Source: Phormidesmis priestleyi BC1401 (lineage in GTDB: Bacteria; Cyanobacteriota; Cyanobacteriia; Leptolyngbyales; Leptolyngbyaceae). Taken from it: a stretch of DNA of 63,473 bases. A program made the position numbers and the translations under genes. The stretch's first letter is position 1. Each line of letters begins with the position of its first letter. Shown in pieces: positions 1 to 63,473 of the stretch. Under the pieces are notes generated by a model. It saw only the letters and a list, made by a program, of their open reading frames with translations. It did no database searches and had not been told where the DNA came from. The stretch is taken from assembly GCF_001650195.1 (NCBI RefSeq), contig NZ_LXYR01000028.1:1-63473 (forward strand), in the 5' to 3' direction.

Positions 1-80
1 CAGGATATCTACTCAAATCAGGGAGATATACAGAAAGTTTCGGGATATCTGCCTAAATCAGGGAGATATACAGAAAGTTT
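1..80. repeat. Two tandem copies of a 40-base unit
   Basis: Bases 1-40 and 41-80 are the same 40-base unit with only four differences, and the second copy follows directly. The array probably continues to the left of the window. There are no spacers, so it is not a CRISPR array, and 40 is not a multiple of three, so it is not a repeated protein segment. Its role is unknown; iteron-like or variable-number tandem repeats are possible. Confidence 0.8.
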
Positions 81-373
81 CCGTATAATCAATAGTTATG
101 CCGCCAGCCCGAATCGCCATCAACACGGTTTTTCAGAGTTGTCGTTCAACCGAACATTAACGATATTGAGAACGGGTCGGCGAATGCGAGAGTCAACGTG
201 ATTGATAACGGTTGCCGCGAACTTATCGGTGTGGGCTTTGGCAGAGATCTTTCATCTTGAGTGGGAGGGGGTTGGTCTCATAAAAGTTGAATACGTCCGC
301 GAATGCCGAGTTCTTCGTCCTTCAAGATTTGCGGTCTGGCGAAGTTGCGGAGCGATCGGTTGGGTCGAGCAAC
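81..373. other. Non-coding tail of the first, partial cassette
   Basis: No convincing gene is seen here. An open frame of 92 codons starts at 202 but runs through attC1 and has no recognisable domain, so it is not called. The last 25 bases before attC1 resemble the bases preceding the attC sites at 3781 and 7613, which share an ATCGGTGAGG-like stretch, so the conserved block may extend slightly outside each attC. Confidence 0.4.
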
Positions 374-460
374 GCATAACAATCCCAATGCACCGGAACA
401 AAGTCAAGTTATCGGTGAGGTGCAAAGGTTATCTGTGTCCGGTGATTGGGAACGTTATAC
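374..460 (+). other. attC site 1 (integron recombination site)
   Basis: The outer boxes are GCATAAC (374-380) and GTTATAC (454-460). The inner arms AATCCCAATGCACCGG and CCGGTGATTGGGAA are complementary except for one extra G at 390, which is the extrahelical base typical of attC. The length is 87 bases, the same as three of the other four sites. Confidence 0.85.
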
Positions 461-510
461 GGAAAAAATTACCTAAGTGATCGTTTATAGTCCCTGCACA
501 AGAATGTTCA

Positions 511-1464
511 ATGAATAACGTGTGGCTTGGTTTCGCTGATGCGAAGCCATCCGAAGCAATACAAAAGCATAGTCTTCCGGGTTTAGCAGTTGCCGTTGTT
601 TTCATCCTGAACCAGGTTGAAGCAGTACTTCCAGTACCAGTCAAGCAATACAAGGATTACAAACCTGGACAAAAGGAGAAACGAGCACTTGAGCTAGCAA
701 AATGGCTCATAATGCAGAAGCAGCGAGGTCTCTTTTTAACAGGTTTTTTTCACGCTCATACACAGGTTGCTGCTGCAACGCTGGGACTGAATTTAATTGA
801 AGAGCTACCAAGGACTTATGTCCAGCCACATTACAATACATACCGCTTATTTTTTGGCGACGAATGTATTGATTTTGCACAAGCCATAGCTCTTATGTAT
901 TACTTCTTGACAATAAATTTTGGCACTTTACGTGCAGGTATGTGTTTGAAACCTGAAGATAGAAATCTTCATCTTTTGCTAGATAGATTTCCTGGCGAAG
1001 GCACAAAAAGTGCGATTCAGGGTCAACCTATTCCACTCTCTCAAGGTGCCAAATTTATCCAGTTCATCCGGCGTTACTCAAGCACAGGCCTGGGAATAGA
1101 AGTAGAAAACAGCCGGGCAAACATAAGAGTTGAATTTGCTAACCTTGACTGGTGGATAGAAAAAGACGGAGACCTTCCGAAGGAGGGCAAAAGCCATCCT
1201 CATTTTGTCCTGCCAGATTGGATGGCTGCAGCAGCTATCGCACACGAATTCCATAATGATTTTGTGGCAACTTTCAAAAATCTAAAACATGGTAATGCGG
1301 CAGCAGATGGTTTAGAAGAGGTTTACAATGCGTTCAAATCTCATGATCTATGGTCCCTTGACGAGAATGTACTGTCTCTACTCCGACCTCAAGAGAAACT
1401 ATGGCATGTTCCCGATAACGCGCGTGAGTTCATAATGGCGCGAGCAGAGTGTAGTTTCGCATAA
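511..1464 (+). CDS. Cassette-borne protein of unknown function, 317 aa
   Basis: This is the only gene in the cassette between attC1 and attC2. It begins about 50 bases after the attC1 cleavage point, and its TAA stop lies inside the left outer box of attC2, which is typical of integron cassettes. I do not recognise the family. The protein has no signal peptide or clear membrane segment. A Trp/Asp-rich stretch (FANLDWWIEKDGD) lies near residue 210, followed by HPHFVLPDWMAAAAIAHEFH. The base composition is more AT-rich than that of the core genes to the right, consistent with acquired DNA. Transcription must come from inside the cassette or by read-through from the left, since no integron promoter is visible. 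Confidence 0.7.
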   Translation: MNNVWLGFADAKPSEAIQKHSLPGLAVAVVFILNQVEAVLPVPVKQYKDYKPGQKEKRALELAKWLIMQKQRGLFLTGFFHAHTQVAAATLGLNLIEELPRTYVQPHYNTYRLFFGDECIDFAQAIALMYYFLTINFGTLRAGMCLKPEDRNLHLLLDRFPGEGTKSAIQGQPIPLSQGAKFIQFIRRYSSTGLGIEVENSRANIRVEFANLDWWIEKDGDLPKEGKSHPHFVLPDWMAAAAIAHEFHNDFVATFKNLKHGNAAADGLEEVYNAFKSHDLWSLDENVLSLLRPQEKLWHVPDNAREFIMARAECSFA

Positions 1465-1543
1465 CACTGCGTTGGTACGGACAGACTAAAGATCTCGTGT
1501 CGCAGTCAAGGTTATTTGCTGCCGCACAACTTTGCCGTTAGAC
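1459..1543 (+). other. attC site 2
   Basis: The outer boxes are GCATAAC (1459-1465) and GTTAGAC (1537-1543). The inner arms GTTGGTACGG and TGCCGCACAAC pair after skipping one extra G. The site is 85 bases long and overlaps the stop codon of the upstream gene. Confidence 0.85.
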
Positions 1544-1790
1544 CGCTAAATCTGCTGTCAGGGCGCAGTCGAAAAGTTATCGGTGTGGTGCAATCTCTAA
1601 AGTGAGTATGCATCGCTATTCGATATTGAGATCGTGAGATTTACTGGCATAGTGTATCTGACTTTTTCCTGACCTTATCCGACCGACAAAGCGGATGTAT
1701 GGAGATTAGGGTAGATGTACCATACTTTGATAGGGGTTTGCATTTACAAAATTATTTCAAGATGATTCACCCAGACTAAATAAAAAGACG
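1544..1790. other. Leader of the protease-bearing cassette
   Basis: This 247-base stretch has no gene. Bases 1569-1600 (GGCGCAGTCGAAAAG followed by TTATCGGTGTGGTGC) echo parts of the attC sites but lack a pairing partner, so they may be an eroded attC half. The AT-rich segment before 1791 may hold the promoter of the broken protease gene. Confidence 0.35.
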
Positions 1791-2876
1791 ATGAAGTACA
1801 GAAATCTTGCCTCAGCGCTTCTTTTTAGCGCTTTATCTTTCTGCTCAATTAATACAGCATTCGCTCAAACATCTGGTATTCCATCTCCCATTGATGGTCA
1901 ACCTATCACTAATGAACCTAACTTTAATCTGGGATTTGGAGATGACGATCGCGTTCCGATGAGAAGCAATGCCTTTCCTTGGAGTGCTGTTGGATGAGTT
2001 CAAATAGATGGTGGTGGGCACTGCACTGGAGCTTTAATAGACAGAGATCTGGTATTAACAAATGCTCATTGTATTTGGGAGAACGGACAACGCAGAGACA
2101 TCACTTTTGCCCCAAACTATAAGAATGGTCAGGCTCCTGAAACAGCAAGGGGAATTCTCTACTGGTGGGGAACAGATAATCCGAACCAAAACCGAAGGGC
2201 TGACTGGGCAATAATTCGATTGGAACGACCAATTGGCGATCGTTATGGTTGGTTTGGTTACCAGACGCTCAGTTACCAAGAGCTAAATGGTAAAACAGTG
2301 ACCTACGTTGGGTACTCAACCTTTGAAAATGAAAAGGTTCAGGAGTTCATCAATGGTGAAACGGCACAAGTACACATCGGATGTCGAGTTCGTGACGTTT
2401 ATGCCAATGATGGTGTTTTTCATACTGACTGCGATAATGGTCGAGGCGGTTCAGGTGGTCCAATTTTCATTTGGCAGAACAACCAACCAATCATTATTGG
2501 TATCAATGCTGCTGAGTATCGATCAGGTGATTCGAGTTACTTCACCCAAAATTACACTCCTGGACAAGGAAATGTAGGCGTTCCAACGCTCACATTTGCA
2601 CAAACCATTCAATCAGCCATTCGCTATCGGTCAGGATTTTACTCGCGTGTAGGCATGAATCCTCCGGGTATCATTTATCTTTGGCCATCACCCTGGGATG
2701 GTGGAAAGACTGATGTTTGGTGTGATGTTCCCAATCACGATATGTACGTTAGGAATCTAAATAATATTGGCTCTGCCATAGAAGTAAATAATTTAGAGAC
2801 GGTTAAAAATAATGCAAAATACTGGTCAAAACCATGTAGCGACGATGTTTTTCAGCAGTCCAGAGTTCAACACTAG
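1791..2876 (+). pseudogene. Secreted trypsin-like serine protease interrupted by one TGA
   Basis: One frame runs from ATG 1791 to the stop at 2874-2876 and is broken only by TGA at 1995-1997. Read through, it gives a 361-position protein with a signal peptide (LLFSALSFCSINTAFA) and a complete chymotrypsin-fold triad: His in LTNAHC, Asp in ADWAIIRL and Ser in GGSGGP. The TGA sits at AVG-stop-VQ, where this family often has Arg, so a CGA-to-TGA transition is the simplest explanation. The 68-residue product before the stop has no catalytic residue. A restart at 2220 (ATT GGA... frame) would lack the His and probably the Asp. Sequencing error, a recent pseudogene or read-through are all possible; a fresh pseudogene is most likely because the rest is intact. 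Confidence 0.8.
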
Positions 2877-3102
2877 CTTGAGGTTTTCTAGATTGAAGCA
2901 ATAAATCCAACTACTTTTTGGTTGCTCCCCAATCTTGCTTCAGCGATCGCCACCTCGATTTTTCAGAGAAAGATCGCTGCCACAGGGGTAGAAGTTCCTG
3001 AACCAACCCATCAGGCTAATTGGTAGAATAAGTGAATGCTAGCGATCGCCCCCATGCGACAAGCCAGCATCCTCACCCCTCTCCAGCAAAGGAGACTCTC
3101 AC

Positions 3103-3321
3103 ATGCCATTCGCTGAACTCATGTCACGAATCCAGGAACTTCCAAAAATTGACAAGCTTCGGCTAATGCAGTTTCTTGCAACAGAACTTGTCAAGGAAGA
3201 GAACGCAAACTTCTTCGTTGCGAACCAGGAGTATCCGGTCTGGTCGCCGTACAATTGCTCTGAGGCTGCCAGTGTTTTGATGAATCTTCTGGCGACAAAG
3301 CAGCAAGAGAAGAATGGTTGA
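3103..3321 (+). CDS. Small protein paired with a retropepsin-like protein, 72 aa
   Basis: This is a 72-residue, mostly helical soluble protein. Its start lies 8 bases after an AGGAGA ribosome-binding site (3089-3094). The C-terminal part contains YPVWSPYNCSEAASVLMNLL. It overlaps the next gene by 8 bases, so the two are translationally coupled. Small acidic partners encoded just before retropepsin-like genes are common in cyanobacteria and look like toxin-antitoxin or processing pairs, but no function is established. The assignment rests on gene context. Confidence 0.75.
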   Translation: MPFAELMSRIQELPKIDKLRLMQFLATELVKEENANFFVANQEYPVWSPYNCSEAASVLMNLLATKQQEKNG

Positions 3322-3736
3322 CGCTCAAAAATTTCCCTACAAAATTATTGATAGCAGTCTTGGCATAGTTGATCGGATGCCATACTTGCCTTTGAAGCTC
3401 AGTCTGAATGGTCAATCCCTGAACGCCGAAGGTTTATTAGATACAGGCGCAAGTGTGAATGTTTTGCCCTATGAGTTAGGGCTACAACTGGGTTTGATCT
3501 GGGAGGATGAAACGCTTTCGGTTCTACTGGCAGGGAACTTGGCTCACTTTGAAGCCCGTGCAGTCGTTATCAATGCTCAAGTCAGTTCATTCCAAATGGT
3601 TAACCTAGCATTTGCCTGGACACAAGCAACCAATGTGCCTTTGATTTTGGGACAGGCTAATTTCTTCTTTGAGTTTGATGTCTGTTTCTTTCGTGCGCGT
3701 TCTGAGTTTGAAGTCTGCCCTAAGCGCATTGAATAA
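3314..3736 (+). CDS. Retropepsin-like aspartic protease domain protein, 140 aa
   Basis: The single domain carries the aspartic-protease triplet in LLDTGASVNVLP (near residue 43) and a later hydrophobic LILGQ stretch that resembles the ILG motif of retropepsins. The length fits a single-domain subunit that would have to dimerise to be active. The gene overlaps the 72-residue protein upstream and ends 44 bases before attC3, so the pair occupies the cassette end in the usual orientation. Substrate unknown. Such proteins are annotated as retroviral-like or clan AA proteases; proteolytic activity is inferred from the DTG motif. Confidence 0.8.
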   Translation: MVDAQKFPYKIIDSSLGIVDRMPYLPLKLSLNGQSLNAEGLLDTGASVNVLPYELGLQLGLIWEDETLSVLLAGNLAHFEARAVVINAQVSSFQMVNLAFAWTQATNVPLILGQANFFFEFDVCFFRARSEFEVCPKRIE

Positions 3737-3780
3737 AAGTGAAGACAGGAATGCCAGTTGGAAGCGATCGGTGAGGCACG

Positions 3781-3867
3781 GTCTAACAACCCGGTTGGAG
3801 CGGACTGACGAGAGATCTGAGTGGTGATGCAAAGGTTATCGACAGCCGCTCAACCGGAACGTTCGAC
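3781..3867 (+). other. attC site 3
   Basis: The outer boxes are GTCTAAC (3781-3787) and GTTCGAC (3861-3867). CCGGTTGGAGCGG pairs with CCGCTCAACCGG after looping out one G. The site is 87 bases long. The internal stretch GATGCAAAGGTTATCG is closely shared with site 4 and partly with site 1. Confidence 0.9.
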
Positions 3868-4021
3868 CGCTAGGTTATCTGTGGGACGGTACTTGACTGT
3901 TGCCTATGATTGCTTAGCGTTAAAGTACCGTGAGATTCAGCAATAAGCCAAAGCTTTAATGGTTCGGCAAGCGATCACTACTCATGAAGCTTGCAAGTAG
4001 TAAAGCCGCATATTCTGCACC

Positions 4022-4861
4022 TTACGAGGATAAGTGATCCAGATCCAACGGATCGCTCTCAACATACTCCTTTGCTGTCATACCTTCCAAAGCTACTACT
4101 GAACCTTCTACATTTTTGTATCGTCCAGATTCAGGGATTAATTGCAGCCACTGGTTAAGAAATTGATCCCATCCTACTCCCTTAAACTGATTCTGATCCT
4201 CATCTCGGATAAACCAAAATATGAGTCGGATTTCAGAGCTATTCCATGAAGGTTCTGCACGTACCCTAATCTCGCGTAAGGCGCGAAGTGCTTCTCCTTC
4301 ATCAGTAGCTTTGTCATGCTTGTCGCGTAGACGATTTTGGAGCTTTCTGGCAAAGTCAGTGAAGTCGTCAGGGAAAGCAAATCGAGCACGTTTCCGTGTC
4401 AGTGCTTGCCCAAGTGCCCTAATTTCGTCATCACTAAGACATCCAGGTTTACGCTCCCATTCTGCTACAACCGCCTTTTCTACTGTCATGATACGGTCGA
4501 GGTCAGCGACAAGATTAAGTCCCGCGACCCCTGGAATGTAAGCGTATTGAGGTCGCCTGCTTCGTTGAACGTCATGCAACTGCTGCTCATCAACCTCAAC
4601 AAGAGGTACGATTTCAACAAATGGGCGTTCGTTACAACTGCGAACAATATCGCAGGTCTGTGTGACTATGGCAAAACCCTTGACTTCAGATTCTGCAAGA
4701 TCAGTTTCTTCCTTTGCAACATCAGCAGAGTCAGATGTCAAAGGTCGTTGAGGATTAAAGCGATAGATGAACCAGTGTTCTCCAAGCACACAATCACCCT
4801 GATACCATTCTAAAAGAGTGGTGTCTATTGCCTGAATCCAAATGTCACGATCATTGACCAC
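4022..4861 (-). CDS. Third protein of the reverse-strand cassette operon, unknown function, 279 aa
   Basis: This is the last gene of a three-gene operon and overlaps the preceding gene by 11 bases. The N-terminal half has a conserved-looking core, GFAIVTQTCDIVRS, followed by PFVEIVPLV, near residues 60-90. A Cys-Asp after QT in such a strand-turn context could be catalytic or metal-binding, but I cannot name the family. The central part (residues 125-200) is charged and helical; the C-terminal part is Trp-rich. There is no signal peptide or membrane segment. The tight coupling to a TIGR04255 protein and an HTH protein suggests a shared task, possibly defence or toxin control; that is inference only. 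Confidence 0.8.
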   Translation of the reverse strand: MVNDRDIWIQAIDTTLLEWYQGDCVLGEHWFIYRFNPQRPLTSDSADVAKEETDLAESEVKGFAIVTQTCDIVRSCNERPFVEIVPLVEVDEQQLHDVQRSRRPQYAYIPGVAGLNLVADLDRIMTVEKAVVAEWERKPGCLSDDEIRALGQALTRKRARFAFPDDFTDFARKLQNRLRDKHDKATDEGEALRALREIRVRAEPSWNSSEIRLIFWFIRDEDQNQFKGVGWDQFLNQWLQLIPESGRYKNVEGSVVALEGMTAKEYVESDPLDLDHLSS

Positions 4862-5510
4862 TACTATTTTTTCGGCTCCTTACTGCTCTGGCAGGTCTAG
4901 ATCGTCCTACGTCACGATGGATAGGATCATTGAGAGCATCAACTAGATCTTCTGGCTTCTGAGGCATACGCATCTTACGTGCATCTTCGGACAGAGAACC
5001 TAATAATGGTCTTCGGGGCGCATTATTAGAACCAGCGATCCGCTTGACTTCTTCGTATCTACCTGCAACCAGGAGATCGAAAAGGGGATTTCCATTGCTA
5101 TCAGGACAAAGTAAAAGACTACGATTTAGATTTGCACTTCCCCGGTCAATATATCGAATAGTACCTAACAGTCGATTAAGATGTTCCTCATTAAAGCGGG
5201 ATAAGGGTTGCCCACTTGCCCAAAAATGAAGGCTTCTTCGAGAGACGTTAAAGAGCTTAGCAAGTTGATCCCAAGTTAATCCGCTCAACCTTCTTAGCTC
5301 ACTGAGCACCTTTTGTGTTGCTTCTGGAGAACTAATCGATGCCATAGCAACCCCACTCGTTGTCATTTCCGAGGCAGCTACTAAATTTCGATTAATGGTT
5401 TCTCTGGAGGTAGTTGTGCCAGAGGGAGCGATTAAAATTCTTGAGGCAATTATATGAGGTGTTCTGACATCTGTAATAAATACAGTTGGTTTAGCTAAAA
5501 GAACACTCAT
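4851..5510 (-). CDS. HTH-domain protein of the cassette operon, 219 aa
   Basis: This middle gene overlaps the genes on both sides (4 bases upstream, 11 downstream). Residues about 68-120 form an Xre-like helix-turn-helix: LRRLSGLTWDQLAKLFNVSR then SLHFWASGQPL. The pattern SGLTWDQLA..F.VSRR..H.WASG.PL is seen in Xre/MbcA-type antitoxin-like regulators. The N-terminal 60 residues are Thr/Ser-rich and the C-terminal tail is basic. It may bind DNA and regulate the operon, or act as the neutralising or specificity component for its neighbours. The family assignment is from the motif; the role is inferred. Confidence 0.8.
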   Translation of the reverse strand: MSVLLAKPTVFITDVRTPHIIASRILIAPSGTTTSRETINRNLVAASEMTTSGVAMASISSPEATQKVLSELRRLSGLTWDQLAKLFNVSRRSLHFWASGQPLSRFNEEHLNRLLGTIRYIDRGSANLNRSLLLCPDSNGNPLFDLLVAGRYEEVKRIAGSNNAPRRPLLGSLSEDARKMRMPQKPEDLVDALNDPIHRDVGRSRPARAVRSRKNSSGQ

Positions 5511-6310
5511 AATTGACCTCCGTAACGCCGTAAGAAATCATCTTCTACTGCCCATCGAAAGAAAGTGTAGATTCTTTCAGCAAAGTGTTGTGCTTCACTC
5601 ATCAACTCATCAACACGAAAGTCCCTATTTTTGGAAACAGACATATCAAGATCAAGTATCCAACTAGGATCAGCAACAGCTTCTATTGCCTCTGGATCAA
5701 AAGTTGCACCAGCAGGCATAGCTCCCCATCTTGCAACAATTTGCTCACCTCCGTCTGGAATAATAAACAAAGATTCATTGATGGTTTGATGAATATACTC
5801 TCTAAAATTAGCAGCCATCATTCCAGCTATCTCAGGTTTTACAAGAGAAGATATGTCTTGTAAATTTTGTCCAACAATTCTGTCAATGTATCGCAATCCA
5901 AATCGCTCGATACTTGCAGGTTTAAAACTCTCATTAAGCGCAATAAGTATATTTTCTAGACGCTTTAAAAAATCACGACGACTTAGGTAAGCAGTCGTTT
6001 CAAGCGCCAAAAAGTTAGGTGCTAACGAAACTCGCCAATTCCAATTATCCGCTGTATCTACAAACCGCCAAGTAACTTGAGGTGCAGTTGGAACGACACC
6101 CTGAGGACTAAAAGCAAAACCCTGAGTTTGTTCGGGCTGGAGGATAGGATAGCTCTCACGAATTGCTTCTTGAAATGAACCCACAAAATCGCTCTTCTCA
6201 ATTGAAAGAATAGGTGGAAAGCGCAACTGTGCAATCACTCGAATAAGGGGTGCATCCTTTAAGGGCACCTCTTGGGGTGGTGGCGCAGTGAGTGGATTGA
6301 AATTAACCAC
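5507..6310 (-). CDS. TIGR04255 family protein, 267 aa
   Basis: This is the first gene of the reverse-strand operon. It has the hallmarks of the TIGR04255 family: an N-terminal segment PLIRVIAQLRFPPIL (residues 21-35), a central IERFGLRYIDRI (near 154) and a C-terminal helix ending FFRWAVEDDFLRRYG. Members are soluble, 230-280 residues long, and of unknown biochemical function; they often sit beside regulators or unknown genes in accessory DNA. The ATGA overlap with the HTH gene implies coupled translation. The operon runs against the cassette array, so it needs its own promoter in 6311-6515. Confidence 0.8.
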   Translation of the reverse strand: MVNFNPLTAPPPQEVPLKDAPLIRVIAQLRFPPILSIEKSDFVGSFQEAIRESYPILQPEQTQGFAFSPQGVVPTAPQVTWRFVDTADNWNWRVSLAPNFLALETTAYLSRRDFLKRLENILIALNESFKPASIERFGLRYIDRIVGQNLQDISSLVKPEIAGMMAANFREYIHQTINESLFIIPDGGEQIVARWGAMPAGATFDPEAIEAVADPSWILDLDMSVSKNRDFRVDELMSEAQHFAERIYTFFRWAVEDDFLRRYGGQL

Positions 6311-6515
6311 CTTTTACATCCTTTTTGGAGCTTTCAAAGAAATTAAGCATAGCTGGAGCCGAGAGATAATACCTATCGTTCCCTACCCCTATGATATGCC
6401 AGCAGTGTGAAATAGAGTGTGAAGTTTAAGCAGGTTTTCTCTAGTAAAGCGCCTCAGATTATAGAGGAAAATTGGAGGAAACCCAGTACCTACAGCATTT
6501 CTAAAGCCCAGCGCA
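6311..6515. other. Presumed promoter region of the reverse-strand operon
   Basis: The 205 bases between the start of the TIGR04255 gene and attC4 contain no gene. The operon reads leftward from here, so its promoter should lie in this stretch. No near-consensus promoter could be assigned with confidence. Confidence 0.4.
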
Positions 6516-6602
6516 GTCGAACAACACTGTTGCAGCGGACTGGCTAAAGCTGCGTGTGGTGATGCAAAGTTTATTGGCAGCCGCTGAACAGCCCCGTTGG
6601 GC
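6516..6602 (+). other. attC site 4
   Basis: The outer boxes are GTCGAAC (6516-6522) and GTTGGGC (6596-6602). CTGTTGCAGCGG pairs with CCGCTGAACAG with one extra G looped out. The length is 87 bases. Confidence 0.9.
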
Positions 6603-6712
6603 TGCATCTCGCAAGGGGCGCATAGTGTTGGTGTTTCCTAGCGGTTTGCGTTTTTTCGATCGCAGCCTCCCGATCGTTCATCAAACTTTGAATCTGATCA
6701 AAATCAGGTGAG
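6601..6712 (+). repeat. Duplicated cassette leader, copy 1 (second copy 7698-7809)
   Basis: These 112 bases match 7698-7809 with only a handful of substitutions and no length change. Both copies start at the right outer box of an attC (4 and 5). In copy 2 the segment leads into the Rpn-type gene. In copy 1 the match stops at CAGGTGAG and a different gene pair follows. Confidence 0.9.
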
Positions 6713-6852
6713 TGCGATCGCTGATCTTGTAGGTTGGATTGACCCAGAAAACCAAACCACTTCTCGTTTGCTCCCCCTCATTGCTTCGATAACTGCCCAA
6801 TACACTGCTCAGGTTAAAATGTAGGGGCTAAAGTTGAAACGAGGTCAAGCCC

Positions 6853-7128
6853 ATGACAGTTCGACAACCCCGCTACAGCAAAGAAGAATTCGCTCGACGG
6901 GGTGATGAGATTTATGAATCTCAGGTGCGTTCCCAAGTCGAAGAAAGCAATTATGGCAAGATTGTGGCGATCGACATTGAGACAGGCTCTTTTGAGGTAG
7001 CTGATACGCCTATGGTCGCAGTCGATCGACTTTATGAACGCGAACCCGATGCTCAACCCTGGGTGATTCGGATTGGACATCGGGCAGTCTTCCGTTTCGG
7101 CAGCCGCAGTCTGAGACAGTCCGTATGA
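6853..7128 (+). CDS. Small cyanobacterial partner of a retropepsin-like protein, 91 aa
   Basis: This soluble 91-residue protein has the conserved start RYSKEEFARRGDEIYE, then GKIVAIDIETGSFEVAD and a C-terminal RIGHRAVFRFG. The pattern recurs in cyanobacteria directly upstream of clan AA aspartic-protease genes. The stop overlaps the start of the next gene (GTATGATG), so translation is coupled. A toxin-antitoxin-like relation has been suggested by such pairing, but none is proven here. It belongs to the cassette between attC4 and attC5. Confidence 0.85.
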   Translation: MTVRQPRYSKEEFARRGDEIYESQVRSQVEESNYGKIVAIDIETGSFEVADTPMVAVDRLYEREPDAQPWVIRIGHRAVFRFGSRSLRQSV

Positions 7129-7589
7129 TGTTCGGTACGGTTAATAATAATTGTGAGGCAATCATCAAAGTTGCAGTGGGTCGTATTGGTTCGCCCAAAG
7201 TAACCGTTGATGCGGTCATCGATACAGGATTTATGGCCATCGCCACTTTGCTTAGGACATTTTTGGTAATGTGCTTCGCGTGCTGCCAAAAATGTCCCTG
7301 TCCTAACCTATGTGGCGGTAGCCATACCAGCTTTTTGTCTTTACCGCTTTCCATGATCACAGATCTTGGCTTGCCTTGGCATTACCGCGATGTTGGTACT
7401 TTAGGCGACGGGAGCGAAGTCGTCTTTGAAATATACAAGGCGACTGTGATCTGGGATGGTCAGAACCAAATTGTTGATGTAGCGGCTTCCGAGGCAGATC
7501 CGTTGGTGGGAATGGGTTTGCTGTATGGTTTTAAGCTTCAGATTGAGGCGGTTGAAGGTGGTCTCGTTACGATCGAAGCCTTGAAGTAG
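7125..7589 (+). CDS. Clan AA retropepsin-like protein with a hairpin insertion in its active-site loop, 154 aa
   Basis: The family core is VDAVIDTG (near residue 30-35) followed by FLSLP, then DLGLPW, TLGDGSEVVFE and PLVGMGLLYG. Normally DTGF and TGFLSLP run together. Here 31 residues, MAIATLLRTFLVM... to ...CGGSH, split them, encoded by a 93-base inverted repeat (7233-7325). The frame is kept and no stop is introduced, so a protein of 154 residues can still be made, but the insertion falls beside the catalytic Asp loop and may abolish or alter activity. The gene ends 23 bases before attC5 and overlaps its partner gene. Confidence 0.85.
   Translation: MMFGTVNNNCEAIIKVAVGRIGSPKVTVDAVIDTGFMAIATLLRTFLVMCFACCQKCPCPNLCGGSHTSFLSLPLSMITDLGLPWHYRDVGTLGDGSEVVFEIYKATVIWDGQNQIVDVAASEADPLVGMGLLYGFKLQIEAVEGGLVTIEALK
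7233..7325. repeat. 93-base palindromic element inserted in frame in a coding sequence
   Basis: The ends ATGGC and GCCAT and the next blocks CGCCAC and GTGGCG are exact inverted repeats. Inside them TTAGGACATTTTTGG pairs with CCAAAAATGTCC plus TCCTAA, around a 19-base loop. The length is exactly 31 codons. Removing it restores the normal family sequence DTGF-TSFLSLP. The structure and frame are seen directly; mobility is inferred. Confidence 0.85.
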
Positions 7590-7612
7590 AGCAAGGTAAT
7601 CGGTGAGGCGCA

Positions 7613-7699
7613 GTCTAACGATTCAAATGCAGTGGGCAAGCGAAAATTGACGGTGTTGATTTCGAGGTTATCGACCGCCGCTGATTTGACCCGTTGGGC
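7613..7699 (+). other. attC site 5
   Basis: The outer boxes are GTCTAAC (7613-7619) and GTTGGGC (7693-7699). TCAAATGCAGTGG pairs with CCGCTGATTTGA with one looped-out G and a wobble. It is 87 bases long and is the last attC before core genes. Confidence 0.9.
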
Positions 7700-7809
7700 T
7701 GCATCCCGCAAGGGGCGCACAGTGTTGGTGTTTCCTAGCTGTTTGCGTTTTTCCGATCGCAGCCTCCCGATCGTTCATCAAACTTTGGATTTGATCAAAA
7801 TCAGGTGAG
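7698..7809 (+). repeat. Duplicated cassette leader, copy 2
   Basis: This is the second copy of the 112-base segment at 6601-6712. It immediately precedes the truncated Rpn-type gene and probably holds the original upstream region of that gene. Confidence 0.9.
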
Positions 7810-7833
7810 CATCACAAGTCGTACAATCCCTTC

Positions 7834-8166
7834 ATGTACGATGACACTTGCCGATTCCTTGCCGAACACTTCTCCGCCGACTTTGCCAGTTGGCTGTTGG
7901 GATCGATCGCTCTGACCGAAATCAAACCCTCTGAGCTTTCCCTCGAACCGATTCGCGCCGATGCCCTAATTCTGCTTCAGTCCGATGAGTCTGTTTTTCA
8001 CCTAGAATTTCAAACTCGTCCTGACTCAGAGATTCCCTTCCGCATGTTAGATTACCGCTCACGAGTCTACAGACGCGATCGCTTTAACACAACCCCTCAA
8101 CTACTCGACATGAAGGCTAAGACTGATGCGGAAGAAGGCATTAGAGCTTTTCGTCGAGAGATTTAG
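7834..8166 (+). pseudogene. Truncated Rpn/PD-(D/E)XK nuclease family gene
   Basis: The N-terminal 75 or so residues match the cyanobacterial Rpn/DUF4351-type family: MYDDTCRFLAEHFSADFASW, then SLEPIRADALILL, then HLEFQTRPDSEIPFRMLDYR with the D and ExQ of the nuclease core. After YRSRVYRR the family pattern is lost and the frame ends at 110 residues, whereas intact members are about 250-320 residues long. The protein therefore has the front of the nuclease core only. It marks the junction between cassette DNA and the core genome. Confidence 0.75.
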
Positions 8167-8377
8167 ACCGATCGTCGTATTAAAACATTTTAGAGTCACC
8201 AAGATTTCCGCCTGATTGCCTCATAGAATGAAGGTAATACGATGGGCTTATCATCGTAACTCCGACCGACTTACCGGGAATAAAAACTTCTCTCGGTTTT
8301 TTGTCATCTGTCATTTGCACTGCAAACGAGATGACTGAAACTTTATTGACCTCTTTAACGATCGCAGCAGCAGTCTA

Positions 8378-10354
8378 ATGGTTATATCTTCGACACCCGA
8401 CTCCACTACCCGCAAGCTTTCTAAAGTCGAAGGACTCAAAGATCGCAGTGACTTTTTAAGAGAACCCGTTGCGTCTGAGCTTTTAGCAGACACAACGCAC
8501 TTCACCGAAGACGCGATTCAAATTCTCAAGTTTCACGGGTCTTATCAGCAAGACAACCGAGACAACCGCGCCAAAGGTCAAGAAAAAGACTATCAGATGA
8601 TGCTGCGAACGCGCAGTCCGGGTGGGTTTATCCCGCCTGAGCTTTATTTGGCGCTCGATCGCATCTCGGATGACTATGGCAATCATACGATTCGAGCCAC
8701 GACGCGCCAAGGCTTTCAGCTACACGGCATTCTTAAAAAGAATCTGAAAGCGTCTCTGGCAGCGATCGTTCGCAATATGGGCAACACGCTGGGCGCTTGT
8801 GGCGATGTCAACCGCAATGTGATGGCTCCTCCGGCTCCATTTCGCAACCGTCCCGATTATCAATACGCCTACGAATATTCACACACCATTGCTGATTTGC
8901 TGACCCCCCAAACGGGTGCTTACTACGAGATTTGGCTGGATGGTGAGAAATTCATTTCGGCAGAAGAGAATCCTGAAGTGGTTGCGGCGCGTCAAAAGAA
9001 TGGCACGGGCACGATCGTCCATGACAACCCAGAACCGATTTACGGCACGCACTATCTGCCCCGTAAGTTCAAAATCAGCGTCACGGTTCCGGGTGACAAC
9101 TCCGTCGATCTTTATTCTCAGGATGTCAGCTTAGTGGTCTTGACCAATGAGCAAGGCGAGTTAGAAGGCTTCAACGTGTTTGCGGGTGGTGGTTTGGGGC
9201 GCACTCACAACAAAGAAGAAACCTTTCCACGATTGGCAGATGAGATCGGCTACGTTGCCAAAGATGATGTCTATAGATTGATGAAAGCGATCGTCGCTAC
9301 TCAGCGCGATTATGGCGATCGCACTGATCGTCGTCATGCTCGAATGAAATATCTGATCGAAGACTGGGGCGTTGACAAATTCCGCGCCAAGGTCGAAGAG
9401 TATTTTGGTCAGTCGATCGAACCCTTCAAGCCGTTACCTGAATTCAAATATTTAGATTTTTTGGGGTGGCATGAGCAAGGAGACGGCAAACTGTTTGTCG
9501 GGATTTCGGTCGAAAACGGTCGCGTCAAAAACGAAGGCGCTTTTCAACTTAAAACTGCCCTGCGTGAAATCGTCGAGACCTACCGCTTGCCGATGTTGGT
9601 TACACCTAGCCAAAATTTGATTCTCTACGAAATCGAACCCGCTCAAAAGTCCGAGATTCAGCAAATTCTGACTCGCTGCGGCATCAAGCGCGAAGACGAA
9701 ATTGATACGCTGTTGCGCTATTCGATGGCGTGTCCGGCGTTGCCCACTTGCGGGTTAGCCACTGCCGAATCAGAGCGCGTGATTCCGTCCATTCTGGAAA
9801 GAATTCGATCGCTGTTGATCAAAGTCGGGCTGCCCGATGAATCGTTTATCATCCGCATGACAGGATGCCCAAATGGATGCGCCCGTCCCTATCTGGCAGA
9901 ACTCGGCTTTGTCGGCAACGGACCGGACACCTATCAAATGTGGCTGGGCGCTTGCCCCAATCAAACCCGACTGTCTCGCGCCTACGTTGAGAAGCTGCAC
10001 ATCGACGATTTAGAAACCTTTCTAGAGCCGCTCTTTGTTTACTTCAAACAGTCGCGCACCGATGGCGAAAGCTTTGGCGATTTCTGCGATCGGGTCGGTT
10101 TTGATGCGCTACGGCAGTTTGTCAGCGACTATCAGCCTGATGGTTTCGATGAAGTCGTGACGGTCTCGACCAATGACTTTGAAGAGATCGAATCGGCTGA
10201 ATCGGACACGGTGACGCTCCGTTCTCGGCATCGAGTGGGCGTTCGTCGTGAGATTTACACGCGTCTTCAGCAAGCGTCAAAAACTCAAGGCAAACCGATT
10301 ACCGAACTCGTGGCAGACGCGCTAGAAACCTATCTCACCAACACGGATTCTTAG
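8378..10354 (+). CDS. sir: Ferredoxin-dependent assimilatory sulfite reductase, 658 aa
   Basis: The enzyme reduces sulfite to sulfide with six electrons from ferredoxin, for cysteine synthesis. Two nitrite/sulfite reductase repeats are visible, with the substrate-binding region [12 protein letters not shown] (near residue 88) and [12 protein letters not shown]. The siroheme/4Fe-4S ligands are C452 and C458 (CPALPTC) and C497 and C501 (CPNGC). The length and the [16 protein letters not shown] segment fit sulfite rather than nitrite reductase, which is near 510 residues. The last 42 residues ([17 protein letters not shown]...) resemble a ribbon-helix-helix domain, an unusual tail. The gene stands alone and ends at a clear terminator. 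Confidence 0.93.
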
Positions 10355-10383
10355 AGACTGAGATCGGACTGTCTGCTGTTTGG

Positions 10384-10414
10384 GTAGGAGTGAGTTAAAC
10401 GCTCCTACTTTTTT
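10384..10414 (+). terminator. Rho-independent terminator after sir
   Basis: GTAGGAG (10384-10390) pairs with CTCCTAC (10402-10408) and is followed by six T residues. Confidence 0.85.
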
Positions 10415-10437
10415 ATTGAAATTCTGAGAGACTTCCA

Positions 10438-11172
10438 ATGACTCAGCTACAAAGGCTTGTGATCACGGATGCTCAAATTGATCAGCAGCAGATTTTGTTG
10501 ACGATCGAGCAACAGCATTATTTGAGTCGAGTGCTGAGGCTGCGATCGGGCGATCAGTTCATCGCGATGAATGGACACGGACACGGCTGGCTAGCGTCTC
10601 TAGTCTCCGATCGGGCACACATTCTAGAATCTATTCACGCTCAGTCTGAGCTGCCGATTTCCGTCACGTTAGTTTTGGCACTCCCAAAAGGAAACGGGTT
10701 GGATGAGGTGGTGCGACAGACTACAGAATTGGGCGTGACTTGCATTGCGCCTATGATCAGTGAGAGAACCCTTCTCAATCCGAGTGCCAACAAGTTAGAA
10801 CGCTGGCGACGCATTGCTCAAGAAGCCGCAGAGCAGTGTGAACGTCAAATCGTCCCTGAGATTTTAGATCCCGTTTCCTGGAGCGATCGACTGAAAATAG
10901 AATCATCTAACTCTGATACCTGCCGCCTAATCTGTCTCGCACGGGGCAACTCGCCGCACTTGTTGGACTACTTAGATCCATTGGCTTGTCCTTCAATTAC
11001 CCTCGCGATCGGACCGGAAGGCGGCTGGACAGATGCCGAAATTGAAGGCGCGATCGCAGCCAGTTATCAGCCAATTTCTTTAGGTCGTCGGGTGCTTCGA
11101 GCCGTCACTGCTCCGATCGTGGCGCTCTCGCTAGTTGCAGGAGTTGTTGAAAGAAATAAGAATGGAGAGTGA
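10438..11172 (+). CDS. rsmE: 16S rRNA (uracil-1498-N3)-methyltransferase
   Basis: RsmE methylates N3 of U1498 in the decoding region of 16S rRNA, using SAM. The protein has an N-terminal PUA-like part (HYLSRVLRLRSGDQF, residues 23-37) and a SPOUT domain with the trefoil-knot motifs LALPKGNGLDEVVRQTTELG and IGPEGGWTDAEIE plus LGRRVLRAVTA. At 244 residues it has the usual length. It lies 84 bases after the sir stop with a terminator between, so it is transcribed separately. The next gene starts 44 bases later and could be in the same transcript. Confidence 0.93.
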   Translation: MTQLQRLVITDAQIDQQQILLTIEQQHYLSRVLRLRSGDQFIAMNGHGHGWLASLVSDRAHILESIHAQSELPISVTLVLALPKGNGLDEVVRQTTELGVTCIAPMISERTLLNPSANKLERWRRIAQEAAEQCERQIVPEILDPVSWSDRLKIESSNSDTCRLICLARGNSPHLLDYLDPLACPSITLAIGPEGGWTDAEIEGAIAASYQPISLGRRVLRAVTAPIVALSLVAGVVERNKNGE

Positions 11173-11215
11173 AGACTGAAGAGAAGAAAAAATAATCCTT
11201 CAGGCTGAGTCAATC

Positions 11216-12301
11216 ATGCTAGATCAAATCGCTGCCGCCTTCGATCGTCAAGACTATCGCACTGCCGCGACGTTGCTCAAAGACTTCTTGCGCGAATCGC
11301 CCCAAAATCCGTTTGGGCAATTTTATAAAGGGCGGATCTATGAAGTGTCTGGCAAACTAGAGGCAGCCGAAGAGATTTATCGTCAACTGCTGCGCGATGT
11401 CGTCAACCCCAAACTTGCGAATCAGGCACGACAAGGCATTCAGCGACTCAAAGCCTTGGTTCAAACTCGCCAACAAACCGCGATCGCCCAAGCCACCGCA
11501 GATCCTCAAAATGCCGAAATGGGAATGTTAGTGTTAGAAGCCATTAGCAGCGACATCCGCACAACACTGGCTCAAAACTTTGCTCGAATTATGAAGCTAG
11601 ATGCTTACACCGCGCGGTTGCAGATTCCGCATCGGGGCTGGCGACTCTATCGAACGGGCGCGATCGGAGAACTTCGACACTATGGGCAGCAGCTTAGAGA
11701 GGCTGAAATTCCCGCGTTTTGGGCACCGTTGACTGCGCTGCAAAGCCTTCAAGTCTTCCAAGTCCAATATTTTCAAAGCTATCAGCCTAACGCGATTGCG
11801 GTCTGCCAAAACGAGCACGATCAATTGGGTTCTCTCAGTTTCGATTGGGCAGAAGTGACTCAGCGCGTTGAAGGACGATTGCCAATTTTTGAGCAAGTTG
11901 TCGATACCGATGCCCGACAAAGAACGCAGCGACAGCGCAAAGAACAAACTCAAGACTATGCTCATGTTTGTGATTTACATCTTCCCAAACGACGCTGCAT
12001 TTTGCGGCTCTGCGACTTAAATTATCAGTTTCATCAAGGGGTTGCGTTTTCAGCTTCAGTGAACGCGATCGGGCAAACCACCAATCGCATTTACTGGAAC
12101 ACTCTACTCGCGTTTCTCACCTATCAACTCCCTGAGCAACCCGTTTGGTCAGAGTTCATGCCTTTTGCAGAAACCGCGATCGAGTTTCCTAACCTGCTCA
12201 AGCGTCTTAAATCTCACGTTCATCTGTTTGGTCAAGACACTAGCCTGTGGAATCCTGCGTTTCATCTCTATAGTGGATTAGCGTTCTCAAAAGATCTCTG
12301 A
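11216..12301 (+). CDS. TPR-containing cyanobacterial protein, 361 aa
   Basis: Residues about 1-75 form tetratricopeptide-like helices (AAAFDRQDYRTAATLLKDFL and GQFYKGRIYEVSGKLEAAEE). The rest has a basic, aromatic-rich core (GWRLYRTGAIGELRHYGQQL near residue 140) and ends without a membrane segment. The function is unknown; a TPR start suggests protein-protein contact. Its position after rsmE may be only local clustering. Confidence 0.8.
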   Translation: MLDQIAAAFDRQDYRTAATLLKDFLRESPQNPFGQFYKGRIYEVSGKLEAAEEIYRQLLRDVVNPKLANQARQGIQRLKALVQTRQQTAIAQATADPQNAEMGMLVLEAISSDIRTTLAQNFARIMKLDAYTARLQIPHRGWRLYRTGAIGELRHYGQQLREAEIPAFWAPLTALQSLQVFQVQYFQSYQPNAIAVCQNEHDQLGSLSFDWAEVTQRVEGRLPIFEQVVDTDARQRTQRQRKEQTQDYAHVCDLHLPKRRCILRLCDLNYQFHQGVAFSASVNAIGQTTNRIYWNTLLAFLTYQLPEQPVWSEFMPFAETAIEFPNLLKRLKSHVHLFGQDTSLWNPAFHLYSGLAFSKDL

Positions 12302-12392
12302 AGTTTAATCCCTGAGATGGAGGCTTAAACCCGACCTAGTTAACGACAATGCTATTGAAAGAATTAAAGAATAGCTGGGTTAGAAAAATACT

Positions 12393-12575
12393 ATGAAAAT
12401 TGTTCGTTTTCTGTTGGCGATCGTCTTGCCGCCTCTGGCTGTTTTTCTGAATAGTGGTATCAGTTCAGCACTGCTGATCAACGTCTTGCTGACTTTATTG
12501 GGCTGGGTTCCTGGCATCATTCACGCGGTTTGGGTGCTTCAAAAAACAGAAGAGCGTCAAACTGAGGTTTACTAA
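12393..12575 (+). CDS. Pmp3/YqaE family small membrane protein, 60 aa
   Basis: This is a two-helix membrane peptide: residues 4-24 (VRFLLAIVLPPLAVFL) and 28-50 (LLINVLLTLLGWVPGIIHAV). The pattern with PPLAVFL and LGWVPGIIHAVWV is typical of the Pmp3/YqaE family, linked to membrane potential and stress in other organisms. The length is normal. A strong terminator follows directly. Confidence 0.93.
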   Translation: MKIVRFLLAIVLPPLAVFLNSGISSALLINVLLTLLGWVPGIIHAVWVLQKTEERQTEVY

Positions 12576-12585
12576 CGATTAAAAA

Positions 12586-12616
12586 ACATCCCGGTCAGGC
12601 GATCGGGATGTTTTTT
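12586..12616 (+). terminator. Terminator after the Pmp3-like gene
   Basis: ACATCCCG (12586-12593) pairs with CGGGATGT (12604-12611), followed by a T run. Confidence 0.85.
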
Positions 12617-12625
12617 AGAATTATG

Positions 12626-12779
12626 TAAGTAGGTAGGCACAATTAAACTGAAGACCCTCATCCCCTAGCCCCTTCTCCCCAAGGAGAAGAGGAACTAGAT
12701 TCTGGTTCCCTCTCCTGCGGGAGAGGGCTGGGGTGAGGGCATCTCCCGCATTTTATGTTTAGTTAAGTCTGTCTACTTA
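12626..12779. repeat. MITE-like element, TAAGTAG ends with CCCTCTCC core
   Basis: The element is 154 bases long and its imperfect terminal inverted repeats are about 23 bases (TAAGTAGGTAGGCACAATTA at the left, matching TAAGTAGACAGACTTAACTA on the other strand at the right). The centre holds the GGAGAAG/CCCTCTCC...GGGAGAGGG palindromes shared by many repeats in this window. It lies between two convergent genes. Confidence 0.75.
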
Positions 12780-12790
12780 GAAGCTCGAAT

Positions 12791-13264
12791 TTAGTTCGAC
12801 TTCATGCCACGCGCCATATCTAAGTAGGAGTTCATGTTTGCGCCGGGGCGACGGCGGCTGCTGTTGCTAGTAGGCACCAAATATTTGGTTGCAAACTCAA
12901 CAGTCGCTTCAGGTTTTGGAGCGACTACTGCTGCAACGGGTGCCTTTTCGACAGACTTTTGAACAGCGGTCGCACCGTTGCTAGATGCCGCAGCCGCTAG
13001 CTGCTCCGATCGCTTAGACGATGGTTTTGAGGTCTGCGTCGCGTCGATAGTCGCGGCAACAGGTGCAGGGCTAGCTTCAACTGTGGGTATGCTGACGACA
13101 GGCTTTTTCTCAGCTTCAGCACCGTCCCATTCTAGAAAGTAGCCAGAGCTTTTTCGAGTTTTGGGAGCGCTGCCTTCGATAGATTTTTTGCCACCGACGA
13201 GACCGCTCAAAAAAGCAAAGATACCGCTAAAGAAATTTTTGATAAGTTTGATAAGACCGCCCAT
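12791..13264 (-). CDS. Conserved cyanobacterial protein with amphipathic N-terminus, 157 aa
   Basis: The first 25 residues (MGGLIKLIKNFFSGIFAFLS) look like a membrane-surface amphipathic helix. The middle is Ala/Pro/Ser/Lys-rich and probably disordered, and the end carries a compact basic motif, RRRPGANMNSYLDMARGMK. This layout (membrane-binding start, linker, short conserved C-terminal motif) suggests a peripheral membrane adaptor. I recognise the C-terminal motif as recurrent in cyanobacterial hypothetical proteins but cannot name a function. Confidence 0.75.
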   Translation of the reverse strand: MGGLIKLIKNFFSGIFAFLSGLVGGKKSIEGSAPKTRKSSGYFLEWDGAEAEKKPVVSIPTVEASPAPVAATIDATQTSKPSSKRSEQLAAAASSNGATAVQKSVEKAPVAAVVAPKPEATVEFATKYLVPTSNSSRRRPGANMNSYLDMARGMKSN

Positions 13265-13559
13265 GTGTCACTGCTCCTGGGATATTAGCGGATGATAAGG
13301 TGCGTCGGAAATTTGCATTCACGCGATCGCTGAGGCAAACCACCGACCTAAGCCGAAAAAATGAGGTGCCTTGCCGATCATATAGCGTCTAGGTAGAGCC
13401 TTGATCGGACTTGCGACAACTGTTAACTGATTCAGTTAGTCTGATCAAACTGAAAGCGCAGCAAAATTTAAAGATTTCTCTTTGATTATGAGTCTTGTTG
13501 AGATCTTCTTGCAAGACTCTGCGATGCGTTTTTTGAACCAAATTTGCTCATTCACAGCA
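13265..13559. other. Gene-free stretch upstream of the amphipathic protein gene
   Basis: This is the promoter side of the leftward gene that starts at 13264. It holds one HIP1-containing stretch near 13323 and no gene. A near-consensus promoter could not be fixed. Confidence 0.4.
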
Positions 13560-13587
13560 AAAAGGGGCTTCGATCGAAGCCCCTTTT
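13560..13587 (-). terminator. Terminator hairpin after the rhomboid gene
   Basis: AAAAGGGGCTTCG is followed immediately by its exact complement CGAAGCCCCTTTT around the ATCGAT-type centre, giving a 28-base perfect palindrome with A and T runs on both sides. It can stop transcription in both directions; it lies 33 bases past the rhomboid stop. Confidence 0.8.
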
Positions 13588-13620
13588 CTAGAGTAGTAGA
13601 GTCTGATCGCACGATCAGCT

Positions 13621-14334
13621 TCAAGAAGATTGCGCCTTAGAATCATCTGAGAACAAACCTAGCAACGGTCCCAACACTGCGCCAAACACAAATCCTCCAG
13701 CGTGTGCCCAATAGGCAACTCCGCCTTGCTGCATCCCAATATTGGTTTTTACTCCTAAACTGGCGACTCCATAGAGTGCCTGCTGCAAAAACCAGATTCC
13801 CAAATAAAAGATCGCTGGAATTCGCACGGGCAAGAAAATAAAGCCAAGCGGAATAATCGTCAGCACTCTCACTTGCGGGAATCGCAGAATATAAGCGCCC
13901 ATCACCCCCGCGATCGCGCCACTTGCCCCTAGCGAAGGCACCTCAGAACCTGCTGAGAAGAACCATTGACTTAGGGCAGCTAAGACTCCGCACGCGATGT
14001 AGAAGATCAAAAACTTGATGTGCCCTAACCGATCTTCAACGTTGTTGCCAAAAATCCACAAAAACAGCATATTGCCTGCAATGTGCAAAAAGCCACCGTG
14101 CAGAAACTGAGAGGTGATGAGCGTAACCCATTCAGGGAAGCCAGAACTGCTTGCAGCGCCCCCAAAACTTTGGCTCAACTCTTTAGGAATGACCGCCCAA
14201 GTGAAGAAAAACGACTCTAGCTGCTGCGGAGTCAGGCTCAACTGATAGATAAACACTAAGACGTTGGCGGCGATTAGCCCATACGTGACGTAAGGGGTGA
14301 TGCGTGTTGGGTTGTCATCGCTGATCGGAAACAC
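13621..14334 (-). CDS. Rhomboid family intramembrane serine protease, 237 aa
   Basis: The protein cleaves membrane proteins inside the bilayer. It has six or so membrane segments. The rhomboid signatures are HGGFLHIAGNMLFLWIFGNN (near residue 83), the catalytic serine in GASGAIAGVMGAY (near 133) and the catalytic histidine in AHAGGFVFGAVLG (near 212). The N-terminus PISDDNPTRITPYVTYGLIA is typical of the bacterial group found in cyanobacteria. Natural substrates are unknown. The gene is monocistronic and has its own terminator. Confidence 0.92.
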   Translation of the reverse strand: MFPISDDNPTRITPYVTYGLIAANVLVFIYQLSLTPQQLESFFFTWAVIPKELSQSFGGAASSSGFPEWVTLITSQFLHGGFLHIAGNMLFLWIFGNNVEDRLGHIKFLIFYIACGVLAALSQWFFSAGSEVPSLGASGAIAGVMGAYILRFPQVRVLTIIPLGFIFLPVRIPAIFYLGIWFLQQALYGVASLGVKTNIGMQQGGVAYWAHAGGFVFGAVLGPLLGLFSDDSKAQSS

Positions 14335-14424
14335 GAGGATCTTTCCTTGACTATCATTTAGCAGGAAGATAACCGATTTTTAATGACTTGTCTGTTTATC
14401 TAGAGACAGATTTGCAGAACTGAG

Positions 14425-14579
14425 CAAGGAGGCGCAACTAAAGTCAACTTGTTTGGGTCGGTTTTGGCTTCGCTCAACCCGCTAGGAGTTCTGGCTTTGA
14501 GAGTTGAGCAGAGCCGAAACGCGTCTTACCGTTCACTAAACTTCTTGCAGAGGTCTGAAGATGCTCTCATCCCCCAACT
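14425..14579. repeat. Two abutting MITE-like remnants
   Basis: Bases 14432-14527 match the family seen at 43301-43429 (AACTAAAGTCAACTTG, then a GGTTTTGGCTTCGCTCAACCC palindrome arm and its partner GTTGAGCAGAGCCGAAACGC). Bases 14531-14579 are the reverse complement of the right end of the repeats at 33401 and 56065 (AGCATCTTC...GCAAGAAGTTT). The second remnant runs into a degraded gene at 14580. Confidence 0.65.
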
Positions 14580-14868
14580 CCTTGTCATGCCTGCGCTCCC
14601 CGACCCAGATCTCGCTAGCAACCCCGATCGGGACTAAGTTGTGATCCCCGTCATCAAGGCGTAGACTGACGTTATTAAAGGGTTTTCCAACTCGACTTTC
14701 GGTGATGACGTGATCTCTAAGAACCGGATAAGTTGCACCTAGTGAAGTGACTTCGCTGCCTACTGCTTACACAAGTCGGTTGATCGGTCACTGCCAAAAT
14801 CTTTCGCCCCCTAGATCCTCCACGTCACTTGCTTTAAGTCGGGGAACCCGCCCAACGCAGTGACTCAT
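14580..14868 (-). pseudogene. Decayed coding remnant of unknown family
   Basis: On the minus strand one frame gives a protein-like sequence starting MSHCVGRVPRLKASDVEDLG and continuing through GATYPVLRDHVITESRVGKP and NLVPIGVASEIWVGERRHDK. It is broken by TGA at 14788-14790 and TAA at 14767-14769, and its 3' end is replaced by the repeat at 14531-14579. I do not recognise the family. The coding nature is inferred only from the amino-acid pattern. Confidence 0.4.
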
Positions 14869-15039
14869 CAAAATTGGGGGACTTTGAACCGGAGCGATGG
14901 CTGAACTTTGAACCAGAAGGTATGTTTGACCTCTATGCTGTCAGAGTTCTACGCATTCATAGAAGCGATAACTATTATGTCTGTTACTGAATGCAACGCC
15001 CTATTCTGAATTTTTGTGGTTCAGGTTTTAGGGCGGCGA
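14869..15039. other. Non-coding stretch with a possible short coding scrap
   Basis: On the plus strand 14880-14990 reads DFEPERWLNFEPEGMFDLYA and on to VRVLRIHR...CY-stop, which looks protein-like but has no start and only 36 codons. It may be another decayed gene end. No other feature is seen. Confidence 0.3.
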
Positions 15040-15813
15040 TCAATATCCGCCCAGTCTGCCTCTGCGCTTAGTCTCACGTTCAGCAAATCGAAACAGAGCC
15101 AGTCCCAGCCCAAAGTAAACACATCCATTGAGCAAAGCCAAACCCAACTGAGGGAGATTGAGGGGCTGTTGTCGTGCCATCATGTCTCGCAAAAGTCCCG
15201 CTCCGGCGGTCATCGGCAGCAGCAGCCCTACTATTTTTGACGAACCTGTCCAGCTTTCAGTCGGAACCGATAGCAAAAAGAGCAGCGCAAACTGAAAGAT
15301 TCCTAATAGCTGCTGGATACGTTTTAGCAATAGCGCCAGAGACCCGATCGCGAATGATAATCCATACGCGCCCAATATCACCGTGATTAATGGAAAAATC
15401 AAGGTAGGTGGAAACGACAGCCATCGTCCTGTGAGTGACATGATGATCAGCAAAATTGTGGTGATCAGAACGAACTGAATCATCAAGTTTGCGATCGCGC
15501 GAGTCAAAAAAACGCGAGGTGCCCCAAAGGGTGAAATAAATAGCTGCTCCAACGTTCCCGTCTGTGCCTCGTTTTGCAGCGTTCCGGCAATGTCAAACAG
15601 CACGAATGTCACCAGCGTCCACAGCATATAGCCGACGATAATCGAGTCGAGCCGATCGCCCAATTTAATGCTTGACCCTGCTACATAGCTAGCTCCGAGA
15701 AACAACCCATAAAACAGCGCACTGATAATAAAGATGCCCCCAATCGCTTCGGCTGGGTAGCGAATAAACTGAATCCAACTGCGTTTGACTTCTGCTAAAA
15801 ATAATTTCAACAC
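15040..15813 (-). CDS. ABC-2 type transporter permease, 257 aa
   Basis: This integral membrane protein has about six hydrophobic segments, for example GGIFIISALFYGLFLGASYV (residues 25-44), a segment near 62-80, and LIMSLTGRW-type loops. The layout and the QTGTLEQLFISPFG motif (near residue 85) fit ABC-2 permeases that export lipids, polysaccharides or drugs. Its start overlaps the end of the ATPase gene by 7 bases, so the two are translated together and form one exporter. The substrate cannot be read from the sequence. Confidence 0.9.
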   Translation of the reverse strand: MLKLFLAEVKRSWIQFIRYPAEAIGGIFIISALFYGLFLGASYVAGSSIKLGDRLDSIIVGYMLWTLVTFVLFDIAGTLQNEAQTGTLEQLFISPFGAPRVFLTRAIANLMIQFVLITTILLIIMSLTGRWLSFPPTLIFPLITVILGAYGLSFAIGSLALLLKRIQQLLGIFQFALLFLLSVPTESWTGSSKIVGLLLPMTAGAGLLRDMMARQQPLNLPQLGLALLNGCVYFGLGLALFRFAERETKRRGRLGGY

Positions 15814-16736
15814 GATGTTTTTGATTGGGTTTGAATAAGCTGAAGAAAAACTTCGGTCAGGTTGGCTTGCTCTTTTTCGACTCGGATTAGAGGAAGCGGT
15901 TGGAGAATGTGCAAAACCTCGTACAAGATCTCTGTTTCTCGGATCAGGATCGTTTTTTCGGTGACAATCGCGCCCAAATTCTGAATTTTGCTAGTGCGAT
16001 CGAGATCGAGTTCGTGCTCTAGTTCCACCACATAAGCGCTGCCCGAAAATCGTCGAATTAGTTCCCCGGTCGATTCTTCAGCCACGATCGCGCCCTGGTT
16101 GATGATCGCGACACGATCGGAGAGTTCTTCTGCAATATCTAATTGATGAGTCGTCAACAGAATGGCTCGCCCCTCACTGGCGATTTCACGAATCAGGCGC
16201 TTCACCGTTTGAGTGGCTTCGACATCTAACCCCAGCGTTGGCTCATCGAGAAGTAGTAGCTGTGGCTCATGAATCAGGGCAACGGCGATCGCCAGTTTTT
16301 GCTGCATTCCTCGCGATAAAGTCTGAACTGGAGCGTTGCGTTTGTCAGATAGCTCAAATCGCTCTAGCAGGTCTCGTCCACGCTGTCGCGCCACTTTGGG
16401 ACTCAAGCCTCGCAACACGCCGAAATATTCTAAATTCTCAATCGGGGTCAGTCGCCAATAGAGATTGCGGTTGCCTTCTAAAACGGCTCCAAGCGATCGC
16501 AGCGCCTCAGCGTCTCGGTGAGGATTGCGCCCATTGATTTTGACATCGCCCCGATCGGGCAAAATCAGCCCCGCAATCATCTTAATCGTGGTCGTTTTTC
16601 CAGCTCCGTTGGGTCCTAAAAACGCCAGCACTTCTCGCCCAGCGATGGTCAACGACACATCTCTCACTGCCTGGGCGATCTTTTTACGGGACGATCGATA
16701 GGTTTTTTGAAGGTGTTGCACCTCAAGTATCTGCAT
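15807..16736 (-). CDS. ABC transporter ATP-binding protein, about 309 aa
   Basis: The nucleotide-binding domain has Walker A GPNGAGKTTTIK, the signature LSRGMQQKLAIAVAL, Walker B LLLLDEPTLGLD and the switch His in LLTTHQLDIAEEL. The C-terminal 80 residues form the extra domain seen in DrrA/CcmA-like exporters. A longer frame begins at 16799, but its first codons lie in a MITE (16795-16929), and MQILEVQHLQKTY at 16736 is the usual start. It pairs with the overlapping permease gene. Confidence 0.9.
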   Translation of the reverse strand: MQILEVQHLQKTYRSSRKKIAQAVRDVSLTIAGREVLAFLGPNGAGKTTTIKMIAGLILPDRGDVKINGRNPHRDAEALRSLGAVLEGNRNLYWRLTPIENLEYFGVLRGLSPKVARQRGRDLLERFELSDKRNAPVQTLSRGMQQKLAIAVALIHEPQLLLLDEPTLGLDVEATQTVKRLIREIASEGRAILLTTHQLDIAEELSDRVAIINQGAIVAEESTGELIRRFSGSAYVVELEHELDLDRTSKIQNLGAIVTEKTILIRETEILYEVLHILQPLPLIRVEKEQANLTEVFLQLIQTQSKTSC

Positions 16737-16794
16737 GAATTTGAGTGTAGATAAGTGATGTGGATAAAGAGGCAGTAATTCATTAAGAAGACGT

Positions 16795-16929
16795 GGCATT
16801 GCTGAATGCAGATATGAAATGCCCTTATCCCCAGGGAGAAAGGAGCCAGAACTCTTGTCCCCTCTCCTTTTGGGAGAGGGCTAGGGTGAGGGTAGAATCT
16901 GTGCTTCTATAGATCGATTCAGCAACGCC
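16795..16929. repeat. MITE-like element, GGCATTGCTGAAT ends
   Basis: The element is 135 bases long and bounded by GGCATTGCTGAAT and ATTCAGCAACGCC, a 13-base terminal inverted repeat with one mismatch. The CCCTCTCC...GGGAGAGGG core is in the centre. The same ends occur at 43436-43598 and 59265-59392. Confidence 0.85.
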
Positions 16930-17133
16930 GAAAATCTCTTACCTTGTCTTTTCCTCAAAAAGACCGAGGCAAGATCCTTCTCTAAGGGGAAACGCCAACC
17001 AGATTCGTGTAGTATATTAAAAATTGTAACAGGGCAAGTGCAGTTTTACCTAAAAGTGCTCCTAGAAGCGCTGCCCAAAACCAATGAATGGTTAGCTTAC
17101 CAACCGCCACCTACTCTCGCGAGGAGCACTCTC

Positions 17134-17673
17134 ATGACAACATCTTTACACTTTCAATCGACGACAAGCGAATCCCTGATTGCAGCCTTTTTTCAACGAT
17201 CGGAGGGCGAATGGCGCTCTGAGCGGCGTTATTACACCTTGCCCGACGGCGAATCTAAAGAAATGGTCAGTTTGGTCAAGATTCGCTTTTTAGAGTCGGG
17301 ATGTTTAGAACTGCGAGACCTGGCTCGACTTCACCAACTAACCGACGAAACTATCATGACCTGCGGAGCCGCTGTCACTTGGGATAGTGAAAATTCGGTT
17401 TCGGGTAAGAAAGAGTCTAAAGGCTCGACGTTATTTGGCGTGTTGGAAACGACTCTATATCGCGATCGTGGGTTTGCCACTCCCAAACCCGTGACGGCTG
17501 AATTTTACTTCACCAACCCTGAAACCCTGTGCCTGAAAACTGAATATAAAGACTCAGTGTTTGAGGAAGAGTTAAAGCTGGTGGGTCATAAATATCGCAC
17601 CCGACAGACGATCATTTCTCGTGCGGGTGAGCAGCAAATGATTGGTCAATATCTAGAGAAGCGCATTTGCTAA
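17134..17673 (+). CDS. CpcS/CpeS-type phycobiliprotein lyase, 179 aa
   Basis: Lyases of this family attach bilin chromophores to cysteines of phycobiliproteins. The protein has the lipocalin-like features SLIAAFFQRSEGEWRSERRY (residues 14-33), then the WxSxRRYYxLPDG pattern and ENSVSGKKESKGSTLFGVLE near residue 95, and the length (about 180) is right. A frame open from 17038 gives 32 extra residues, but ATG 17134 follows GAGGAG and fits the family. The TAA stop lies in the end of a MITE-like repeat. Which phycobiliprotein it serves cannot be told here. Confidence 0.88.
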   Translation: MTTSLHFQSTTSESLIAAFFQRSEGEWRSERRYYTLPDGESKEMVSLVKIRFLESGCLELRDLARLHQLTDETIMTCGAAVTWDSENSVSGKKESKGSTLFGVLETTLYRDRGFATPKPVTAEFYFTNPETLCLKTEYKDSVFEEELKLVGHKYRTRQTIISRAGEQQMIGQYLEKRIC

Positions 17674-17789
17674 GTCTGTAAACGGGATTGACGGTAAGAC
17701 GCTTTTCGGCTCCGCTCAAAGCCAGAATCTCCAGCGAGTTGAACGAAGTCGAAACCCACAAACTGACTTTAACTGAGCCTGCCTACTTA
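17671..17789. repeat. MITE-like element, TAAGTCTG/CTACTTA ends
   Basis: The 119-base repeat runs from the lyase stop codon to CTACTTA. Its inside has GCTTTTCGGCTCCGCTCAAAG and CGAGTTGAACGAAGTCGAAA arms, as in the element at 43301-43429. The left end is eroded compared with the right. Confidence 0.6.
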
Positions 17790-17814
17790 ACACTCAATCT
17801 AACCCTCCTGATGA

Positions 17815-18171
17815 TCACCAAGCCCCTCTAACCACCGGAGCCGAAGGGGCAGGAGCGTTTGCGTTAGGGTCAGAATTAATAGGAGCCGTTCCATCAACTC
17901 CTGTATTGGGTTGATTGGTCGCGTTGGGTAGCTGTGCTGTGTTGCTGCTGCCCTGATTACCTGTCCCGTAGTTTTGGGTGCTTGCCCTGTTACTTTGAGT
18001 GCCCTGACCGTTTTGCTGATTGTTAGTGGAGGTCGGCGGATTATTTGCACCGTCGCTAGCAAGTTGATTATTGCTGCGACTGTTGAAGGGGAACACGCCA
18101 GCGATATTTAAAATCCATGCCATGGCGATCGCAACCAACGTGCCCCCAATAATTCTGCCAGGAAAATTCAT
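17815..18171 (-). CDS. Membrane-anchored low-complexity protein, 118 aa
   Basis: Residues 7-27 form one hydrophobic segment (IIGGTLVAIAMAWILNIAGV), which may be a signal anchor. The remainder is Asn/Gln/Ser/Pro/Gly-rich and likely disordered, ending APAPSAPVVRGAW. No domain is recognised. It is transcribed in the same direction as the ferredoxin gene upstream of it, about 97 bases away. A periplasmic or thylakoid-lumen linker protein is possible. Confidence 0.6.
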   Translation of the reverse strand: MNFPGRIIGGTLVAIAMAWILNIAGVFPFNSRSNNQLASDGANNPPTSTNNQQNGQGTQSNRASTQNYGTGNQGSSNTAQLPNATNQPNTGVDGTAPINSDPNANAPAPSAPVVRGAW

Positions 18172-18268
18172 AATCTCTTGCCAACAGTTTAGTTATTTGT
18201 AACTTACCTAAGTTTCTATTAAAACACTTGGCACAGAGGATAGAGTCTGACCTCTACCCTGCGATTTT

Positions 18269-18592
18269 CTAAACGGGCTGGTTGCCCTGCCCCCAAAAGC
18301 CATCAAACTTAGTGACTTGCAGATCGCCCATTACCTGAACCTGACAGGCAAGCCGTCGAGTCGTTCCTGCACCGTGAGGCGGCAAAGATAATCTGGCTTT
18401 CTCACGCCAGCCGATCGGAGACACGTTTCCCTGAATCTCAACTGCGCAGGTGCCACATGTACCCAAACCATGACAATTGATGACAGTTGCGCTTCCGTTG
18501 TAGAGGTCAATATTGTTCTGGAGAAGCACCTGACGGAGGTTGTCTCCGATCGCGCACTCAACGGTTTTTCCTTGAACACTAATTTTAGGCAT
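18269..18592 (-). CDS. 2Fe-2S ferredoxin-like electron carrier, 107 aa
   Basis: The protein carries three clustered cysteines in CHGLGTCGTC and a fourth in RRLACQVQV, the layout of a ferredoxin fold with a 2Fe-2S cluster. The spacing C-x5-C-x2-C is closer to adrenodoxin-type or chlorosome-type ferredoxins than to plant-type photosynthetic ones. A longer frame begins at 18658, but MPKISVQGKTVECAIGDNLR at 18592 is the natural start. Its redox partner is unknown. Confidence 0.88.
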   Translation of the reverse strand: MPKISVQGKTVECAIGDNLRQVLLQNNIDLYNGSATVINCHGLGTCGTCAVEIQGNVSPIGWREKARLSLPPHGAGTTRRLACQVQVMGDLQVTKFDGFWGQGNQPV

Positions 18593-18955
18593 ATCACCTG
18601 CACCTTTTCTAAAGTAGTCATTACATTGTCCCAGTTTTGAGAAGTTCTCGGTGAACAATCGTCAATTAACGCGAGCAATGGCTCTCAGCGCTGAACAACG
18701 TTGGCACGGGCAACATCGAAGCGTCTTACCACGCTGTGATAGAAGAATGAAGTGTAGTTGGGTGTTGCAAAACCAAGCAAAAGCCGCATTCGTGTCTTAA
18801 AAGGAGAACGATCGCAGCCTTTTGGCGTGTTCCAAAGTTCAAAAAGCACGATAACATGAGAAGTTGAAAAGAAGCTTCCTGACACAGCAACCATCTACGT
18901 CTTGCTAGGAAGTCACCCCAGAAATTACCACAACTCAATCATGATTAAGGAAGGA

Positions 18956-19177
18956 ATGAACACACACGTTGCTCACCCAATGGTGAAGCTACAGCGTCAG
19001 GTGCGCTCGCTCATCGACTCAAAGCTGCTTAAACCCAGCGATAGCCTCTGGAAGATTGCACTCCTCTACGGCGATGAGTGGGCTTATTGGAAACAAGAGC
19101 TACTCTCATTTGATTTCACGATGCAAGATCCCGTTAGCGAGCTACTCTCGGTAGACGCGTGGGACGAAGAAGATTAG
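18956..19177 (+). CDS. DUF4327 family cyanobacterial protein, 73 aa
   Basis: The small protein has the family core HPMVKLQRQVRSLIDSKLLK and SLWKIALLYGDEWAYWKQEL, ending DAWDEED. DUF4327 is known only from cyanobacteria and has no assigned function. An in-frame start at 18902 exists, but ATG 18956 follows AAGGAAG and gives the normal length. It converges on the PP2C gene, which ends 17 bases away. Confidence 0.88.
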   Translation: MNTHVAHPMVKLQRQVRSLIDSKLLKPSDSLWKIALLYGDEWAYWKQELLSFDFTMQDPVSELLSVDAWDEED

Positions 19178-19194
19178 GAGGCTTGAGTCTACCG

Positions 19195-20802
19195 TCACCA
19201 CAACTGGTCTAGGTTAGGTCTGACCTTAGCTCGAATCACGATCGCCGTGATGTTGTCATGACCGTTATATTGATTGGCAAGCTCAACGAGTTGACTGACT
19301 CCTTGCTCAAGGTTAGTCAGTGAGCTAATCAGGGGGGCAATGTGGGTCTCACGGTGCGTTTCGAGCAAATCGTTGTCGGTCAAGCCATCCGATGCGAGAA
19401 TCAGCACCATGTCTTCGTTAATTTCAAAAAACTGAATATCGGGACTGATAAAGTTTTCGTCGCGGGGTCCTAGCGCTTGAGTCAACTGGTAGGCATCGGG
19501 GCGACTATAGGCAGCCGTGGCTTCTGTGCCGCGCTGAATTTCTCGCTGACCGACTTCGTGGTCGATCGTCACCTGCTTTAAGCCTCCTTTGCGGCTATAG
19601 CGATAGAGGCGACTGTCTCCAACATGGGCGACCGCCGCCTCGGTGTCTTGAATCAGCAGCATTACCATCGTGGTGCCCATTCTGCCGCTGCCCGATCGAG
19701 CGTTTTGCTGGTTGACATCATAGATGGCTGTGTTGGCTAGCTGCACGGCTTCACGAATCACGTTTAAGGGAGGAAGCCCAGTAGCATTAGCGCCTGCATT
19801 CTGCCAATAGTCTCGAAAATAGTGGCGCAGGGTGTCTACTGCTAACTGGCTAGCGACTTCACCACTCGCATGTCCGCCCATGCCATCGCAAAGAATATAG
19901 AGTGCCTGTGCTCGAACCGTTTTGCCAGACGGAATTTGAATTTTTGCAATTTTGGTGTCAATGCCAAAACAGTCTTCGTTGTGATCGCGAGTCCGTCCGA
20001 TGTCAGTTCTGCCTGCGTCTTCGAGGCTAAATAGCTGCATGGGCAAGACGATCGTCGGCATGTCGTCTCCGTCTTCTTCGGGTTGTAGGGTGACGGCTTC
20101 GGCTTCTAAGTCTTCGTCCTCAAACCTTTCGAGCGGAACATTGCTGGAGTCGGGAGTGGTCAGATCTTGAGAGTTGGGCATGATCTCGATCTCAGTAAAG
20201 CTTGCTTGCATCTCGTGCGCGATCGCTTCAAGGCGCGATTTGATCTCATCGGTTGTGATTAGTTTACCCGCTTGCAGATCAGCAATTAGCAAATGTAGGG
20301 CTGCCAATTGAGTTTGAGAAAGCTGGTTGAGTAGAAATTGCCAGGTCTCACCTAGATCTTGCAGCGATGGCGCGGGGGTTTCTTCTAGAAACAATTTCTG
20401 TAGGCACAATATTTGATCTTCATCAACTCGCAGGTTTTGGGGGTCTAGCAAGCTCTGCCGACAGTGCCAGGGTTCTAATGCTTCCCAGATCTCGACCATT
20501 TCGTAGAACCAGTGCAAGACTTGCAGCCCAGATAGGTCACGATCGCTCCGCAAGCGATCGACGAACGAAGGGAGGTGCGATCGATCTTCTAGCAAGAGAG
20601 CATCTTCGCCCGATCCCCAAGCATCGTGAACTTGGGGAATAACCTGGTGAAGCTGCGATCGCAGCGTTAAATAAATTTGCACATCGACCTCGCCCTGAGT
20701 GTCACAGCTTAGACAAGTTTCTTCGGTCAAAGAGATGCCGCACTCTTGACAAAATTTGTTGACATTGGGGTTCTCAAACTGACACTGTGGACAGACAAGC
20801 AT
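19195..20802 (-). CDS. PP2C-type Ser/Thr protein phosphatase with zinc-ribbon start, 535 aa
   Basis: The N-terminus is a zinc ribbon (CPQCQFENPNVNKFCQECG, with further Cys pairs at CLSC). Residues about 30-200 are an uncharacterised helical region. The PP2C domain starts near 265 with DIGRTRDHNEDCFG, followed by LCDGMGGHASGEVAS, VAHVGDSRLYRYS, LILASDGLTDND and GHDNITAIV, so all metal-binding aspartates are present. This enzyme type opposes Ser/Thr kinases in cyanobacterial signalling. The front half may sense or recruit partners; that is inference. Confidence 0.92.
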   Translation of the reverse strand: MLVCPQCQFENPNVNKFCQECGISLTEETCLSCDTQGEVDVQIYLTLRSQLHQVIPQVHDAWGSGEDALLLEDRSHLPSFVDRLRSDRDLSGLQVLHWFYEMVEIWEALEPWHCRQSLLDPQNLRVDEDQILCLQKLFLEETPAPSLQDLGETWQFLLNQLSQTQLAALHLLIADLQAGKLITTDEIKSRLEAIAHEMQASFTEIEIMPNSQDLTTPDSSNVPLERFEDEDLEAEAVTLQPEEDGDDMPTIVLPMQLFSLEDAGRTDIGRTRDHNEDCFGIDTKIAKIQIPSGKTVRAQALYILCDGMGGHASGEVASQLAVDTLRHYFRDYWQNAGANATGLPPLNVIREAVQLANTAIYDVNQQNARSGSGRMGTTMVMLLIQDTEAAVAHVGDSRLYRYSRKGGLKQVTIDHEVGQREIQRGTEATAAYSRPDAYQLTQALGPRDENFISPDIQFFEINEDMVLILASDGLTDNDLLETHRETHIAPLISSLTNLEQGVSQLVELANQYNGHDNITAIVIRAKVRPNLDQLW

Positions 20803-20984
20803 TGGGGTCTTTCTAAATATTCTGAGTGGAGCGTTCTACCAATCTTACGCAAAATTTCTCTGAGTCACAGGTCTGTAAAGATTCCCTGAAGGTTTCGAGG
20901 AGTGAGAGGTCTGATGTTAGAGAAGGCGAGGTTCCGGTTCCCGCTAGAATAAAGGAGTATGCCCCGCTATAGTTCTGAAATTTT

Positions 20985-22469
20985 ATGACGACTGCTGCGC
21001 CAGCCAAAACCCAGTATGAAGCGATTATCGGGCTAGAAACTCACTGTCAGTTGAGCACCGAAACGAAGATCTTTTCTGACAGTTCTGCCAAGTTTACGAC
21101 TGAGCCAAACACTCACATTGACCCGATTTGTATGGGGATGCCGGGGGTGTTGCCTGTGCTCAACCAAAAAGTTTTGGAGTATGCGGTCAAAGCAGGACTG
21201 GCGCTCAACTGTCAGATTGCGCCTTACAGCAAGTTCGATCGCAAACAATATTTTTATCCTGACCTGCCCAAGAACTATCAGATTTCGCAATTTGATCTTC
21301 CGATCGCCGAACACGGTTGGGTTGAAATCGAGATGCTGGATGCAGAAAACAATCCGGTGCGTAAACGAATCGGAGTGACTCGCCTGCACATGGAAGAAGA
21401 TGCCGGAAAACTCGTGCACGGCGGCAGCGAGCGGCTCTCAGGCTCGACTTATTCGTTAGTGGACTATAACCGGGCAGGCGTTCCGCTCGTGGAGATTGTC
21501 TCAGAGCCAGATCTGCGATCGGGGCAGGAAGCCGCCGAATATGCTCAAGAGGTGCGGCGGATTATGCGCTATCTGGGGGTCAGTGATGGCAATATGCAGG
21601 AGGGTTCGCTGCGCTGTGATGTGAATATTTCGGTGCGTCCGATCGGGCAAAAAGAGTTCGGCACTAAAGTCGAAATCAAAAATATGAACTCTTTCAACGC
21701 CATTCAACGGGCGATCGAGCACGAGATTGAGCGGCAAATTGCAGCGATCGAGTCGGGTGAACGCATTCTGCAAGAAACGCGCCTGTGGGAAGAAGGATCG
21801 CAGCGCACGATTAGTATGCGAATCAAAGAAGGCTCCAGTGATTATCGCTATTTCCCGGAGCCAGATTTAGGTGCGATCGAAGTCCCGTCTGATCAGTTAG
21901 ACCACTGGCGCAGTGAATTGCCCGAACTGCCCTATCAAAAGCGCCCCCGCTACGAAACCAATTTTGGACTTTCGGCGTATGATGCGCGGGTGTTGACGGA
22001 CGATCGCGATATCGCTGAATATTTTGAAGCTGCCGTCGCTGCCAAGGCAAATCCCAAACAAGCCGCCAACTGGATTATGGGCGACATCAGCGCCTATCTC
22101 AACAACGAGCGCAAGACGATTAAAGAGATTTCGCTAACTGCGATCGCGCTAGCTGAATTAACGGCGTTGATCGATGCCAACACGATTAGCAACAAAATCG
22201 GCAAAGATATCTTGCCCGAACTGTTGACCCAAGGTGGCTCACCCAACGCGATCGTCGAGCGTGAGGGCTTGGTGCAAATTTCAGACAGTGGAGCGATCGA
22301 GATGGCGATCGAGGCTGTGATTGCGGCAAATCCCAAAGAGCTTGAGCAATATCGCGGTGGTAAGACAAAACTTTTGGGATTCTTTGTCGGTCAAGTCATG
22401 AAGCAAACGGGCGGACGGGCTGACCCCAAAATGACTAACCAGTTGTTAGCCAAAAAGCTGAACGCCTAG
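20985..22469 (+). CDS. gatB: Aspartyl/glutamyl-tRNA amidotransferase subunit B
   Basis: GatB is the kinase/transamidase subunit of the GatCAB complex that converts Glu-tRNA(Gln) to Gln-tRNA(Gln), needed because cyanobacteria lack a glutaminyl-tRNA synthetase. The protein has the expected features: [20 protein letters not shown] (residues 11-30), [30 protein letters not shown] (near 168), [20 protein letters not shown] (near 270) and the C-terminal YqeY-like tail. The length of 494 is normal. gatA and gatC are not nearby. A TAGAAT at 20945-20950 may be its -10 element. Confidence 0.95.
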
Positions 22470-22816
22470 ATTTCGAGGACTACACGTGATGTACCACTAA
22501 TTTGCCCTCCTCACGAAGTGGGGCAAGCCCTCCCACCCTTCTCTTTAGGGAGAAGGGCTTTCGGACCGTTCCGGTTCCCTCTCCCATCGGGAGAAGGCTA
22601 GGATGAGGGCAGTCTTTGCAGCCATTTCAGGAAAGTCGCACATTGCGAGACCACTCCTCCCCGAAGCTCGCTAAATCTACCGTAGAAACCCTGGACTCTT
22701 TAGCCTCTTATGAATTTTCGATAAAACTTACGTGTTTTTAGAAAAAAGTTCTTCAAGGGTTTCCCCCCTCACCCCAAAAATGGCGTACTGTGCTTAGTAG
22801 ATGCACCCTGATGATA
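22470..22816. repeat. MITE-like repeat (22499-22612) and gene-free spacer
   Basis: Bases 22499-22612 hold the GCCCTCCTCACGAAGTGGGG and CCCTCTCCC...GGGAGAAGG palindromes shared with the repeats at 43436 and 62801, but clear terminal repeats are not seen. From 22613 to 22816 there is no gene. Confidence 0.6.
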
Positions 22817-22847
22817 GGGGGAGTCGCAGCGTGACCCTCCCTTTTTT
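22817..22847 (+). terminator. Strong terminator 350 bases past gatB
   Basis: GGGGGAGTC (22817-22825) pairs with GACCCTCCC (22833-22841) with one mismatch and one wobble, then six T residues. It is far from the gatB stop (22469), so it may end a small transcript starting in the spacer. Confidence 0.65.
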
Positions 22848-22892
22848 CATGTCTTTAATGCCTTAAGCGACACTGCGATCCATTGAGCTTGA

Positions 22893-22898
22893 TATAAT
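22893..22898 (+). promoter_or_regulatory. Likely -10 element of argJ
   Basis: A perfect TATAAT lies 41 bases before the argJ start, in TTGATATAATCG. No good -35 hexamer is seen at the usual spacing. Confidence 0.5.
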
Positions 22899-22938
22899 CG
22901 CCTCTCAGAGTATCGATAACGGTAGGAGAGGCAAGATT

Positions 22939-24285
22939 ATGGCATGGCAGAAAATTCCAGGTGGGGTGACGGCACCTAAAGGCTTTCGATCGACCGGAAT
23001 CATCGCCGGACTAAAGCCTTCAGGCTTGCCAGACTTGGCGCTGATTGTTTCTGACGTAGACGCGATCGCGGCGGGTGTGTTTACCACAAGTCAAACCAAA
23101 GCCCCTGTTGTCGATTATTGTCAAGAGCGATTGCAGTTAAAACAGACGGCTCGTGCCATTCTCTGCAATGCGGGGCAAGCAAATGCCGCAACAGGCGCTC
23201 AGGGAATGCTGGATGCTCTAGAGTGTGCTCAACTGATTGCTCAAGCGCTAAATATTTCGTCGGATCTGGTGCTGCTCGCCTCAACGGGTGTGATTGGGCA
23301 GCGCAATAAAATGGAGGCAATTCGGGCAGCGGTGCCTACTTTGGTGGCTTCCCTCGACGAAAACGGCTCGGCGGCTACGGCTAAAGCGATTTGCACGACT
23401 GATTTAGTAACGAAATCGATCGCCCTAGAAACCACGATCGGCGATCGCCCCGTGCGGGTTGGCGGCATTGCGAAAGGGTCGGGCATGATTCATCCCAACA
23501 TGGCAACGATGCTGTCGTTTGTGACCTGTGATGCAGCCGTTTCTCCCCCACTTTGGCAGCAGATGCTGAGTCGGGCTGCCGATCGCAGTTTCAATCAAAT
23601 CACCGTTGATGGCGACACCAGCACCAATGACACGCTGATTGCGCTAGCCAATGGTCAATCTCGCACCCCGGCGATTACTGAAATGGGCGCAGAGGCAGAA
23701 AAGCTAGAGGCAATGTTGACCGAGGTATGCACCTATTTGGCGAAGTCGATCGCGCGCGATGGTGAAGGGGCAACGTGCTTAATCGAGGTGCAGGTTTCTG
23801 GAGCGATCAACGATGCGGCAGCACGCCGGGTCGCAAAAACGATCGCGGGTTCTTCACTGGTCAAAGCGGCTATTTTTGGACGTGACCCTAACTGGGGCAG
23901 AATCTCGGCGGCAGCAGGACGAGCAGAAGTGCCGTTTGAACAGGGACATTTGCAAATCAAATTGGGCGATTTCTTGATGATGCAAAACGGTCAACCTCAA
24001 CCTTTCGATCGGGCGGCTGCCAGCAGCTATCTCAAACAACAAGCTGAGGCAAGTACGCTTCCTCGTCCGGCTGGATCGATAGTTAGTGCCGAGATGGGTA
24101 ATGAACTGCTGGTGATGGAAGGAAACCATCCGGTCGCGTTCGATCGCGGCGCACCTAATACCCAATACGTCAGTCATCCGGTGATGATCGAAGTCAGCAT
24201 CGGCAATGGGTCAGGCACAGGTCAGGCGTGGGGATGTGACCTCAGCTACGACTACGTGAAAATCAACGCTGAATACACGACTTAG
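22939..24285 (+). CDS. argJ: Bifunctional ornithine acetyltransferase/N-acetylglutamate synthase
   Basis: ArgJ moves the acetyl group from N-acetylornithine to glutamate, closing the acetyl cycle of arginine synthesis, and bifunctional forms also use acetyl-CoA. The precursor cleaves itself before the catalytic Thr in KGSGMIHPNMATMLSFVTCD (near residue 180), which is intact. Other family segments are GVTAPKGFRSTGI at the start, FNQITVDGDTSTNDT (near 218) and FGRDPNWGRISAAAGRAEV. The length of 448 is slightly above the average. The P-loop gene starts 5 bases after the stop, so the two are co-transcribed. Confidence 0.95.
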   Translation: MAWQKIPGGVTAPKGFRSTGIIAGLKPSGLPDLALIVSDVDAIAAGVFTTSQTKAPVVDYCQERLQLKQTARAILCNAGQANAATGAQGMLDALECAQLIAQALNISSDLVLLASTGVIGQRNKMEAIRAAVPTLVASLDENGSAATAKAICTTDLVTKSIALETTIGDRPVRVGGIAKGSGMIHPNMATMLSFVTCDAAVSPPLWQQMLSRAADRSFNQITVDGDTSTNDTLIALANGQSRTPAITEMGAEAEKLEAMLTEVCTYLAKSIARDGEGATCLIEVQVSGAINDAAARRVAKTIAGSSLVKAAIFGRDPNWGRISAAAGRAEVPFEQGHLQIKLGDFLMMQNGQPQPFDRAAASSYLKQQAEASTLPRPAGSIVSAEMGNELLVMEGNHPVAFDRGAPNTQYVSHPVMIEVSIGNGSGTGQAWGCDLSYDYVKINAEYTT

Positions 24286-24289
24286 AGCG

Positions 24290-24829
24290 ATGTCCGATTG
24301 CAAGATCGCGATCGTCGGCACCAGTGGCTCCGGCAAAACTACGTTGGCGCGTCAAATGTCTCAACGGTTGGCGGTTCCTCATATTGAGCTAGATGCCCTT
24401 CACTGGGAGCCAAATTGGACTGAGGCGACGATCGACGTGTTTAGATCGCGAGTTAAGACGGCGTTGAGCGGTGACGCTTGGGTGGTGGATGGCAATTACA
24501 GTAAGATTCGTCCGCTTGTTTGGACTCGTGCTGACACGATCGTGTGGCTCGATTATTCGTTTGCGATCGTCATGCGTCAAATCCTTCAGCGAACGATTCG
24601 GCGAGTTGTGCTGCAAGAAGACTGCTGTAATGGCAATCGCGAAACCTTTCAAAAGTCATTTTTGAGCAGCGATTCGGTCATTGTGTGGGCAGTTCAGACT
24701 TATCAGAAAAATCGCAGTCAGTACGCGACCCTGTTTCAGCAGCCGGAATTTGGGCATCTCAAAAAGGTTGGACTGACTTCTCCAAAGATGGCGCAGCGTT
24801 GGTTATCAGAAGTCTCTCCGCATTACTGA
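24290..24829 (+). CDS. P-loop kinase-like protein (topology modulation/adenylate kinase type), 179 aa
   Basis: The Walker A motif is GTSGSGKTTLAR (residues 9-20). VPHIELDALHWEPNWTEAT and the segment near residue 62 (WVVDGNYSKIR) follow; these are typical of the small FlaR/topology-modulation ATPases related to adenylate and shikimate kinases. The true substrate is unknown. Four bases separate it from argJ, so it sits in the same operon, though a link to arginine synthesis is not established. Confidence 0.88.
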   Translation: MSDCKIAIVGTSGSGKTTLARQMSQRLAVPHIELDALHWEPNWTEATIDVFRSRVKTALSGDAWVVDGNYSKIRPLVWTRADTIVWLDYSFAIVMRQILQRTIRRVVLQEDCCNGNRETFQKSFLSSDSVIVWAVQTYQKNRSQYATLFQQPEFGHLKKVGLTSPKMAQRWLSEVSPHY

Positions 24830-25061
24830 TTGAAGAATTAGGAGACAGAATCTGTCTAAAGGGTAAGGAAATTGCCTTTCTCAAGATAGAGCGATCGAGC
24901 CGACAAAAGGGCGTAAATTAATCTTGTGAAGAAAACAAATCAAACCAAGTTTTTGAAGCTCTTAACCGCTTTTCTTCACACTTCCATAAGTTATTCTCTG
25001 GGTTATACAGAATTATTTATTGAGAAGAGTTTCGGCTCTTCTTCCAACACTATCTAAGACA

Positions 25062-25101
25062 AACAACACGGCAGAGGTTCGCTTCTGTCGTGTTGTTTTT
25101 T
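25062..25101 (+). terminator. Terminator between convergent genes
   Basis: AACAACACGGCAGA (25062-25075) pairs with TCTGTCGTGTTGTT (25084-25097), followed by T residues on the plus strand. It ends the argJ transcript, which reads rightward, and may also serve the methyltransferase gene, which converges on it. Confidence 0.8.
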
Positions 25102-25119
25102 AAAGATGAATACGACAGG

Positions 25120-25755
25120 CTATGAGGCTGGCTTTTGAGCTTGGATGACTTGAAGACTGCCGCCTGCGTGAAGCGTCCGATCCTTGACCTGAAAGCCAAT
25201 CCCTGTCAGCAAATCGACTAAATCAGTTTCGATTAATCGCCACGCGGTTTCGGTTTCAAATAGCCAAAAGAAGACCGCCAATCCAGGGACGAAAAATGGA
25301 TTAGTGGGGGCATGAAAATCGACCATTGCAAAATATCCACCTGGCTTTAAGACTCGATAGACTTCTTGCAAAATCTGATGCAATTGTTCGGCTTCCATCT
25401 CGTGCATCGCCGCACTGGTGTGGACTAAATCAAACTCATTGTCTGAGAGCGGAATTTTTTCAGCAAAGGCTTCTATGTAAGTTGCTTGGGGCACGTTTTG
25501 CTGTGCTCGTTTAATCGAGAGCGGAGAGCCATCTAGCCCAGTGACGTGGCGCGATCGCGGCACTAAAAACTGAGTGGTTTGTCCACTTCCACAGCACAAA
25601 TCTAAAACTTTGGAGTCTTGCGCGATCGGCAACCCCTGCAATGCCAACTGCCGAAACCGCGATTCTCCGCCAACTGCCAGCGCCGCAACTCGGGAGATGC
25701 CGTCATATAACCACTGATATTGATAACTTAAGTCTCGAAGAATGGTTGCCATCAT
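25120..25755 (-). CDS. Class I SAM-dependent methyltransferase, 211 aa
   Basis: The Rossmann-fold methyltransferase has motif I VLDLCCGSGQTTQFL (near residue 50), motif II GLDGSPLSIKRAQ and FDLVHTSAAMHEME, then VLKPGGYFAMVDFH. The start DLSYQYQWLYDGISR is shared with UbiE/MenG-like methyltransferases of quinone and tocopherol synthesis, so a prenyl-quinone methylation role is possible but not shown. The first two codons are ATG ATG, so the start is 25755 or 25752. Confidence 0.85.
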   Translation of the reverse strand: MMATILRDLSYQYQWLYDGISRVAALAVGGESRFRQLALQGLPIAQDSKVLDLCCGSGQTTQFLVPRSRHVTGLDGSPLSIKRAQQNVPQATYIEAFAEKIPLSDNEFDLVHTSAAMHEMEAEQLHQILQEVYRVLKPGGYFAMVDFHAPTNPFFVPGLAVFFWLFETETAWRLIETDLVDLLTGIGFQVKDRTLHAGGSLQVIQAQKPAS

Positions 25756-25981
25756 TAATCACTAACGCACGGTTGTAAAGCTAGAAAAACCATTTATAAA
25801 CAGTTTTTCTACAATCTAGCAAATCTGAAAGGAAACGCTAGGACGATTGAGACCGTGTATCTGGAATGAACCTCGATCGGACGTGCGACTTCTGCAAAAT
25901 CAACTTTCCTGATAAGCTGAACTCTTCACGTTTAAGTCGTTGATATCTCTCCTGTTCTGCATCTTTAAAGCCGCGCCACTC

Positions 25982-27007
25982 ATGAATCTGTCTCTTGCTG
26001 CTAATGGAATTCAAGCTCTCGATCGAGCGTCTCAAGTGCCAGATCTCTCGGTTGTGGTGCCTATCTACAATGAAGTGGAGAGCATTCCATTATTGTTAGA
26101 CGCGATCGCCACCAGCTTAATTTCCGAGCAGATTCACTATGAAATTATTTGCGTTGACGACGGCTCTGGTGATGGCTCCGATCAGCTTCTCAAGCAGCAG
26201 GCTCAGACTCGAACTGATTTACGAGCCGTGATTTTGCGACGAAACTATGGACAGACGGCAGCGATCGCCGCAGGGTTTAGTCACGCCACAGGCAAAATCA
26301 TCATCACGTTGGATGGAGATCTGCAAAACGATCCGGCAGACATTCCGATTTTGATGGCGAAGCTAGAAGAAGGGTATGACCTGGTGAGCGGTTGGCGCAA
26401 AAATCGACAGGATGCCTCTCTCACACGAGTCTTGCCCTCTAAGATCGCGAACTGGCTGATCGGTCGAGTCACCGGAGTTCGAGTCCACGATTATGGCTGC
26501 TCACTCAAAGCCTACCGCGCTGAACTCGTCGCCGATATGAATCTCTACGGAGAACTGCATCGATTTCTCCCCGCGCTTGCCTTTATTGAAGGCGCGAGAA
26601 TCACCGAGATTCCGGTGCGACACCATGCTCGTCGCTATGGTCAGAGCAAGTATGGCTTAGACCGCACCTTCCGCGTGATTATGGATTTGTTCACCATCTT
26701 CTTCATGCGGAAGTTTTTGACTCGCCCGATGCATGTTTTTGGCTTGTTTGGTCTGCTGGCACTGATTTCCGGCGCGGCACTGGGTTTATATCTCGCCTAC
26801 GTCAAACTCGGCTTAGGCGAAACCATTGGGCAGCGTCCACTGCTGATTCTGGCGGTTGTGCTGTTTTTATCAGGGCTACAGCTTTTTAGCTTTGGGCTGT
26901 TGGCTGAGTTGTCGATGAGAACCTATCATGAGTCGCAAGGAAGACCCATTTATCGGGTTAGAGAGGTGATTGGAAGGTTAGACAATAGCGCTGCAAACGA
27001 GTCATAA
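25982..27007 (+). CDS. Family 2 glycosyltransferase (DPM1/GtrB-like), 341 aa
   Basis: The protein transfers a sugar from a nucleotide donor to a lipid carrier at the membrane. The GT-A domain has LSVVVPIYNEVESIPLLL (near residue 20), CVDDGSGDGS, LDGDLQNDP with the DxD-type metal site, and GYDLVSGWRKNRQDA. Two C-terminal membrane segments follow (residues 250-275 and 290-315), as in polyisoprenyl-phosphate glycosyltransferases. The frame is open from 25940, but MNLSLAANG at 25982 is the likelier start. The lipid product is unknown. Confidence 0.9.
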   Translation: MNLSLAANGIQALDRASQVPDLSVVVPIYNEVESIPLLLDAIATSLISEQIHYEIICVDDGSGDGSDQLLKQQAQTRTDLRAVILRRNYGQTAAIAAGFSHATGKIIITLDGDLQNDPADIPILMAKLEEGYDLVSGWRKNRQDASLTRVLPSKIANWLIGRVTGVRVHDYGCSLKAYRAELVADMNLYGELHRFLPALAFIEGARITEIPVRHHARRYGQSKYGLDRTFRVIMDLFTIFFMRKFLTRPMHVFGLFGLLALISGAALGLYLAYVKLGLGETIGQRPLLILAVVLFLSGLQLFSFGLLAELSMRTYHESQGRPIYRVREVIGRLDNSAANES

Positions 27008-27009
27008 GA

Positions 27010-27115
27010 ATTGCAGATGGATGAGAGTTCCTCGCTGCGTTGTCCGTGGATTTCGACTTCGCTCAATCCACTAGATGAGAGTCGAGGGCTGAATGAAGTC
27101 GAAGCCCGATCGGTT
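27010..27115. repeat. Degenerate MITE-like repeat
   Basis: GGATTTCGACTTCGCTCAATCC and CTGAATGAAGTCGAAGCCC are inverted arms like those in the repeats at 14432 and 43301, but no terminal TAAGTAG ends remain. It lies directly after the glycosyltransferase stop. Confidence 0.5.
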
Positions 27116-27335
27116 GAGGCTCGATTAAACTGCAACTCCCTAATCGCGTGACCCAGTTGCACTACGGCAGGCTAGTGCCAGCAGTCAATAAACATTAAAC
27201 TTCTTGCAAAAGTCACTGGCACACTGATCTCCAAACTTTTTCTGCCTTAACATTCCACGAATCCAACGCTTATCTTAAAATAAAGTCAGGACTTGTAAAG
27301 TTTCTTAACCATGTCGCCCCTTCGCTGGCTTATTC

Positions 27336-28304
27336 ATGACCTCAGCAACATCCCTATTTTCCCCGGTTGAAGCAGACCTCTGTGTGCTGACGGAGAACCT
27401 TAAACAGTTAATTGGTGCTCGTCATCCCATCCTTTATGCTGCCGCAGAACATCTGTTTGGAGCCAGGGGGAAACGGATTCGCCCCGCAATTGTTTTCCTG
27501 GTAGCACGGGCAACGATGCCTAACCAAGGAATCACTGAACGCCATCGGCGACTCGCTGAAATCACTGAAATGATTCATACGGCAAGTCTCGTGCATGATG
27601 ATGTGGTGGACGAATCAGATATGCGGCGGGGCATTCCAACCGTTCACAGCACGTTTGGTAGCCGAATTGCTGTGCTGGCAGGAGACTTTCTGTTTGCTCA
27701 ATCGTCCTGGTATCTCGCTAATTTGGACAACTTGCAGGTGGTCAAACTTCTGTCAGAAGTGATCAAAGACTTTGCCGAGGGCGAGATTCAGCAAGGGTTA
27801 AATCGTTTTTCTACGGTGTCGATCGAGGCGTATCTTGAAAAGAGCTACTATAAAACCGCTTCGTTAATCGCCAATAGTTGCAAAGCGGCGGCTGTGTTAA
27901 GCGACTTGCCCGAAGTGCAGGCGCAGCAACTCTATAATTATGGTCGTCACTTTGGGTTAGCCTTTCAAATTGTAGATGACATCTTAGATTTTACAGGCTC
28001 GATCGATAGCCTGGGCAAACCTGCTGGGTCTGACCTACAGAGTGGCAATTTGACGGCTCCGGTTCTCTATGCACTTGAAGAAAAGCCCTATTTAGAAGTC
28101 TTGATCGAGCGGGAATTTGCTCAAGAAGGTGACTTAGAGCAAGCGTTGACGTTGATTAAAGATAGTCGAGGCATTGAGCGATCGCGGGAGCTTGCAGCCC
28201 ATCATGCAAAGGCAGCGATCGAACATCTCTCTGATTTACCGATGTCTGAGTCTCGTCAGGCGCTGATCAAACTGTCTGATTATGTTTTGAGCCGTCTGTA
28301 TTAA
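27336..28304 (+). CDS. sds: Solanesyl diphosphate synthase
   Basis: The trans-polyprenyl synthase builds the C45 side chain of plastoquinone. Both Asp-rich motifs are complete: DDVVDESDMRRG (near residue 83) and DDILDFTG (near 211), with GARGKRIRPAIVFL at the start and KTASLIANSCKAA between. The length of 322 is standard. The N-terminus begins at ATG 27336. A terminator lies 30 bases after the stop. Confidence 0.93.
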   Translation: MTSATSLFSPVEADLCVLTENLKQLIGARHPILYAAAEHLFGARGKRIRPAIVFLVARATMPNQGITERHRRLAEITEMIHTASLVHDDVVDESDMRRGIPTVHSTFGSRIAVLAGDFLFAQSSWYLANLDNLQVVKLLSEVIKDFAEGEIQQGLNRFSTVSIEAYLEKSYYKTASLIANSCKAAAVLSDLPEVQAQQLYNYGRHFGLAFQIVDDILDFTGSIDSLGKPAGSDLQSGNLTAPVLYALEEKPYLEVLIEREFAQEGDLEQALTLIKDSRGIERSRELAAHHAKAAIEHLSDLPMSESRQALIKLSDYVLSRLY

Positions 28305-28334
28305 TTCACACTAGCTTTTGAATAAACTGTCTGA

Positions 28335-28360
28335 GGGGTAGAGTTGTCTACCCCATTTTT
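28335..28360 (+). terminator. Terminator after sds
   Basis: GGGGTAGA (28335-28342) and TCTACCCC (28347-28354) form the stem, with ATTTTT after it. Confidence 0.85.
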
Positions 28361-29015
28361 ATGGGTGTCTAAAGGTGATTTGTGCAGTTAAAGGCACTCT
28401 CGCTTTGGTGTTAATAGTCTTTTTGAGTTAAACGATACTTGAGAAAGATCTCCAGAAGAGTCTCTTTGAAACCTGGTAAATCTATAAAAGGTTGGATGTG
28501 ATTTTTTAATTCTCTGCCTTTCGTTGTTTAACAAGAGTCAAATACCCAATGAATTTGACTAAGTTTTGCAAAAAAACGTCAAGTAGTATATTCTTGAGCA
28601 AACCGACTTTCGCAATGAGCGATCTTGTTAGTTTAACGAACGATCGTGTTAAGTGAGTGAGTTTCCTGAAGCGTCATCGAGTGGCATGAGATTGGACTGC
28701 TGTATCGCTTGTAGACGATGAATCTAATTAGAGTTTACCCACAAAGTAAGAATCTAGAGTGTGATTTGTGCGCTATCTGTATAGACAGTAGTGAAAGCTT
28801 TTGGGTTCAAAAAGTGAGAAGCGATCGAGTGCGATGGAGAAAGCCACGAGGCTTTCTCACCCTTGAAGTCATCCGAAAATATTCAAGTTTATTTCTTATG
28901 ACTGATTGGGTCAACCACAGTTTAGCGATAGCCTAGAAAGCAGTTGGGTTACGCGTACACAATTGATTTCAGGTTTTAATTCCCTTCTATTCACCGAGTT
29001 TTGGTAAATAAAACT
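28361..29015. other. Long gene-free spacer with one hairpin
   Basis: Over 600 bases hold no convincing gene; a 72-codon frame at 28718-28936 has no family resemblance. A 9-base hairpin GAGAAAGCC/GGCTTTCTC lies at 28837-28858 without a T run. The spacer probably contains the upstream control region of the glycosyltransferase gene at 29016; a small RNA is possible. Confidence 0.4.
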
Positions 29016-30308
29016 ATGCTACTTCGAGGTCAAAGGCAGAGAGTTGCACTAATTTCTAAACATGGCGACCCTGCCATCGAGATTGGCAAAGAAGAAGCAG
29101 GTGGACAAAACGTTTACGTGCGCCAAGTGGGCGAAGCCCTTGCCCGTCAGGATTGGCAAGTTGATATGTTTACTCGCCAATCTGATGCAGAGCAACCCAA
29201 AATTGTGCAGCATAGCCGCCACTGCCGTACGATTCGTTTAACGGCAGGTCCAGAAACCTTCATTCCTAGAGATGACTTGTTTCCTTATATGCCGGAGTTT
29301 GTGCGATCGTTCCAGCGCTTTCAGGTTGAAAATGGCATCGAATACAATCTGATCCACACTCACTACTGGATGTCAGGCTGGATTGGCATGGAGCTAAAGA
29401 AACTGCAGTCGGTTAAGCAGCTTCACACTTATCATTCGCTAGGTGCGGTCAAATATCAGTCGATTTCAACAATTCCTTTAATCGCTAAAACTCGACTTGC
29501 CAGCGAGAAAACCTGTCTTGAAACTGCTGACAGAATTGTAGCAACCAGCCCTCAAGAAATGGAGCACATGCGATCGCTGGTTTCACCCCACGGCAACATC
29601 GACGTGATCCCCTGTGGGACGGATGTCCATCGATTTGGCTCGATCTCACAGACCAGAGCGCGTCAGCTATTAGGGTTCTCACCCGATGACAAAATAGTGC
29701 TTTATGTGGGGCGATTTGATCCGCGTAAGGGCATCGAAACGCTGGTGCGTGCAGTCGGTCAATCGAAACTGCGCGGCGAGGGAAACCTGAAGCTAGTGAT
29801 CGGCGGCGGCAGTCGTCCGGGTCAAAGTGATGGCATTGAGCGAGAGCGGATTGAGAGCATTGTTGCCGAGTTGGGGCTGCAAGACATGACTCTATTCCCA
29901 GGTCGTTTGGGTGAAGACAATTTGCACCTTTATTACGCGGCAGCGGATGTGTCGGTAGTTCCCAGCCACTATGAGCCGTTTGGATTGGTGGCGATCGAAG
30001 CGATGGCAAGCAATACGCCAGTGGTTGCCAGCGATGTGGGCGGTTTGCAATACACCGTCGTTTCTGAAGAGACGGGGCTGTTGGCTCCCGCACAAGACGA
30101 TGCTGCATTTGCGGTGGCGATCGACCGAATTTTATCTGACTCTGAGTGGCGCGATCGCTTGGGTCGGGCAGGTCGTCAACGAGTCGAAGAAAAGTTTAGC
30201 TGGAACGGGGTTGCTGCCCAGCTAGGCAAGCTCTATCACAAAGTCTTAAAAGAAAAGCCAGTAGAAAAACCTGCGGCTGTGAAGAAGCCTTCTCCAGTGA
30301 GCGCATAG
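29016..30308 (+). CDS. GT-B glycosyltransferase (GT4 type), 430 aa
   Basis: Two Rossmann domains are visible. The first has RVALISKHGDPAIEIGKEEA, then GGQNVYVRQVGEAL (near residue 30), like sucrose-phosphate synthase and MshA relatives. The second has VLYVGRFDPRKGIETLVRAV and the EX7E motif in VVPSHYEPFGLVAIEAMASN. The tail (KPVEKPAAVKKPSPVSA) is Lys/Pro-rich. A TTG start at 29001 is possible, but ATG 29016 fits better. The acceptor is not predictable; sucrose or glycolipid synthesis is possible. Confidence 0.88.
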   Translation: MLLRGQRQRVALISKHGDPAIEIGKEEAGGQNVYVRQVGEALARQDWQVDMFTRQSDAEQPKIVQHSRHCRTIRLTAGPETFIPRDDLFPYMPEFVRSFQRFQVENGIEYNLIHTHYWMSGWIGMELKKLQSVKQLHTYHSLGAVKYQSISTIPLIAKTRLASEKTCLETADRIVATSPQEMEHMRSLVSPHGNIDVIPCGTDVHRFGSISQTRARQLLGFSPDDKIVLYVGRFDPRKGIETLVRAVGQSKLRGEGNLKLVIGGGSRPGQSDGIERERIESIVAELGLQDMTLFPGRLGEDNLHLYYAAADVSVVPSHYEPFGLVAIEAMASNTPVVASDVGGLQYTVVSEETGLLAPAQDDAAFAVAIDRILSDSEWRDRLGRAGRQRVEEKFSWNGVAAQLGKLYHKVLKEKPVEKPAAVKKPSPVSA

Positions 30309-30348
30309 AAGTTTCTCTGGTGAAGGTTTCTCCATCATTTCACTGAGT

Positions 30349-30417
30349 AAGGGCGAAGCGATCAATCAACCAATCTTGGGAATGATTCCAAGACGATAAA
30401 CCGATCGTTCCGCCCTT
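30349..30417. terminator. Possible bidirectional terminator between convergent genes
   Basis: AAGGGCG (30349-30355) and CGCCCTT (30411-30417) enclose a second small stem (CTTGG/CCAAG). The convergent position supports it; T runs are weak. Confidence 0.4.
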
Positions 30418-30432
30418 AGAGTCTTTTGGTCA

Positions 30433-33216
30433 CTACTCTTCAGCCGTTTGCACTTTCTTACGAGTGCTCGTCGTCTTTTTGGCAGCGGCTGTCTTAGTCG
30501 TTTTTTTGGCAGTCGTCTTCGAGGTGGTTGCTTTTTTAGCGGTCGTTTTAGCCGCACTCGCCTTTTTAGCGGTCGTTTTCTTCGCTGTGGTTTCGGTTGC
30601 GTCGTCAGCGGCTGCTTTTTTCGCTCGCCCCGTCGTCGTCTTCCCAGCTTTCTGACCTTTGGTTCCAGCTTTGGCAGCGATCGCGTCAAGTGCCGCTTCC
30701 AGCGTAATAGATTCGACAGTTTGACCTTCAGGCAGCGAGGCGTTCACCTTGCCATATTTAATGTAAGCCCCATAAGGACCATCATAGATATTGACGGGAT
30801 CGCCTTCTTCAGGGTGAGCACCCAGTTCGCGTAAGGGTTTTGCAGTGCCTCGTTTGCCTCGTCCGGCTTTAGGTTCGGCTAAGAGTTGTAATGCTCGATC
30901 GAAGTCCACGGTCAGAACATTATCGACAGCTTTGAGCGATCGATAATCTTTGTGGACTTTGCCGTCTTCGCCTTTGCCTAAGTCATGGACGATGTAAGGA
31001 CCATAAGGACCTAAACTCGCCTGAACTTTTCGCCCTGTGTCGGGGTGCATTCCGAGCGTTCGAGGCAGTGCTAATAGTCCGATCGCTTGTTCGATCGTCA
31101 CCGCTTCAGGGGTAACTCCTTTGGGGAGAGACACATTCTTGGGCTTCGGATTTTCCTCCGACTTGTCGCCTAGCTGAATGTAATGCCCATAAGGACCCAG
31201 CTTGACATAAATGGGTTCACCACTCTCAGGATGAACGCCTAACTTTTTAGGACCCTGAAGCAGAACTTCAATTTGCTCGGCGTTGAGGTCAGCAGGTGGC
31301 ATATCTTTGGGCAGATTGATATTGCCGTTTTCTGACTCAATATAAGCCCCCGTCTTGCTGATTTTGATTCTTGCTTCTAAGTCACCAAAGTGAATGGTGC
31401 GAGCTTCTTTCGGGTCGATTTTGCTTTCTTGCTCTTTGACCTGTTTTTCTAACCCGTCTTCACCTGAGTAAAAATTACGGAGATAAGGAAGCCACTGCAC
31501 TTCACCCGTGGCGATGTCATCCAGGGTTTGCTCCATTTTTGACGTGAAGCTGGGGTCAACGATTTCAGGGAAATGCTTCTCTAAAAGATCGGTGACAGCA
31601 AAGGCAGTAAAGGTTGGAATCAGGGCGTTGCCGACTAATTGAGCGTATCCTTTGGTGATGATGGTGCTGATAATGCTGGCGTAGGTACTGGGGCGACCAA
31701 TGCCTTCACTTTCTAGAGTTTTGACAAGAGAGGCTTCGGTGTAACGCGCAGGAGGTTGGGTTTCGTGCCCGATCGCGTCCAAATTCCTGCAACTGGGATG
31801 ATCACCGACGCGCATCGCAGGCAGGATGACTTCTTGACTCTCGATCGCCGCACTCGGATCATCTGACCCTTCAACATAGGCGCGGAAGAACCCAGGAAAA
31901 TCAATGCGCTTGCCGCTGGCTCTAAAGCCTGCATCCTCAACCTGAATTTGAACGGTGATCTGAGTTTGTCGAGCATCTGCCATCTGAGTCGCAACGGTGC
32001 GCTTCCAGATCAGATCGTAGAGTTGAAACTCTCGTCCGCTCAGTTTGGTCTGCTGCGGAGTGCGGAAACTGCTTCCCGCTGGGCGAATTGCCTCGTGAGC
32101 TTCTTGAGCACCCTTGCTTTTAGTGGTGTATTGGCGAGGTTGGGGGCTGAGATAGTCGGAGCCATACATCTGCTGGACGCACTCGCGAGAGGCAGCGATC
32201 GCTTGCCCCGACAAATGCACCGAGTCCGTTCGCATGTAGGTGATATAGCCTTGCTCATAAAGGCTTTGAGCCGTCCGCATGGTGTCACGGGCAGACAGTC
32301 CTAACTTACGGTTTGACTCTTGTTGCAGCGTCGAAGTCGTGAAGGGAGGCGACGGCTTGCGAGTCACCGGGCGCTCTTCTTGATCCGAGACCGTCCAGGT
32401 TTTGTCGGCAAGCCGCTCTTGTAACGCTCTCGTCTCAGTCTCGTTGAGCAGCAGAACGTTTCGACCTGCGACGACTTGACCCGTCGATTCGTCAAAGTCG
32501 GCACCTGTCGCGAGTTTGCGACCGCCTAACGTCATGAGTCGGGCTTCAAATTCGTTTGTTTTCTGCTTGCCGCTTGTCTCGCCCATTGCCAGTAGCGCCT
32601 TCAGATCCCAATACGATCCTCGGCGGAATGCCCGACGCTCTCGCTCTCGTTTCACCAGCACGCGGACTGCTACGGACTGAACGCGCCCCGCAGACAGACC
32701 CATCGCGATCTTTTTCCAAAGCAGCGGGGAGAGCGTGTAGCCGACTAAGCGATCGAGAATCCGTCTCGTCTCTTGAGCGCGAACCAGCTTTTCGTCTACG
32801 TCTCGACAGTTGCGAATCGCTTCCTGAATTGCCTCTTCGGTGATCTCGTGAAACACCATGCGTTTGATCGGCACCTTGGGTTGCAGCAGTTGCAGTAAGT
32901 GCCAGCTAATACTTTCGCCCTCGCGGTCTTCGTCAGTCGCCAGCAGCAGTTCGTCTACGCCTTTGAGGGCTTCTTTGAGTTCCTTGACAATCTTTCTTTT
33001 ATCTTGTGGGACGATATAGAGGGGTTCAAAATTAGAATCGACGTTGACTCCTAGCTGTGCCCACTTTTCACCCTTGACGGATGCCGGAATATCACTGGCA
33101 GACTGCGGCAAATCGCGCACATGCCCCATCGATGCCTCGACCCGATAGGTGGAGGGCAGATAGTTGCGGATGGTGCGGGCTTTGGTAGGGGATTCAACGA
33201 TGACAAGAGTTGACAT
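30433..33216 (-). CDS. topA: DNA topoisomerase I, 927 aa
   Basis: This type IA enzyme relaxes negative supercoils. The TOPRIM start is [20 protein letters not shown], with [15 protein letters not shown] (near residue 93); the catalytic Tyr lies in [12 protein letters not shown] (near 327) and [20 protein letters not shown] follows. The C-terminal third has repeated non-zinc topoisomerase C-terminal domains marked by GxHPxxGxxxxxxxGxYGxYI. The last 75 residues are almost only Lys, Ala and Thr ([20 protein letters not shown]), like a histone-H1 tail. It is transcribed alone. Confidence 0.95.
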
Positions 33217-33877
33217 GAGTCTCGTTAGCTTACAGAAGAGAGCAGGGGGAGCGGAGAAGTGAGGCAGCGCGTGTATTTAATCAATAACACCAAATCTGAA
33301 CGATCGTCGGATTTCGGTGAAGCAACTTTCCAAATCCTGATGTGACAGACCGCAGTTTTTCTACGTTCACCTTTAATATAGACGGGCAATTTTGAATCAA
33401 TAGACCTGTTGCAAAAGTCCCTGCCTTCACCCCAAGTCCCTCTCCCAAGCTGGGAGAGGGACTTTGACTGGCTCCCCTTCTCCCAGCTTGGGAGAAGGGG
33501 TTGGGGGATGAGGGCATCTTCAAGAAGTTTGATGGAGACACGTCTGCCCCTCTAAGTTATAACCATACTCACAGGCAAGCTCGATCGAATCCAAAGGTTT
33601 GGAAAGGTTTCTCGACTCATAAGGGCGGGTCTCCCTACCAGGGTAAACGGATATGCCTTTGAGGGGTCACGCTCAAATCAAGTGCCATAGACTCAACCCA
33701 ATGAGGTCAAAGCGGTGAAACAATCTAATTTCAGTCCAAATCCGCAGAATTTAACGAAAAATGAGCAGTCTAGCGCGATAGAATCCATTTAAACAATCGC
33801 CCTATCTAACCTCATCCACTTGATCGGCTTGCTCAATCTAAATTTTTTGTTAACCCTGCTCAATCGGACTAATCTCT
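33217..33877. other. Intergenic region between topA and ndhB
   Basis: The divergent genes topA and ndhB share this 660-base region, which must hold both promoters. A MITE-like repeat lies at 33401-33534. From 33541 to 33877 no gene or confident RNA is seen. Confidence 0.5.
33401..33534. repeat. MITE-like element, TAGACCTGTTGC left end
   Basis: It starts TAGACCTGTTGCAAAAGTCC, carries CCCTCTCCC...GGGAGAGGG and CTTCTCCC...GGGAGAAG palindromes, and ends with the GCATCTTCAAGAAGTTTGAT block seen at 56065-56213. Confidence 0.7.
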
Positions 33878-35446
33878 ATGGATTTTGCTACGCTTGTAGC
33901 CCAGCTAAACACTGGAGCAATCTTGCCAGAAATCATTGTGATCACAACGCTCTTGATTGTGATGGTCGGTGATCTAATCGTCGGGCGAACGGCTTCGTCA
34001 AAGTGGACTCCCTACTTTGCGATCGGCGGTTTGCTTACGGCAGTCGGTGCGCTCTATTTTTTGTGGGATACGCCGACTCCGATCGCGTTTCTAGGCGAAT
34101 ATAACAGCGACAATCTCAGCATTCTGTTTCGCGGAATCGTCGCGCTCTCAGCCGCCGGAACCATCTTGATGTCGATCCGCTACATTGAGCAGTCAGGCAC
34201 GGCTCTGGCAGAGTTTTTGATTATTCTCCTCACGGCGACCTTGGGGGGAATGTTTCTATCAGGTGCCGATGAGTTGGTCACGGTTTATGTTGCGCTCGAA
34301 ACTTTGAGTATCTCGTCTTACCTGCTGACGGGCTATACCAAGCGTGATCCCCGCTCTAACGAGGCATCTTTGAAGTATCTGCTGATCGGGGCTTCGAGTT
34401 CTGCCATCTTTTTATATGGCACCTCGCTGCTCTATGGTCTGTCAGGCGGCGAGACCAATTTAAGTGAAATTTCTACTCAGATCGGTGCGGCTGGTTTAGC
34501 TGACTCGATCGGGCTTGTAATCGCGCTCGTCTTTGTGATCGCAGGGATCGCCTTCAAAATTGCCGCCGTTCCCTTTCACCAATGGACACCGGACGTTTAC
34601 GAAGGCTCTCCGACTCCGGTAGTGGCGTTTTTGTCAGTTGGCTCTAAAGCAGCCGGATTTGCGCTGGCGATCCGGCTGTTGGTGACGGCATTCCCGCTTG
34701 TGACTGAGCAGTGGCACCTTGTGATGACGACCCTCGCGATTCTCAGTATGGTGCTGGGAAATGTGGTGGCGTTGGCACAGACCAGCATGAAGCGGCTGTT
34801 GGCATATTCCTCGATCGGGCAAGCTGGGTTTGTGATGATCGGGCTAGTCATCGGCAGTGACGCGGGTTACGCCAGTATGGTGTTTTACCTGATGATCTAC
34901 CTGTTCATGAACCTGGGTGCGTTTATGTGTGTGATTCTGTTCACCCTCAGAACGGGCACAGACCAGATCAGCGAATATGGCGGTTTGTATCAAAAAGATC
35001 CGCTTCTCACCCTGGCACTGAGCATCTGTCTCCTGTCATTAGGTGGCATTCCACCCTTGGCTGGCTTCTTTGGCAAGCTCTATCTCTTTTGGGCAGGCTG
35101 GCAGGCGGGGGCTTATCCGCTCGTGCTGCTGGGTCTGTTGACGAGCGTGATTTCCATCTATTACTACATTCGGGTGGTGAAGATGATGGTGGTCAAAGAG
35201 CCGCAAGAAATGTCTGACGCGGTGAAAAATTATCCCGAAATCAGTTGGGAGCTGCCGGGGATGCGTCCGCTACAGGTTGGAGTGGTGTTGACCTTGGTGG
35301 CAACCACGATCGCGGGTATTCTCTCCAATCCTCTGTTCACACTGGCAAATGACTCGGTGACTAAGACACCGATGCTGCAACAGGCAATGGAGAGACCCGC
35401 GATTCAGGTGAGTCGTGAAATCGATCGGACTCCTATCAATCTGTGA
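33878..35446 (+). CDS. ndhB: NAD(P)H-quinone oxidoreductase subunit 2 (NDH-1)
   Basis: NdhB is a proton-pumping antiporter-like subunit of the NDH-1 complex in the thylakoid membrane, used in respiration, cyclic electron flow and CO2 uptake. The 522-residue protein has about 14 hydrophobic helices. Conserved landmarks are [20 protein letters not shown] with the key Glu (near residue 145), [20 protein letters not shown], the Lys/His helix [18 protein letters not shown] (near 230) and [15 protein letters not shown] (near 305). The length and start agree with cyanobacterial NdhB. It is monocistronic here. Confidence 0.95.
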
Positions 35447-35499
35447 ACGATTGGCATTAGGAATGAATCGCTCTCAGATCACTGGGGGCGATTTTTGTC

Positions 35500-36555
35500 T
35501 TAAGTTCTTGCGGTGTCCACTGTTTTGAGCGATCGCAGCAACAGCATCCACGAGACGTTGCTGATATTGTCCAAGTTCTGTTTTGGCTGGGAGTTGGGGT
35601 TTGGGATCTGTTTGGCTAACAGTTGTCTCGCTCGTTTGAGATTGTCTCCTGCCACTTCACAAGTGAGATCAGATTGCAGCGCTTGCTGATAGTGCTGAAT
35701 CGCAGGCTGCATTTTGCCTTGACGCTGAAGCACTAACCCTAAACCATTGTGTGCCAAAGCATGACTGCCTATAAACTTCGGCTTTTTGACGTTGGGCAGA
35801 TCCAAAGCTTTTTGGTAGGTAAACGAGGCTTCGTTTAGGCGTTTTTGATCAGAGAGCGCGTCTCCCAAATAGACATACGCCACTGCGTCGCCAGGATTAA
35901 GCTTAATGGCTTCGCGATAAGGCGCGATCGCGTCCTCAGCATTTCCTTGACCGTGCAGCGATCGACCTAACCCTACATAGGCGATCGCGTGGGCACTCGC
36001 ACTGGTTCCGGTCATCTCTGGCAGCGAGAGAGCTTTGCGATAAGCGATGACGGCTGCCGATAATTTCTTTTGCAGACGCAGTGCATTTCCTAAGCCACTG
36101 TAAGAATAGGTCAGGGTAGGATCGGCTTGGATGGCTCTGCGATAAGCGGCGATCGCGGCTTCGGGGCGCTTTTGGTCGAGGAGCGCGTTTCCTAACCCAC
36201 AGTAGGCTTGAGCATTATCTGCGTCGATCTGAATGGCTCTTGTGTAAACGGCGATCGCTTCCTCAAGTCTTTTCTGGTCATAGAGCGCGCTGCCTAAGCC
36301 CTGATATGCTTCAGTATTTCTAAAATCGATTTGAATGGCTTTTCGGTAAGCGGCGATCGCGTCTTCTAGTTTGTGACTGTCTCTCAGTTCAGCACCCAAA
36401 TTGACATAGTAGGTGGGGTCACTGAGTTCTAGATCAACGTTTTTTTGAGAAGAAGGAGCAGCTATTTCGGCTGTCTCGTCGCAGCCCGTCATCAGCACTG
36501 CACTCGCTAAAGCCAACGTAAACGGAACTGTCAATCGTGAGAAAGCTTGAATCAT
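35500..36555 (-). CDS. TPR-repeat lipoprotein, 351 aa
   Basis: A lipoprotein signal peptide ends at the lipobox LMTGC (Cys near residue 25). About seven to eight tetratricopeptide repeats follow, each close to AYxGLGxALxxQKxxxxAIAAYRKAIQ. The protein is therefore probably a membrane-anchored scaffold for protein contacts. Two of the repeats (ending LPEMTGTSASAHAIAY and LPNVKKPKFIGSHALAH) have insertions that lengthen the loop. The partner is unknown. It converges on ndhB, 53 bases away. Confidence 0.9.
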   Translation of the reverse strand: MIQAFSRLTVPFTLALASAVLMTGCDETAEIAAPSSQKNVDLELSDPTYYVNLGAELRDSHKLEDAIAAYRKAIQIDFRNTEAYQGLGSALYDQKRLEEAIAVYTRAIQIDADNAQAYCGLGNALLDQKRPEAAIAAYRRAIQADPTLTYSYSGLGNALRLQKKLSAAVIAYRKALSLPEMTGTSASAHAIAYVGLGRSLHGQGNAEDAIAPYREAIKLNPGDAVAYVYLGDALSDQKRLNEASFTYQKALDLPNVKKPKFIGSHALAHNGLGLVLQRQGKMQPAIQHYQQALQSDLTCEVAGDNLKRARQLLAKQIPNPNSQPKQNLDNISNVSWMLLLRSLKTVDTART

Positions 36556-36590
36556 CGACTTTTTGAGTATGGAAAGCTAATTTAGCGATC

Positions 36591-36735
36591 GTGAATTAAA
36601 TCAGACCCGGATTTGCCCTCACCCTCACCCTCTCCCTGAGGAGAGGGAACTAGAGTTCTTGCTCCCTTCTCCCCAAGGAGAAGGGTTGGGGATGAGGGCA
36701 AGCCGAGATTGTGTAATTCCCAAAATTATTTAATC
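36591..36735. repeat. MITE-like element, ATTAAATCAGA left end
   Basis: GTGAATTAAATCAGACCCGG marks the left end and ATTTAAT the right, with CCCTCTCCC...GAGGGAAC and CTTCTCCCC...GGAGAAGG palindromes inside. The same left end recurs at 62801-62865. Confidence 0.65.
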
Positions 36736-36902
36736 CTCGATCTTTAGCGATCGCTAGATTAGAAATAACTCGGCTGTGACAAAATGCCTTATTTCTCTAT
36801 TCTGAAGGTTCTAGTGATTTCAGGAACTTCAACAAATTGTTGCATTTATTACTCAAGTCACGGATATCGATCGTCCTTAACGGCGGCTTGGAGGTGGATT
36901 AA

Positions 36903-37640
36903 ATGCGATCGTTCGACCTGATTGATTTAGGGATTCCACTAGGGTGGCGGCGCGGAGGTGGAGATTGGGTAGGGGTGCGTGCGGCGCTCGATCGTCGAGA
37001 TGCCATCCAGATCATTCAAGAAGCCGGATCAACGAGATGGCAATCTCTTCTGCCTGCTGATTCTTCGATTTATATAGGCTTTCCTGACTACACGGCGACG
37101 ACACGAGAAACGACTCCCGAACCCAAAGCGCGGATTTGGATCAGCCCGATTCAAAGACGGTTTGCGCCCGCATCGGCATTGCCTAAAGTGCAGTGGCATC
37201 CTAGAGTGCTTTGGGTGGGGATCGGCTGCCAGCGAGGAACGCCGGAGTCATTGATCGAACACGCAATTCAAAAAACGCTGCGATCGCATCATCTCGCCGA
37301 AGCCGCGATCGCTGGAATTGCCACGATCGATCACAAAGCCGACGAAGCGGGACTCGTGAAATTTTGCGACGATCGCCGTCTTCCTTTACGATTCTTTTCT
37401 GCTGAAGATTTGAATGCTGTCACCGTCCCAAATCCGTCAGCCGTTGCTAAGGTTGGGACGTTTAGCGTTGCAGAAGCCGCCGCAATTTTGGCAGCTCGAA
37501 CTGATCAATCGGCTGATCCGCTAAAAGATTCGATTCGGGTTGCCAAAACAATCGTTCGCATCGAAGGACAGCCCGGATCGGTGACGGTGGCGATCGCCCA
37601 AGCCGATCGAGAATATACCGACGACCTTAAACTAATATAA
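36903..37640 (+). CDS. CbiG/CobE C-terminal domain protein (cobalamin biosynthesis), 245 aa
   Basis: Residues about 100-235 carry the CobE/CbiG C-terminal domain: VLWVGIGCQRGTPESLIEHA, GIATIDHKADEAGLVKFC and FFSAEDLN, then GTFSVAEAAAIL. In CbiG this domain belongs to cobalt-precorrin-5A hydrolase of the B12 pathway. The N-terminal 95 residues (LGWRRGGGDWVGVRAALDRR...) do not show the usual CbiG N-domain. The protein may be a divergent or partial CbiG. It starts a run of same-strand genes reaching to purK. Confidence 0.8.
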   Translation: MRSFDLIDLGIPLGWRRGGGDWVGVRAALDRRDAIQIIQEAGSTRWQSLLPADSSIYIGFPDYTATTRETTPEPKARIWISPIQRRFAPASALPKVQWHPRVLWVGIGCQRGTPESLIEHAIQKTLRSHHLAEAAIAGIATIDHKADEAGLVKFCDDRRLPLRFFSAEDLNAVTVPNPSAVAKVGTFSVAEAAAILAARTDQSADPLKDSIRVAKTIVRIEGQPGSVTVAIAQADREYTDDLKLI

Positions 37641-37663
37641 GGACGTTCTCTCAAACCCGAATT

Positions 37664-38200
37664 ATGACTCGCAAACCTTCGGTATTTTCTAAAACGCTGT
37701 CTAGAGTCATCTCCTTTCTGCTAGTCGGTTTGGTGTGGTTTAGTGGCGCACTTCCTGCCCAGGCAGCAGCGTCTGCGGCAGCGAGTGGCAAATCACTCGA
37801 CTACTCAAACGAGGGATTAGCCGAAAAAGACTTTTCGGGCGCAAACCTTCGCTCAGAAGAATTTCCGGGCGCTGATCTCAATCAAGCCAATTTCACAAAC
37901 GCCAATTTAGAAGGAGCCGTTTTCAGCACCTCGACGCTCAAAGGCACAAACTTTCAGGGCGCAAATATGAACCAGGTGATGATGGATCAAGTCCGGTTGT
38001 CTAACGTGAATCTTAGCGATGCAGTGCTGACAGACGCGATGCTGCTGCGGACTGTGTTTCAAAATGTGACCGTCACAGGAGCCGATTTTAGTGGTGCAAT
38101 CTTAAGCGGTCTTCAGGTAAAAGAGCTTTGTAAAGTCGCCACCGGAAGCAATTCTAAAACAGGTGCAGACACGCGAGAATCGCTAGGATGCAAGTCGTAG
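37664..38200 (+). CDS. Exported pentapeptide-repeat protein, 178 aa (paralog 1)
   Basis: A signal peptide (VISFLLVGLVWFSGALPAQA) with an AQA cleavage site is followed by about 18 pentapeptide repeats of A(D/N)Lxx form, for example ANLRSEEFPGADLNQANFT. The protein should form a right-handed quadrilateral beta-helix in the lumen or periplasm. The C-terminus has KELCKVATGSNSKTGADTRE and a final Cys, conserved in the next gene. Such lumenal pentapeptide proteins are known near photosystems but have no firm function. Confidence 0.88.
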   Translation: MTRKPSVFSKTLSRVISFLLVGLVWFSGALPAQAAASAAASGKSLDYSNEGLAEKDFSGANLRSEEFPGADLNQANFTNANLEGAVFSTSTLKGTNFQGANMNQVMMDQVRLSNVNLSDAVLTDAMLLRTVFQNVTVTGADFSGAILSGLQVKELCKVATGSNSKTGADTRESLGCKS

Positions 38201-38291
38201 GGTTTTTTCTAAACCGTGTGTTGACCCAGATCTGGAACGTTCCTAAGTACGATAAGCTGACAACTATCTGTAACTGAGAGAATTCTGTCTT

Positions 38292-38864
38292 ATGTTTTTT
38301 TGGCGATCGGCTGCATGGTTACTGGCTTTGATTGTGTGCAGTCATCCCTTTCCGGCTCAGGCGTTAGACTATCCTCCCCCGCTTTCGTTTAGCAACGCTG
38401 AGCTGTCTCGAAAAGATTTTTCAGGGCAGAATTTGCGATCGGCAGAATTCTCGAACACCAATCTCGAAAGCACGAATTTTGCCCATGCAGAAATGCAGGG
38501 AATTGTCTTGAGCGCGTCGGTGTTGACCAAGACAAACCTGCACGGAGCCAATCTGACCAACGCCTTAATCGATCAGATTAAATTCACAGAGGCAGATTTG
38601 AGTGACGCGATCTTGACCGAAGCGATTCTGCTGCGATCGACCTTCGATCGAGTCACCATTACCGGGGCAGACTTTAGCAATGCGATTCTAGACCGCGCTC
38701 AGGTTAAAGAACTGTGTGAAATCGCCCAAGGCGTGAATTCTAAAACGGGTGTTGCTACAAAAGAGTCTTTAGGCTGTGGGCAACAGTCACGCTCGATCGA
38801 TGGCGTTTTATCGATGTTTCCAAGATTGTTTTCGCCGTTTGCCTCTCGCGGAGCCGTGCAATGA
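38292..38864 (+). CDS. Exported pentapeptide-repeat protein, 190 aa (paralog 2)
   Basis: It has the same plan as its neighbour: signal peptide (LLALIVCSHPFPAQA), pentapeptide repeats (KDFSGQNLRSAEFSNTNLES) and the same C-terminal block KELCEIAQGVNSKTGVATKE with two cysteines that could form a disulfide. A 25-residue tail follows in this copy only. The two genes are a tandem duplication. The end overlaps the purK start by four bases (ATGA), coupling translation to purine synthesis. Confidence 0.88.
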   Translation: MFFWRSAAWLLALIVCSHPFPAQALDYPPPLSFSNAELSRKDFSGQNLRSAEFSNTNLESTNFAHAEMQGIVLSASVLTKTNLHGANLTNALIDQIKFTEADLSDAILTEAILLRSTFDRVTITGADFSNAILDRAQVKELCEIAQGVNSKTGVATKESLGCGQQSRSIDGVLSMFPRLFSPFASRGAVQ

Positions 38865-39991
38865 ATCGAGTCGGCATCATTGGCGGCGGACAGCTTGCCT
38901 GGATGATGGCAGACGCAGCCAAAAAGTTGAGCGTCGAACTAATCATTCAAACCCCGTCTCAAACCGATCCGGCAGTTGCGATCGCCACTCAAACCATTCT
39001 CGCGCCAATCGACGATGCTGACTCAACGGCTCACCTCGCGGCGTGTTGCGATGTCATCACCTTTGAAAACGAGTTCGTCGATTTAGATGCCCTCTCTCAC
39101 TTAGAGAAGCAGGGCGTTTGCTTTCGTCCTAGTTTAAGTGCGCTCAAACCACTATTAGATAAATATGATCAGCGCTGCTATTTGCGCGATCGTCATCTTC
39201 CGGTGCCTAAATTCTTTGCATTAGAAGCAGGTTCTTCGACCCGAACGGCTGAGTTTCCGATCGTCCTTAAAACTCGTCGTCACGGCTATGACGGACAAGG
39301 AACTTTTATTCTCAAAACGGCTGAGGAACTTGCAGCCATTCTCAAAACTCTAAATGACCAGCCTCTATTAGTTGAAGAATTCGTCCCGTTTGATCGAGAA
39401 CTTGCGGTCATGGCAGCCCGATCGCTCACGGGCGAAATCGTCGTTTATCCCGTCGTTGAAACTCAGCAAGAAAATCAGGTCTGTCATCGCGTCATTGCCC
39501 CTGCCGATCTGCCCGCTTCTATCACTGTGGAAGTGGAGACGATCGCCCGCATCCTGTTAGAAAGTCTGCAAGTCGTCGGCATCTTTGGAATCGAGCTATT
39601 TCTCACTCATGAAGGCAAAGTTTTGGTGAACGAAATTGCGCCTCGAACCCATAATTCGGGACACTATACGATCGATGCCTGCGTCACTTCTCAATTTGAG
39701 CAGCAGCTTCGGGCATTGTGTCGCTTGCCTTTGGGCAGTCCGGCTTTGACCTGCGATGGGGCAGTGATGGTCAATCTTCTCGGCTACGAATCCTCTGAGA
39801 GCGACTATTTAGACAAGCGGCAACAACTCGCTAAAATTCCTGGTGCCTTCGTGCATTGGTACAGTAAGACCGAATCGCGTCTAGGACGCAAGCTAGGTCA
39901 CGTCACGGTTTTGCTAGAAGACTCCTCTAATTTGCGTCAGCGAGCGATCGAGATCGGTCACACGATCGAGTCCATCTGGTACGAAACCTAG
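38861..39991 (+). CDS. purK: N5-carboxyaminoimidazole ribonucleotide synthase
   Basis: PurK uses ATP and bicarbonate to carboxylate AIR in purine synthesis. The ATP-grasp protein starts RVGIIGGGQLAWMMADAAKK (residues 3-22). The substrate and ATP sites appear as FENEFVDLDAL, KTRRHGYDGQGTF (near 142), LVEEFVPFDRELAVMAAR and VNEIAPRTHNSGHYTIDAC (near 258). The length of 376 is normal. The start overlaps the pentapeptide gene. A 6S RNA gene lies 240 bases downstream, a known cyanobacterial linkage. Confidence 0.95.
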   Translation: MNRVGIIGGGQLAWMMADAAKKLSVELIIQTPSQTDPAVAIATQTILAPIDDADSTAHLAACCDVITFENEFVDLDALSHLEKQGVCFRPSLSALKPLLDKYDQRCYLRDRHLPVPKFFALEAGSSTRTAEFPIVLKTRRHGYDGQGTFILKTAEELAAILKTLNDQPLLVEEFVPFDRELAVMAARSLTGEIVVYPVVETQQENQVCHRVIAPADLPASITVEVETIARILLESLQVVGIFGIELFLTHEGKVLVNEIAPRTHNSGHYTIDACVTSQFEQQLRALCRLPLGSPALTCDGAVMVNLLGYESSESDYLDKRQQLAKIPGAFVHWYSKTESRLGRKLGHVTVLLEDSSNLRQRAIEIGHTIESIWYET

Positions 39992-40229
39992 AAAAACGAG
40001 CCTCTCAATTCCAGCGATCGCCTGAGCAACCCATAGAGAATTAAGAGACTCGGCTTTCACGATCGACCACTTTCTTTAAGACTGCCTGAAATCCAGGCTT
40101 CAGGAACTCTCGGCACAAGATAACTAATCGCACAGGTTGGTTTCTAGGGTTAGAGAAAGACGATCGCCCAGCGACTCGTTAAATTGGCTGTTTGCTACCC
40201 ATTCATTCCTCCAGCCACTACAATGAAGG

Positions 40230-40414
40230 AAGTTCACTGCGGCGTTGGTGACTGCCAATAATGTTTTATGATCTTGCTTTTCAATAAGGGAATCTAATTA
40301 CGTCTGGCAGCAGTAGACCGGGCTTGTACCCGGAAACTTTAAGTCCGACGATCGACTCCCACCTGGTCTCGCACCAGGTCAAAAACTGAGGTAAAACGGC
40401 GTTGCGGTGAACTT
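40230..40414 (+). ncRNA. ssaA: 6S RNA
   Basis: The ends AAGTTCACTGCGGCG (40230-40244) and CGTTGCGGTGAACTT (40400-40414) pair over 15 bases with G-U pairs, giving the closing stem of a 185-nt RNA, the normal 6S size. Inside, CACCTGGTCTCGCACCAGGTC and ACCGGGCTTGTACCCGG form strong hairpins around an open central region. TACAAT at 40219-40224 is well placed as a -10 element, and a terminator follows. 6S RNA binds the housekeeping RNA polymerase. In cyanobacteria it is known next to purK. Confidence 0.85.
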
Positions 40415-40426
40415 CTATCGAATGGC

Positions 40427-40455
40427 TTCCCTTGCTAAGTTAGCGGGGAATTTTT
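40427..40455 (+). terminator. Terminator after the 6S RNA gene
   Basis: TTCCC and GCTAA (40427-40438) pair with TTAGC and GGGAA (40440-40450), followed by TTTTT. Confidence 0.8.
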
Positions 40456-40693
40456 GTTGAAAGCTTTCAGCTAAATCTTAGAAGTATTGATGTGATAATT
40501 TTATAACATCTGATACCTATCTTTATTTGACGTGTGTGAGAGCCGCTTAACTCTTTAGCTAATTGGTCTAGAATACAGAAGTCGAAGTGTCAGCAAATTG
40601 ACAATTTGTGTTCTTTTTTCTATTAAGAAATAGCACAGCAGAGTCAGCATTATTTTTATTGAGTTAAACAATCCATTGGGTCGAAACTGAATC
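40456..40693. other. Gene-free upstream region of the peptidase pair
   Basis: No gene or structured RNA was found in these 238 AT-rich bases. They probably include the promoter of the first M16 gene, whose only usable start is TTG 40694. Confidence 0.4.
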
Positions 40694-41977
40694 TTGAACT
40701 TAAATCAGTTATCACGGTCTGCCATCGTTCCCTTTCCAGCCAAGATCCTCAAGCTAGAGAGTGGGTTGACGTTCATTCATCAACAGGTTCCTGCTACTGG
40801 AGTTGCAGCAGTTGATGTGTGGGTCAAAGCGGGTGCGATCGTTGAGCCTGATGAGTGGTCAGGCATGGCGCACTTTTTAGAACACATGATTTTTAAGGGC
40901 ACAGATCGGCTTCCTCCGGGCAGCTTTGACAAAGTGATTGAAAATCGGGGTGGTGTGACCAACGCCGCAACCAGTTATGACTATGCCCACTTTTTCATGA
41001 CGACAGCCTCTCAATATCTCGGTGACACTCTGCCCTATTTGGGAGAATTGCTGTTAAATGCGGCAATTCCTGATGATGAGTTCGATCGAGAGCGCGATGT
41101 TGTCCTCGAAGAAATTCGGCAATCTCACGACGATCCAGACTGCATCGCATTTCAGGCACTGGCTGAGAGTGTCTATCAACGTCATCCTTATGGACGACCG
41201 ATTTTAGGCACCGAAGACAGTTTAATGCCGCGATCGCCCGACGAAATGCGTCGCTTCCATCGCGCTCACTATCAGCCCCACAATATGACCGTGGTGATTG
41301 TCGGAGATGTCGATCACGATGATGCGGTGAAGTGGGTTGAGCGATCGTTCCCCGCGTTCCCGGCTCCGAGCATCTGTCCGCGTTCAGAGCCAGAAGCCGA
41401 ACCGCCGATCGTGGGCATTCGTCGCCAAGAGCTGCGGCTGCCTCGCCTCGAACAGGCTCGACTGATGATGGCGTGGCTGGCTCCGGGAATGGATGACGAC
41501 CCTCTGCAAAACGCCTATGGATTGGATCTAATCTCGGTGCTGTTGGCAGAAAGTCAATCGGCTCGACTTGTGCAAGAACTGCGGGAAGATCGGCAACTCG
41601 TGCAGGCAGTCGGCAGCAGCTTTTCAATGCAGCGAGAATCGAGTCTGTTTACCATCACCGCGTGGCTAGAACCAGAAAATATCGAGCGAGTGGAAGCGCT
41701 GATTTGCGATCGCCTCTCAGCATTGACGACGACTCTCGTTAGTGAAGTCGAACTAGCGCGCAGCAAACGCCTTCTGTGCAACGATTACGCCTTCTCGACC
41801 GAAACGCCGGGTCAACTGGCGGGGCTTTATGGCTACTATCACACGATCGCCCAGGCAGAACTATCTGTCAACTATCCTCAGCGCATCCAAGCCTTTAGTG
41901 CTGAAGATCTGCGAAACTTGGCGAGTCAATATCTTTCGCCCTATCACTATGCGGCGATCGTCATGAAGCCGCTCTGA
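40694..41977 (+). CDS. M16 family zinc peptidase, active subunit, 427 aa
   Basis: The zinc site is complete: HFLEH in GMAHFLEHMIFKGTDRLPPG (near residue 60) and the downstream Glu in ERDVVLEEIRQSHDDPDCI. The R/Y substrate motifs of the second half are also present. M16 peptidases degrade short peptides in a clamshell. The start is TTG 40694, since the next in-frame ATG is inside the zinc motif and a stop lies just upstream. Its partner gene follows after 37 bases. Confidence 0.9.
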   Translation: MNLNQLSRSAIVPFPAKILKLESGLTFIHQQVPATGVAAVDVWVKAGAIVEPDEWSGMAHFLEHMIFKGTDRLPPGSFDKVIENRGGVTNAATSYDYAHFFMTTASQYLGDTLPYLGELLLNAAIPDDEFDRERDVVLEEIRQSHDDPDCIAFQALAESVYQRHPYGRPILGTEDSLMPRSPDEMRRFHRAHYQPHNMTVVIVGDVDHDDAVKWVERSFPAFPAPSICPRSEPEAEPPIVGIRRQELRLPRLEQARLMMAWLAPGMDDDPLQNAYGLDLISVLLAESQSARLVQELREDRQLVQAVGSSFSMQRESSLFTITAWLEPENIERVEALICDRLSALTTTLVSEVELARSKRLLCNDYAFSTETPGQLAGLYGYYHTIAQAELSVNYPQRIQAFSAEDLRNLASQYLSPYHYAAIVMKPL

Positions 41978-42014
41978 AAAGATTCTGCCCTACCCCTGTT
42001 AAGGACTCCTTCTC

Positions 42015-43304
42015 GTGACTTCTAATACCATCCAAAATCGTCAGATTCACCGTACCGTTTTAAAGAATGGCATCGTGGTTCTGGTGGTTGAAAATCCTTC
42101 GGCTGACATCGTTGCAGCGCGTCTCTTCATTCGAGCAGGAAGTCGATGGGAGCCTTCGCACCAGGCAGGGTTATCGCATCTGGTTTCTGCCGTTTTGCCT
42201 AAAGGAACTGAGCGTTTTTCGTCTCTAGACATTGCCGAGCGCGTCGAGTCAGTGGGGGCAGGTCTCGGTACAGATTCGGCTTCTGACTACTTTTTGTTGA
42301 GCTTAAAAACCGTCTCGGCTGACTTTCCAGAGATTCTGGCGCTGGCAGGTGAGGTGCTGCGATCGCCCACCTTCCCCGAAGATGAAGTCGAGTTAGAACG
42401 TCGTCTGACGCTGCAAGCAATTCGCTCTCAGCAAGAACAGCCCTTTACTGTGGCGCTTGATGGTCTTCGCTCTGCCATGTATGGGCAGCATCCCTACGCC
42501 TTTTCGGGGTTGGGCACCGCAGAAACGGTCGCTCAGTTGTCTCGGCACGATTTACAGCACTATCATCAAACCTATTTCCGCCCTGACAATCTGGTGATTA
42601 GTGTGGCGGGTCGAATTGCTCCAGACGAAGCAGTGGCTCAAATCGAGAACGTTTTGGGCGATTGGCAAGCTCCGTCAGATCCTCTGCTGACTTTAAACTT
42701 GGCTGCGATTTCGTCAAATCCCCACAGGGTAATCAAGACTCAAGAGACGCAGCAGTCGATCGTGATGTTGGGCTATCTGGCTCCGTCGGTCAACACCAAC
42801 GCTTTTGATTTATCGGACTACACGGCGCTGAAGTTGCTCAACACCTACCTCGGCAACGGGCTTTCTAGTCGTCTCTTTGTTGAACTGCGAGAAAAGCGAG
42901 GACTTGCTTATGAAGTGTCTGCTTTCTATCCAACGCGGCTAGATGCATCGCAGTTCGTCGTATATATGGGCACGGCTCCCGAAAATACCACGATCGCTCT
43001 AGACGGTCTGCAAACTGAAGTCGATCGACTCCGATCGACCCCACTTAACCCTGAAGAATTGCAATCGTCTCAAAACAAAATGCTGGGGCAATATGCGTTA
43101 GGCAAGCAAACCAACTCTCAGCTTGCTCAAATTTTTGGCTGGTATGAAACGATCGGGCTAGGAGTCGAGTTTGACACGCGCTTTCAGCAAGAAGTCGCGG
43201 CGGTGACTTCAGAAATGGCTCAAGCAGCAGCAACCCGTTGCTTTGTTGAACCTTACGTCTCTGTTTTGGGTCCTGCCGCTGCGATCGATCTCTTAGGTCA
43301 GTAG
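42015..43304 (+). CDS. M16 family protein, non-catalytic subunit, 429 aa
   Basis: It has the same fold as the gene upstream, but the zinc motif is replaced: GLSHLVSAVLPKGTERFSSL shows HLVSA where HxxEH is expected. The second half keeps the RGLAYEVSAFYPTR-type Arg/Tyr substrate site. An active plus an inactive M16 protein usually form a heterodimer, as in other bacteria. The start codon is GTG. The stop TAG (43302-43304) lies inside the end of a MITE-like element. Confidence 0.9.
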   Translation: MTSNTIQNRQIHRTVLKNGIVVLVVENPSADIVAARLFIRAGSRWEPSHQAGLSHLVSAVLPKGTERFSSLDIAERVESVGAGLGTDSASDYFLLSLKTVSADFPEILALAGEVLRSPTFPEDEVELERRLTLQAIRSQQEQPFTVALDGLRSAMYGQHPYAFSGLGTAETVAQLSRHDLQHYHQTYFRPDNLVISVAGRIAPDEAVAQIENVLGDWQAPSDPLLTLNLAAISSNPHRVIKTQETQQSIVMLGYLAPSVNTNAFDLSDYTALKLLNTYLGNGLSSRLFVELREKRGLAYEVSAFYPTRLDASQFVVYMGTAPENTTIALDGLQTEVDRLRSTPLNPEELQSSQNKMLGQYALGKQTNSQLAQIFGWYETIGLGVEFDTRFQQEVAAVTSEMAQAAATRCFVEPYVSVLGPAAAIDLLGQ

Positions 43305-43429
43305 ACAGACGCAATCAAAGTCAACTTGTGGGGATGGGTTTCGGCTCCGCTCAACCCGCTGGAAATTCTAGTGTTGGGCGTTGAGCAGAGCCGAAACCCG
43401 TCTGACCGTGGATTCCATCTGCTTACTTA
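43301..43429. repeat. MITE-like element, GTAGACAGAC/CTTACTTA ends
   Basis: The 129-base repeat has left end GTAGACAGACGCAATCAAAG and right end CTGCTTACTTA, with GGGTTTCGGCTCCGCTCAAC and GTTGAGCAGAGCCGAAACCC as exact inner inverted arms. It supplies the stop codon of the upstream peptidase gene. Confidence 0.75.
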
Positions 43430-43435
43430 AAAACA

Positions 43436-43598
43436 GGCGTTGCTGAATGCAGGTATGAGTTGCCCTCCTCACGAAGTGGGGCAAAGCCCTCGCCAACCCT
43501 TCTCCCCAAGGAGAAGGGAGCTAAAGATCCCCTCTCCTCTTGGGAGAGGGCTAGGGTGAGGGTCAATCCGGAAATTCACACATCAATTCAGCAACGCC
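43436..43598. repeat. MITE-like element, GGCGTTGCTGAAT ends
   Basis: The 163-base repeat has GGCGTTGCTGAAT and ATTCAGCAACGCC as an exact 13-base terminal inverted repeat and holds CCCTCTCC...GGGAGAGGG. It lies seven bases after the previous element. Confidence 0.9.
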
Positions 43599-43683
43599 TA
43601 AAAACAAACCTCTCTCTAAAAGGAGGTAGGTACACCTCAGACAAGAAGTGTCAGAATAGTGCAATCAATATCTATTCAACTCT

Positions 43684-44019
43684 ATGGTGTTCAATTCTGA
43701 CGGCGCAAATTTCCTCCAAACTGACGACGAGGCGGCTGATGTTGATGCACTGCTTAACTATCTTCAGCATCAGCCGCCAGAAGTCTTAGACCGAGTGGCT
43801 CGATCGGTCAGCCCCAGAGTCAAGCAGATTATTTCTCACAACGTTCAGGGGTTGCTAGGAGCTTTACCCTCCGAAGGGTTTGGAGTTAAGATTGCCACCG
43901 ATCGAGAGAGCTTAGCCGGGTTGCTAGGGTCTGCGATGCTGACGGGCTACTTTTTGCGGCAGATGGAGCAACGTATGGAGCTAGAAGACCTATCAGAAAT
44001 CCAAGAAGAAATCGAGTAG
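43684..44019 (+). CDS. DUF760 family protein, 111 aa
   Basis: The family core is LLNYLQHQPPEVLDRVARSV (residues 24-43) then VQGLLGALPSEGFGVKIATD (near 55) and LAGLLGSAMLTGYFLRQMEQ. DUF760 occurs in cyanobacteria and chloroplasts; its function is not known. The protein is acidic at its C-terminus. The gene converges with htrA, 15 bases apart. Confidence 0.9.
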   Translation: MVFNSDGANFLQTDDEAADVDALLNYLQHQPPEVLDRVARSVSPRVKQIISHNVQGLLGALPSEGFGVKIATDRESLAGLLGSAMLTGYFLRQMEQRMELEDLSEIQEEIE

Positions 44020-44034
44020 GCAGTCTTGATGCTG

Positions 44035-45231
44035 CTATTGGTCAGCACGATTAGTCGGAAACGCGCCGGGACGTACACGAATCGTCTTAGGCTGATTGCC
44101 ACGAATGACTTCAACTTCTAGCGGAGTGCCGATCGAGCTAGATTCTACTTGAGCTTGCACATCAGAAGCGGTCTTGACCTGAGCGCCGTTGATTTTCTGA
44201 ATCACATCTCCCTGCTGCATTCCACCCTGAGCGGCAGGAGAATTGTCTAACACCCGTGCAACATAGACCCCTCGATCTTGACTGACGTTAACCTGAGTTC
44301 CCTGGTCTTTATTGATCTCATCTCTGATTGTTGGAGTCAAATCAACCATCTGAATTCCTAAGAACGGATGCTCAACTCGACCTTTGCTAAATAGCTGCTC
44401 AACGACTCGTCTCGCGGTCTCGATCGGAATGGCAAACCCCAACCCCTGAGCATCTGCCCGAATTGCGGTGTTGATGCCGATCACCTCTCCGCGATCGTTC
44501 AACAATGGTCCGCCAGAGTTGCCCGGATTGATTGCCGCATCGGTTTGAATAAAGCTGACCCGCTTATCAGGCACGCCTACTTGAGAACTGGAGCGATCGA
44601 GCGCGCTAATAATGCCTGCTGTCACGGTGTTATCGAGTCCAAACGGGTTGCCAATGGCGATCGCCCACTGACCCGGCAGCAACGTCGAAGAGTTTCCCAA
44701 CTGCACGCTCGGCAGATTGCTGGCGTTGATTTTCACGGCTGCAACATCTGTCACCGGATCGATCCCCACCACTTTCCCTTCAAAGGTGCGCCCATCTTTG
44801 AGCTTGACCTCAACGGTGTCTGACCCCGAAACCACATGAGCGTTCGTGACGAGACGACCATCGGCGCTGACAATAAACCCTGACCCCGTACCCCGTTCGA
44901 CTCGATCTTCAGGGGCAGGAAGTTGGTCGCCAAAAAACCGCTTAAATAAGGGGTTGCGTAAAGCATCAGGACCCTGACTGTTGACTCGTCGGGCAGAGTC
45001 AATTCTGACGACAGCAGGTCCAACTTTTTCGACGGCAGCCGCAATGAAGTTTGAGTTGTTGGTCGCGCTATCTGAGACGGCGATCTTGGTCGATTGATTG
45101 GCAAAAAGGGGCAACCCAGACGGCGAACTGCTGCTGAGTCGATCGTTGTAGTGACTGCTAATCAGGGCAGCACCTCCCCCAATTGCTAATAGTGAAGTGC
45201 CGATCGCCAATTGCTTAAAGGAGAGAACCAT
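44035..45231 (-). CDS. HtrA/DegP-type serine protease with one PDZ domain, 398 aa
   Basis: The protease removes damaged proteins in the periplasm or lumen. A hydrophobic N-terminal segment (LAIGTSLLAIGGGAALI) serves as signal or anchor. The triad is His in LVTNAHVV, Asp in DPVTDVAAVKI and Ser in NPGNSGGPLLND. One PDZ domain (residues about 290-390) contains QDRGVYVARVLDNSPAAQGG. One PDZ and this length match the cyanobacterial HhoA/HhoB/HtrA group, but which member cannot be said. Confidence 0.93.
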   Translation of the reverse strand: MVLSFKQLAIGTSLLAIGGGAALISSHYNDRLSSSSPSGLPLFANQSTKIAVSDSATNNSNFIAAAVEKVGPAVVRIDSARRVNSQGPDALRNPLFKRFFGDQLPAPEDRVERGTGSGFIVSADGRLVTNAHVVSGSDTVEVKLKDGRTFEGKVVGIDPVTDVAAVKINASNLPSVQLGNSSTLLPGQWAIAIGNPFGLDNTVTAGIISALDRSSSQVGVPDKRVSFIQTDAAINPGNSGGPLLNDRGEVIGINTAIRADAQGLGFAIPIETARRVVEQLFSKGRVEHPFLGIQMVDLTPTIRDEINKDQGTQVNVSQDRGVYVARVLDNSPAAQGGMQQGDVIQKINGAQVKTASDVQAQVESSSIGTPLEVEVIRGNQPKTIRVRPGAFPTNRADQ

Positions 45232-45420
45232 AAAACTCGATCGCTCTGTATCGCCCTACTTTAACCTTAATCTGATTGAAGCGGTTGCCAGCTTGCCTTA
45301 AGGATTCCTAAACACAAGAATGCCCAGCATAGCTCGCGGCTCAAGCACAGCAGCGCTTAAAGAATAATCAAGGCTTCATATCCATTGCTAGTTCTGCCTT
45401 AAAGTGAGATAGTTTGAATG

Positions 45421-45565
45421 CCCGATCGGTTCTGATGAAGACCAGTCATTAGAAGTAAAGGGGAAAGTTTGGTGTGAGTCCAACGCTGTCCCGCAACTGT
45501 CATTCAAGAATGGGTTGAGAGTGCTCAAAACCCAGCTTGAGGAGCCAGGATGCCCGCCGATCCGC
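45421..45565 (+). promoter_or_regulatory. Cobalamin riboswitch
   Basis: The core has the class's conserved blocks: AAAGGGGAAAGTTTGGTGTG, then AGTCCAACGCTGTCCCGCAA (45477-45496), and GAGCCAGGATGCCCGCC (45542-45558, the B12 box). GATCGGT (45424-45430) and CCGATC (45557-45562) close the outer stem. Two hairpins follow (45571-45590 and 45601-45615), the last before TTAATT, so the switch may act on transcription. Downstream genes are cbtB and an unknown membrane protein, so expression should fall when B12 is plentiful. Confidence 0.88.
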
Positions 45566-45638
45566 GCAAAGCGCAATGCAAGAATTGCGCCTATCAACCC
45601 GAACGGATTCCGTTCTTAATTCATCTGCGAGGTACAGA

Positions 45639-45830
45639 ATGATTACTCGATCGACTGCTTCTATTCAGCAACAGGCGGTTCGCTTCACGCTATCCACGCC
45701 TGTGCAAGCCACACTTTACATTTCACTCTGCGCTCTTATTCTGTGGACTATTTACTTCACCACCTATCCGGCTGTGCATGACAAAGTGCATTCCCTCCGT
45801 CACCACACACTGACGGTTTCTTGTCACTAG
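45639..45830 (+). CDS. cbtB: CbtB family cobalt transporter subunit, 63 aa
   Basis: The short protein has one membrane helix (TLYISLCALILWTIYFTTYP, residues 24-43) followed by a His-containing end, HDKVHSLRHHTLTVSCH, typical of CbtB. CbtB is a predicted partner in cobalt uptake, usually controlled by B12 riboswitches, as here. The ATG at 45639 follows GAGG; a longer frame from 45537 would run through the riboswitch and is rejected. The usual partner cbtA is absent; a different membrane protein follows after 35 bases. Confidence 0.85.
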   Translation: MITRSTASIQQQAVRFTLSTPVQATLYISLCALILWTIYFTTYPAVHDKVHSLRHHTLTVSCH

Positions 45831-45865
45831 AGACGACAGCCCAAACCTAACAGAGTGAAGTAGAA

Positions 45866-47089
45866 ATGCCCAAATTGAAGATTTCTGTACTCATCAGCGT
45901 GATTTGCTTGATGAGTATGATTGTTTATGGAGCGGTAGGATTTTCCCAAACTCCTCAGCCTACTGTGCGACTGACAGCCGATCCGGCGATCTCTTCGAGT
46001 AACCCGCAAGGGGTCGCTCAACTTGTCCCTTTTGAAGCAGAGGCAACGACTTACCAGCCTCCTGCTCGTCTGACTCTTCAGGCTATGGACGCATCGGGTC
46101 AACCTTTAGAAAACGCCCACATTCATTTACAGATTTTCACACCGTCTAAAACGCCCTGGTTCACCACAGATTTTCCGATCGTGGAAGGAACCACGTTACT
46201 GGAGATAGATGCAGTGGCTCCTAAGGGCGAGTTAACTCTTCAGCAGGTGTTTCCCATCAGAGGCACTTATCGGCTGTTGGCAAAGGTCACTCCGCAAACG
46301 GCGAATGCTTTTGCACCGTTTGAGCAGACTTTAACCCTTTCAATTCCTGAAAACTGGGTGAAGTATCAGAATTTTGCTGTTTTAGTCGCTATTTTATTAG
46401 CGGTGGGAATCGGTGGGGGTTGGATCATCGGAGGACGGCAACCCATTCAACCGGGAGAAATCGCGCCGCAGCCAGTCCGATTATTGCTCAGTGGAGCGAT
46501 CGGGGTTGCGATCGTCGCGCTGCTGGTCATCAACGTTAGCGCAGAGATGGCGCAGTCGGGAATGTCAATGCCGATGTCGCATATGAGCAAAGCGGCTCCT
46601 TCAGCAGACCAGCCAAGCCGAATCCAGTCTCAGGGGCTAGATGTGCGGCTCTCAGGCGATACTAACGCCACGGTGGGCAAACTGGCTCAGTTTCAAGTGA
46701 CCGCGATCGACCTCAACACTAACCAGTCCGTTCAAGATCTGATCTTGAATCTTAAAGCCACGCAGCTCGAAAACAACTGGGTTGCTTTTGCTTATCAAGG
46801 CGTTTCTGATGCAGCAGGAACCCTGACCTGGCAGCAGCAATTCTTCGACGGTGCTCCTCACAAAATCGAAGTAGAAGTTGCGCCTGCACCAAACTCAAAC
46901 CGAACGTTTCAGCCGTTTGCAGTGGCACAGACGATCGAGGTTGAAGGAGTCGCGCCCCCGCTCTTGGTTCGCTTGATCAGTTTGAGCTATCTCGTCGGTG
47001 TGGTTGGGGCTGGGTTAGCGTTGGGGTTGATGCGACGACAGCGTACTCGACTTGCAAGGCATCAGACCGCACACTCTGTCAGGATCTAA
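45866..47089 (+). CDS. B12-switch-controlled membrane protein with two extracytoplasmic domains, 407 aa
   Basis: The order is: signal or anchor (LISVICLMSMIVYGAVGFS, residues 9-27), beta-rich domain (about 30-165), two membrane helices (FAVLVAILLAVGIGGGWII near 172-190 and LLLSGAIGVAIVALLVINV near 208-226), a Met/His stretch AQSGMSMPMSHMSK (near 231-244), a second beta domain (about 255-365), and a final membrane helix (LVGVVGAGLALGL). The Met/His stretch could bind metal. I do not recognise a named family; the domains resemble Ig-like/FixH-type modules. Its place behind the B12 riboswitch and cbtB implies a role in cobalt uptake. Confidence 0.8.
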   Translation: MPKLKISVLISVICLMSMIVYGAVGFSQTPQPTVRLTADPAISSSNPQGVAQLVPFEAEATTYQPPARLTLQAMDASGQPLENAHIHLQIFTPSKTPWFTTDFPIVEGTTLLEIDAVAPKGELTLQQVFPIRGTYRLLAKVTPQTANAFAPFEQTLTLSIPENWVKYQNFAVLVAILLAVGIGGGWIIGGRQPIQPGEIAPQPVRLLLSGAIGVAIVALLVINVSAEMAQSGMSMPMSHMSKAAPSADQPSRIQSQGLDVRLSGDTNATVGKLAQFQVTAIDLNTNQSVQDLILNLKATQLENNWVAFAYQGVSDAAGTLTWQQQFFDGAPHKIEVEVAPAPNSNRTFQPFAVAQTIEVEGVAPPLLVRLISLSYLVGVVGAGLALGLMRRQRTRLARHQTAHSVRI

Positions 47090-47119
47090 GCGACTGCATT
47101 TAGTCGATCGCCGTTTGAA

Positions 47120-47240
47120 TAGACCTCTTGCATGAATCCTTTGCCCTCACCCTAGCCCTCTCCCTAAGGAGAGGGGACAAGAGGTTCTAGCTCCCTTCTC
47201 CCTGGGGAGGAGGGCTATCCAGATTCACGTAGGAGGTCTA
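47120..47240. repeat. MITE-like element, TAGACCTC ends
   Basis: The 121-base repeat starts TAGACCTCTTGCATGAATCC and ends GATTCACGTAGGAGGTCTA, an imperfect 19-base inverted repeat. CCCTCTCC...GGAGAGGGG forms the core. Confidence 0.8.
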
Positions 47241-47294
47241 ATAAGCGGGCAGTGAGTCTAGCAGTCGCAGTGGCAACTGCCCAGCCGATGACGT

Positions 47295-50200
47295 TTAGTT
47301 TCCGCGTGAAGGTCTAGCTTTTGGGCGGTAAAAGAATCGAGGCAGCTTTAGCTGCGAATGCCCAAGCCGTTTTCGCAATGCCTCTAGGTAGGTGTAAAAC
47401 ACAGGTGTGAGATACAGCGTCAACACTTGCGAAAACAGCAGCCCACCCACGATCGCGATTCCTAACGGACGGCGCGATTCTGAACCCGCCCCAACCCCCA
47501 GGGCGATCGGCAATGTTCCGACTAAGGCTGCCATTGTCGTCATCATGATCGGACGGAATCGCACTACGCACGCTTCGTAAATCGCATCGTAGGGAAGTTT
47601 GCCTTCATTGCGCTGTTTGTCGATCGCAAAGTCCACCAGCATAATGCCGTTTTTCTTCACGATGCCGACTAACAAAATGATGCCGATAAACGAATAGAGA
47701 TTTAGCTCGACTTGAAAGATCAGCAGCGTCAATAATGCCCCAAACCCGGCAGATGGAAGCCCCGAAAGAATCGTGAGCGGATGAATAAAGTCCTCGTATA
47801 AAATACCCAGAATGAGATAGATCACCACGATCGACACCAACAACAGCCAGCCTAAATCATTAAATGACTGTTGAAATACTTGAGTTGAGCCTTGAAAACT
47901 GGCAGTGACTGTAGGTGGCAAAACGTCTTGGGCTACTTTCTGAATGGCTTCGGTCGCTTGGCTGAGTGACATACCTTGAAGGGTATCAAACGAGATCGTC
48001 GCCGAAGGCAACCCTGACAGGTGATTAACCGTTAGCGGACTCACCCCTTGAGTAATTGTCGCGACAGCGTTAAGCGGAATCGTTTGCCCTTTGCTCGATT
48101 GGATATACAGCATCGATAGCGCACTTGGATCGGTTTGGAATTCTGGCTTCAGTTCTGAAATCACATAGAACTGATTGTTAGGCGTATAAATGGTTGAAAT
48201 CTGCCCAGAACCATATGCCGCGCCGAGTGTGCTGCCAATTTGTTGAGCGGTGATGCCAAAGGTTGCTGCTTTATCGTGATCGACTTGCACTTGCACTTGC
48301 GGGGTGCTGAGTTGCAAATCGCTATCAACGCCGCGCAGCCCAGGAATGGTTTTAACTTTGGCAAGCAGAAGCGGAATCGATTGTCGCAGTGCTTGTAGAT
48401 CTAGGCTCTGCAACGTGAACTGATAGGTAGAGTTAGTTTGTTGTCCGCCGATCGGAATGGCAGAGGGCGATCGCAAAAAGGCTTGAATGCCCGGAACTCG
48501 CCGCAGCTTAGGCGTGAGTTCTTGAATAATCTCGTCTGCACTCAGTTGGCGCTGTCCTCGTGGCTTTAGTCGAATCGTGACGCGCCCACTATTGACCGAG
48601 GCGTTAGGACCGCTCGCGCCCACTGTTGAATTGATTGCATCAATATTAGGATCTTGGCGGATGATATCGACGATCGCCTGTTGGTGACGCAGCATATCGC
48701 TAAATGAAATATCTTGAGCCGTTTTTGTGTTGCCCATCAGTTGTCCGGTGTCTTCAGTTGGAATGAAGCCCTTTGGAACCAGGGTGAATAGATAAACAGT
48801 CATCGCTAAGATGATCACAGACACGATCAGCGTCAAAAATCGAAATTTTAACACGGGTTTGAGCGTCCACTCATAGGCGCTCAACAATGCGTTAAATGCA
48901 CCTTCTGAAAGGCGATAAAGACGATTTTGTGAATGGTTATGCTGTGTTGTTAGGAATCGACTGCACAACATGGGCGTTAGACTTAGTGAAACAAAGCCTG
49001 AAACCAAAATTGCAATACTAATCGTAATCGCAAACTCATGGAACAAACGACCGATTAAGCCTCCCATAAACATAATCGGAATGAACACGGCTACCAGCGA
49101 GAGCGTCATCGATAAAATGGTAAAGCCGATTTCTCGTGATCCGTTAAGAGCCGCTTCATGAGGCGTTTCACCCATTTCTTGATGTCGCACAATATTTTCT
49201 AGCACCACGATCGCGTCATCGACTACAAAGCCGACCGAAAGCGTTAACGCCATCAGCGATAAGTTGTCGAGCGAGTAGCCTAATAAATACATGGCGGCAA
49301 ACGTGCCGATAATCGCGATCGGTAACGCCAAGCTGGGAATGATGGTCGCGGGTAGATTTCGCAAAAAGACAAAAATCACGAGAATCACCAGCCCGATCGA
49401 CAGCACCAGCGTAAATTTGACATCGTTGACAGAAGCGCGGATCGATTGAGATCGATCGTATAGAACACCCATCTCGATCGCAGGTGGAATTTGCGATTGC
49501 AGGGTCGGCATGAGTTGCTTAATTTCATCGACAATATTGACAGTGTTGGCACCCGGCTGTGGTTGCACTGCTAGGACGATCGACGGTTGATTAGCGATAT
49601 TCTGGTCGTAAAAGCGATTGGTAACTTTGTTGTTTTGCACATCATCGGTTACGGTTGCCACATCTCCTAACCGAACGGCTGCACCATTTTTGTAGGAAAT
49701 GATTAGCGATCGATACCCTGCTGCATCGGTGAGTTGTCCGTTTGCTTGAATCAAATAGCGTTTATCAGGACCCGACAAACTTCCGGTTGGTAGCTCAACA
49801 TTTCCCTGCTGAACCGCCGTTTTGACTTGATTTAGCCCCATGCCTCGCGTCGCCAATTCGCGCGGGTCAAGCTGAATGCGCACCGCATATTGCTTCTGAC
49901 CATAAACCGAGACTTGCGCCACTCCGCTGATCATCGAAATCGGCTCAGCGATCGTGATTTCAGCCGCTTCGTCTACTGCCGCGATCGGGAGTGTTTTTGA
50001 GTAGAGATACAGGAACAAAATTGGAGAGACTGAGGGATTGACTTTGCGGTAAGTGGGCGGACGTGGCATTCCGGCGGGCAACTGCCCTGCGGCGGCAGCG
50101 ATCGCGGCTTGCACGTCTTTGGCAGCATCCGTCACCTTGCGGCTAAAGTCGAACTGTAAGGAGATGTTTGTACTCCCCGTAGAACTCGTCGAGTTGAATG

Positions 50201-50444
50201 AATTCAGCCCCGCAATCTCGGTAAACTGCCGCTCTAACGGTGCTGCAACCGATGATGCCATCGTTTCTGGTGTTGCCCCCGGCAGACTCGCAGATACGTT
50301 GACAAACGGATAGTCTACGTTGGGAAGCGCACTAATCGGCAACAGCACATAGCTCATGAGACCGAAGATCACAATTCCCAGCATCACCAGGGTTGTCATC
50401 ACCGGACGGCGAATAAAGAGTTCTGAAAGGTTCATCAGGGGCAC
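47295..50444 (-). CDS. RND efflux transporter (HAE1/AcrB-like), 1049 aa
   Basis: This is the last gene of the efflux operon. The proton-driven inner-membrane pump has 12 membrane helices and two large periplasmic loops. The start MNLSELFIRRPVMTTLVMLG is typical, and the proton-relay Asp pair lies in LSVGFVVDDAIVVLENIVRH (near residue 407). GFIPTEDTGQL and the C-terminal VGIVKKNGIMLVDFAI are also family marks. It is about 55-60 percent similar by eye to the pump encoded upstream, so they may form a mixed trimer like MdtB/MdtC. Substrates are unknown. Confidence 0.93.
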   Translation of the reverse strand: MPLMNLSELFIRRPVMTTLVMLGIVIFGLMSYVLLPISALPNVDYPFVNVSASLPGATPETMASSVAAPLERQFTEIAGLNSFNSTSSTGSTNISLQFDFSRKVTDAAKDVQAAIAAAAGQLPAGMPRPPTYRKVNPSVSPILFLYLYSKTLPIAAVDEAAEITIAEPISMISGVAQVSVYGQKQYAVRIQLDPRELATRGMGLNQVKTAVQQGNVELPTGSLSGPDKRYLIQANGQLTDAAGYRSLIISYKNGAAVRLGDVATVTDDVQNNKVTNRFYDQNIANQPSIVLAVQPQPGANTVNIVDEIKQLMPTLQSQIPPAIEMGVLYDRSQSIRASVNDVKFTLVLSIGLVILVIFVFLRNLPATIIPSLALPIAIIGTFAAMYLLGYSLDNLSLMALTLSVGFVVDDAIVVLENIVRHQEMGETPHEAALNGSREIGFTILSMTLSLVAVFIPIMFMGGLIGRLFHEFAITISIAILVSGFVSLSLTPMLCSRFLTTQHNHSQNRLYRLSEGAFNALLSAYEWTLKPVLKFRFLTLIVSVIILAMTVYLFTLVPKGFIPTEDTGQLMGNTKTAQDISFSDMLRHQQAIVDIIRQDPNIDAINSTVGASGPNASVNSGRVTIRLKPRGQRQLSADEIIQELTPKLRRVPGIQAFLRSPSAIPIGGQQTNSTYQFTLQSLDLQALRQSIPLLLAKVKTIPGLRGVDSDLQLSTPQVQVQVDHDKAATFGITAQQIGSTLGAAYGSGQISTIYTPNNQFYVISELKPEFQTDPSALSMLYIQSSKGQTIPLNAVATITQGVSPLTVNHLSGLPSATISFDTLQGMSLSQATEAIQKVAQDVLPPTVTASFQGSTQVFQQSFNDLGWLLLVSIVVIYLILGILYEDFIHPLTILSGLPSAGFGALLTLLIFQVELNLYSFIGIILLVGIVKKNGIMLVDFAIDKQRNEGKLPYDAIYEACVVRFRPIMMTTMAALVGTLPIALGVGAGSESRRPLGIAIVGGLLFSQVLTLYLTPVFYTYLEALRKRLGHSQLKLPRFFYRPKARPSRGN

Positions 50445-50493
50445 TTTCCCAGAAAGGTTGCGGGTCTAAAAAAACGTTCAAACTGAGGAGAAA

Positions 50494-53400
50494 CTACGAT
50501 CGACTTCCGCCCAGTGAGAGGACACGAGCAAACTTCGTGTGGGCGATCTTCTTGCGCCATGCTTCCATGTAGATGTAGAACACAGGCGTTATATACAGCG
50601 TCAAGATCTGCGAGAAAATTAGACCTCCAACCACCGCAATTCCTAGTGGGCGACGAGACTCAGAGCCCGCACCGAATCCGATCGCGATCGGTAACGTACC
50701 CATCAGTGCCGCCATTGTGGTCATCATAATCGGACGAAAGCGCACCAAACAGGCTTGATAAATCGCCTCAGATGGTTTTTTGGCTTCGTCGCGCTGTGAC
50801 TCGATCGCAAAGTCCACCATCATGATGCCGTTTTTCTTCACAATGCCGACCAGCAGCATAATGCCAATAAACGAGTAGACGTTGAGTTCAACATGAAAGA
50901 TCAGCAGCGTTAGCAATGCCCCAAATCCCGCCGATGGCAATCCTGAAAGAATCGTAATCGGATGAATAAAATCCTCGTATAAAATACCCAGAATTAGATA
51001 GATGACGAGAATTGCAATTAACAGCAATAGCAATAGATCGGGTAATGAACTCTGGAATACCTGGCTTGCCCCTTGAAAGCTCGTTGTAACGCTAACCGGA
51101 ATGACACTTTGAATCAGATTCTCAATTTCCTGATTTGCCTCACCTAACGACGCACCAGGCGTAAGATTATAGGAAATAGTTGCCGCACTCAGACGACCAA
51201 CATGATTTATCATCAGTGGCGCAACGCCAGTAGAAATCGTGGCAAACGTGCTGAGGGGAACTGCCTGAACGCTGGAACTGCTGGTAGTCTTAGCTCCTGT
51301 TGCAGTCGTACCATTGTTGCTCGTGTTATTGGTCGTTTCACCCAGATTGCTTGAATTATTAGCAGATGTACCCGAACTGCCATTCGCATTCACATAAAGC
51401 TGCAACAGTGCATTTGGCTCTTGCTGATACTGCGGTTCGAGTTCTAGAATCACCTGATACTGATTGCTTGCTGCATAGATTGTCGAGACTTGATATCCTC
51501 CATAAGCATTTCTCAGCGTGTTTTCAATCTGTTGAGCAGTAATGCCCAACGCTGAAGCTTTATCTCGATCGATGTTCAGCCTTACTTGTGATGTTGTTTG
51601 CAAATCGCTGTTGACATCTTGAATTTGCGGCAAATTCTTCATTTTGTCCACGAGCTGCGGCACATATTGCTGCAAGGGTTGAACATCGCTGCTTTGCAGC
51701 CCTAGTTGATAGAGACCTGTAGACTGCTGAGTGCCGATCGGAATCGCAGGCGGATTTTGTAAAAATACCTGAATGCCCGGAATAGCAGCAAGTTTCGGGC
51801 GTAGAGCTTGCACAATCTCATCCGCGTTTAAATGACGCTGATCGCGGGGTTTGAGTCGAATAAACAAGCTGCCTGTATTGCTTGGCGTTCCGCCACCACT
51901 GCCCGTTGCACTCGCACCGCCGCCAATGTTTGAGTTGACTGCATCCACGTTTGGATCTTGACGAATCACGTTCACTACTTCTTGCTGATGTTTTACCAAC
52001 GCGTCAAATGAAGCATCTTGTGCCGCTTGCGTCACGCCCGTGATTTTTCCGGTATCTTCACTAGGAATAAAGCCTTTTGGAATCACCACCAGCAAGGCAA
52101 CGGTGACAAAGAACATCGCAATGGACAAAATCATAGTGGTGCGATGAAACTTTAAGGCTTGCTTCAGGCTCCACTCATATTGGGCTAAAAACCAGTCGAA
52201 TACTCGTTCAGACGCGCGATACAGCCGACTTTGACGTGAGTGATTTATTGGACGCAGAAATCGACTACACAACATCGGTGTAAGCGTCAACGAAACGAAA
52301 CCAGATACCAGAATTGAAACCGCGATCGTCACCGCAAATTCATGAAATAGTCGCCCCAATAACCCACTCATGAAAAGCATGGGGATGAATACGGCGACCA
52401 ACGAAAGCGTCATCGATAAAATGGTGAAACTGATCTCGCGTGAGCCATTGAGCGCGGCTTCAAGAGGCGCTTCACCCATTTCTAGATGCCGCACAATATT
52501 TTCGAGCATGACGATCGCATCATCGACTACAAATCCGACTGAAAGCGTCAGCGCCATCAGCGATAAGTTATCTAACGAGAAATGAAGCTGCTGCATTACG
52601 GCAAAGGTGCCGATTAGCGAAACAGGTAGCGCCAAACTGGGAATAACGGTTGCAGGCAGATTGCGTAGAAATAAGAAAATGACTAAGACAACCAGCGCGA
52701 TCGTCAGCATCAGCGTAAATCGCACATCATTGACAGAATCTCGAATCGCTTGAGACGCATCATAAAGAATACCAACTTCAACCGATTTGGGAATCTGATC
52801 TCCCAGCTTTGGTAATAGTTTTTTAATCGTATCGACCACCTGGACGGTATTGGTTCCCGGTTGACGTTGAATGCTGAGAATAATAGCGCGAGTATCATTG
52901 TACCAACTCGCGATATTATCATTTTCAACGCTGTCGATAATGCGACCGAGTTGCTGAAGATAAACTGGAGAGCCATCTTTGTAAGCAACAATCAACGATT
53001 TGTAAGCGGCTGCGTCCTCAAGCTGCCCGTTTGTTTGCACGGTATAGCTTTTATTTGTACCCGAAAGGCTACCAGTCGGTAAGTTGACGTTGCCCTGCTG
53101 AATCGCCGTTTGCACTTGATCGAGTCCGAGTTGCCGAGTCGCTAACTGCTGCGGGTCAAGCTGAATTCGAGCCGCATATTTTTGCGAACCATACACTTGC
53201 ACCTGTGCCACGCCACCGATCGTAGACAGCTTTTGCGCCACATAGGTCTCAGCGTAGTTGTCTACTTCAGACAAAGGCAGCGTCGGAGACTTGAGATACA
53301 GGTATAAAATCGGCTGATCTGCGGGATTGACTTTGCTATAGGTCGGCGGATTTGGTAGATCATTGGGAATTTGACCTGATGATGATGAAATGGCTGCTTC

Positions 53401-53724
53401 GACATCTTGCGCCGCGTCATCAATGTTGCGGCTAAGGTCGAATTGCAGCGTGATTTGCGTCGAGCCAAGCGTGCTGGTTGAGTTGAGCGTATCAACCCCG
53501 GCAATACTCGAAAATTGCTTTTCTAGCGGACGGGCAACCGATGCTGCCATCGTTTCAGGGCTTGCACCGGGGCGAGACGCTGTGATTTGAATCGTGGGAT
53601 AATCTACGCTTGGCAAGTCACTGATTGGCAGCAAACGGTAACTCATAACGCCGAAGATCAAGATTCCTACCATCACGAGCGTCGTCATGATCGGGCGGCG
53701 AATAAACAGTTGTGAGAGATTCAT
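50494..53724 (-). CDS. RND efflux transporter (HAE1/AcrB-like), 1076 aa
   Basis: It has the same architecture as the downstream pump, with MNLSQLFIRRPIMTTLVMVG at the start and LSVGFVVDDAIVMLENIVRH for the proton relay. Unlike its partner it has a stretch of about 40 residues rich in Asn, Ser, Thr and Gly (NANGSSGTSANNSSNLGETT...) in the second periplasmic loop near residue 780-820, which is absent from the paralog. The start lies 3 bases after the fusion protein stop, showing tight operon structure. Confidence 0.93.
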   Translation of the reverse strand: MNLSQLFIRRPIMTTLVMVGILIFGVMSYRLLPISDLPSVDYPTIQITASRPGASPETMAASVARPLEKQFSSIAGVDTLNSTSTLGSTQITLQFDLSRNIDDAAQDVEAAISSSSGQIPNDLPNPPTYSKVNPADQPILYLYLKSPTLPLSEVDNYAETYVAQKLSTIGGVAQVQVYGSQKYAARIQLDPQQLATRQLGLDQVQTAIQQGNVNLPTGSLSGTNKSYTVQTNGQLEDAAAYKSLIVAYKDGSPVYLQQLGRIIDSVENDNIASWYNDTRAIILSIQRQPGTNTVQVVDTIKKLLPKLGDQIPKSVEVGILYDASQAIRDSVNDVRFTLMLTIALVVLVIFLFLRNLPATVIPSLALPVSLIGTFAVMQQLHFSLDNLSLMALTLSVGFVVDDAIVMLENIVRHLEMGEAPLEAALNGSREISFTILSMTLSLVAVFIPMLFMSGLLGRLFHEFAVTIAVSILVSGFVSLTLTPMLCSRFLRPINHSRQSRLYRASERVFDWFLAQYEWSLKQALKFHRTTMILSIAMFFVTVALLVVIPKGFIPSEDTGKITGVTQAAQDASFDALVKHQQEVVNVIRQDPNVDAVNSNIGGGASATGSGGGTPSNTGSLFIRLKPRDQRHLNADEIVQALRPKLAAIPGIQVFLQNPPAIPIGTQQSTGLYQLGLQSSDVQPLQQYVPQLVDKMKNLPQIQDVNSDLQTTSQVRLNIDRDKASALGITAQQIENTLRNAYGGYQVSTIYAASNQYQVILELEPQYQQEPNALLQLYVNANGSSGTSANNSSNLGETTNNTSNNGTTATGAKTTSSSSVQAVPLSTFATISTGVAPLMINHVGRLSAATISYNLTPGASLGEANQEIENLIQSVIPVSVTTSFQGASQVFQSSLPDLLLLLLIAILVIYLILGILYEDFIHPITILSGLPSAGFGALLTLLIFHVELNVYSFIGIMLLVGIVKKNGIMMVDFAIESQRDEAKKPSEAIYQACLVRFRPIMMTTMAALMGTLPIAIGFGAGSESRRPLGIAVVGGLIFSQILTLYITPVFYIYMEAWRKKIAHTKFARVLSLGGSRS

Positions 53725-53727
53725 AAA

Positions 53728-55398
53728 TTAGTTATCTCCTGCACGCTGCGACCCATTGCCTGGTTTGGGTTGTCTACTCGATCGGGGTGCATTCCCCGCA
53801 TTTGGAGCATCCCCGGCATTTGGAGCATTCCCGGAGGCGGGCTTTGCAGTCTTGCGGTTGGGCTGAGAATTGTTGCCGCTCATATCACCCGGTGCAGTTC
53901 CGTTACCGCCGTTGCCCTGCTCTGAAGCGGTCTTCACTCGAACTTGACTCCCATCCACTAGGTTCGCTTGTCCATCCGTAACGACCTGATCGCCTGGCTG
54001 CACTCCTTTTTGAATCACGTCGAGTCCGTCGATCGTGCTACTCGCTACAACCGGAACATTGTCTACTGTGTTGTCATCAGGGTTGAAGACAAACACAAAC
54101 TGACCATTTGGACCATTTTGAACCGCTTGCGATGGAACAACAGTAGCATTCGGCTCTTGAGTCAGCGTCAGCGTCGTGTTCACAAATTGCCCCGGAAAGA
54201 GTCTGGCATCTGCATTATCAAAGTCACCAATCAGTTGAATTGTTCCCGTATTCGTATCGACCGTGTTATTTACAAACGAGAGCAACCCCTGAATTGGAGT
54301 ATTATTGCCCGCAAACGTGACCGATACTTTCAGCTTGCCGTTATCCATGTGCTTTTGCACGTCCGGCAAATTCGATTCGGGCACCGAGAATGCAACCTGA
54401 ATTGGGTGAATTTTGGCGATCGTCACCAGCGGATTTGAGCCACCCGCCTGTACGACATTTCCTTCCGTCACCAAAATATTACCCGCCCGCCCGTCGATCG
54501 GCGCATAAATTTTGGTATACGACGATTCCACCCGCACGCTGTTCAACGCGCCACTGTCAGCGCTCACGCCTGCCTGAGCGTTTTCGATCGCGGCTTGATC
54601 ACCTAGCACCACTGCCTGAGCATTTTTGATTGCCACTTCATCACTTCTCACAACGGCTTGAGCGTTGGAGATCGCTTCTTGATCAACCTGTAGCGTTGCT
54701 GCAATTGATCGGCTGTTGGTTGCATATTGCTGCGCCTGATCCTGACTAATGGCTCCTTGCTTATAGAGATTTTCGTAGCGTTGACTCTGTGCTTGAGCAA
54801 ACTGTGCTTGTGCCTGATCCTTTGCCAGGGTAGCGATCGCCTGTTTGACAGCCCCTTGGTCTTTGGCAAGGGTGGCTCTAGCTTGTTCAACAAGTCCTTG
54901 GTCTTTGGCAAGGGTGGCTCTAGCTTGCTGCACTTGCGCCTGACTTTTGGCTACGGTTCCCTGCGCTTGCTGAATCGAGGCAGTCTGAGAGCGATCGTCG
55001 AGCGTAAACAGCAGCTGCCCTTTATGCACCTCTTGCCCCTTCTGGAAGAATACGCCCGTAATCCGTCCACTCGCTTGCGGCGTGACCGACACCGTTGAAT
55101 TAGCCTGCACATTGCCGATCGCCTTCAGTTGCACAGGAACCGTCCTCTGGCTCACAGCCGCGACCATCACAGGGGTGACTTGCTGTCTGGCATTGCGTCC
55201 GGCTGGTTTATCGGGTTTTGCAGCCATCGATCGCAGTCCCAAAAATCCCAATCCGCCCAGCAACAGCACGCCGCCCAGAAATAACCCAATCCGGCGCTTT
55301 GATAGAACGGCTGGCGTTGTTTCGCTGCTCTCGATCGGTTCATCCGACCCTCCGATCGGAGCGTCGTTCGGCTTTTTATTGTGACCTTCGTTGACCAT
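53728..55398 (-). CDS. Periplasmic membrane fusion protein (MdtA/AcrA-like), 556 aa
   Basis: The adaptor links the RND pumps to an outer-membrane channel. After a short cytoplasmic part comes one anchor helix (IGLFLGGVLLLGGLGFLGL, near residue 38-56), the lipoyl half-motifs, and a long coiled-coil hairpin (about 130-290). Its two arms are built of 14-residue repeats: QARATLAKDQGLVE and kin on one, AIKNAQAVVLGDQA and kin on the other. The beta-barrel with PIDGRAGNILVTEGNVVQAG follows. The tail has repeated NAPNAGDAPNAGNAP. The usual length is about 400, so hairpin and tails are enlarged. Confidence 0.92.
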   Translation of the reverse strand: MVNEGHNKKPNDAPIGGSDEPIESSETTPAVLSKRRIGLFLGGVLLLGGLGFLGLRSMAAKPDKPAGRNARQQVTPVMVAAVSQRTVPVQLKAIGNVQANSTVSVTPQASGRITGVFFQKGQEVHKGQLLFTLDDRSQTASIQQAQGTVAKSQAQVQQARATLAKDQGLVEQARATLAKDQGAVKQAIATLAKDQAQAQFAQAQSQRYENLYKQGAISQDQAQQYATNSRSIAATLQVDQEAISNAQAVVRSDEVAIKNAQAVVLGDQAAIENAQAGVSADSGALNSVRVESSYTKIYAPIDGRAGNILVTEGNVVQAGGSNPLVTIAKIHPIQVAFSVPESNLPDVQKHMDNGKLKVSVTFAGNNTPIQGLLSFVNNTVDTNTGTIQLIGDFDNADARLFPGQFVNTTLTLTQEPNATVVPSQAVQNGPNGQFVFVFNPDDNTVDNVPVVASSTIDGLDVIQKGVQPGDQVVTDGQANLVDGSQVRVKTASEQGNGGNGTAPGDMSGNNSQPNRKTAKPASGNAPNAGDAPNAGNAPRSSRQPKPGNGSQRAGDN

Positions 55399-55474
55399 AA
55401 AATCCTCTATGTTTGCCGAAAGCGGGGCATAAATGTCTCAGACGCGGACTGAAACCTGCTGCAATAGATAAGTG

Positions 55475-55864
55475 TTAGCTCTTTTGAGATCCTTGCTGAC
55501 GAGGATACGCAGCCTTAAGAATGTCCTGAATTTTGGCTTTTTGCTCGGCTGTAAGATTTACTTCTCTCAGCGCTTGCCGCATTTTTTCACCACTCTGCAC
55601 TTTAGTTTGAAACTGCTGCGCCTGCTCTTGCGTTAAAACGGCTAGAACTTGTTTGCGAACTGCCTCACGTTTTTGTGCCCGGTCTGCTTTTTGGGTCTGA
55701 TCGGGCGCAGACGGACTACTCGATTGCGCTGAATTTGCTGGACTTACCGTTGAATTAGATTGCGGCGTTTGAGCAGAATTGGATTGACCACAAGCAGACA
55801 GCCCCATCATTAGTGCGCCGATTAGAAATGTGGCTGCGATCGGTTGCTTTTTCATGAGATTCAC
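55475..55864 (-). CDS. CpxP/Spy-like small lipoprotein, 129 aa
   Basis: The lipobox LSACG (Cys near residue 26) follows a signal peptide, then a Ser/Asn/Gln-rich linker, and residues 70-125 form helices with VLTQEQAQQFQTKVQSGEKM and VNLTAEQKAKIQDIL. The LTxEQ motif twice in a helical protein is the mark of CpxP/Spy-type envelope stress chaperones. It opens the efflux operon, 76 bases before the fusion protein gene. It may sense or buffer envelope damage; the role is inferred. Confidence 0.82.
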   Translation of the reverse strand: MNLMKKQPIAATFLIGALMMGLSACGQSNSAQTPQSNSTVSPANSAQSSSPSAPDQTQKADRAQKREAVRKQVLAVLTQEQAQQFQTKVQSGEKMRQALREVNLTAEQKAKIQDILKAAYPRQQGSQKS

Positions 55865-56464
55865 CAGGTTCCAAATCCGATTTTACTTACAAATCTTAAA
55901 GGGTGAACCCAATTGACGCATGACACCAGGCTCCTAACTTGACCCGTCAAAACCTACTTGAATGTTGTGACTTTTTTCCTAGTCTGAATAGTTGAATGTA
56001 GTTAGATTGGCTCTACTGAGACGAGAAACAAGTCTGCTAAACCATTACAGAGACCTGGAATAAGTAGACCTTTTGCAAAAGTCCCTGCCCTCACCCTAAA
56101 TCCCTCTCCCAAATGTGGGAGAGGGACTTTGAAATCTGGCTCCCCTTCTCCCAAGCTTGAGAGAAGGGATTGGGGAATGAGAGCATCTTCGGACTTTTGC
56201 AAAAAGTTTAATGACCTCGACGATCGCACCTCGATTCACCCGCATCTCCCAAACTCTCGTATCTTAAAGACTAGAGAGATCAATCATCCTCTGCTGATAG
56301 GAGAAGGTTGGGGTGAATTTAATCCACGGTTCTAAGTGTGCTTCTAGCCGCTATTGCGCGCTCACCCAAAGGGGGCTACTGTGTTGTTTGACTCCTTCAC
56401 TCCCTCCAAAATTAGGTCAGCGTCTTTCGATGCCCCGCTCCATCTTTTGATGGGAAAGAGTTCT
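55865..56464. other. Divergent control region of the efflux operon and two-component genes
   Basis: The 600 bases between the CpxP-like gene and the kinase gene should hold both promoters and probably response-regulator sites. They contain the repeat at 56065-56213 and another eroded repeat near 56278-56335. No gene is called here. Confidence 0.5.
56065..56213. repeat. MITE-like element, TAGACCTTTTGC left end
   Basis: The 149-base repeat starts TAGACCTTTTGCAAAAGTCC and ends GGACTTTTGCAAAAAGTTTA, so both ends are inverted copies. CCCTCTCCC...GGGAGAGGG and CTTCTCCC...GAGAAGG form the inside. Confidence 0.8.
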
Positions 56465-57667
56465 ATGATCCGCTTGACCTACCCATCGTTTCGTCTACTG
56501 CTGTACCTAGAATGGCTGCTGCTAGGAACGTCGGTTGTGATGGAAGTGCTGCATTTGTATCGCTCGCCTTCGTCGCTGCTGCTGCGCCTGATCGCGATCG
56601 CAATTTTTGGTCTACTTGGGCTGCGGTTACCAACGGTTCGGCTTCGCTCAAAGATTCTATTTACGGCGCTAGAGTTTGGCTTAATTCTGCTCCCCGTGGT
56701 TCAAGAAGGGTTGTCGAGCCGCTCCAATTTTCTATTATTTCTGGTGCTGCTGTTACGCAGTTGCTTGATATTTGGGCAGATAGGGCAGGTGATTGTTCTA
56801 GTTTTAGCGATGCTTTCTTATGGGTCGCTTTTGCTGTTAAGACCGATCGTGCCCGAAAAATTTGTTTCAATGGTTTGGGAATCGCGGGTCAGCAATGTGT
56901 TGTTGTTTAGCCTGACGTTAGTATTTGCTTTGCTGTTAATCAATGCGTTAATTGCTGAACGCCAAAGCCGAGAGCAGCTAGAAACGACTCATGATCAGTT
57001 AGCGACTACGCTTGAACAATTGCGGCATTATGCTCTACGAGTTGAGGATCAAGCCACCTTACAAGAACGGAACCGCATCGCCCGCGAAATTCATGACGGA
57101 CTCGGACACACTCTCGTAGCACAAACGATTCAAATGAACAATGCGCTATTGTTTTGGAAATCTGACGCTGACAAAGCACTGGCATTTCTCAAACAAGCAA
57201 AGCAGCTTGGATCAGACGCATTACTAGAGATTCGCAAATCTGTTTCTGTCTTGCGATCGAACCCCTTACAGGGGCGATCGCTCGAAACGGCAATCAACAC
57301 GCTCCTGCAAAACTTTGAGCACATGACAGGAATCATCGTCTCTAATACGATTCACCTCCCAATGCCGCTCTCTTCAGACGTGAATACAACGCTATATCGC
57401 ATTGTGCAAGAATCGCTCACAAACATCTATAAGCACGCTCAGGCGAAGCAGGTTAGTGTAGGATTGCATCAACAGGCGGGGCTAATCTATCTCTCGATTG
57501 ACGACAATGGCACAGGCTTTAATCCGGCTCAAAACACGACTGGGTTTGGGCTTCAGGGAATGCGAGAACGAGCGATCGCATTGGGCGGACAGTTCACCAT
57601 TGATAGTCAACCTGAAAATGGCTGCCGCGTCTCGGTTGCGTTGCCCCTTTCAAAACAACTGCCATGA
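56465..57667 (+). CDS. Membrane sensor histidine kinase, NarL-associated type, 400 aa
   Basis: Five or six hydrophobic helices (residues about 8-170) form a membrane sensor without a large periplasmic domain. A coiled-coil then leads to the HisKA_3 box NRIAREIHDGLGHTLVAQTI (phospho-His near residue 206) and a GHKL ATPase with VQESLTNIYKHA, IDDNGTGF and TGFGLQGMRERAIALGG. The frame is open from 56354 (TTG), but ATG 56465 after GGGAAAGAG is the likelier start. The regulator gene overlaps its stop by four bases. Confidence 0.88.
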   Translation: MIRLTYPSFRLLLYLEWLLLGTSVVMEVLHLYRSPSSLLLRLIAIAIFGLLGLRLPTVRLRSKILFTALEFGLILLPVVQEGLSSRSNFLLFLVLLLRSCLIFGQIGQVIVLVLAMLSYGSLLLLRPIVPEKFVSMVWESRVSNVLLFSLTLVFALLLINALIAERQSREQLETTHDQLATTLEQLRHYALRVEDQATLQERNRIAREIHDGLGHTLVAQTIQMNNALLFWKSDADKALAFLKQAKQLGSDALLEIRKSVSVLRSNPLQGRSLETAINTLLQNFEHMTGIIVSNTIHLPMPLSSDVNTTLYRIVQESLTNIYKHAQAKQVSVGLHQQAGLIYLSIDDNGTGFNPAQNTTGFGLQGMRERAIALGGQFTIDSQPENGCRVSVALPLSKQLP

Positions 57668-58335
57668 TTCGGATTCTGCTTGTCGATGACCAGCATATTA
57701 TTCGACAGGGACTCAAGAGTATGCTGGAGTCTAATGCAGATATGCAGGTAATTGGTGAAGCCGAAAACGGACAGCGCGCGATCGAGCAAATTTCATCTTT
57801 ACAGCCTGACATTGTGCTGATGGATATTCGGATGCCCGTGATGGATGGTGTCGCAGCAACAGGCGCGATCGTTCAACACTATCCCAATGTTAAAGTTTTG
57901 GTTTTAACCACGTTTGATGATGATGAGTATGTTTCGCAGGCGATGCGGCTGGGTGCAAAAGGGTATTTGCTCAAAGACACAGAACCGGATGAGCTAGCGT
58001 TAGCGATTCGTTCTGTCAATAAAGGACATACACAATTTGGTCCCGGATTATTTGAAAAAGCCCTAACGATGCCTACCTCGGCTCCAGTGACTGTTTCCCC
58101 ACCCGAACTCGCGCAACTCACGCCTAGAGAATTAGAAGTTTTGCGTTTAATCGCTTCTGGCGCAAACAACCGAGAGATTGCTCAGGCACTGTTTCTATCA
58201 GAAAATACGGTGAAGAACTATGTGACCAACATATTGAGTCGGCTGAACTTGCGCGATCGTACTCAAGCGGCTCTACTCGCTCATCCGTTATTTAATCTAA
58301 TGCAGATGCCTAGAGGAAAGGATCAGGGGCACTAG
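57664..58335 (+). CDS. NarL/FixJ family response regulator, 223 aa
   Basis: The receiver domain has the phosphorylated Asp in DIVLMDIRMPVMDG (near residue 54), the acidic pair IRILLVDDQH at the start and the conserved Lys in GYLLKDTEPDEL. The C-terminal LuxR-type helix-turn-helix is LTPRELEVLRLIASGANNRE then IAQALFLSENTVKNYV. It is translated with the kinase (ATGA overlap). Its likely target is the divergent efflux operon, as for BaeSR and mdtABC in other bacteria; this is inferred. Confidence 0.93.
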   Translation: MIRILLVDDQHIIRQGLKSMLESNADMQVIGEAENGQRAIEQISSLQPDIVLMDIRMPVMDGVAATGAIVQHYPNVKVLVLTTFDDDEYVSQAMRLGAKGYLLKDTEPDELALAIRSVNKGHTQFGPGLFEKALTMPTSAPVTVSPPELAQLTPRELEVLRLIASGANNREIAQALFLSENTVKNYVTNILSRLNLRDRTQAALLAHPLFNLMQMPRGKDQGH

Positions 58336-58341
58336 GGCGTG

Positions 58342-58419
58342 TTTAAAAACTCTCTCGCTGCGATTGTGCCAGCCCAAACTTCAGTTCAGGGAGGAACAGC
58401 AGCGAAGTAGAGTTTTAAA
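58342..58419. repeat. Long inverted repeat between convergent genes
   Basis: TTTAAAAACTCTCTCGCTGC (58342-58361) pairs with GCAGCGAAGTAGAGTTTTAA (from 58399). The hairpin is suited to act as a two-way terminator, but may also be a MITE remnant. Confidence 0.55.
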
Positions 58420-58439
58420 GTTGGGGAATTCTATCAGAA

Positions 58440-59177
58440 TTACGACGCTATGCCAAAATAGTCAGCTAACGCATCAGATCCGCCAATTAGTTTGCCATCA
58501 ATAAATACCTGAGGGGCAGTGACGGCTCCGGTGACAGCGCGCAGTGTGCGGAGGTTAGCATCGCGACCCAAGACGATTTCTTCATAATCCATGCCGTGGT
58601 CGGTCAGCATTCCTTTGGCACGGGCGCAGAAGGGGCATCCCACTTTCACAAACAGAGACACGACTTTGGGCTTTTCAGCTTGTGCGTTGATGTAGTCAAG
58701 CATCGTTTCGGCATCTGATACCTTAAACGGGTCGCCGGGTTCTTCTGGCTCGATAAACATCTTCTCGATTACCCCGTTTTTTACCAACATTGAATAGCGC
58801 CACGATCGCTTGCCAAAGCCCAGATCTGTCTTTTCTACCAACATTCCCATCCCTTCACTAAACTCCCCGTTGCCATCGGGGATGAGCGTCAGGTTGTCGG
58901 CTTCTTGGCTTTTTGCCCACTCATTCATCACAAAGGTATCGTTAACTGAGACGCAAAGGATGTCATCGACCCCATTCTCTTTAAACACTTTCGCCAACTC
59001 GTTATAGCCTGGTAAGTGAGTCGATGAGCAGGTCGGCGTAAACGCGCCCGGCAACGAAAAAACAACGACTGTTTTATCAGTGAACAGAGCATCGGTGGTG
59101 ACATCGACCCAGTGGTTATGGTCGCGAGTACGAAAGGTGACATTAGGAACGCGCTGTCCTTCTCGGTTAGGCAACAT
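58440..59177 (-). CDS. Peroxiredoxin-glutaredoxin fusion protein, 245 aa
   Basis: The N-terminal Prx5-type domain has the peroxidatic Cys in [17 protein letters not shown] (near residue 50) and reduces peroxides. The C-terminal glutaredoxin domain (about 170-245) has [15 protein letters not shown] with a CPFC active site and [14 protein letters not shown]. The fusion lets glutathione recycle the peroxidase directly. The length is normal for hybrid Prx5/Grx proteins. A short palindrome in its promoter may be an operator. Confidence 0.93.
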
Positions 59178-59210
59178 ACAATTAGCTCCTCGACGGTTAT
59201 CAATAGAGCG

Positions 59211-59225
59211 TACTCGTAATGAGTA
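59211..59225. promoter_or_regulatory. Candidate operator upstream of the peroxiredoxin gene
   Basis: TACTCGTAATGAGTA is a 15-base palindrome 34 bases before the start. A redox or metal regulator could bind here; the protein is not known. Confidence 0.35.
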
Positions 59226-59264
59226 TGAGTTGTCAAGGACTCGATCGTGCGAGTCAAATTTTCT

Positions 59265-59392
59265 GGCGTTGCTGAATCGATCGATGAAGCAGAGATTTTA
59301 CCCTCACCCTATCCCTCTCCCAGAAGGAGAGGGGACAAGAGCTTCGCCCCACTTCGGGAGGAGGGCATTTCATATCTGCATTCAGCAATGCC
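59265..59392. repeat. MITE-like element, GGCGTTGCTGAAT ends
   Basis: The 128-base repeat has GGCGTTGCTGAAT at the left and ATTCAGCAATGCC at the right, with CCCTCTCC...GGAGAGGGG inside. Confidence 0.85.
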
Positions 59393-59444
59393 CGGAACTG
59401 AAACCGTGCTGCATCAGTTCTCATTGTAAAAAGCGCGTTAGACA

Positions 59445-60401
59445 TTAGTCAGTTAGCGACGATCGAGCTTTGCGGATCGGAAAGATCGCGCGACCTGCCA
59501 GACTTTGGAAGTAAATGCTGCCGATCGTGATCAAAAACACGCCATAGCCAACTGCTTGAACTAGATATAAGCGTTGGGTGTAGCCAAATAAAGCATTGAG
59601 AATGACTCCGGGAAAGCGATCGTCGGGCAAAACTTTACTGAAGTTCCACACCATCGGACCTAAAATGCAGTCACGATCTTGAGGCTTGGCAAACCGCTCT
59701 TGAAAGAAGCACAGCCCCGCAGATTTGCGATCTAACTGCGACAGCGTTTGCACCGCCGTGTCGAAGTGCCCTAATGAAGTGACGACTAAGCCTGACACAA
59801 TCAGCAGCAGCAAGGCTCCCATCACCATAAAAAACAGTCGCAGATTGAGCTTAACGCCCCACTTAAACAGCAAAGCTCCAATGCCAGCCGCGACTGCAAT
59901 TCCGCTCAGTGCACCCAGCGCCGGAACTAAGCCCTGCTGAAATTTTGCCGCGATAAACAGCACCGTTTCAAACCCTTCACGCAAGACCGCAAAAAAAATC
60001 AGGGCAAAAATGCCCCACCCTGCCCCGGCTCGATTGCTGAGAGCAGACCCGATCGCGCCCTCAACGTTTTTCTTCATCATGCGGGCGTTTTGCGTCATCC
60101 ATACCAGCATCCAGCTTAAAAACCCGATCGCCATGACGCTGAAGACAGCCTCTAGCAGAGGTTCTATCATCGGTGAATATTGTTGATTGACGGTTCCTAA
60201 GTTTGCAATCAACCAGCCAAAAAGCTGACCAATCACAGCACTGACAAACAGACCGACCGCAACTCCGCCATAAACCCACGAGTTTAAATCGCTTTGCTTT
60301 GCTTTTTTGAGATAAGCCAGCACAATGCCGACCACCAGAGCCGCCTCAACGCCCTCTCGGAGGGTAATCACAAACGTGGGAATTGCAGAGCTAAAGTCCA
60401 T
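59445..60401 (-). CDS. FTR1 family iron permease, 318 aa
   Basis: The seven-helix permease carries the two iron-binding REGxE motifs: ITLREGVEAALVVGIVLAYL (near residue 14) and FAVLREGFETVLFIAAKFQQ (near 140). Members take up ferric iron handed over by a ferroxidase (yeast Fet3-Ftr1, EfeUOB). It is the last gene of a run with the lipoprotein and multicopper oxidase genes upstream. The gap of 77 bases suggests one transcript. Confidence 0.92.
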   Translation of the reverse strand: MDFSSAIPTFVITLREGVEAALVVGIVLAYLKKAKQSDLNSWVYGGVAVGLFVSAVIGQLFGWLIANLGTVNQQYSPMIEPLLEAVFSVMAIGFLSWMLVWMTQNARMMKKNVEGAIGSALSNRAGAGWGIFALIFFAVLREGFETVLFIAAKFQQGLVPALGALSGIAVAAGIGALLFKWGVKLNLRLFFMVMGALLLLIVSGLVVTSLGHFDTAVQTLSQLDRKSAGLCFFQERFAKPQDRDCILGPMVWNFSKVLPDDRFPGVILNALFGYTQRLYLVQAVGYGVFLITIGSIYFQSLAGRAIFPIRKARSSLTD

Positions 60402-60478
60402 AAGTGGTTGCTAAAAAGTAGTGGGTTATTGAGCGGGAGAGCGATGGTTATTTAACCTATCACCCTATTGTTGACGGA

Positions 60479-61498
60479 TCAAGAGGATTTTGTGGTTTTT
60501 TGAGCGGTTTGCTCGATCGTTTTAATCATCTGAGAAACTTCAACCGGAGTTTTGACGGGGGCAGCCGGAGGCAACACAGACGACCAAACCTTCACAAGAT
60601 CTGCCATCGTGGTTTGAATTGTTTTATTTGCCTCAGCTTTGTCTTTTGACAGTTGAGGAGAGATAGCTGTATAAAGCTCCTTAGCGTAGAGCACAAACCC
60701 GCGAGAGTCTTGATATTCAATAGGTTGAGCGATTTTACCATCGGCGATCGAGGCTCCATATTCTGAATTTGCAGTATCGAGCAACCCATTGATCACTTGC
60801 AGCACAAACTCAGGAGAGGTGCGCTGAGTCTCAGGAAGAGCCGTGATCGCGCCATCCACCGCTTGCACCGAAGTCTTAAACTCAGTGCCAACTTTATTCG
60901 CGTCTTTTGCGCCCGCTTTGACGGTATCCTGCAGCGCAATCAACGACGTTTTAAATTCTTTGATGTTGCGTTCGTTAAGCTGATCTTCGACATCGGCGTA
61001 GATTTCTTCAACGGGGTGCCCGATGTGCGGTTCAGCTTGGTCTGGCTTTTGCAGATCTAACAGTTCCTTAGCGACTAAAAGGTGTCCTTTCATCAGACCC
61101 AACTTGGTCATGTAGTCTACATCTTTAGCTTCGCCAGTAAGCTGGATGTCTTCGATCGTCACCATGTCTTTGATTTGATCAAACTGCGCCTGAGTGATGA
61201 CATTTTTAGACACCAGTTCGTCAACTTTGGCGTAGGGGCGACTTGCCTGAATTCGATTTGACAGCGCCGGAACCCCTAGCTTTGCTTCAAGTTTGTCTAG
61301 CTCAGACAAAATGGCGTTGTTGATATTAATTTTGGGCTTGCCGCCTTGCATCGAAGAATGGTCTGCTGAAGAATTTGTTTGCGCCATTGGGCTAGCAGGT
61401 GCAGCGGCATTTGGGGTTGGAGCCTGGTTGCTGCATGAAATCAAAACCGACAGGCTAAATGCTGAGAAGAAGAGGGCAAAGAAACGGAAGACAGACAT
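60479..61498 (-). CDS. Iron-uptake-linked lipoprotein with a helix-hairpin-helix domain, 339 aa
   Basis: A lipobox (SVLISC, Cys near residue 22) is followed by a Pro/Ala/Ser-rich, Met/His-containing linker (ADHSSMQGG). Residues about 55-115 match a ComEA-like helix-hairpin-helix domain: ININNAILSELDKLEAKLGV, then NRIQASRPYAKVDELVSKNV. The remaining 210 residues are helical, with LGLMKGHLLVAKELLDL and EPHIGHPVEEIYADVEDQ, His-rich enough to bind iron, in the place of EfeO. The partner genes argue for iron delivery. The HhH domain on a periplasmic lipoprotein is unusual. Confidence 0.82.
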   Translation of the reverse strand: MSVFRFFALFFSAFSLSVLISCSNQAPTPNAAAPASPMAQTNSSADHSSMQGGKPKININNAILSELDKLEAKLGVPALSNRIQASRPYAKVDELVSKNVITQAQFDQIKDMVTIEDIQLTGEAKDVDYMTKLGLMKGHLLVAKELLDLQKPDQAEPHIGHPVEEIYADVEDQLNERNIKEFKTSLIALQDTVKAGAKDANKVGTEFKTSVQAVDGAITALPETQRTSPEFVLQVINGLLDTANSEYGASIADGKIAQPIEYQDSRGFVLYAKELYTAISPQLSKDKAEANKTIQTTMADLVKVWSSVLPPAAPVKTPVEVSQMIKTIEQTAQKTTKSS

Positions 61499-61558
61499 AG
61501 ACGTGTCCAGGTGAGGTTAAAAATGACGGATCAAAAAGCTCAGTTAGAGAAAATTGAC

Positions 61559-61578
61559 TTAATGCAAATAATTACTGT
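61559..61578. promoter_or_regulatory. Candidate Fur-type site before the lipoprotein gene
   Basis: TTAATGCAAATAATTACTGT lies 61 bases upstream of the lipoprotein start and has the AT-rich AATxxxAAT layout of Fur sites. The match is loose. Confidence 0.3.
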
Positions 61579-61664
61579 TAATCAAACGTGAGAGCTATTG
61601 TCACCCTTCATAGGAATACTTGTCAATAACTCTCGATCGAGATTTCCCTAATTTGTCTAAAAAC

Positions 61665-62684
61665 CTATGTTTTGCTGCCGATTACGTCAAAAAATCCCAT
61701 ACATCCCGCTTCTGCAATGGTGTCTTGATGGGGATGGAACATGAATTTTCCAGGGTTGTGATAGCTGAATTCTAAAATGTGTCGCTCTGCTGTTCCCATC
61801 GTGATCACATCGGTTTCATAGCCCGGCTCGAGCGATCGTCCGGTCTGATTGACTCGAAACATATTGGCATGTAGATGAAACGTCGCCACCGGATCGAACT
61901 CGATCACATTCAGCACATAGAGCCGAATAAGCTGATCTTGTTGAATCGCGATCGGGTTTTTCATGTAGTAGTGAGGCAGCCCATTAAAGGCATATAGCTC
62001 ATTTTTCTGATCATCGTTCACGTCATAGCCTGCCATAATCAACACCATCTCATCGGCTGGGGGGCGCGGCTGGGGAGGATCGATGATGAACATCCCATAC
62101 AAGCCTTTGCCGATGTGACGCGTCACGGGGGCGACGTGGCAATGATAAAGATGCACTCCAAACGGCTTTGCGTCGAACTCGTAAATCATGACGCTGCCAT
62201 TTTTAACGGGCTTGATGCCATCCATATCAGCGGGATGTTCGCCGTGAAAGTGCAGGGAGTGAGAATGTCCGGCACGATTATAAAAAACGACTCGAATCCG
62301 ATCGCCCTCCGTTGCTCGAAACGTCGGACCCGGCACCCGCCCGTTGAGATTCCAGGTGATGAAGGAGTGAGCGTTGTCGAGTTGAATCGTCGAAGTTTGC
62401 GCCTCGACCCGAAATTCGCGCACGGTTCGACCATTTTCTTGAGTGACCGTGCCATAGTCAAAGTCACGCAACATCGACATCGGATTCATGCCTGATCGGT
62501 CACTGGGAGACGCAGGCACCGGAGGAATCATCACCGACGATTGCCCCCTCGCACCCAATAGACGGTTGGCAACGATCGAGGAACCTGCAGCCCCGGCACC
62601 TGCAAGAAGCCCCCACTGTAGAAGTTGGCGACGACTGAGAATTGATTTTTCTAGCCTTTTTTGGCTTGACATACGAAGGGACAT
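61665..62684 (-). CDS. Two-domain multicopper oxidase, Tat-exported, 339 aa
   Basis: The Tat signal is SRRQLLQWGLLAGAGAAGSS (residues 18-37). Two cupredoxin domains carry the copper ligands: HSLHFHGEH (near residue 140), LYHCHVAPVTRHIGKGLYGM (near 190), TFHLHANMF (near 285) and FMFHPHQDTIAEAGCMGFF near the end, so both type 1 and trinuclear-type motifs are seen. It is probably a ferroxidase feeding the FTR1 permease, though nitrite-reductase-like enzymes share this size. An alternative ATG exists four residues in. Confidence 0.9.
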   Translation of the reverse strand: MSLRMSSQKRLEKSILSRRQLLQWGLLAGAGAAGSSIVANRLLGARGQSSVMIPPVPASPSDRSGMNPMSMLRDFDYGTVTQENGRTVREFRVEAQTSTIQLDNAHSFITWNLNGRVPGPTFRATEGDRIRVVFYNRAGHSHSLHFHGEHPADMDGIKPVKNGSVMIYEFDAKPFGVHLYHCHVAPVTRHIGKGLYGMFIIDPPQPRPPADEMVLIMAGYDVNDDQKNELYAFNGLPHYYMKNPIAIQQDQLIRLYVLNVIEFDPVATFHLHANMFRVNQTGRSLEPGYETDVITMGTAERHILEFSYHNPGKFMFHPHQDTIAEAGCMGFFDVIGSKT

Positions 62685-62783
62685 TGGAGAGTAGGGACGA
62701 TCGCGACTCGCTGAAGCAACTTAGTTTTGCCCAATCGAAGTGAACGATCGCCTTTAGAAGCATAGAACTTCCATCAGTTTTTA

Positions 62784-62800
62784 GCAAATATTCTCATTAA
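62784..62800. promoter_or_regulatory. Candidate Fur-type site before the multicopper oxidase gene
   Basis: Read on the minus strand, TTAATGAGAATATTTGC carries the AATGAGAAT half typical of Fur boxes, 100 bases from the start. Only a loose match. Confidence 0.35.
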
Positions 62801-62865
62801 GGATCGTGGATTAAATCAGATCCAGATTTGCCCTCCTCACGAAGTGGGGCAAGCCCTCGCCTAAC
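62801..62865. repeat. Truncated MITE-like element, ATTAAATCAGA left end
   Basis: GGATCGTGGATTAAATCAGA is the same left end as at 36591, followed by CCCTCCTCACGAAGTGGGG. The right end is missing; the transposase gene lies close by. Confidence 0.55.
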
Positions 62866-62952
62866 TCACATCTTGCACCAGTCTCAATAAGGAGTTGCAA
62901 AACGGCTAAAAGTCTGTAAGAAAGGGCGTAGAAATAGTTGAATAGGACGGTT

Positions 62953-63473
62953 ATGGAAACCCTCTTGCAACACGCCCAAGGACTAGTGTACGCCCTGCTT
63001 CATCTGATGCCTAGTCCCTATCAGCACGCCAGTCTCAGTTCCCTTTTAGGACTATTTTTAGAGGCGCAAGGGCATCCGTTGCCGCAACAGTGCCAGACGA
63101 AATCTGCCAGTGCGTTGAGCCGCTTTCTGAATCACTACGAGTGGTCGACTCGATCAGTGCTGCGAACGACTCGTCACCAGGTGTTGCAGCAGATTGGATC
63201 GCATCTCCCAGGCTCTGGAAGTCCCCTCAAAGTATTGATTGACCTAACCACCTTGGAGAAGTGCGGCAAGTTTCGGCATCTGAGTGACCCGACCGAAGAC
63301 GCAGCAACGCCCCATCCGTGGGTGCGAGTGCTCAACGGCAAGCGAGGACTCCACATCGTGATGCTTTACCTGGTGTTGGGGCAGTGGCGAGTGCCCTGGA
63401 GCTTCTGCATCTGGCATGGCAAGGGCACCCCGAGTCCGTCTCAACTCGCGTGTAAACTCCTCGCTCGTGTGCC
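62953..63473 (+). CDS. DDE-type transposase, 5' part, cut by the window end
   Basis: An open frame begins at ATG 62953 and runs past the end of the window with 173 full codons. The sequence has PSPYQHASLSSLLGLFLEAQ, FLNHYEWSTRSVLRTTRHQV and the first catalytic Asp in LKVLIDLTTLEKCGKF, followed by WVRVLNGKRGLHIVMLYLVL. This pattern fits IS4/IS701-like DDE transposases common in cyanobacteria. The left insertion-sequence end should lie in 62866-62952, but no inverted repeat can be defined without the right side. Confidence 0.8.
   Translation, partial: METLLQHAQGLVYALLHLMPSPYQHASLSSLLGLFLEAQGHPLPQQCQTKSASALSRFLNHYEWSTRSVLRTTRHQVLQQIGSHLPGSGSPLKVLIDLTTLEKCGKFRHLSDPTEDAATPHPWVRVLNGKRGLHIVMLYLVLGQWRVPWSFCIWHGKGTPSPSQLACKLLARV

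Follow-up and report, generated by a model that had tools for sequence, protein, structure and literature searches.

A very probable recent IS630-type MITE insertion behind the DTGF motif of a protease-like gene in Phormidesmis priestleyi BC1401

The window analysed here is a stretch of 63,473 nucleotides (positions 1 to 63,473 of contig NZ_LXYR01000028.1) from the draft genome of the cyanobacterium Phormidesmis priestleyi BC1401. It carries a clan AA retropepsin-like gene that is preceded by a short partner open reading frame and is interrupted, directly behind the codons of its DTGF motif, by a palindromic element. The features of this locus are listed below, with coordinates of the window.

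6853..7128, + strand: partner open reading frame of 91 residues, whose stop overlaps the start of the protease gene (ATGATG)
7125..7589, + strand: host gene, clan AA (DTGF) retropepsin-like, 154 residues with the insert and approximately 123 in homologues (TIGR03698 below cutoff; alignment)
7221..7232, + strand: DTGF codons, with the presumed catalytic Asp
7232..7233, no strand: target TA, left duplicate (single TA in homologues L149/L153; TA starts and ends 27 of 27 copies)
7232..7259, + strand: left terminal inverted repeat, 28 bases including the TA
7234..7324, + strand: body of the miniature inverted-repeat element (MITE), 91 bases, IS630/Tc1-mariner type, without a gene of its own (27 genome copies; ends match those of IS630 insertion sequences)
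7255..7266, + strand: 5' arm of the inner hairpin, GGACATTTTTGG (arm scan; hairpin covariation)
7286..7297, + strand: 3' arm of the inner hairpin, CCAAAAATGTCC (arm scan; hairpin covariation)
7299..7326, - strand: right terminal inverted repeat, 28 bases including the TA
7325..7326, no strand: target TA, right duplicate (same basis as the left TA)
7326..7346, + strand: TSFLSLP codons, contiguous with DTGF in homologues
End sequence of the element: TATAGCNNTNGCCA......TTAGGACA

The protein encoded by the host gene matches the NCBIfam model TIGR03698 (clan AA aspartic protease) with 40.6 bits, which is below the cutoff of 57.35, and the match covers residues 69-146 only, i.e., the part behind the insert, whereas an uninterrupted homologue (L230) reaches 60.6 bits. 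The partner open reading frame has a match in 28 of 29 homologous loci and stands beside the protease gene in 27 of the 29, and the two look like a coupled two-gene module. This module is multi-copy in many of the genomes searched. In addition, a 202-base direct repeat (82% identical) flanks it at 6511-6712 and 7608-7809, bracketing the two genes as if they had been inserted or duplicated there.

In the first-pass annotation, the 93 bases from 7233 to 7325 had been described as a nested inverted repeat of exactly 31 codons that separates DTGF from the next family motif without a stop or frameshift. All of this holds: the inverted repeat is nested and its inner arms are perfect over 12 bases (7255-7266 and 7286-7297), the open reading frame 7125-7589 stays open across the insert, and both this frame and the alignment of homologues place exactly 31 codons between DTGF and TSFLSLP. 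The predicted RNA fold of 7233-7325 has an energy of -41.4 kcal/mol (z -6.36), and none of 200 shuffled sequences was equally stable. The window also contains at least eight 95-nucleotide stretches, some of them overlapping, with more stable folds than the insert; stretches in 33411-33525 (best -69.2 kcal/mol) and in 12651-12755 (best -60.4 kcal/mol) are predicted to fold far more stably. When the insert was scanned against Rfam, the sole match was RF01768, with 19.3 bits against a gathering score of 43, which was taken as chance, and membership in that family was dropped. The window copy differs from the consensus of its family by three substitutions, two of which (A4G and T92C) affect partners in the end stem.

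A protein search with the host gene hit 56 of 144 genomes, including that of the host itself, and two partly overlapping sets of homologues were compared, i.e., a first set of 29 loci and a second set of 26 loci from named genomes. The insert is absent from all loci whose match covers the site, 27 in the first set and 20 in the second, the other six of the named loci matching only behind the site. At the DNA level, the DTG motif runs straight into the next motif in 25 of the 29 loci of the first set, and the other four are truncated or frameshifted. The alignment, which comprises 19 of the 26 named loci (the seven that were dropped are partial matches or at 43% identity), has a single 31-column gap in all 19 homologue rows, between F36 and T68 of the window protein, and thereby confirms the insertion point. 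At two loci (L149 and L153), the DNA reads GATACAGGATTTACCAGC, which corresponds to the flanks in the window minus the 93 bases, with one TA retained. The same 31 residues in homologues of distant species, which the first-pass annotation had named as the sign of an old protein loop, were thus found in 0 of 27 and 0 of 20 site-covering loci (the sets overlapping), and the same DNA occurs at 26 other places in the genome. With no point found in its support and with homologues lacking the insert, an old loop of this protein subfamily in place of an insertion was rejected, and its chance of being correct is negligible.

A BLAST search of the own genome (5.55 Mb) revealed 27 strong copies of the element (E < 1e-28), so the further copies that the first-pass annotation proposed to look for do exist in the host. 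At E values of up to 10, the number of matches was 48, and those beyond the 27 are weak, partial (one of 41 bases) or reverse-strand echoes. The copies are 95 bases (24 copies) or 94 bases (three copies) in length, 14 of the 27 are identical to the consensus, and TA is present at both ends of every copy. A genome of the same genus (G001, which appears to be Phormidesmis priestleyi ULC007) has no copy, and the burst therefore looks recent in the host lineage. For a search of empty sites, the flanks of eight other sites among the 27 were joined around one TA and compared with eight genomes. Homologues across the junction were obtained for four of the eight sites, in 19 alignments with gaps of no more than 8 and with the element in none of them; the other four sites had no homologue across the junction. 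TA is present at the junction in four of four alignments for the site on contig C5 and in the single alignment for C52, and it is missing in the homologues for C2 (0 of 13 alignments, which make up 13 of the 19, several of them from one genome and hence partly paralogues) and for C56 (0 of 1).

Further copies were also found in other cyanobacteria, e.g., in genomes G044, G081, G124 and G012. The end TATAGCCATCGCCACTTTGCTTAGGACA was detected, with three mismatches at most, in 17 out of 388 genomes from the class, that of the host among them, and a second, inverted end was found within about 135 bases at 12 of 25 loci from other genomes (L097-L124), which are hence short palindromes too. The exact left-end pattern had no match in the named genomes, a set that may omit records near the host genome. 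Elsewhere the family is abundant, with at least 150 matches in G044, at least 150 in G124 and 66 in G081, both strands seemingly being counted. Sixty copies were fetched from these genomes (40 from G044, 10 from G081, nine from G124 and one from G012), and 59 of them were located. These form a non-random sample, as they were chosen from the top-scoring matches to a 95-position model and fetched with flanks of 1 kb, which is shorter than those in the own genome; 58 of the 60 selected copies have a length of 95 bases, and they lie mostly outside long open reading frames.

The ends of the MITE (approximately 28 bases) match the ends of IS630/Tc1-mariner insertion sequences of about 960 bases. Among 57 IS630 loci scanned, eight have an inverted pair of MITE-like ends 955-967 bases apart (L135 and L202 belong to one element) and 49 have no such end pair, and when the end sequence was shuffled, no such pair appeared in any of 300 shuffles. 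The transposases that were read are split over two frames, and the two halves of the transposase at L130, one of the eight loci, match HTH_Tnp_IS630 and DDE_3. In the own genome, a loose end pattern gave 95 matches, compared with 0 for the reversed control. The 27 copies, with two ends each, account for 54 of these. Among the remaining 41, at least 20 are located precisely 97 bases away from where a contig stops, 11 of them at contig starts and nine at contig ends. Contigs with such breaks include C4, C8, C16, C19, C20, C69 and C91 (L338-L354, L357), and the ends fall into six types. Eighteen stubs of the six types were inspected, and the five types that were translated on the coding strand encode an N- or C-terminal end that resembles IS630 transposases, for example MPAPYSDDLRQK and IRKQLRDSDNLRDAVEFVLKQAAS. 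The stub ends of the host are identical to the MITE at up to 24 of 27 positions, and to older copies at 25 of 27. No complete IS630 element with MITE-like ends is assembled in the own genome, where the parent is visible only as 97-base stubs; a transposase flanked by such ends finds its best match in this genome at 31% identity. Around the six assembled DDE_3 matches, the ends are different or no ends were found, except that a MITE copy lies beside one of them. An earlier reading, according to which the parent is absent from the host, was overturned by the looser end pattern and the contig-end stubs. With transposase termini in five of the six stub types, a parent IS630 element is likely to be present in the host in several copies whose interior is missing from the assembly. 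IS630-type repeats explain no fewer than 20 of the contig breaks in this draft, from which the inner parts of the most repeated insertion sequences seem to have dropped out.

These breaks bear on whether the repeat could have been placed inside the gene by an assembly error, which a draft of 213 contigs, at least 20 ends of which fall within IS630-type repeats, might suggest. However, the 95-base repeat is shorter than the 97 bases over which contigs run into longer repeats and would be expected to be spanned, the junction is consistent with a TA duplication, and the window copy has three substitutions of its own. An artefact is therefore regarded as extremely improbable.

The reading that we consider very probable is a recent insertion of an IS630-type MITE in a protease-like gene, which is in frame by chance. 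The element, non-autonomous and without a gene, would have been moved in trans by a transposase encoded in full-length insertion sequences of the IS630 type with the same ends. Its point of entry is the TA of GGATTTACC in the clan AA protease-like gene, where the TA was duplicated, and, as it came to lie in the sole stop-free frame of six, the reading frame remains open with 31 more residues right behind DTGF. That the frame is kept is explained by the gain of 93 bases (91 bases plus a TA of two) and by the one frame among the six of the consensus that is free of stops. Of this account, the repeated family, the duplicated target, the sites without the element, the common ends and the stubs in the host are observed, and movement in trans and loss of protease activity are inferred.

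In the first-pass annotation the insert had been likened to the palindromic elements that enter genes in frame in Rickettsia (RPEs). The element does resemble the RPEs of Ogata et al. (PMC10969869) in being palindromic and short and in being able to sit in frame within a gene, but it has 95 bases compared with approximately 150, no in-frame enrichment, a TA duplication and IS630 ends. An RPE-like element would code for protein, be selected for in-frame entry and be tolerated as a peptide loop; in favour of this, the net gain of 93 bases is divisible by three, the consensus has one frame without any stop, which is likewise stop-free in the G012 copy and in the four G081 copies read, and a second copy lies in frame. 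To count such cases, a copy was considered genic if the joined open reading frame had at least 150 residues, with at least 25 on either side, a rule that leaves out sites near the end of a reading frame, such as that in an HPP membrane protein at C42, which scores over its Pfam cutoff. Fourteen of the 27 own-genome copies are genic, 12 of them in genes over a Pfam cutoff (the exceptions are an M56-like gene and the window gene), and these copies cover all six combinations of phase and orientation. However, just two of the 14 are in frame and open, that of the window gene and that of a TPR protein at C56 (447 residues with the insert), against 2.8 expected from TA phases and orientation; the copy at C91 (GUN4) has the right phase but is of the 94-base form, and its frame is shifted. 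In other genomes, three of the 59 located copies lie in such open reading frames, none of the three in frame. Moreover, there is a stop in that frame in seven of the eight G044 copies read, the open frame largely follows, in our reading, from the conserved ends, and all three substitutions of the window copy alter the encoded residue. On the in-frame counts, an RPE-like coding element was rejected, and we consider it very unlikely. What stands of the original proposal is a recent, repeated palindrome in frame beside the catalytic Asp; its likeness to in-frame elements fails on the lack of an in-frame excess, the TA duplications and the IS630 ends.

The genic share is 14 of 27 in the own genome and 3 of 59 in the non-random, shorter-flanked sample of copies from elsewhere, a difference (Fisher p 1.7e-6) that fits a young burst not yet purged. 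One genome shows a MITE burst that hits genes at random, with a minority of the insertions in frame as a raw source of protein loops, and the burst is without sign of special coding adaptation.

In retropepsins, the residues right after DTG(F) form the active-site loop. The insert of the window protein lies one residue behind DTG, in this loop, the TIGR03698 score is under the cutoff, and the gene appears to be dispensable. The same-genus genome mentioned above has a broken orthologue (L249) without the DTGF part (MMQ-stop) and hence tolerates loss of the gene, and a further member of the family, with 56% identity over residues 67-153, is encoded at C12:72395 of the own genome. In Vasconcelosia minhoensis (L248), the match to the gene starts only at residue 81; the gene has been lost repeatedly (L248, L249). 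The protease is probably inactive or nearly so. Alternatively, the insert may be mobile and the protease still active, with an exposed, Cys-rich loop of 31 residues after DTGF, a possibility that we take seriously but hold to be clearly the less probable of the two. The open reading frame, the identity of 82-92% to the 19 aligned homologues and the conservation of all 56 columns that are invariant among these 19 speak for such activity, against the position of the insert, the model score and the apparent dispensability of the gene. The 56 of 56 columns kept imply either that decay has not begun or that the protein is still working, and the insertion may be too young for the rest of the protein to have decayed. 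AlphaFold models had a mean pLDDT of 38.7 for the interrupted protein and of 51.4 for a homologue lacking the insert, and both values are too low to judge.

The probable chance insertion at this locus can be set beside several known groups of elements. As in other IS630/Tc1-mariner MITEs, the target is a TA that is duplicated, the short ends are common with IS630 insertion sequences, and the copies are non-coding, dispersed and near-identical; unlike in those, nearly the whole element is one nested hairpin. ISY100/ISTcSa of Synechocystis (PMC2170065), an example of the parent type, is a cyanobacterial IS630 element that inserts at TA and duplicates it. Nezha is also a cyanobacterial MITE. The MITEs of Anabaena sp. 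90 are likewise cyanobacterial, and some of their copies interrupt genes and are folded into hairpins; they are classed (PMC3542288) as having no matching insertion sequence ends in that genome, whereas the family described here has such ends. REP/GTAG palindromes (PMC3733652) are dispersed palindromes as well, but they have 20-40 bases, compared with 95 bases, a TA duplication, IS630 ends and approximately half of the copies in genes in the present case. Among the matches listed in a literature search, titles and abstract openings contained no description of this MITE family; it is regarded as a new family of a known kind. With recognisable ends and a presence in several cyanobacterial families, it is suited to studies of how MITEs are mobilised and of what the conserved hairpin does.

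To assess the conservation of this hairpin, 18 distinct copies present in five genomes were compared. The inner stem of 20 pairs is paired in 98.9% of cells and has changes on both sides at nine of the 20 pairs, and the figure for the outer helix at the ends is 78.1% of cells. The covariation score is 0.278 for a structure that was derived from the same sequences, which favours it, compared with values no higher than 0.123 in slid controls and 0.126 on average in shuffles, none of 500 of which scored as high; the numbers of pairs with changes on both sides (12 vs 11.2) and of pair types (31 vs 28.4) are not above those of shuffles. Compensatory changes that appear to keep the inner hairpin between genomes are a mildly unexpected feature. 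The further-reaching view that the hairpin itself, beyond the ends, is kept by selection or by the copying mechanism, through a mobilisation step that depends on it (folding of single-stranded DNA or template-switch palindrome repair) or through an RNA function, and that some 93-base insertions pass as tolerated loops, is rather unlikely; its basis is the paired inner stem together with the near-constant length of the copies selected from other genomes. The own genome also contains short palindromes at C44:35162-35275 and C11:106081-106184 (L355 and L356) whose ends are of this kind but whose interiors differ, and these probably represent additional types of IS630-group MITEs.
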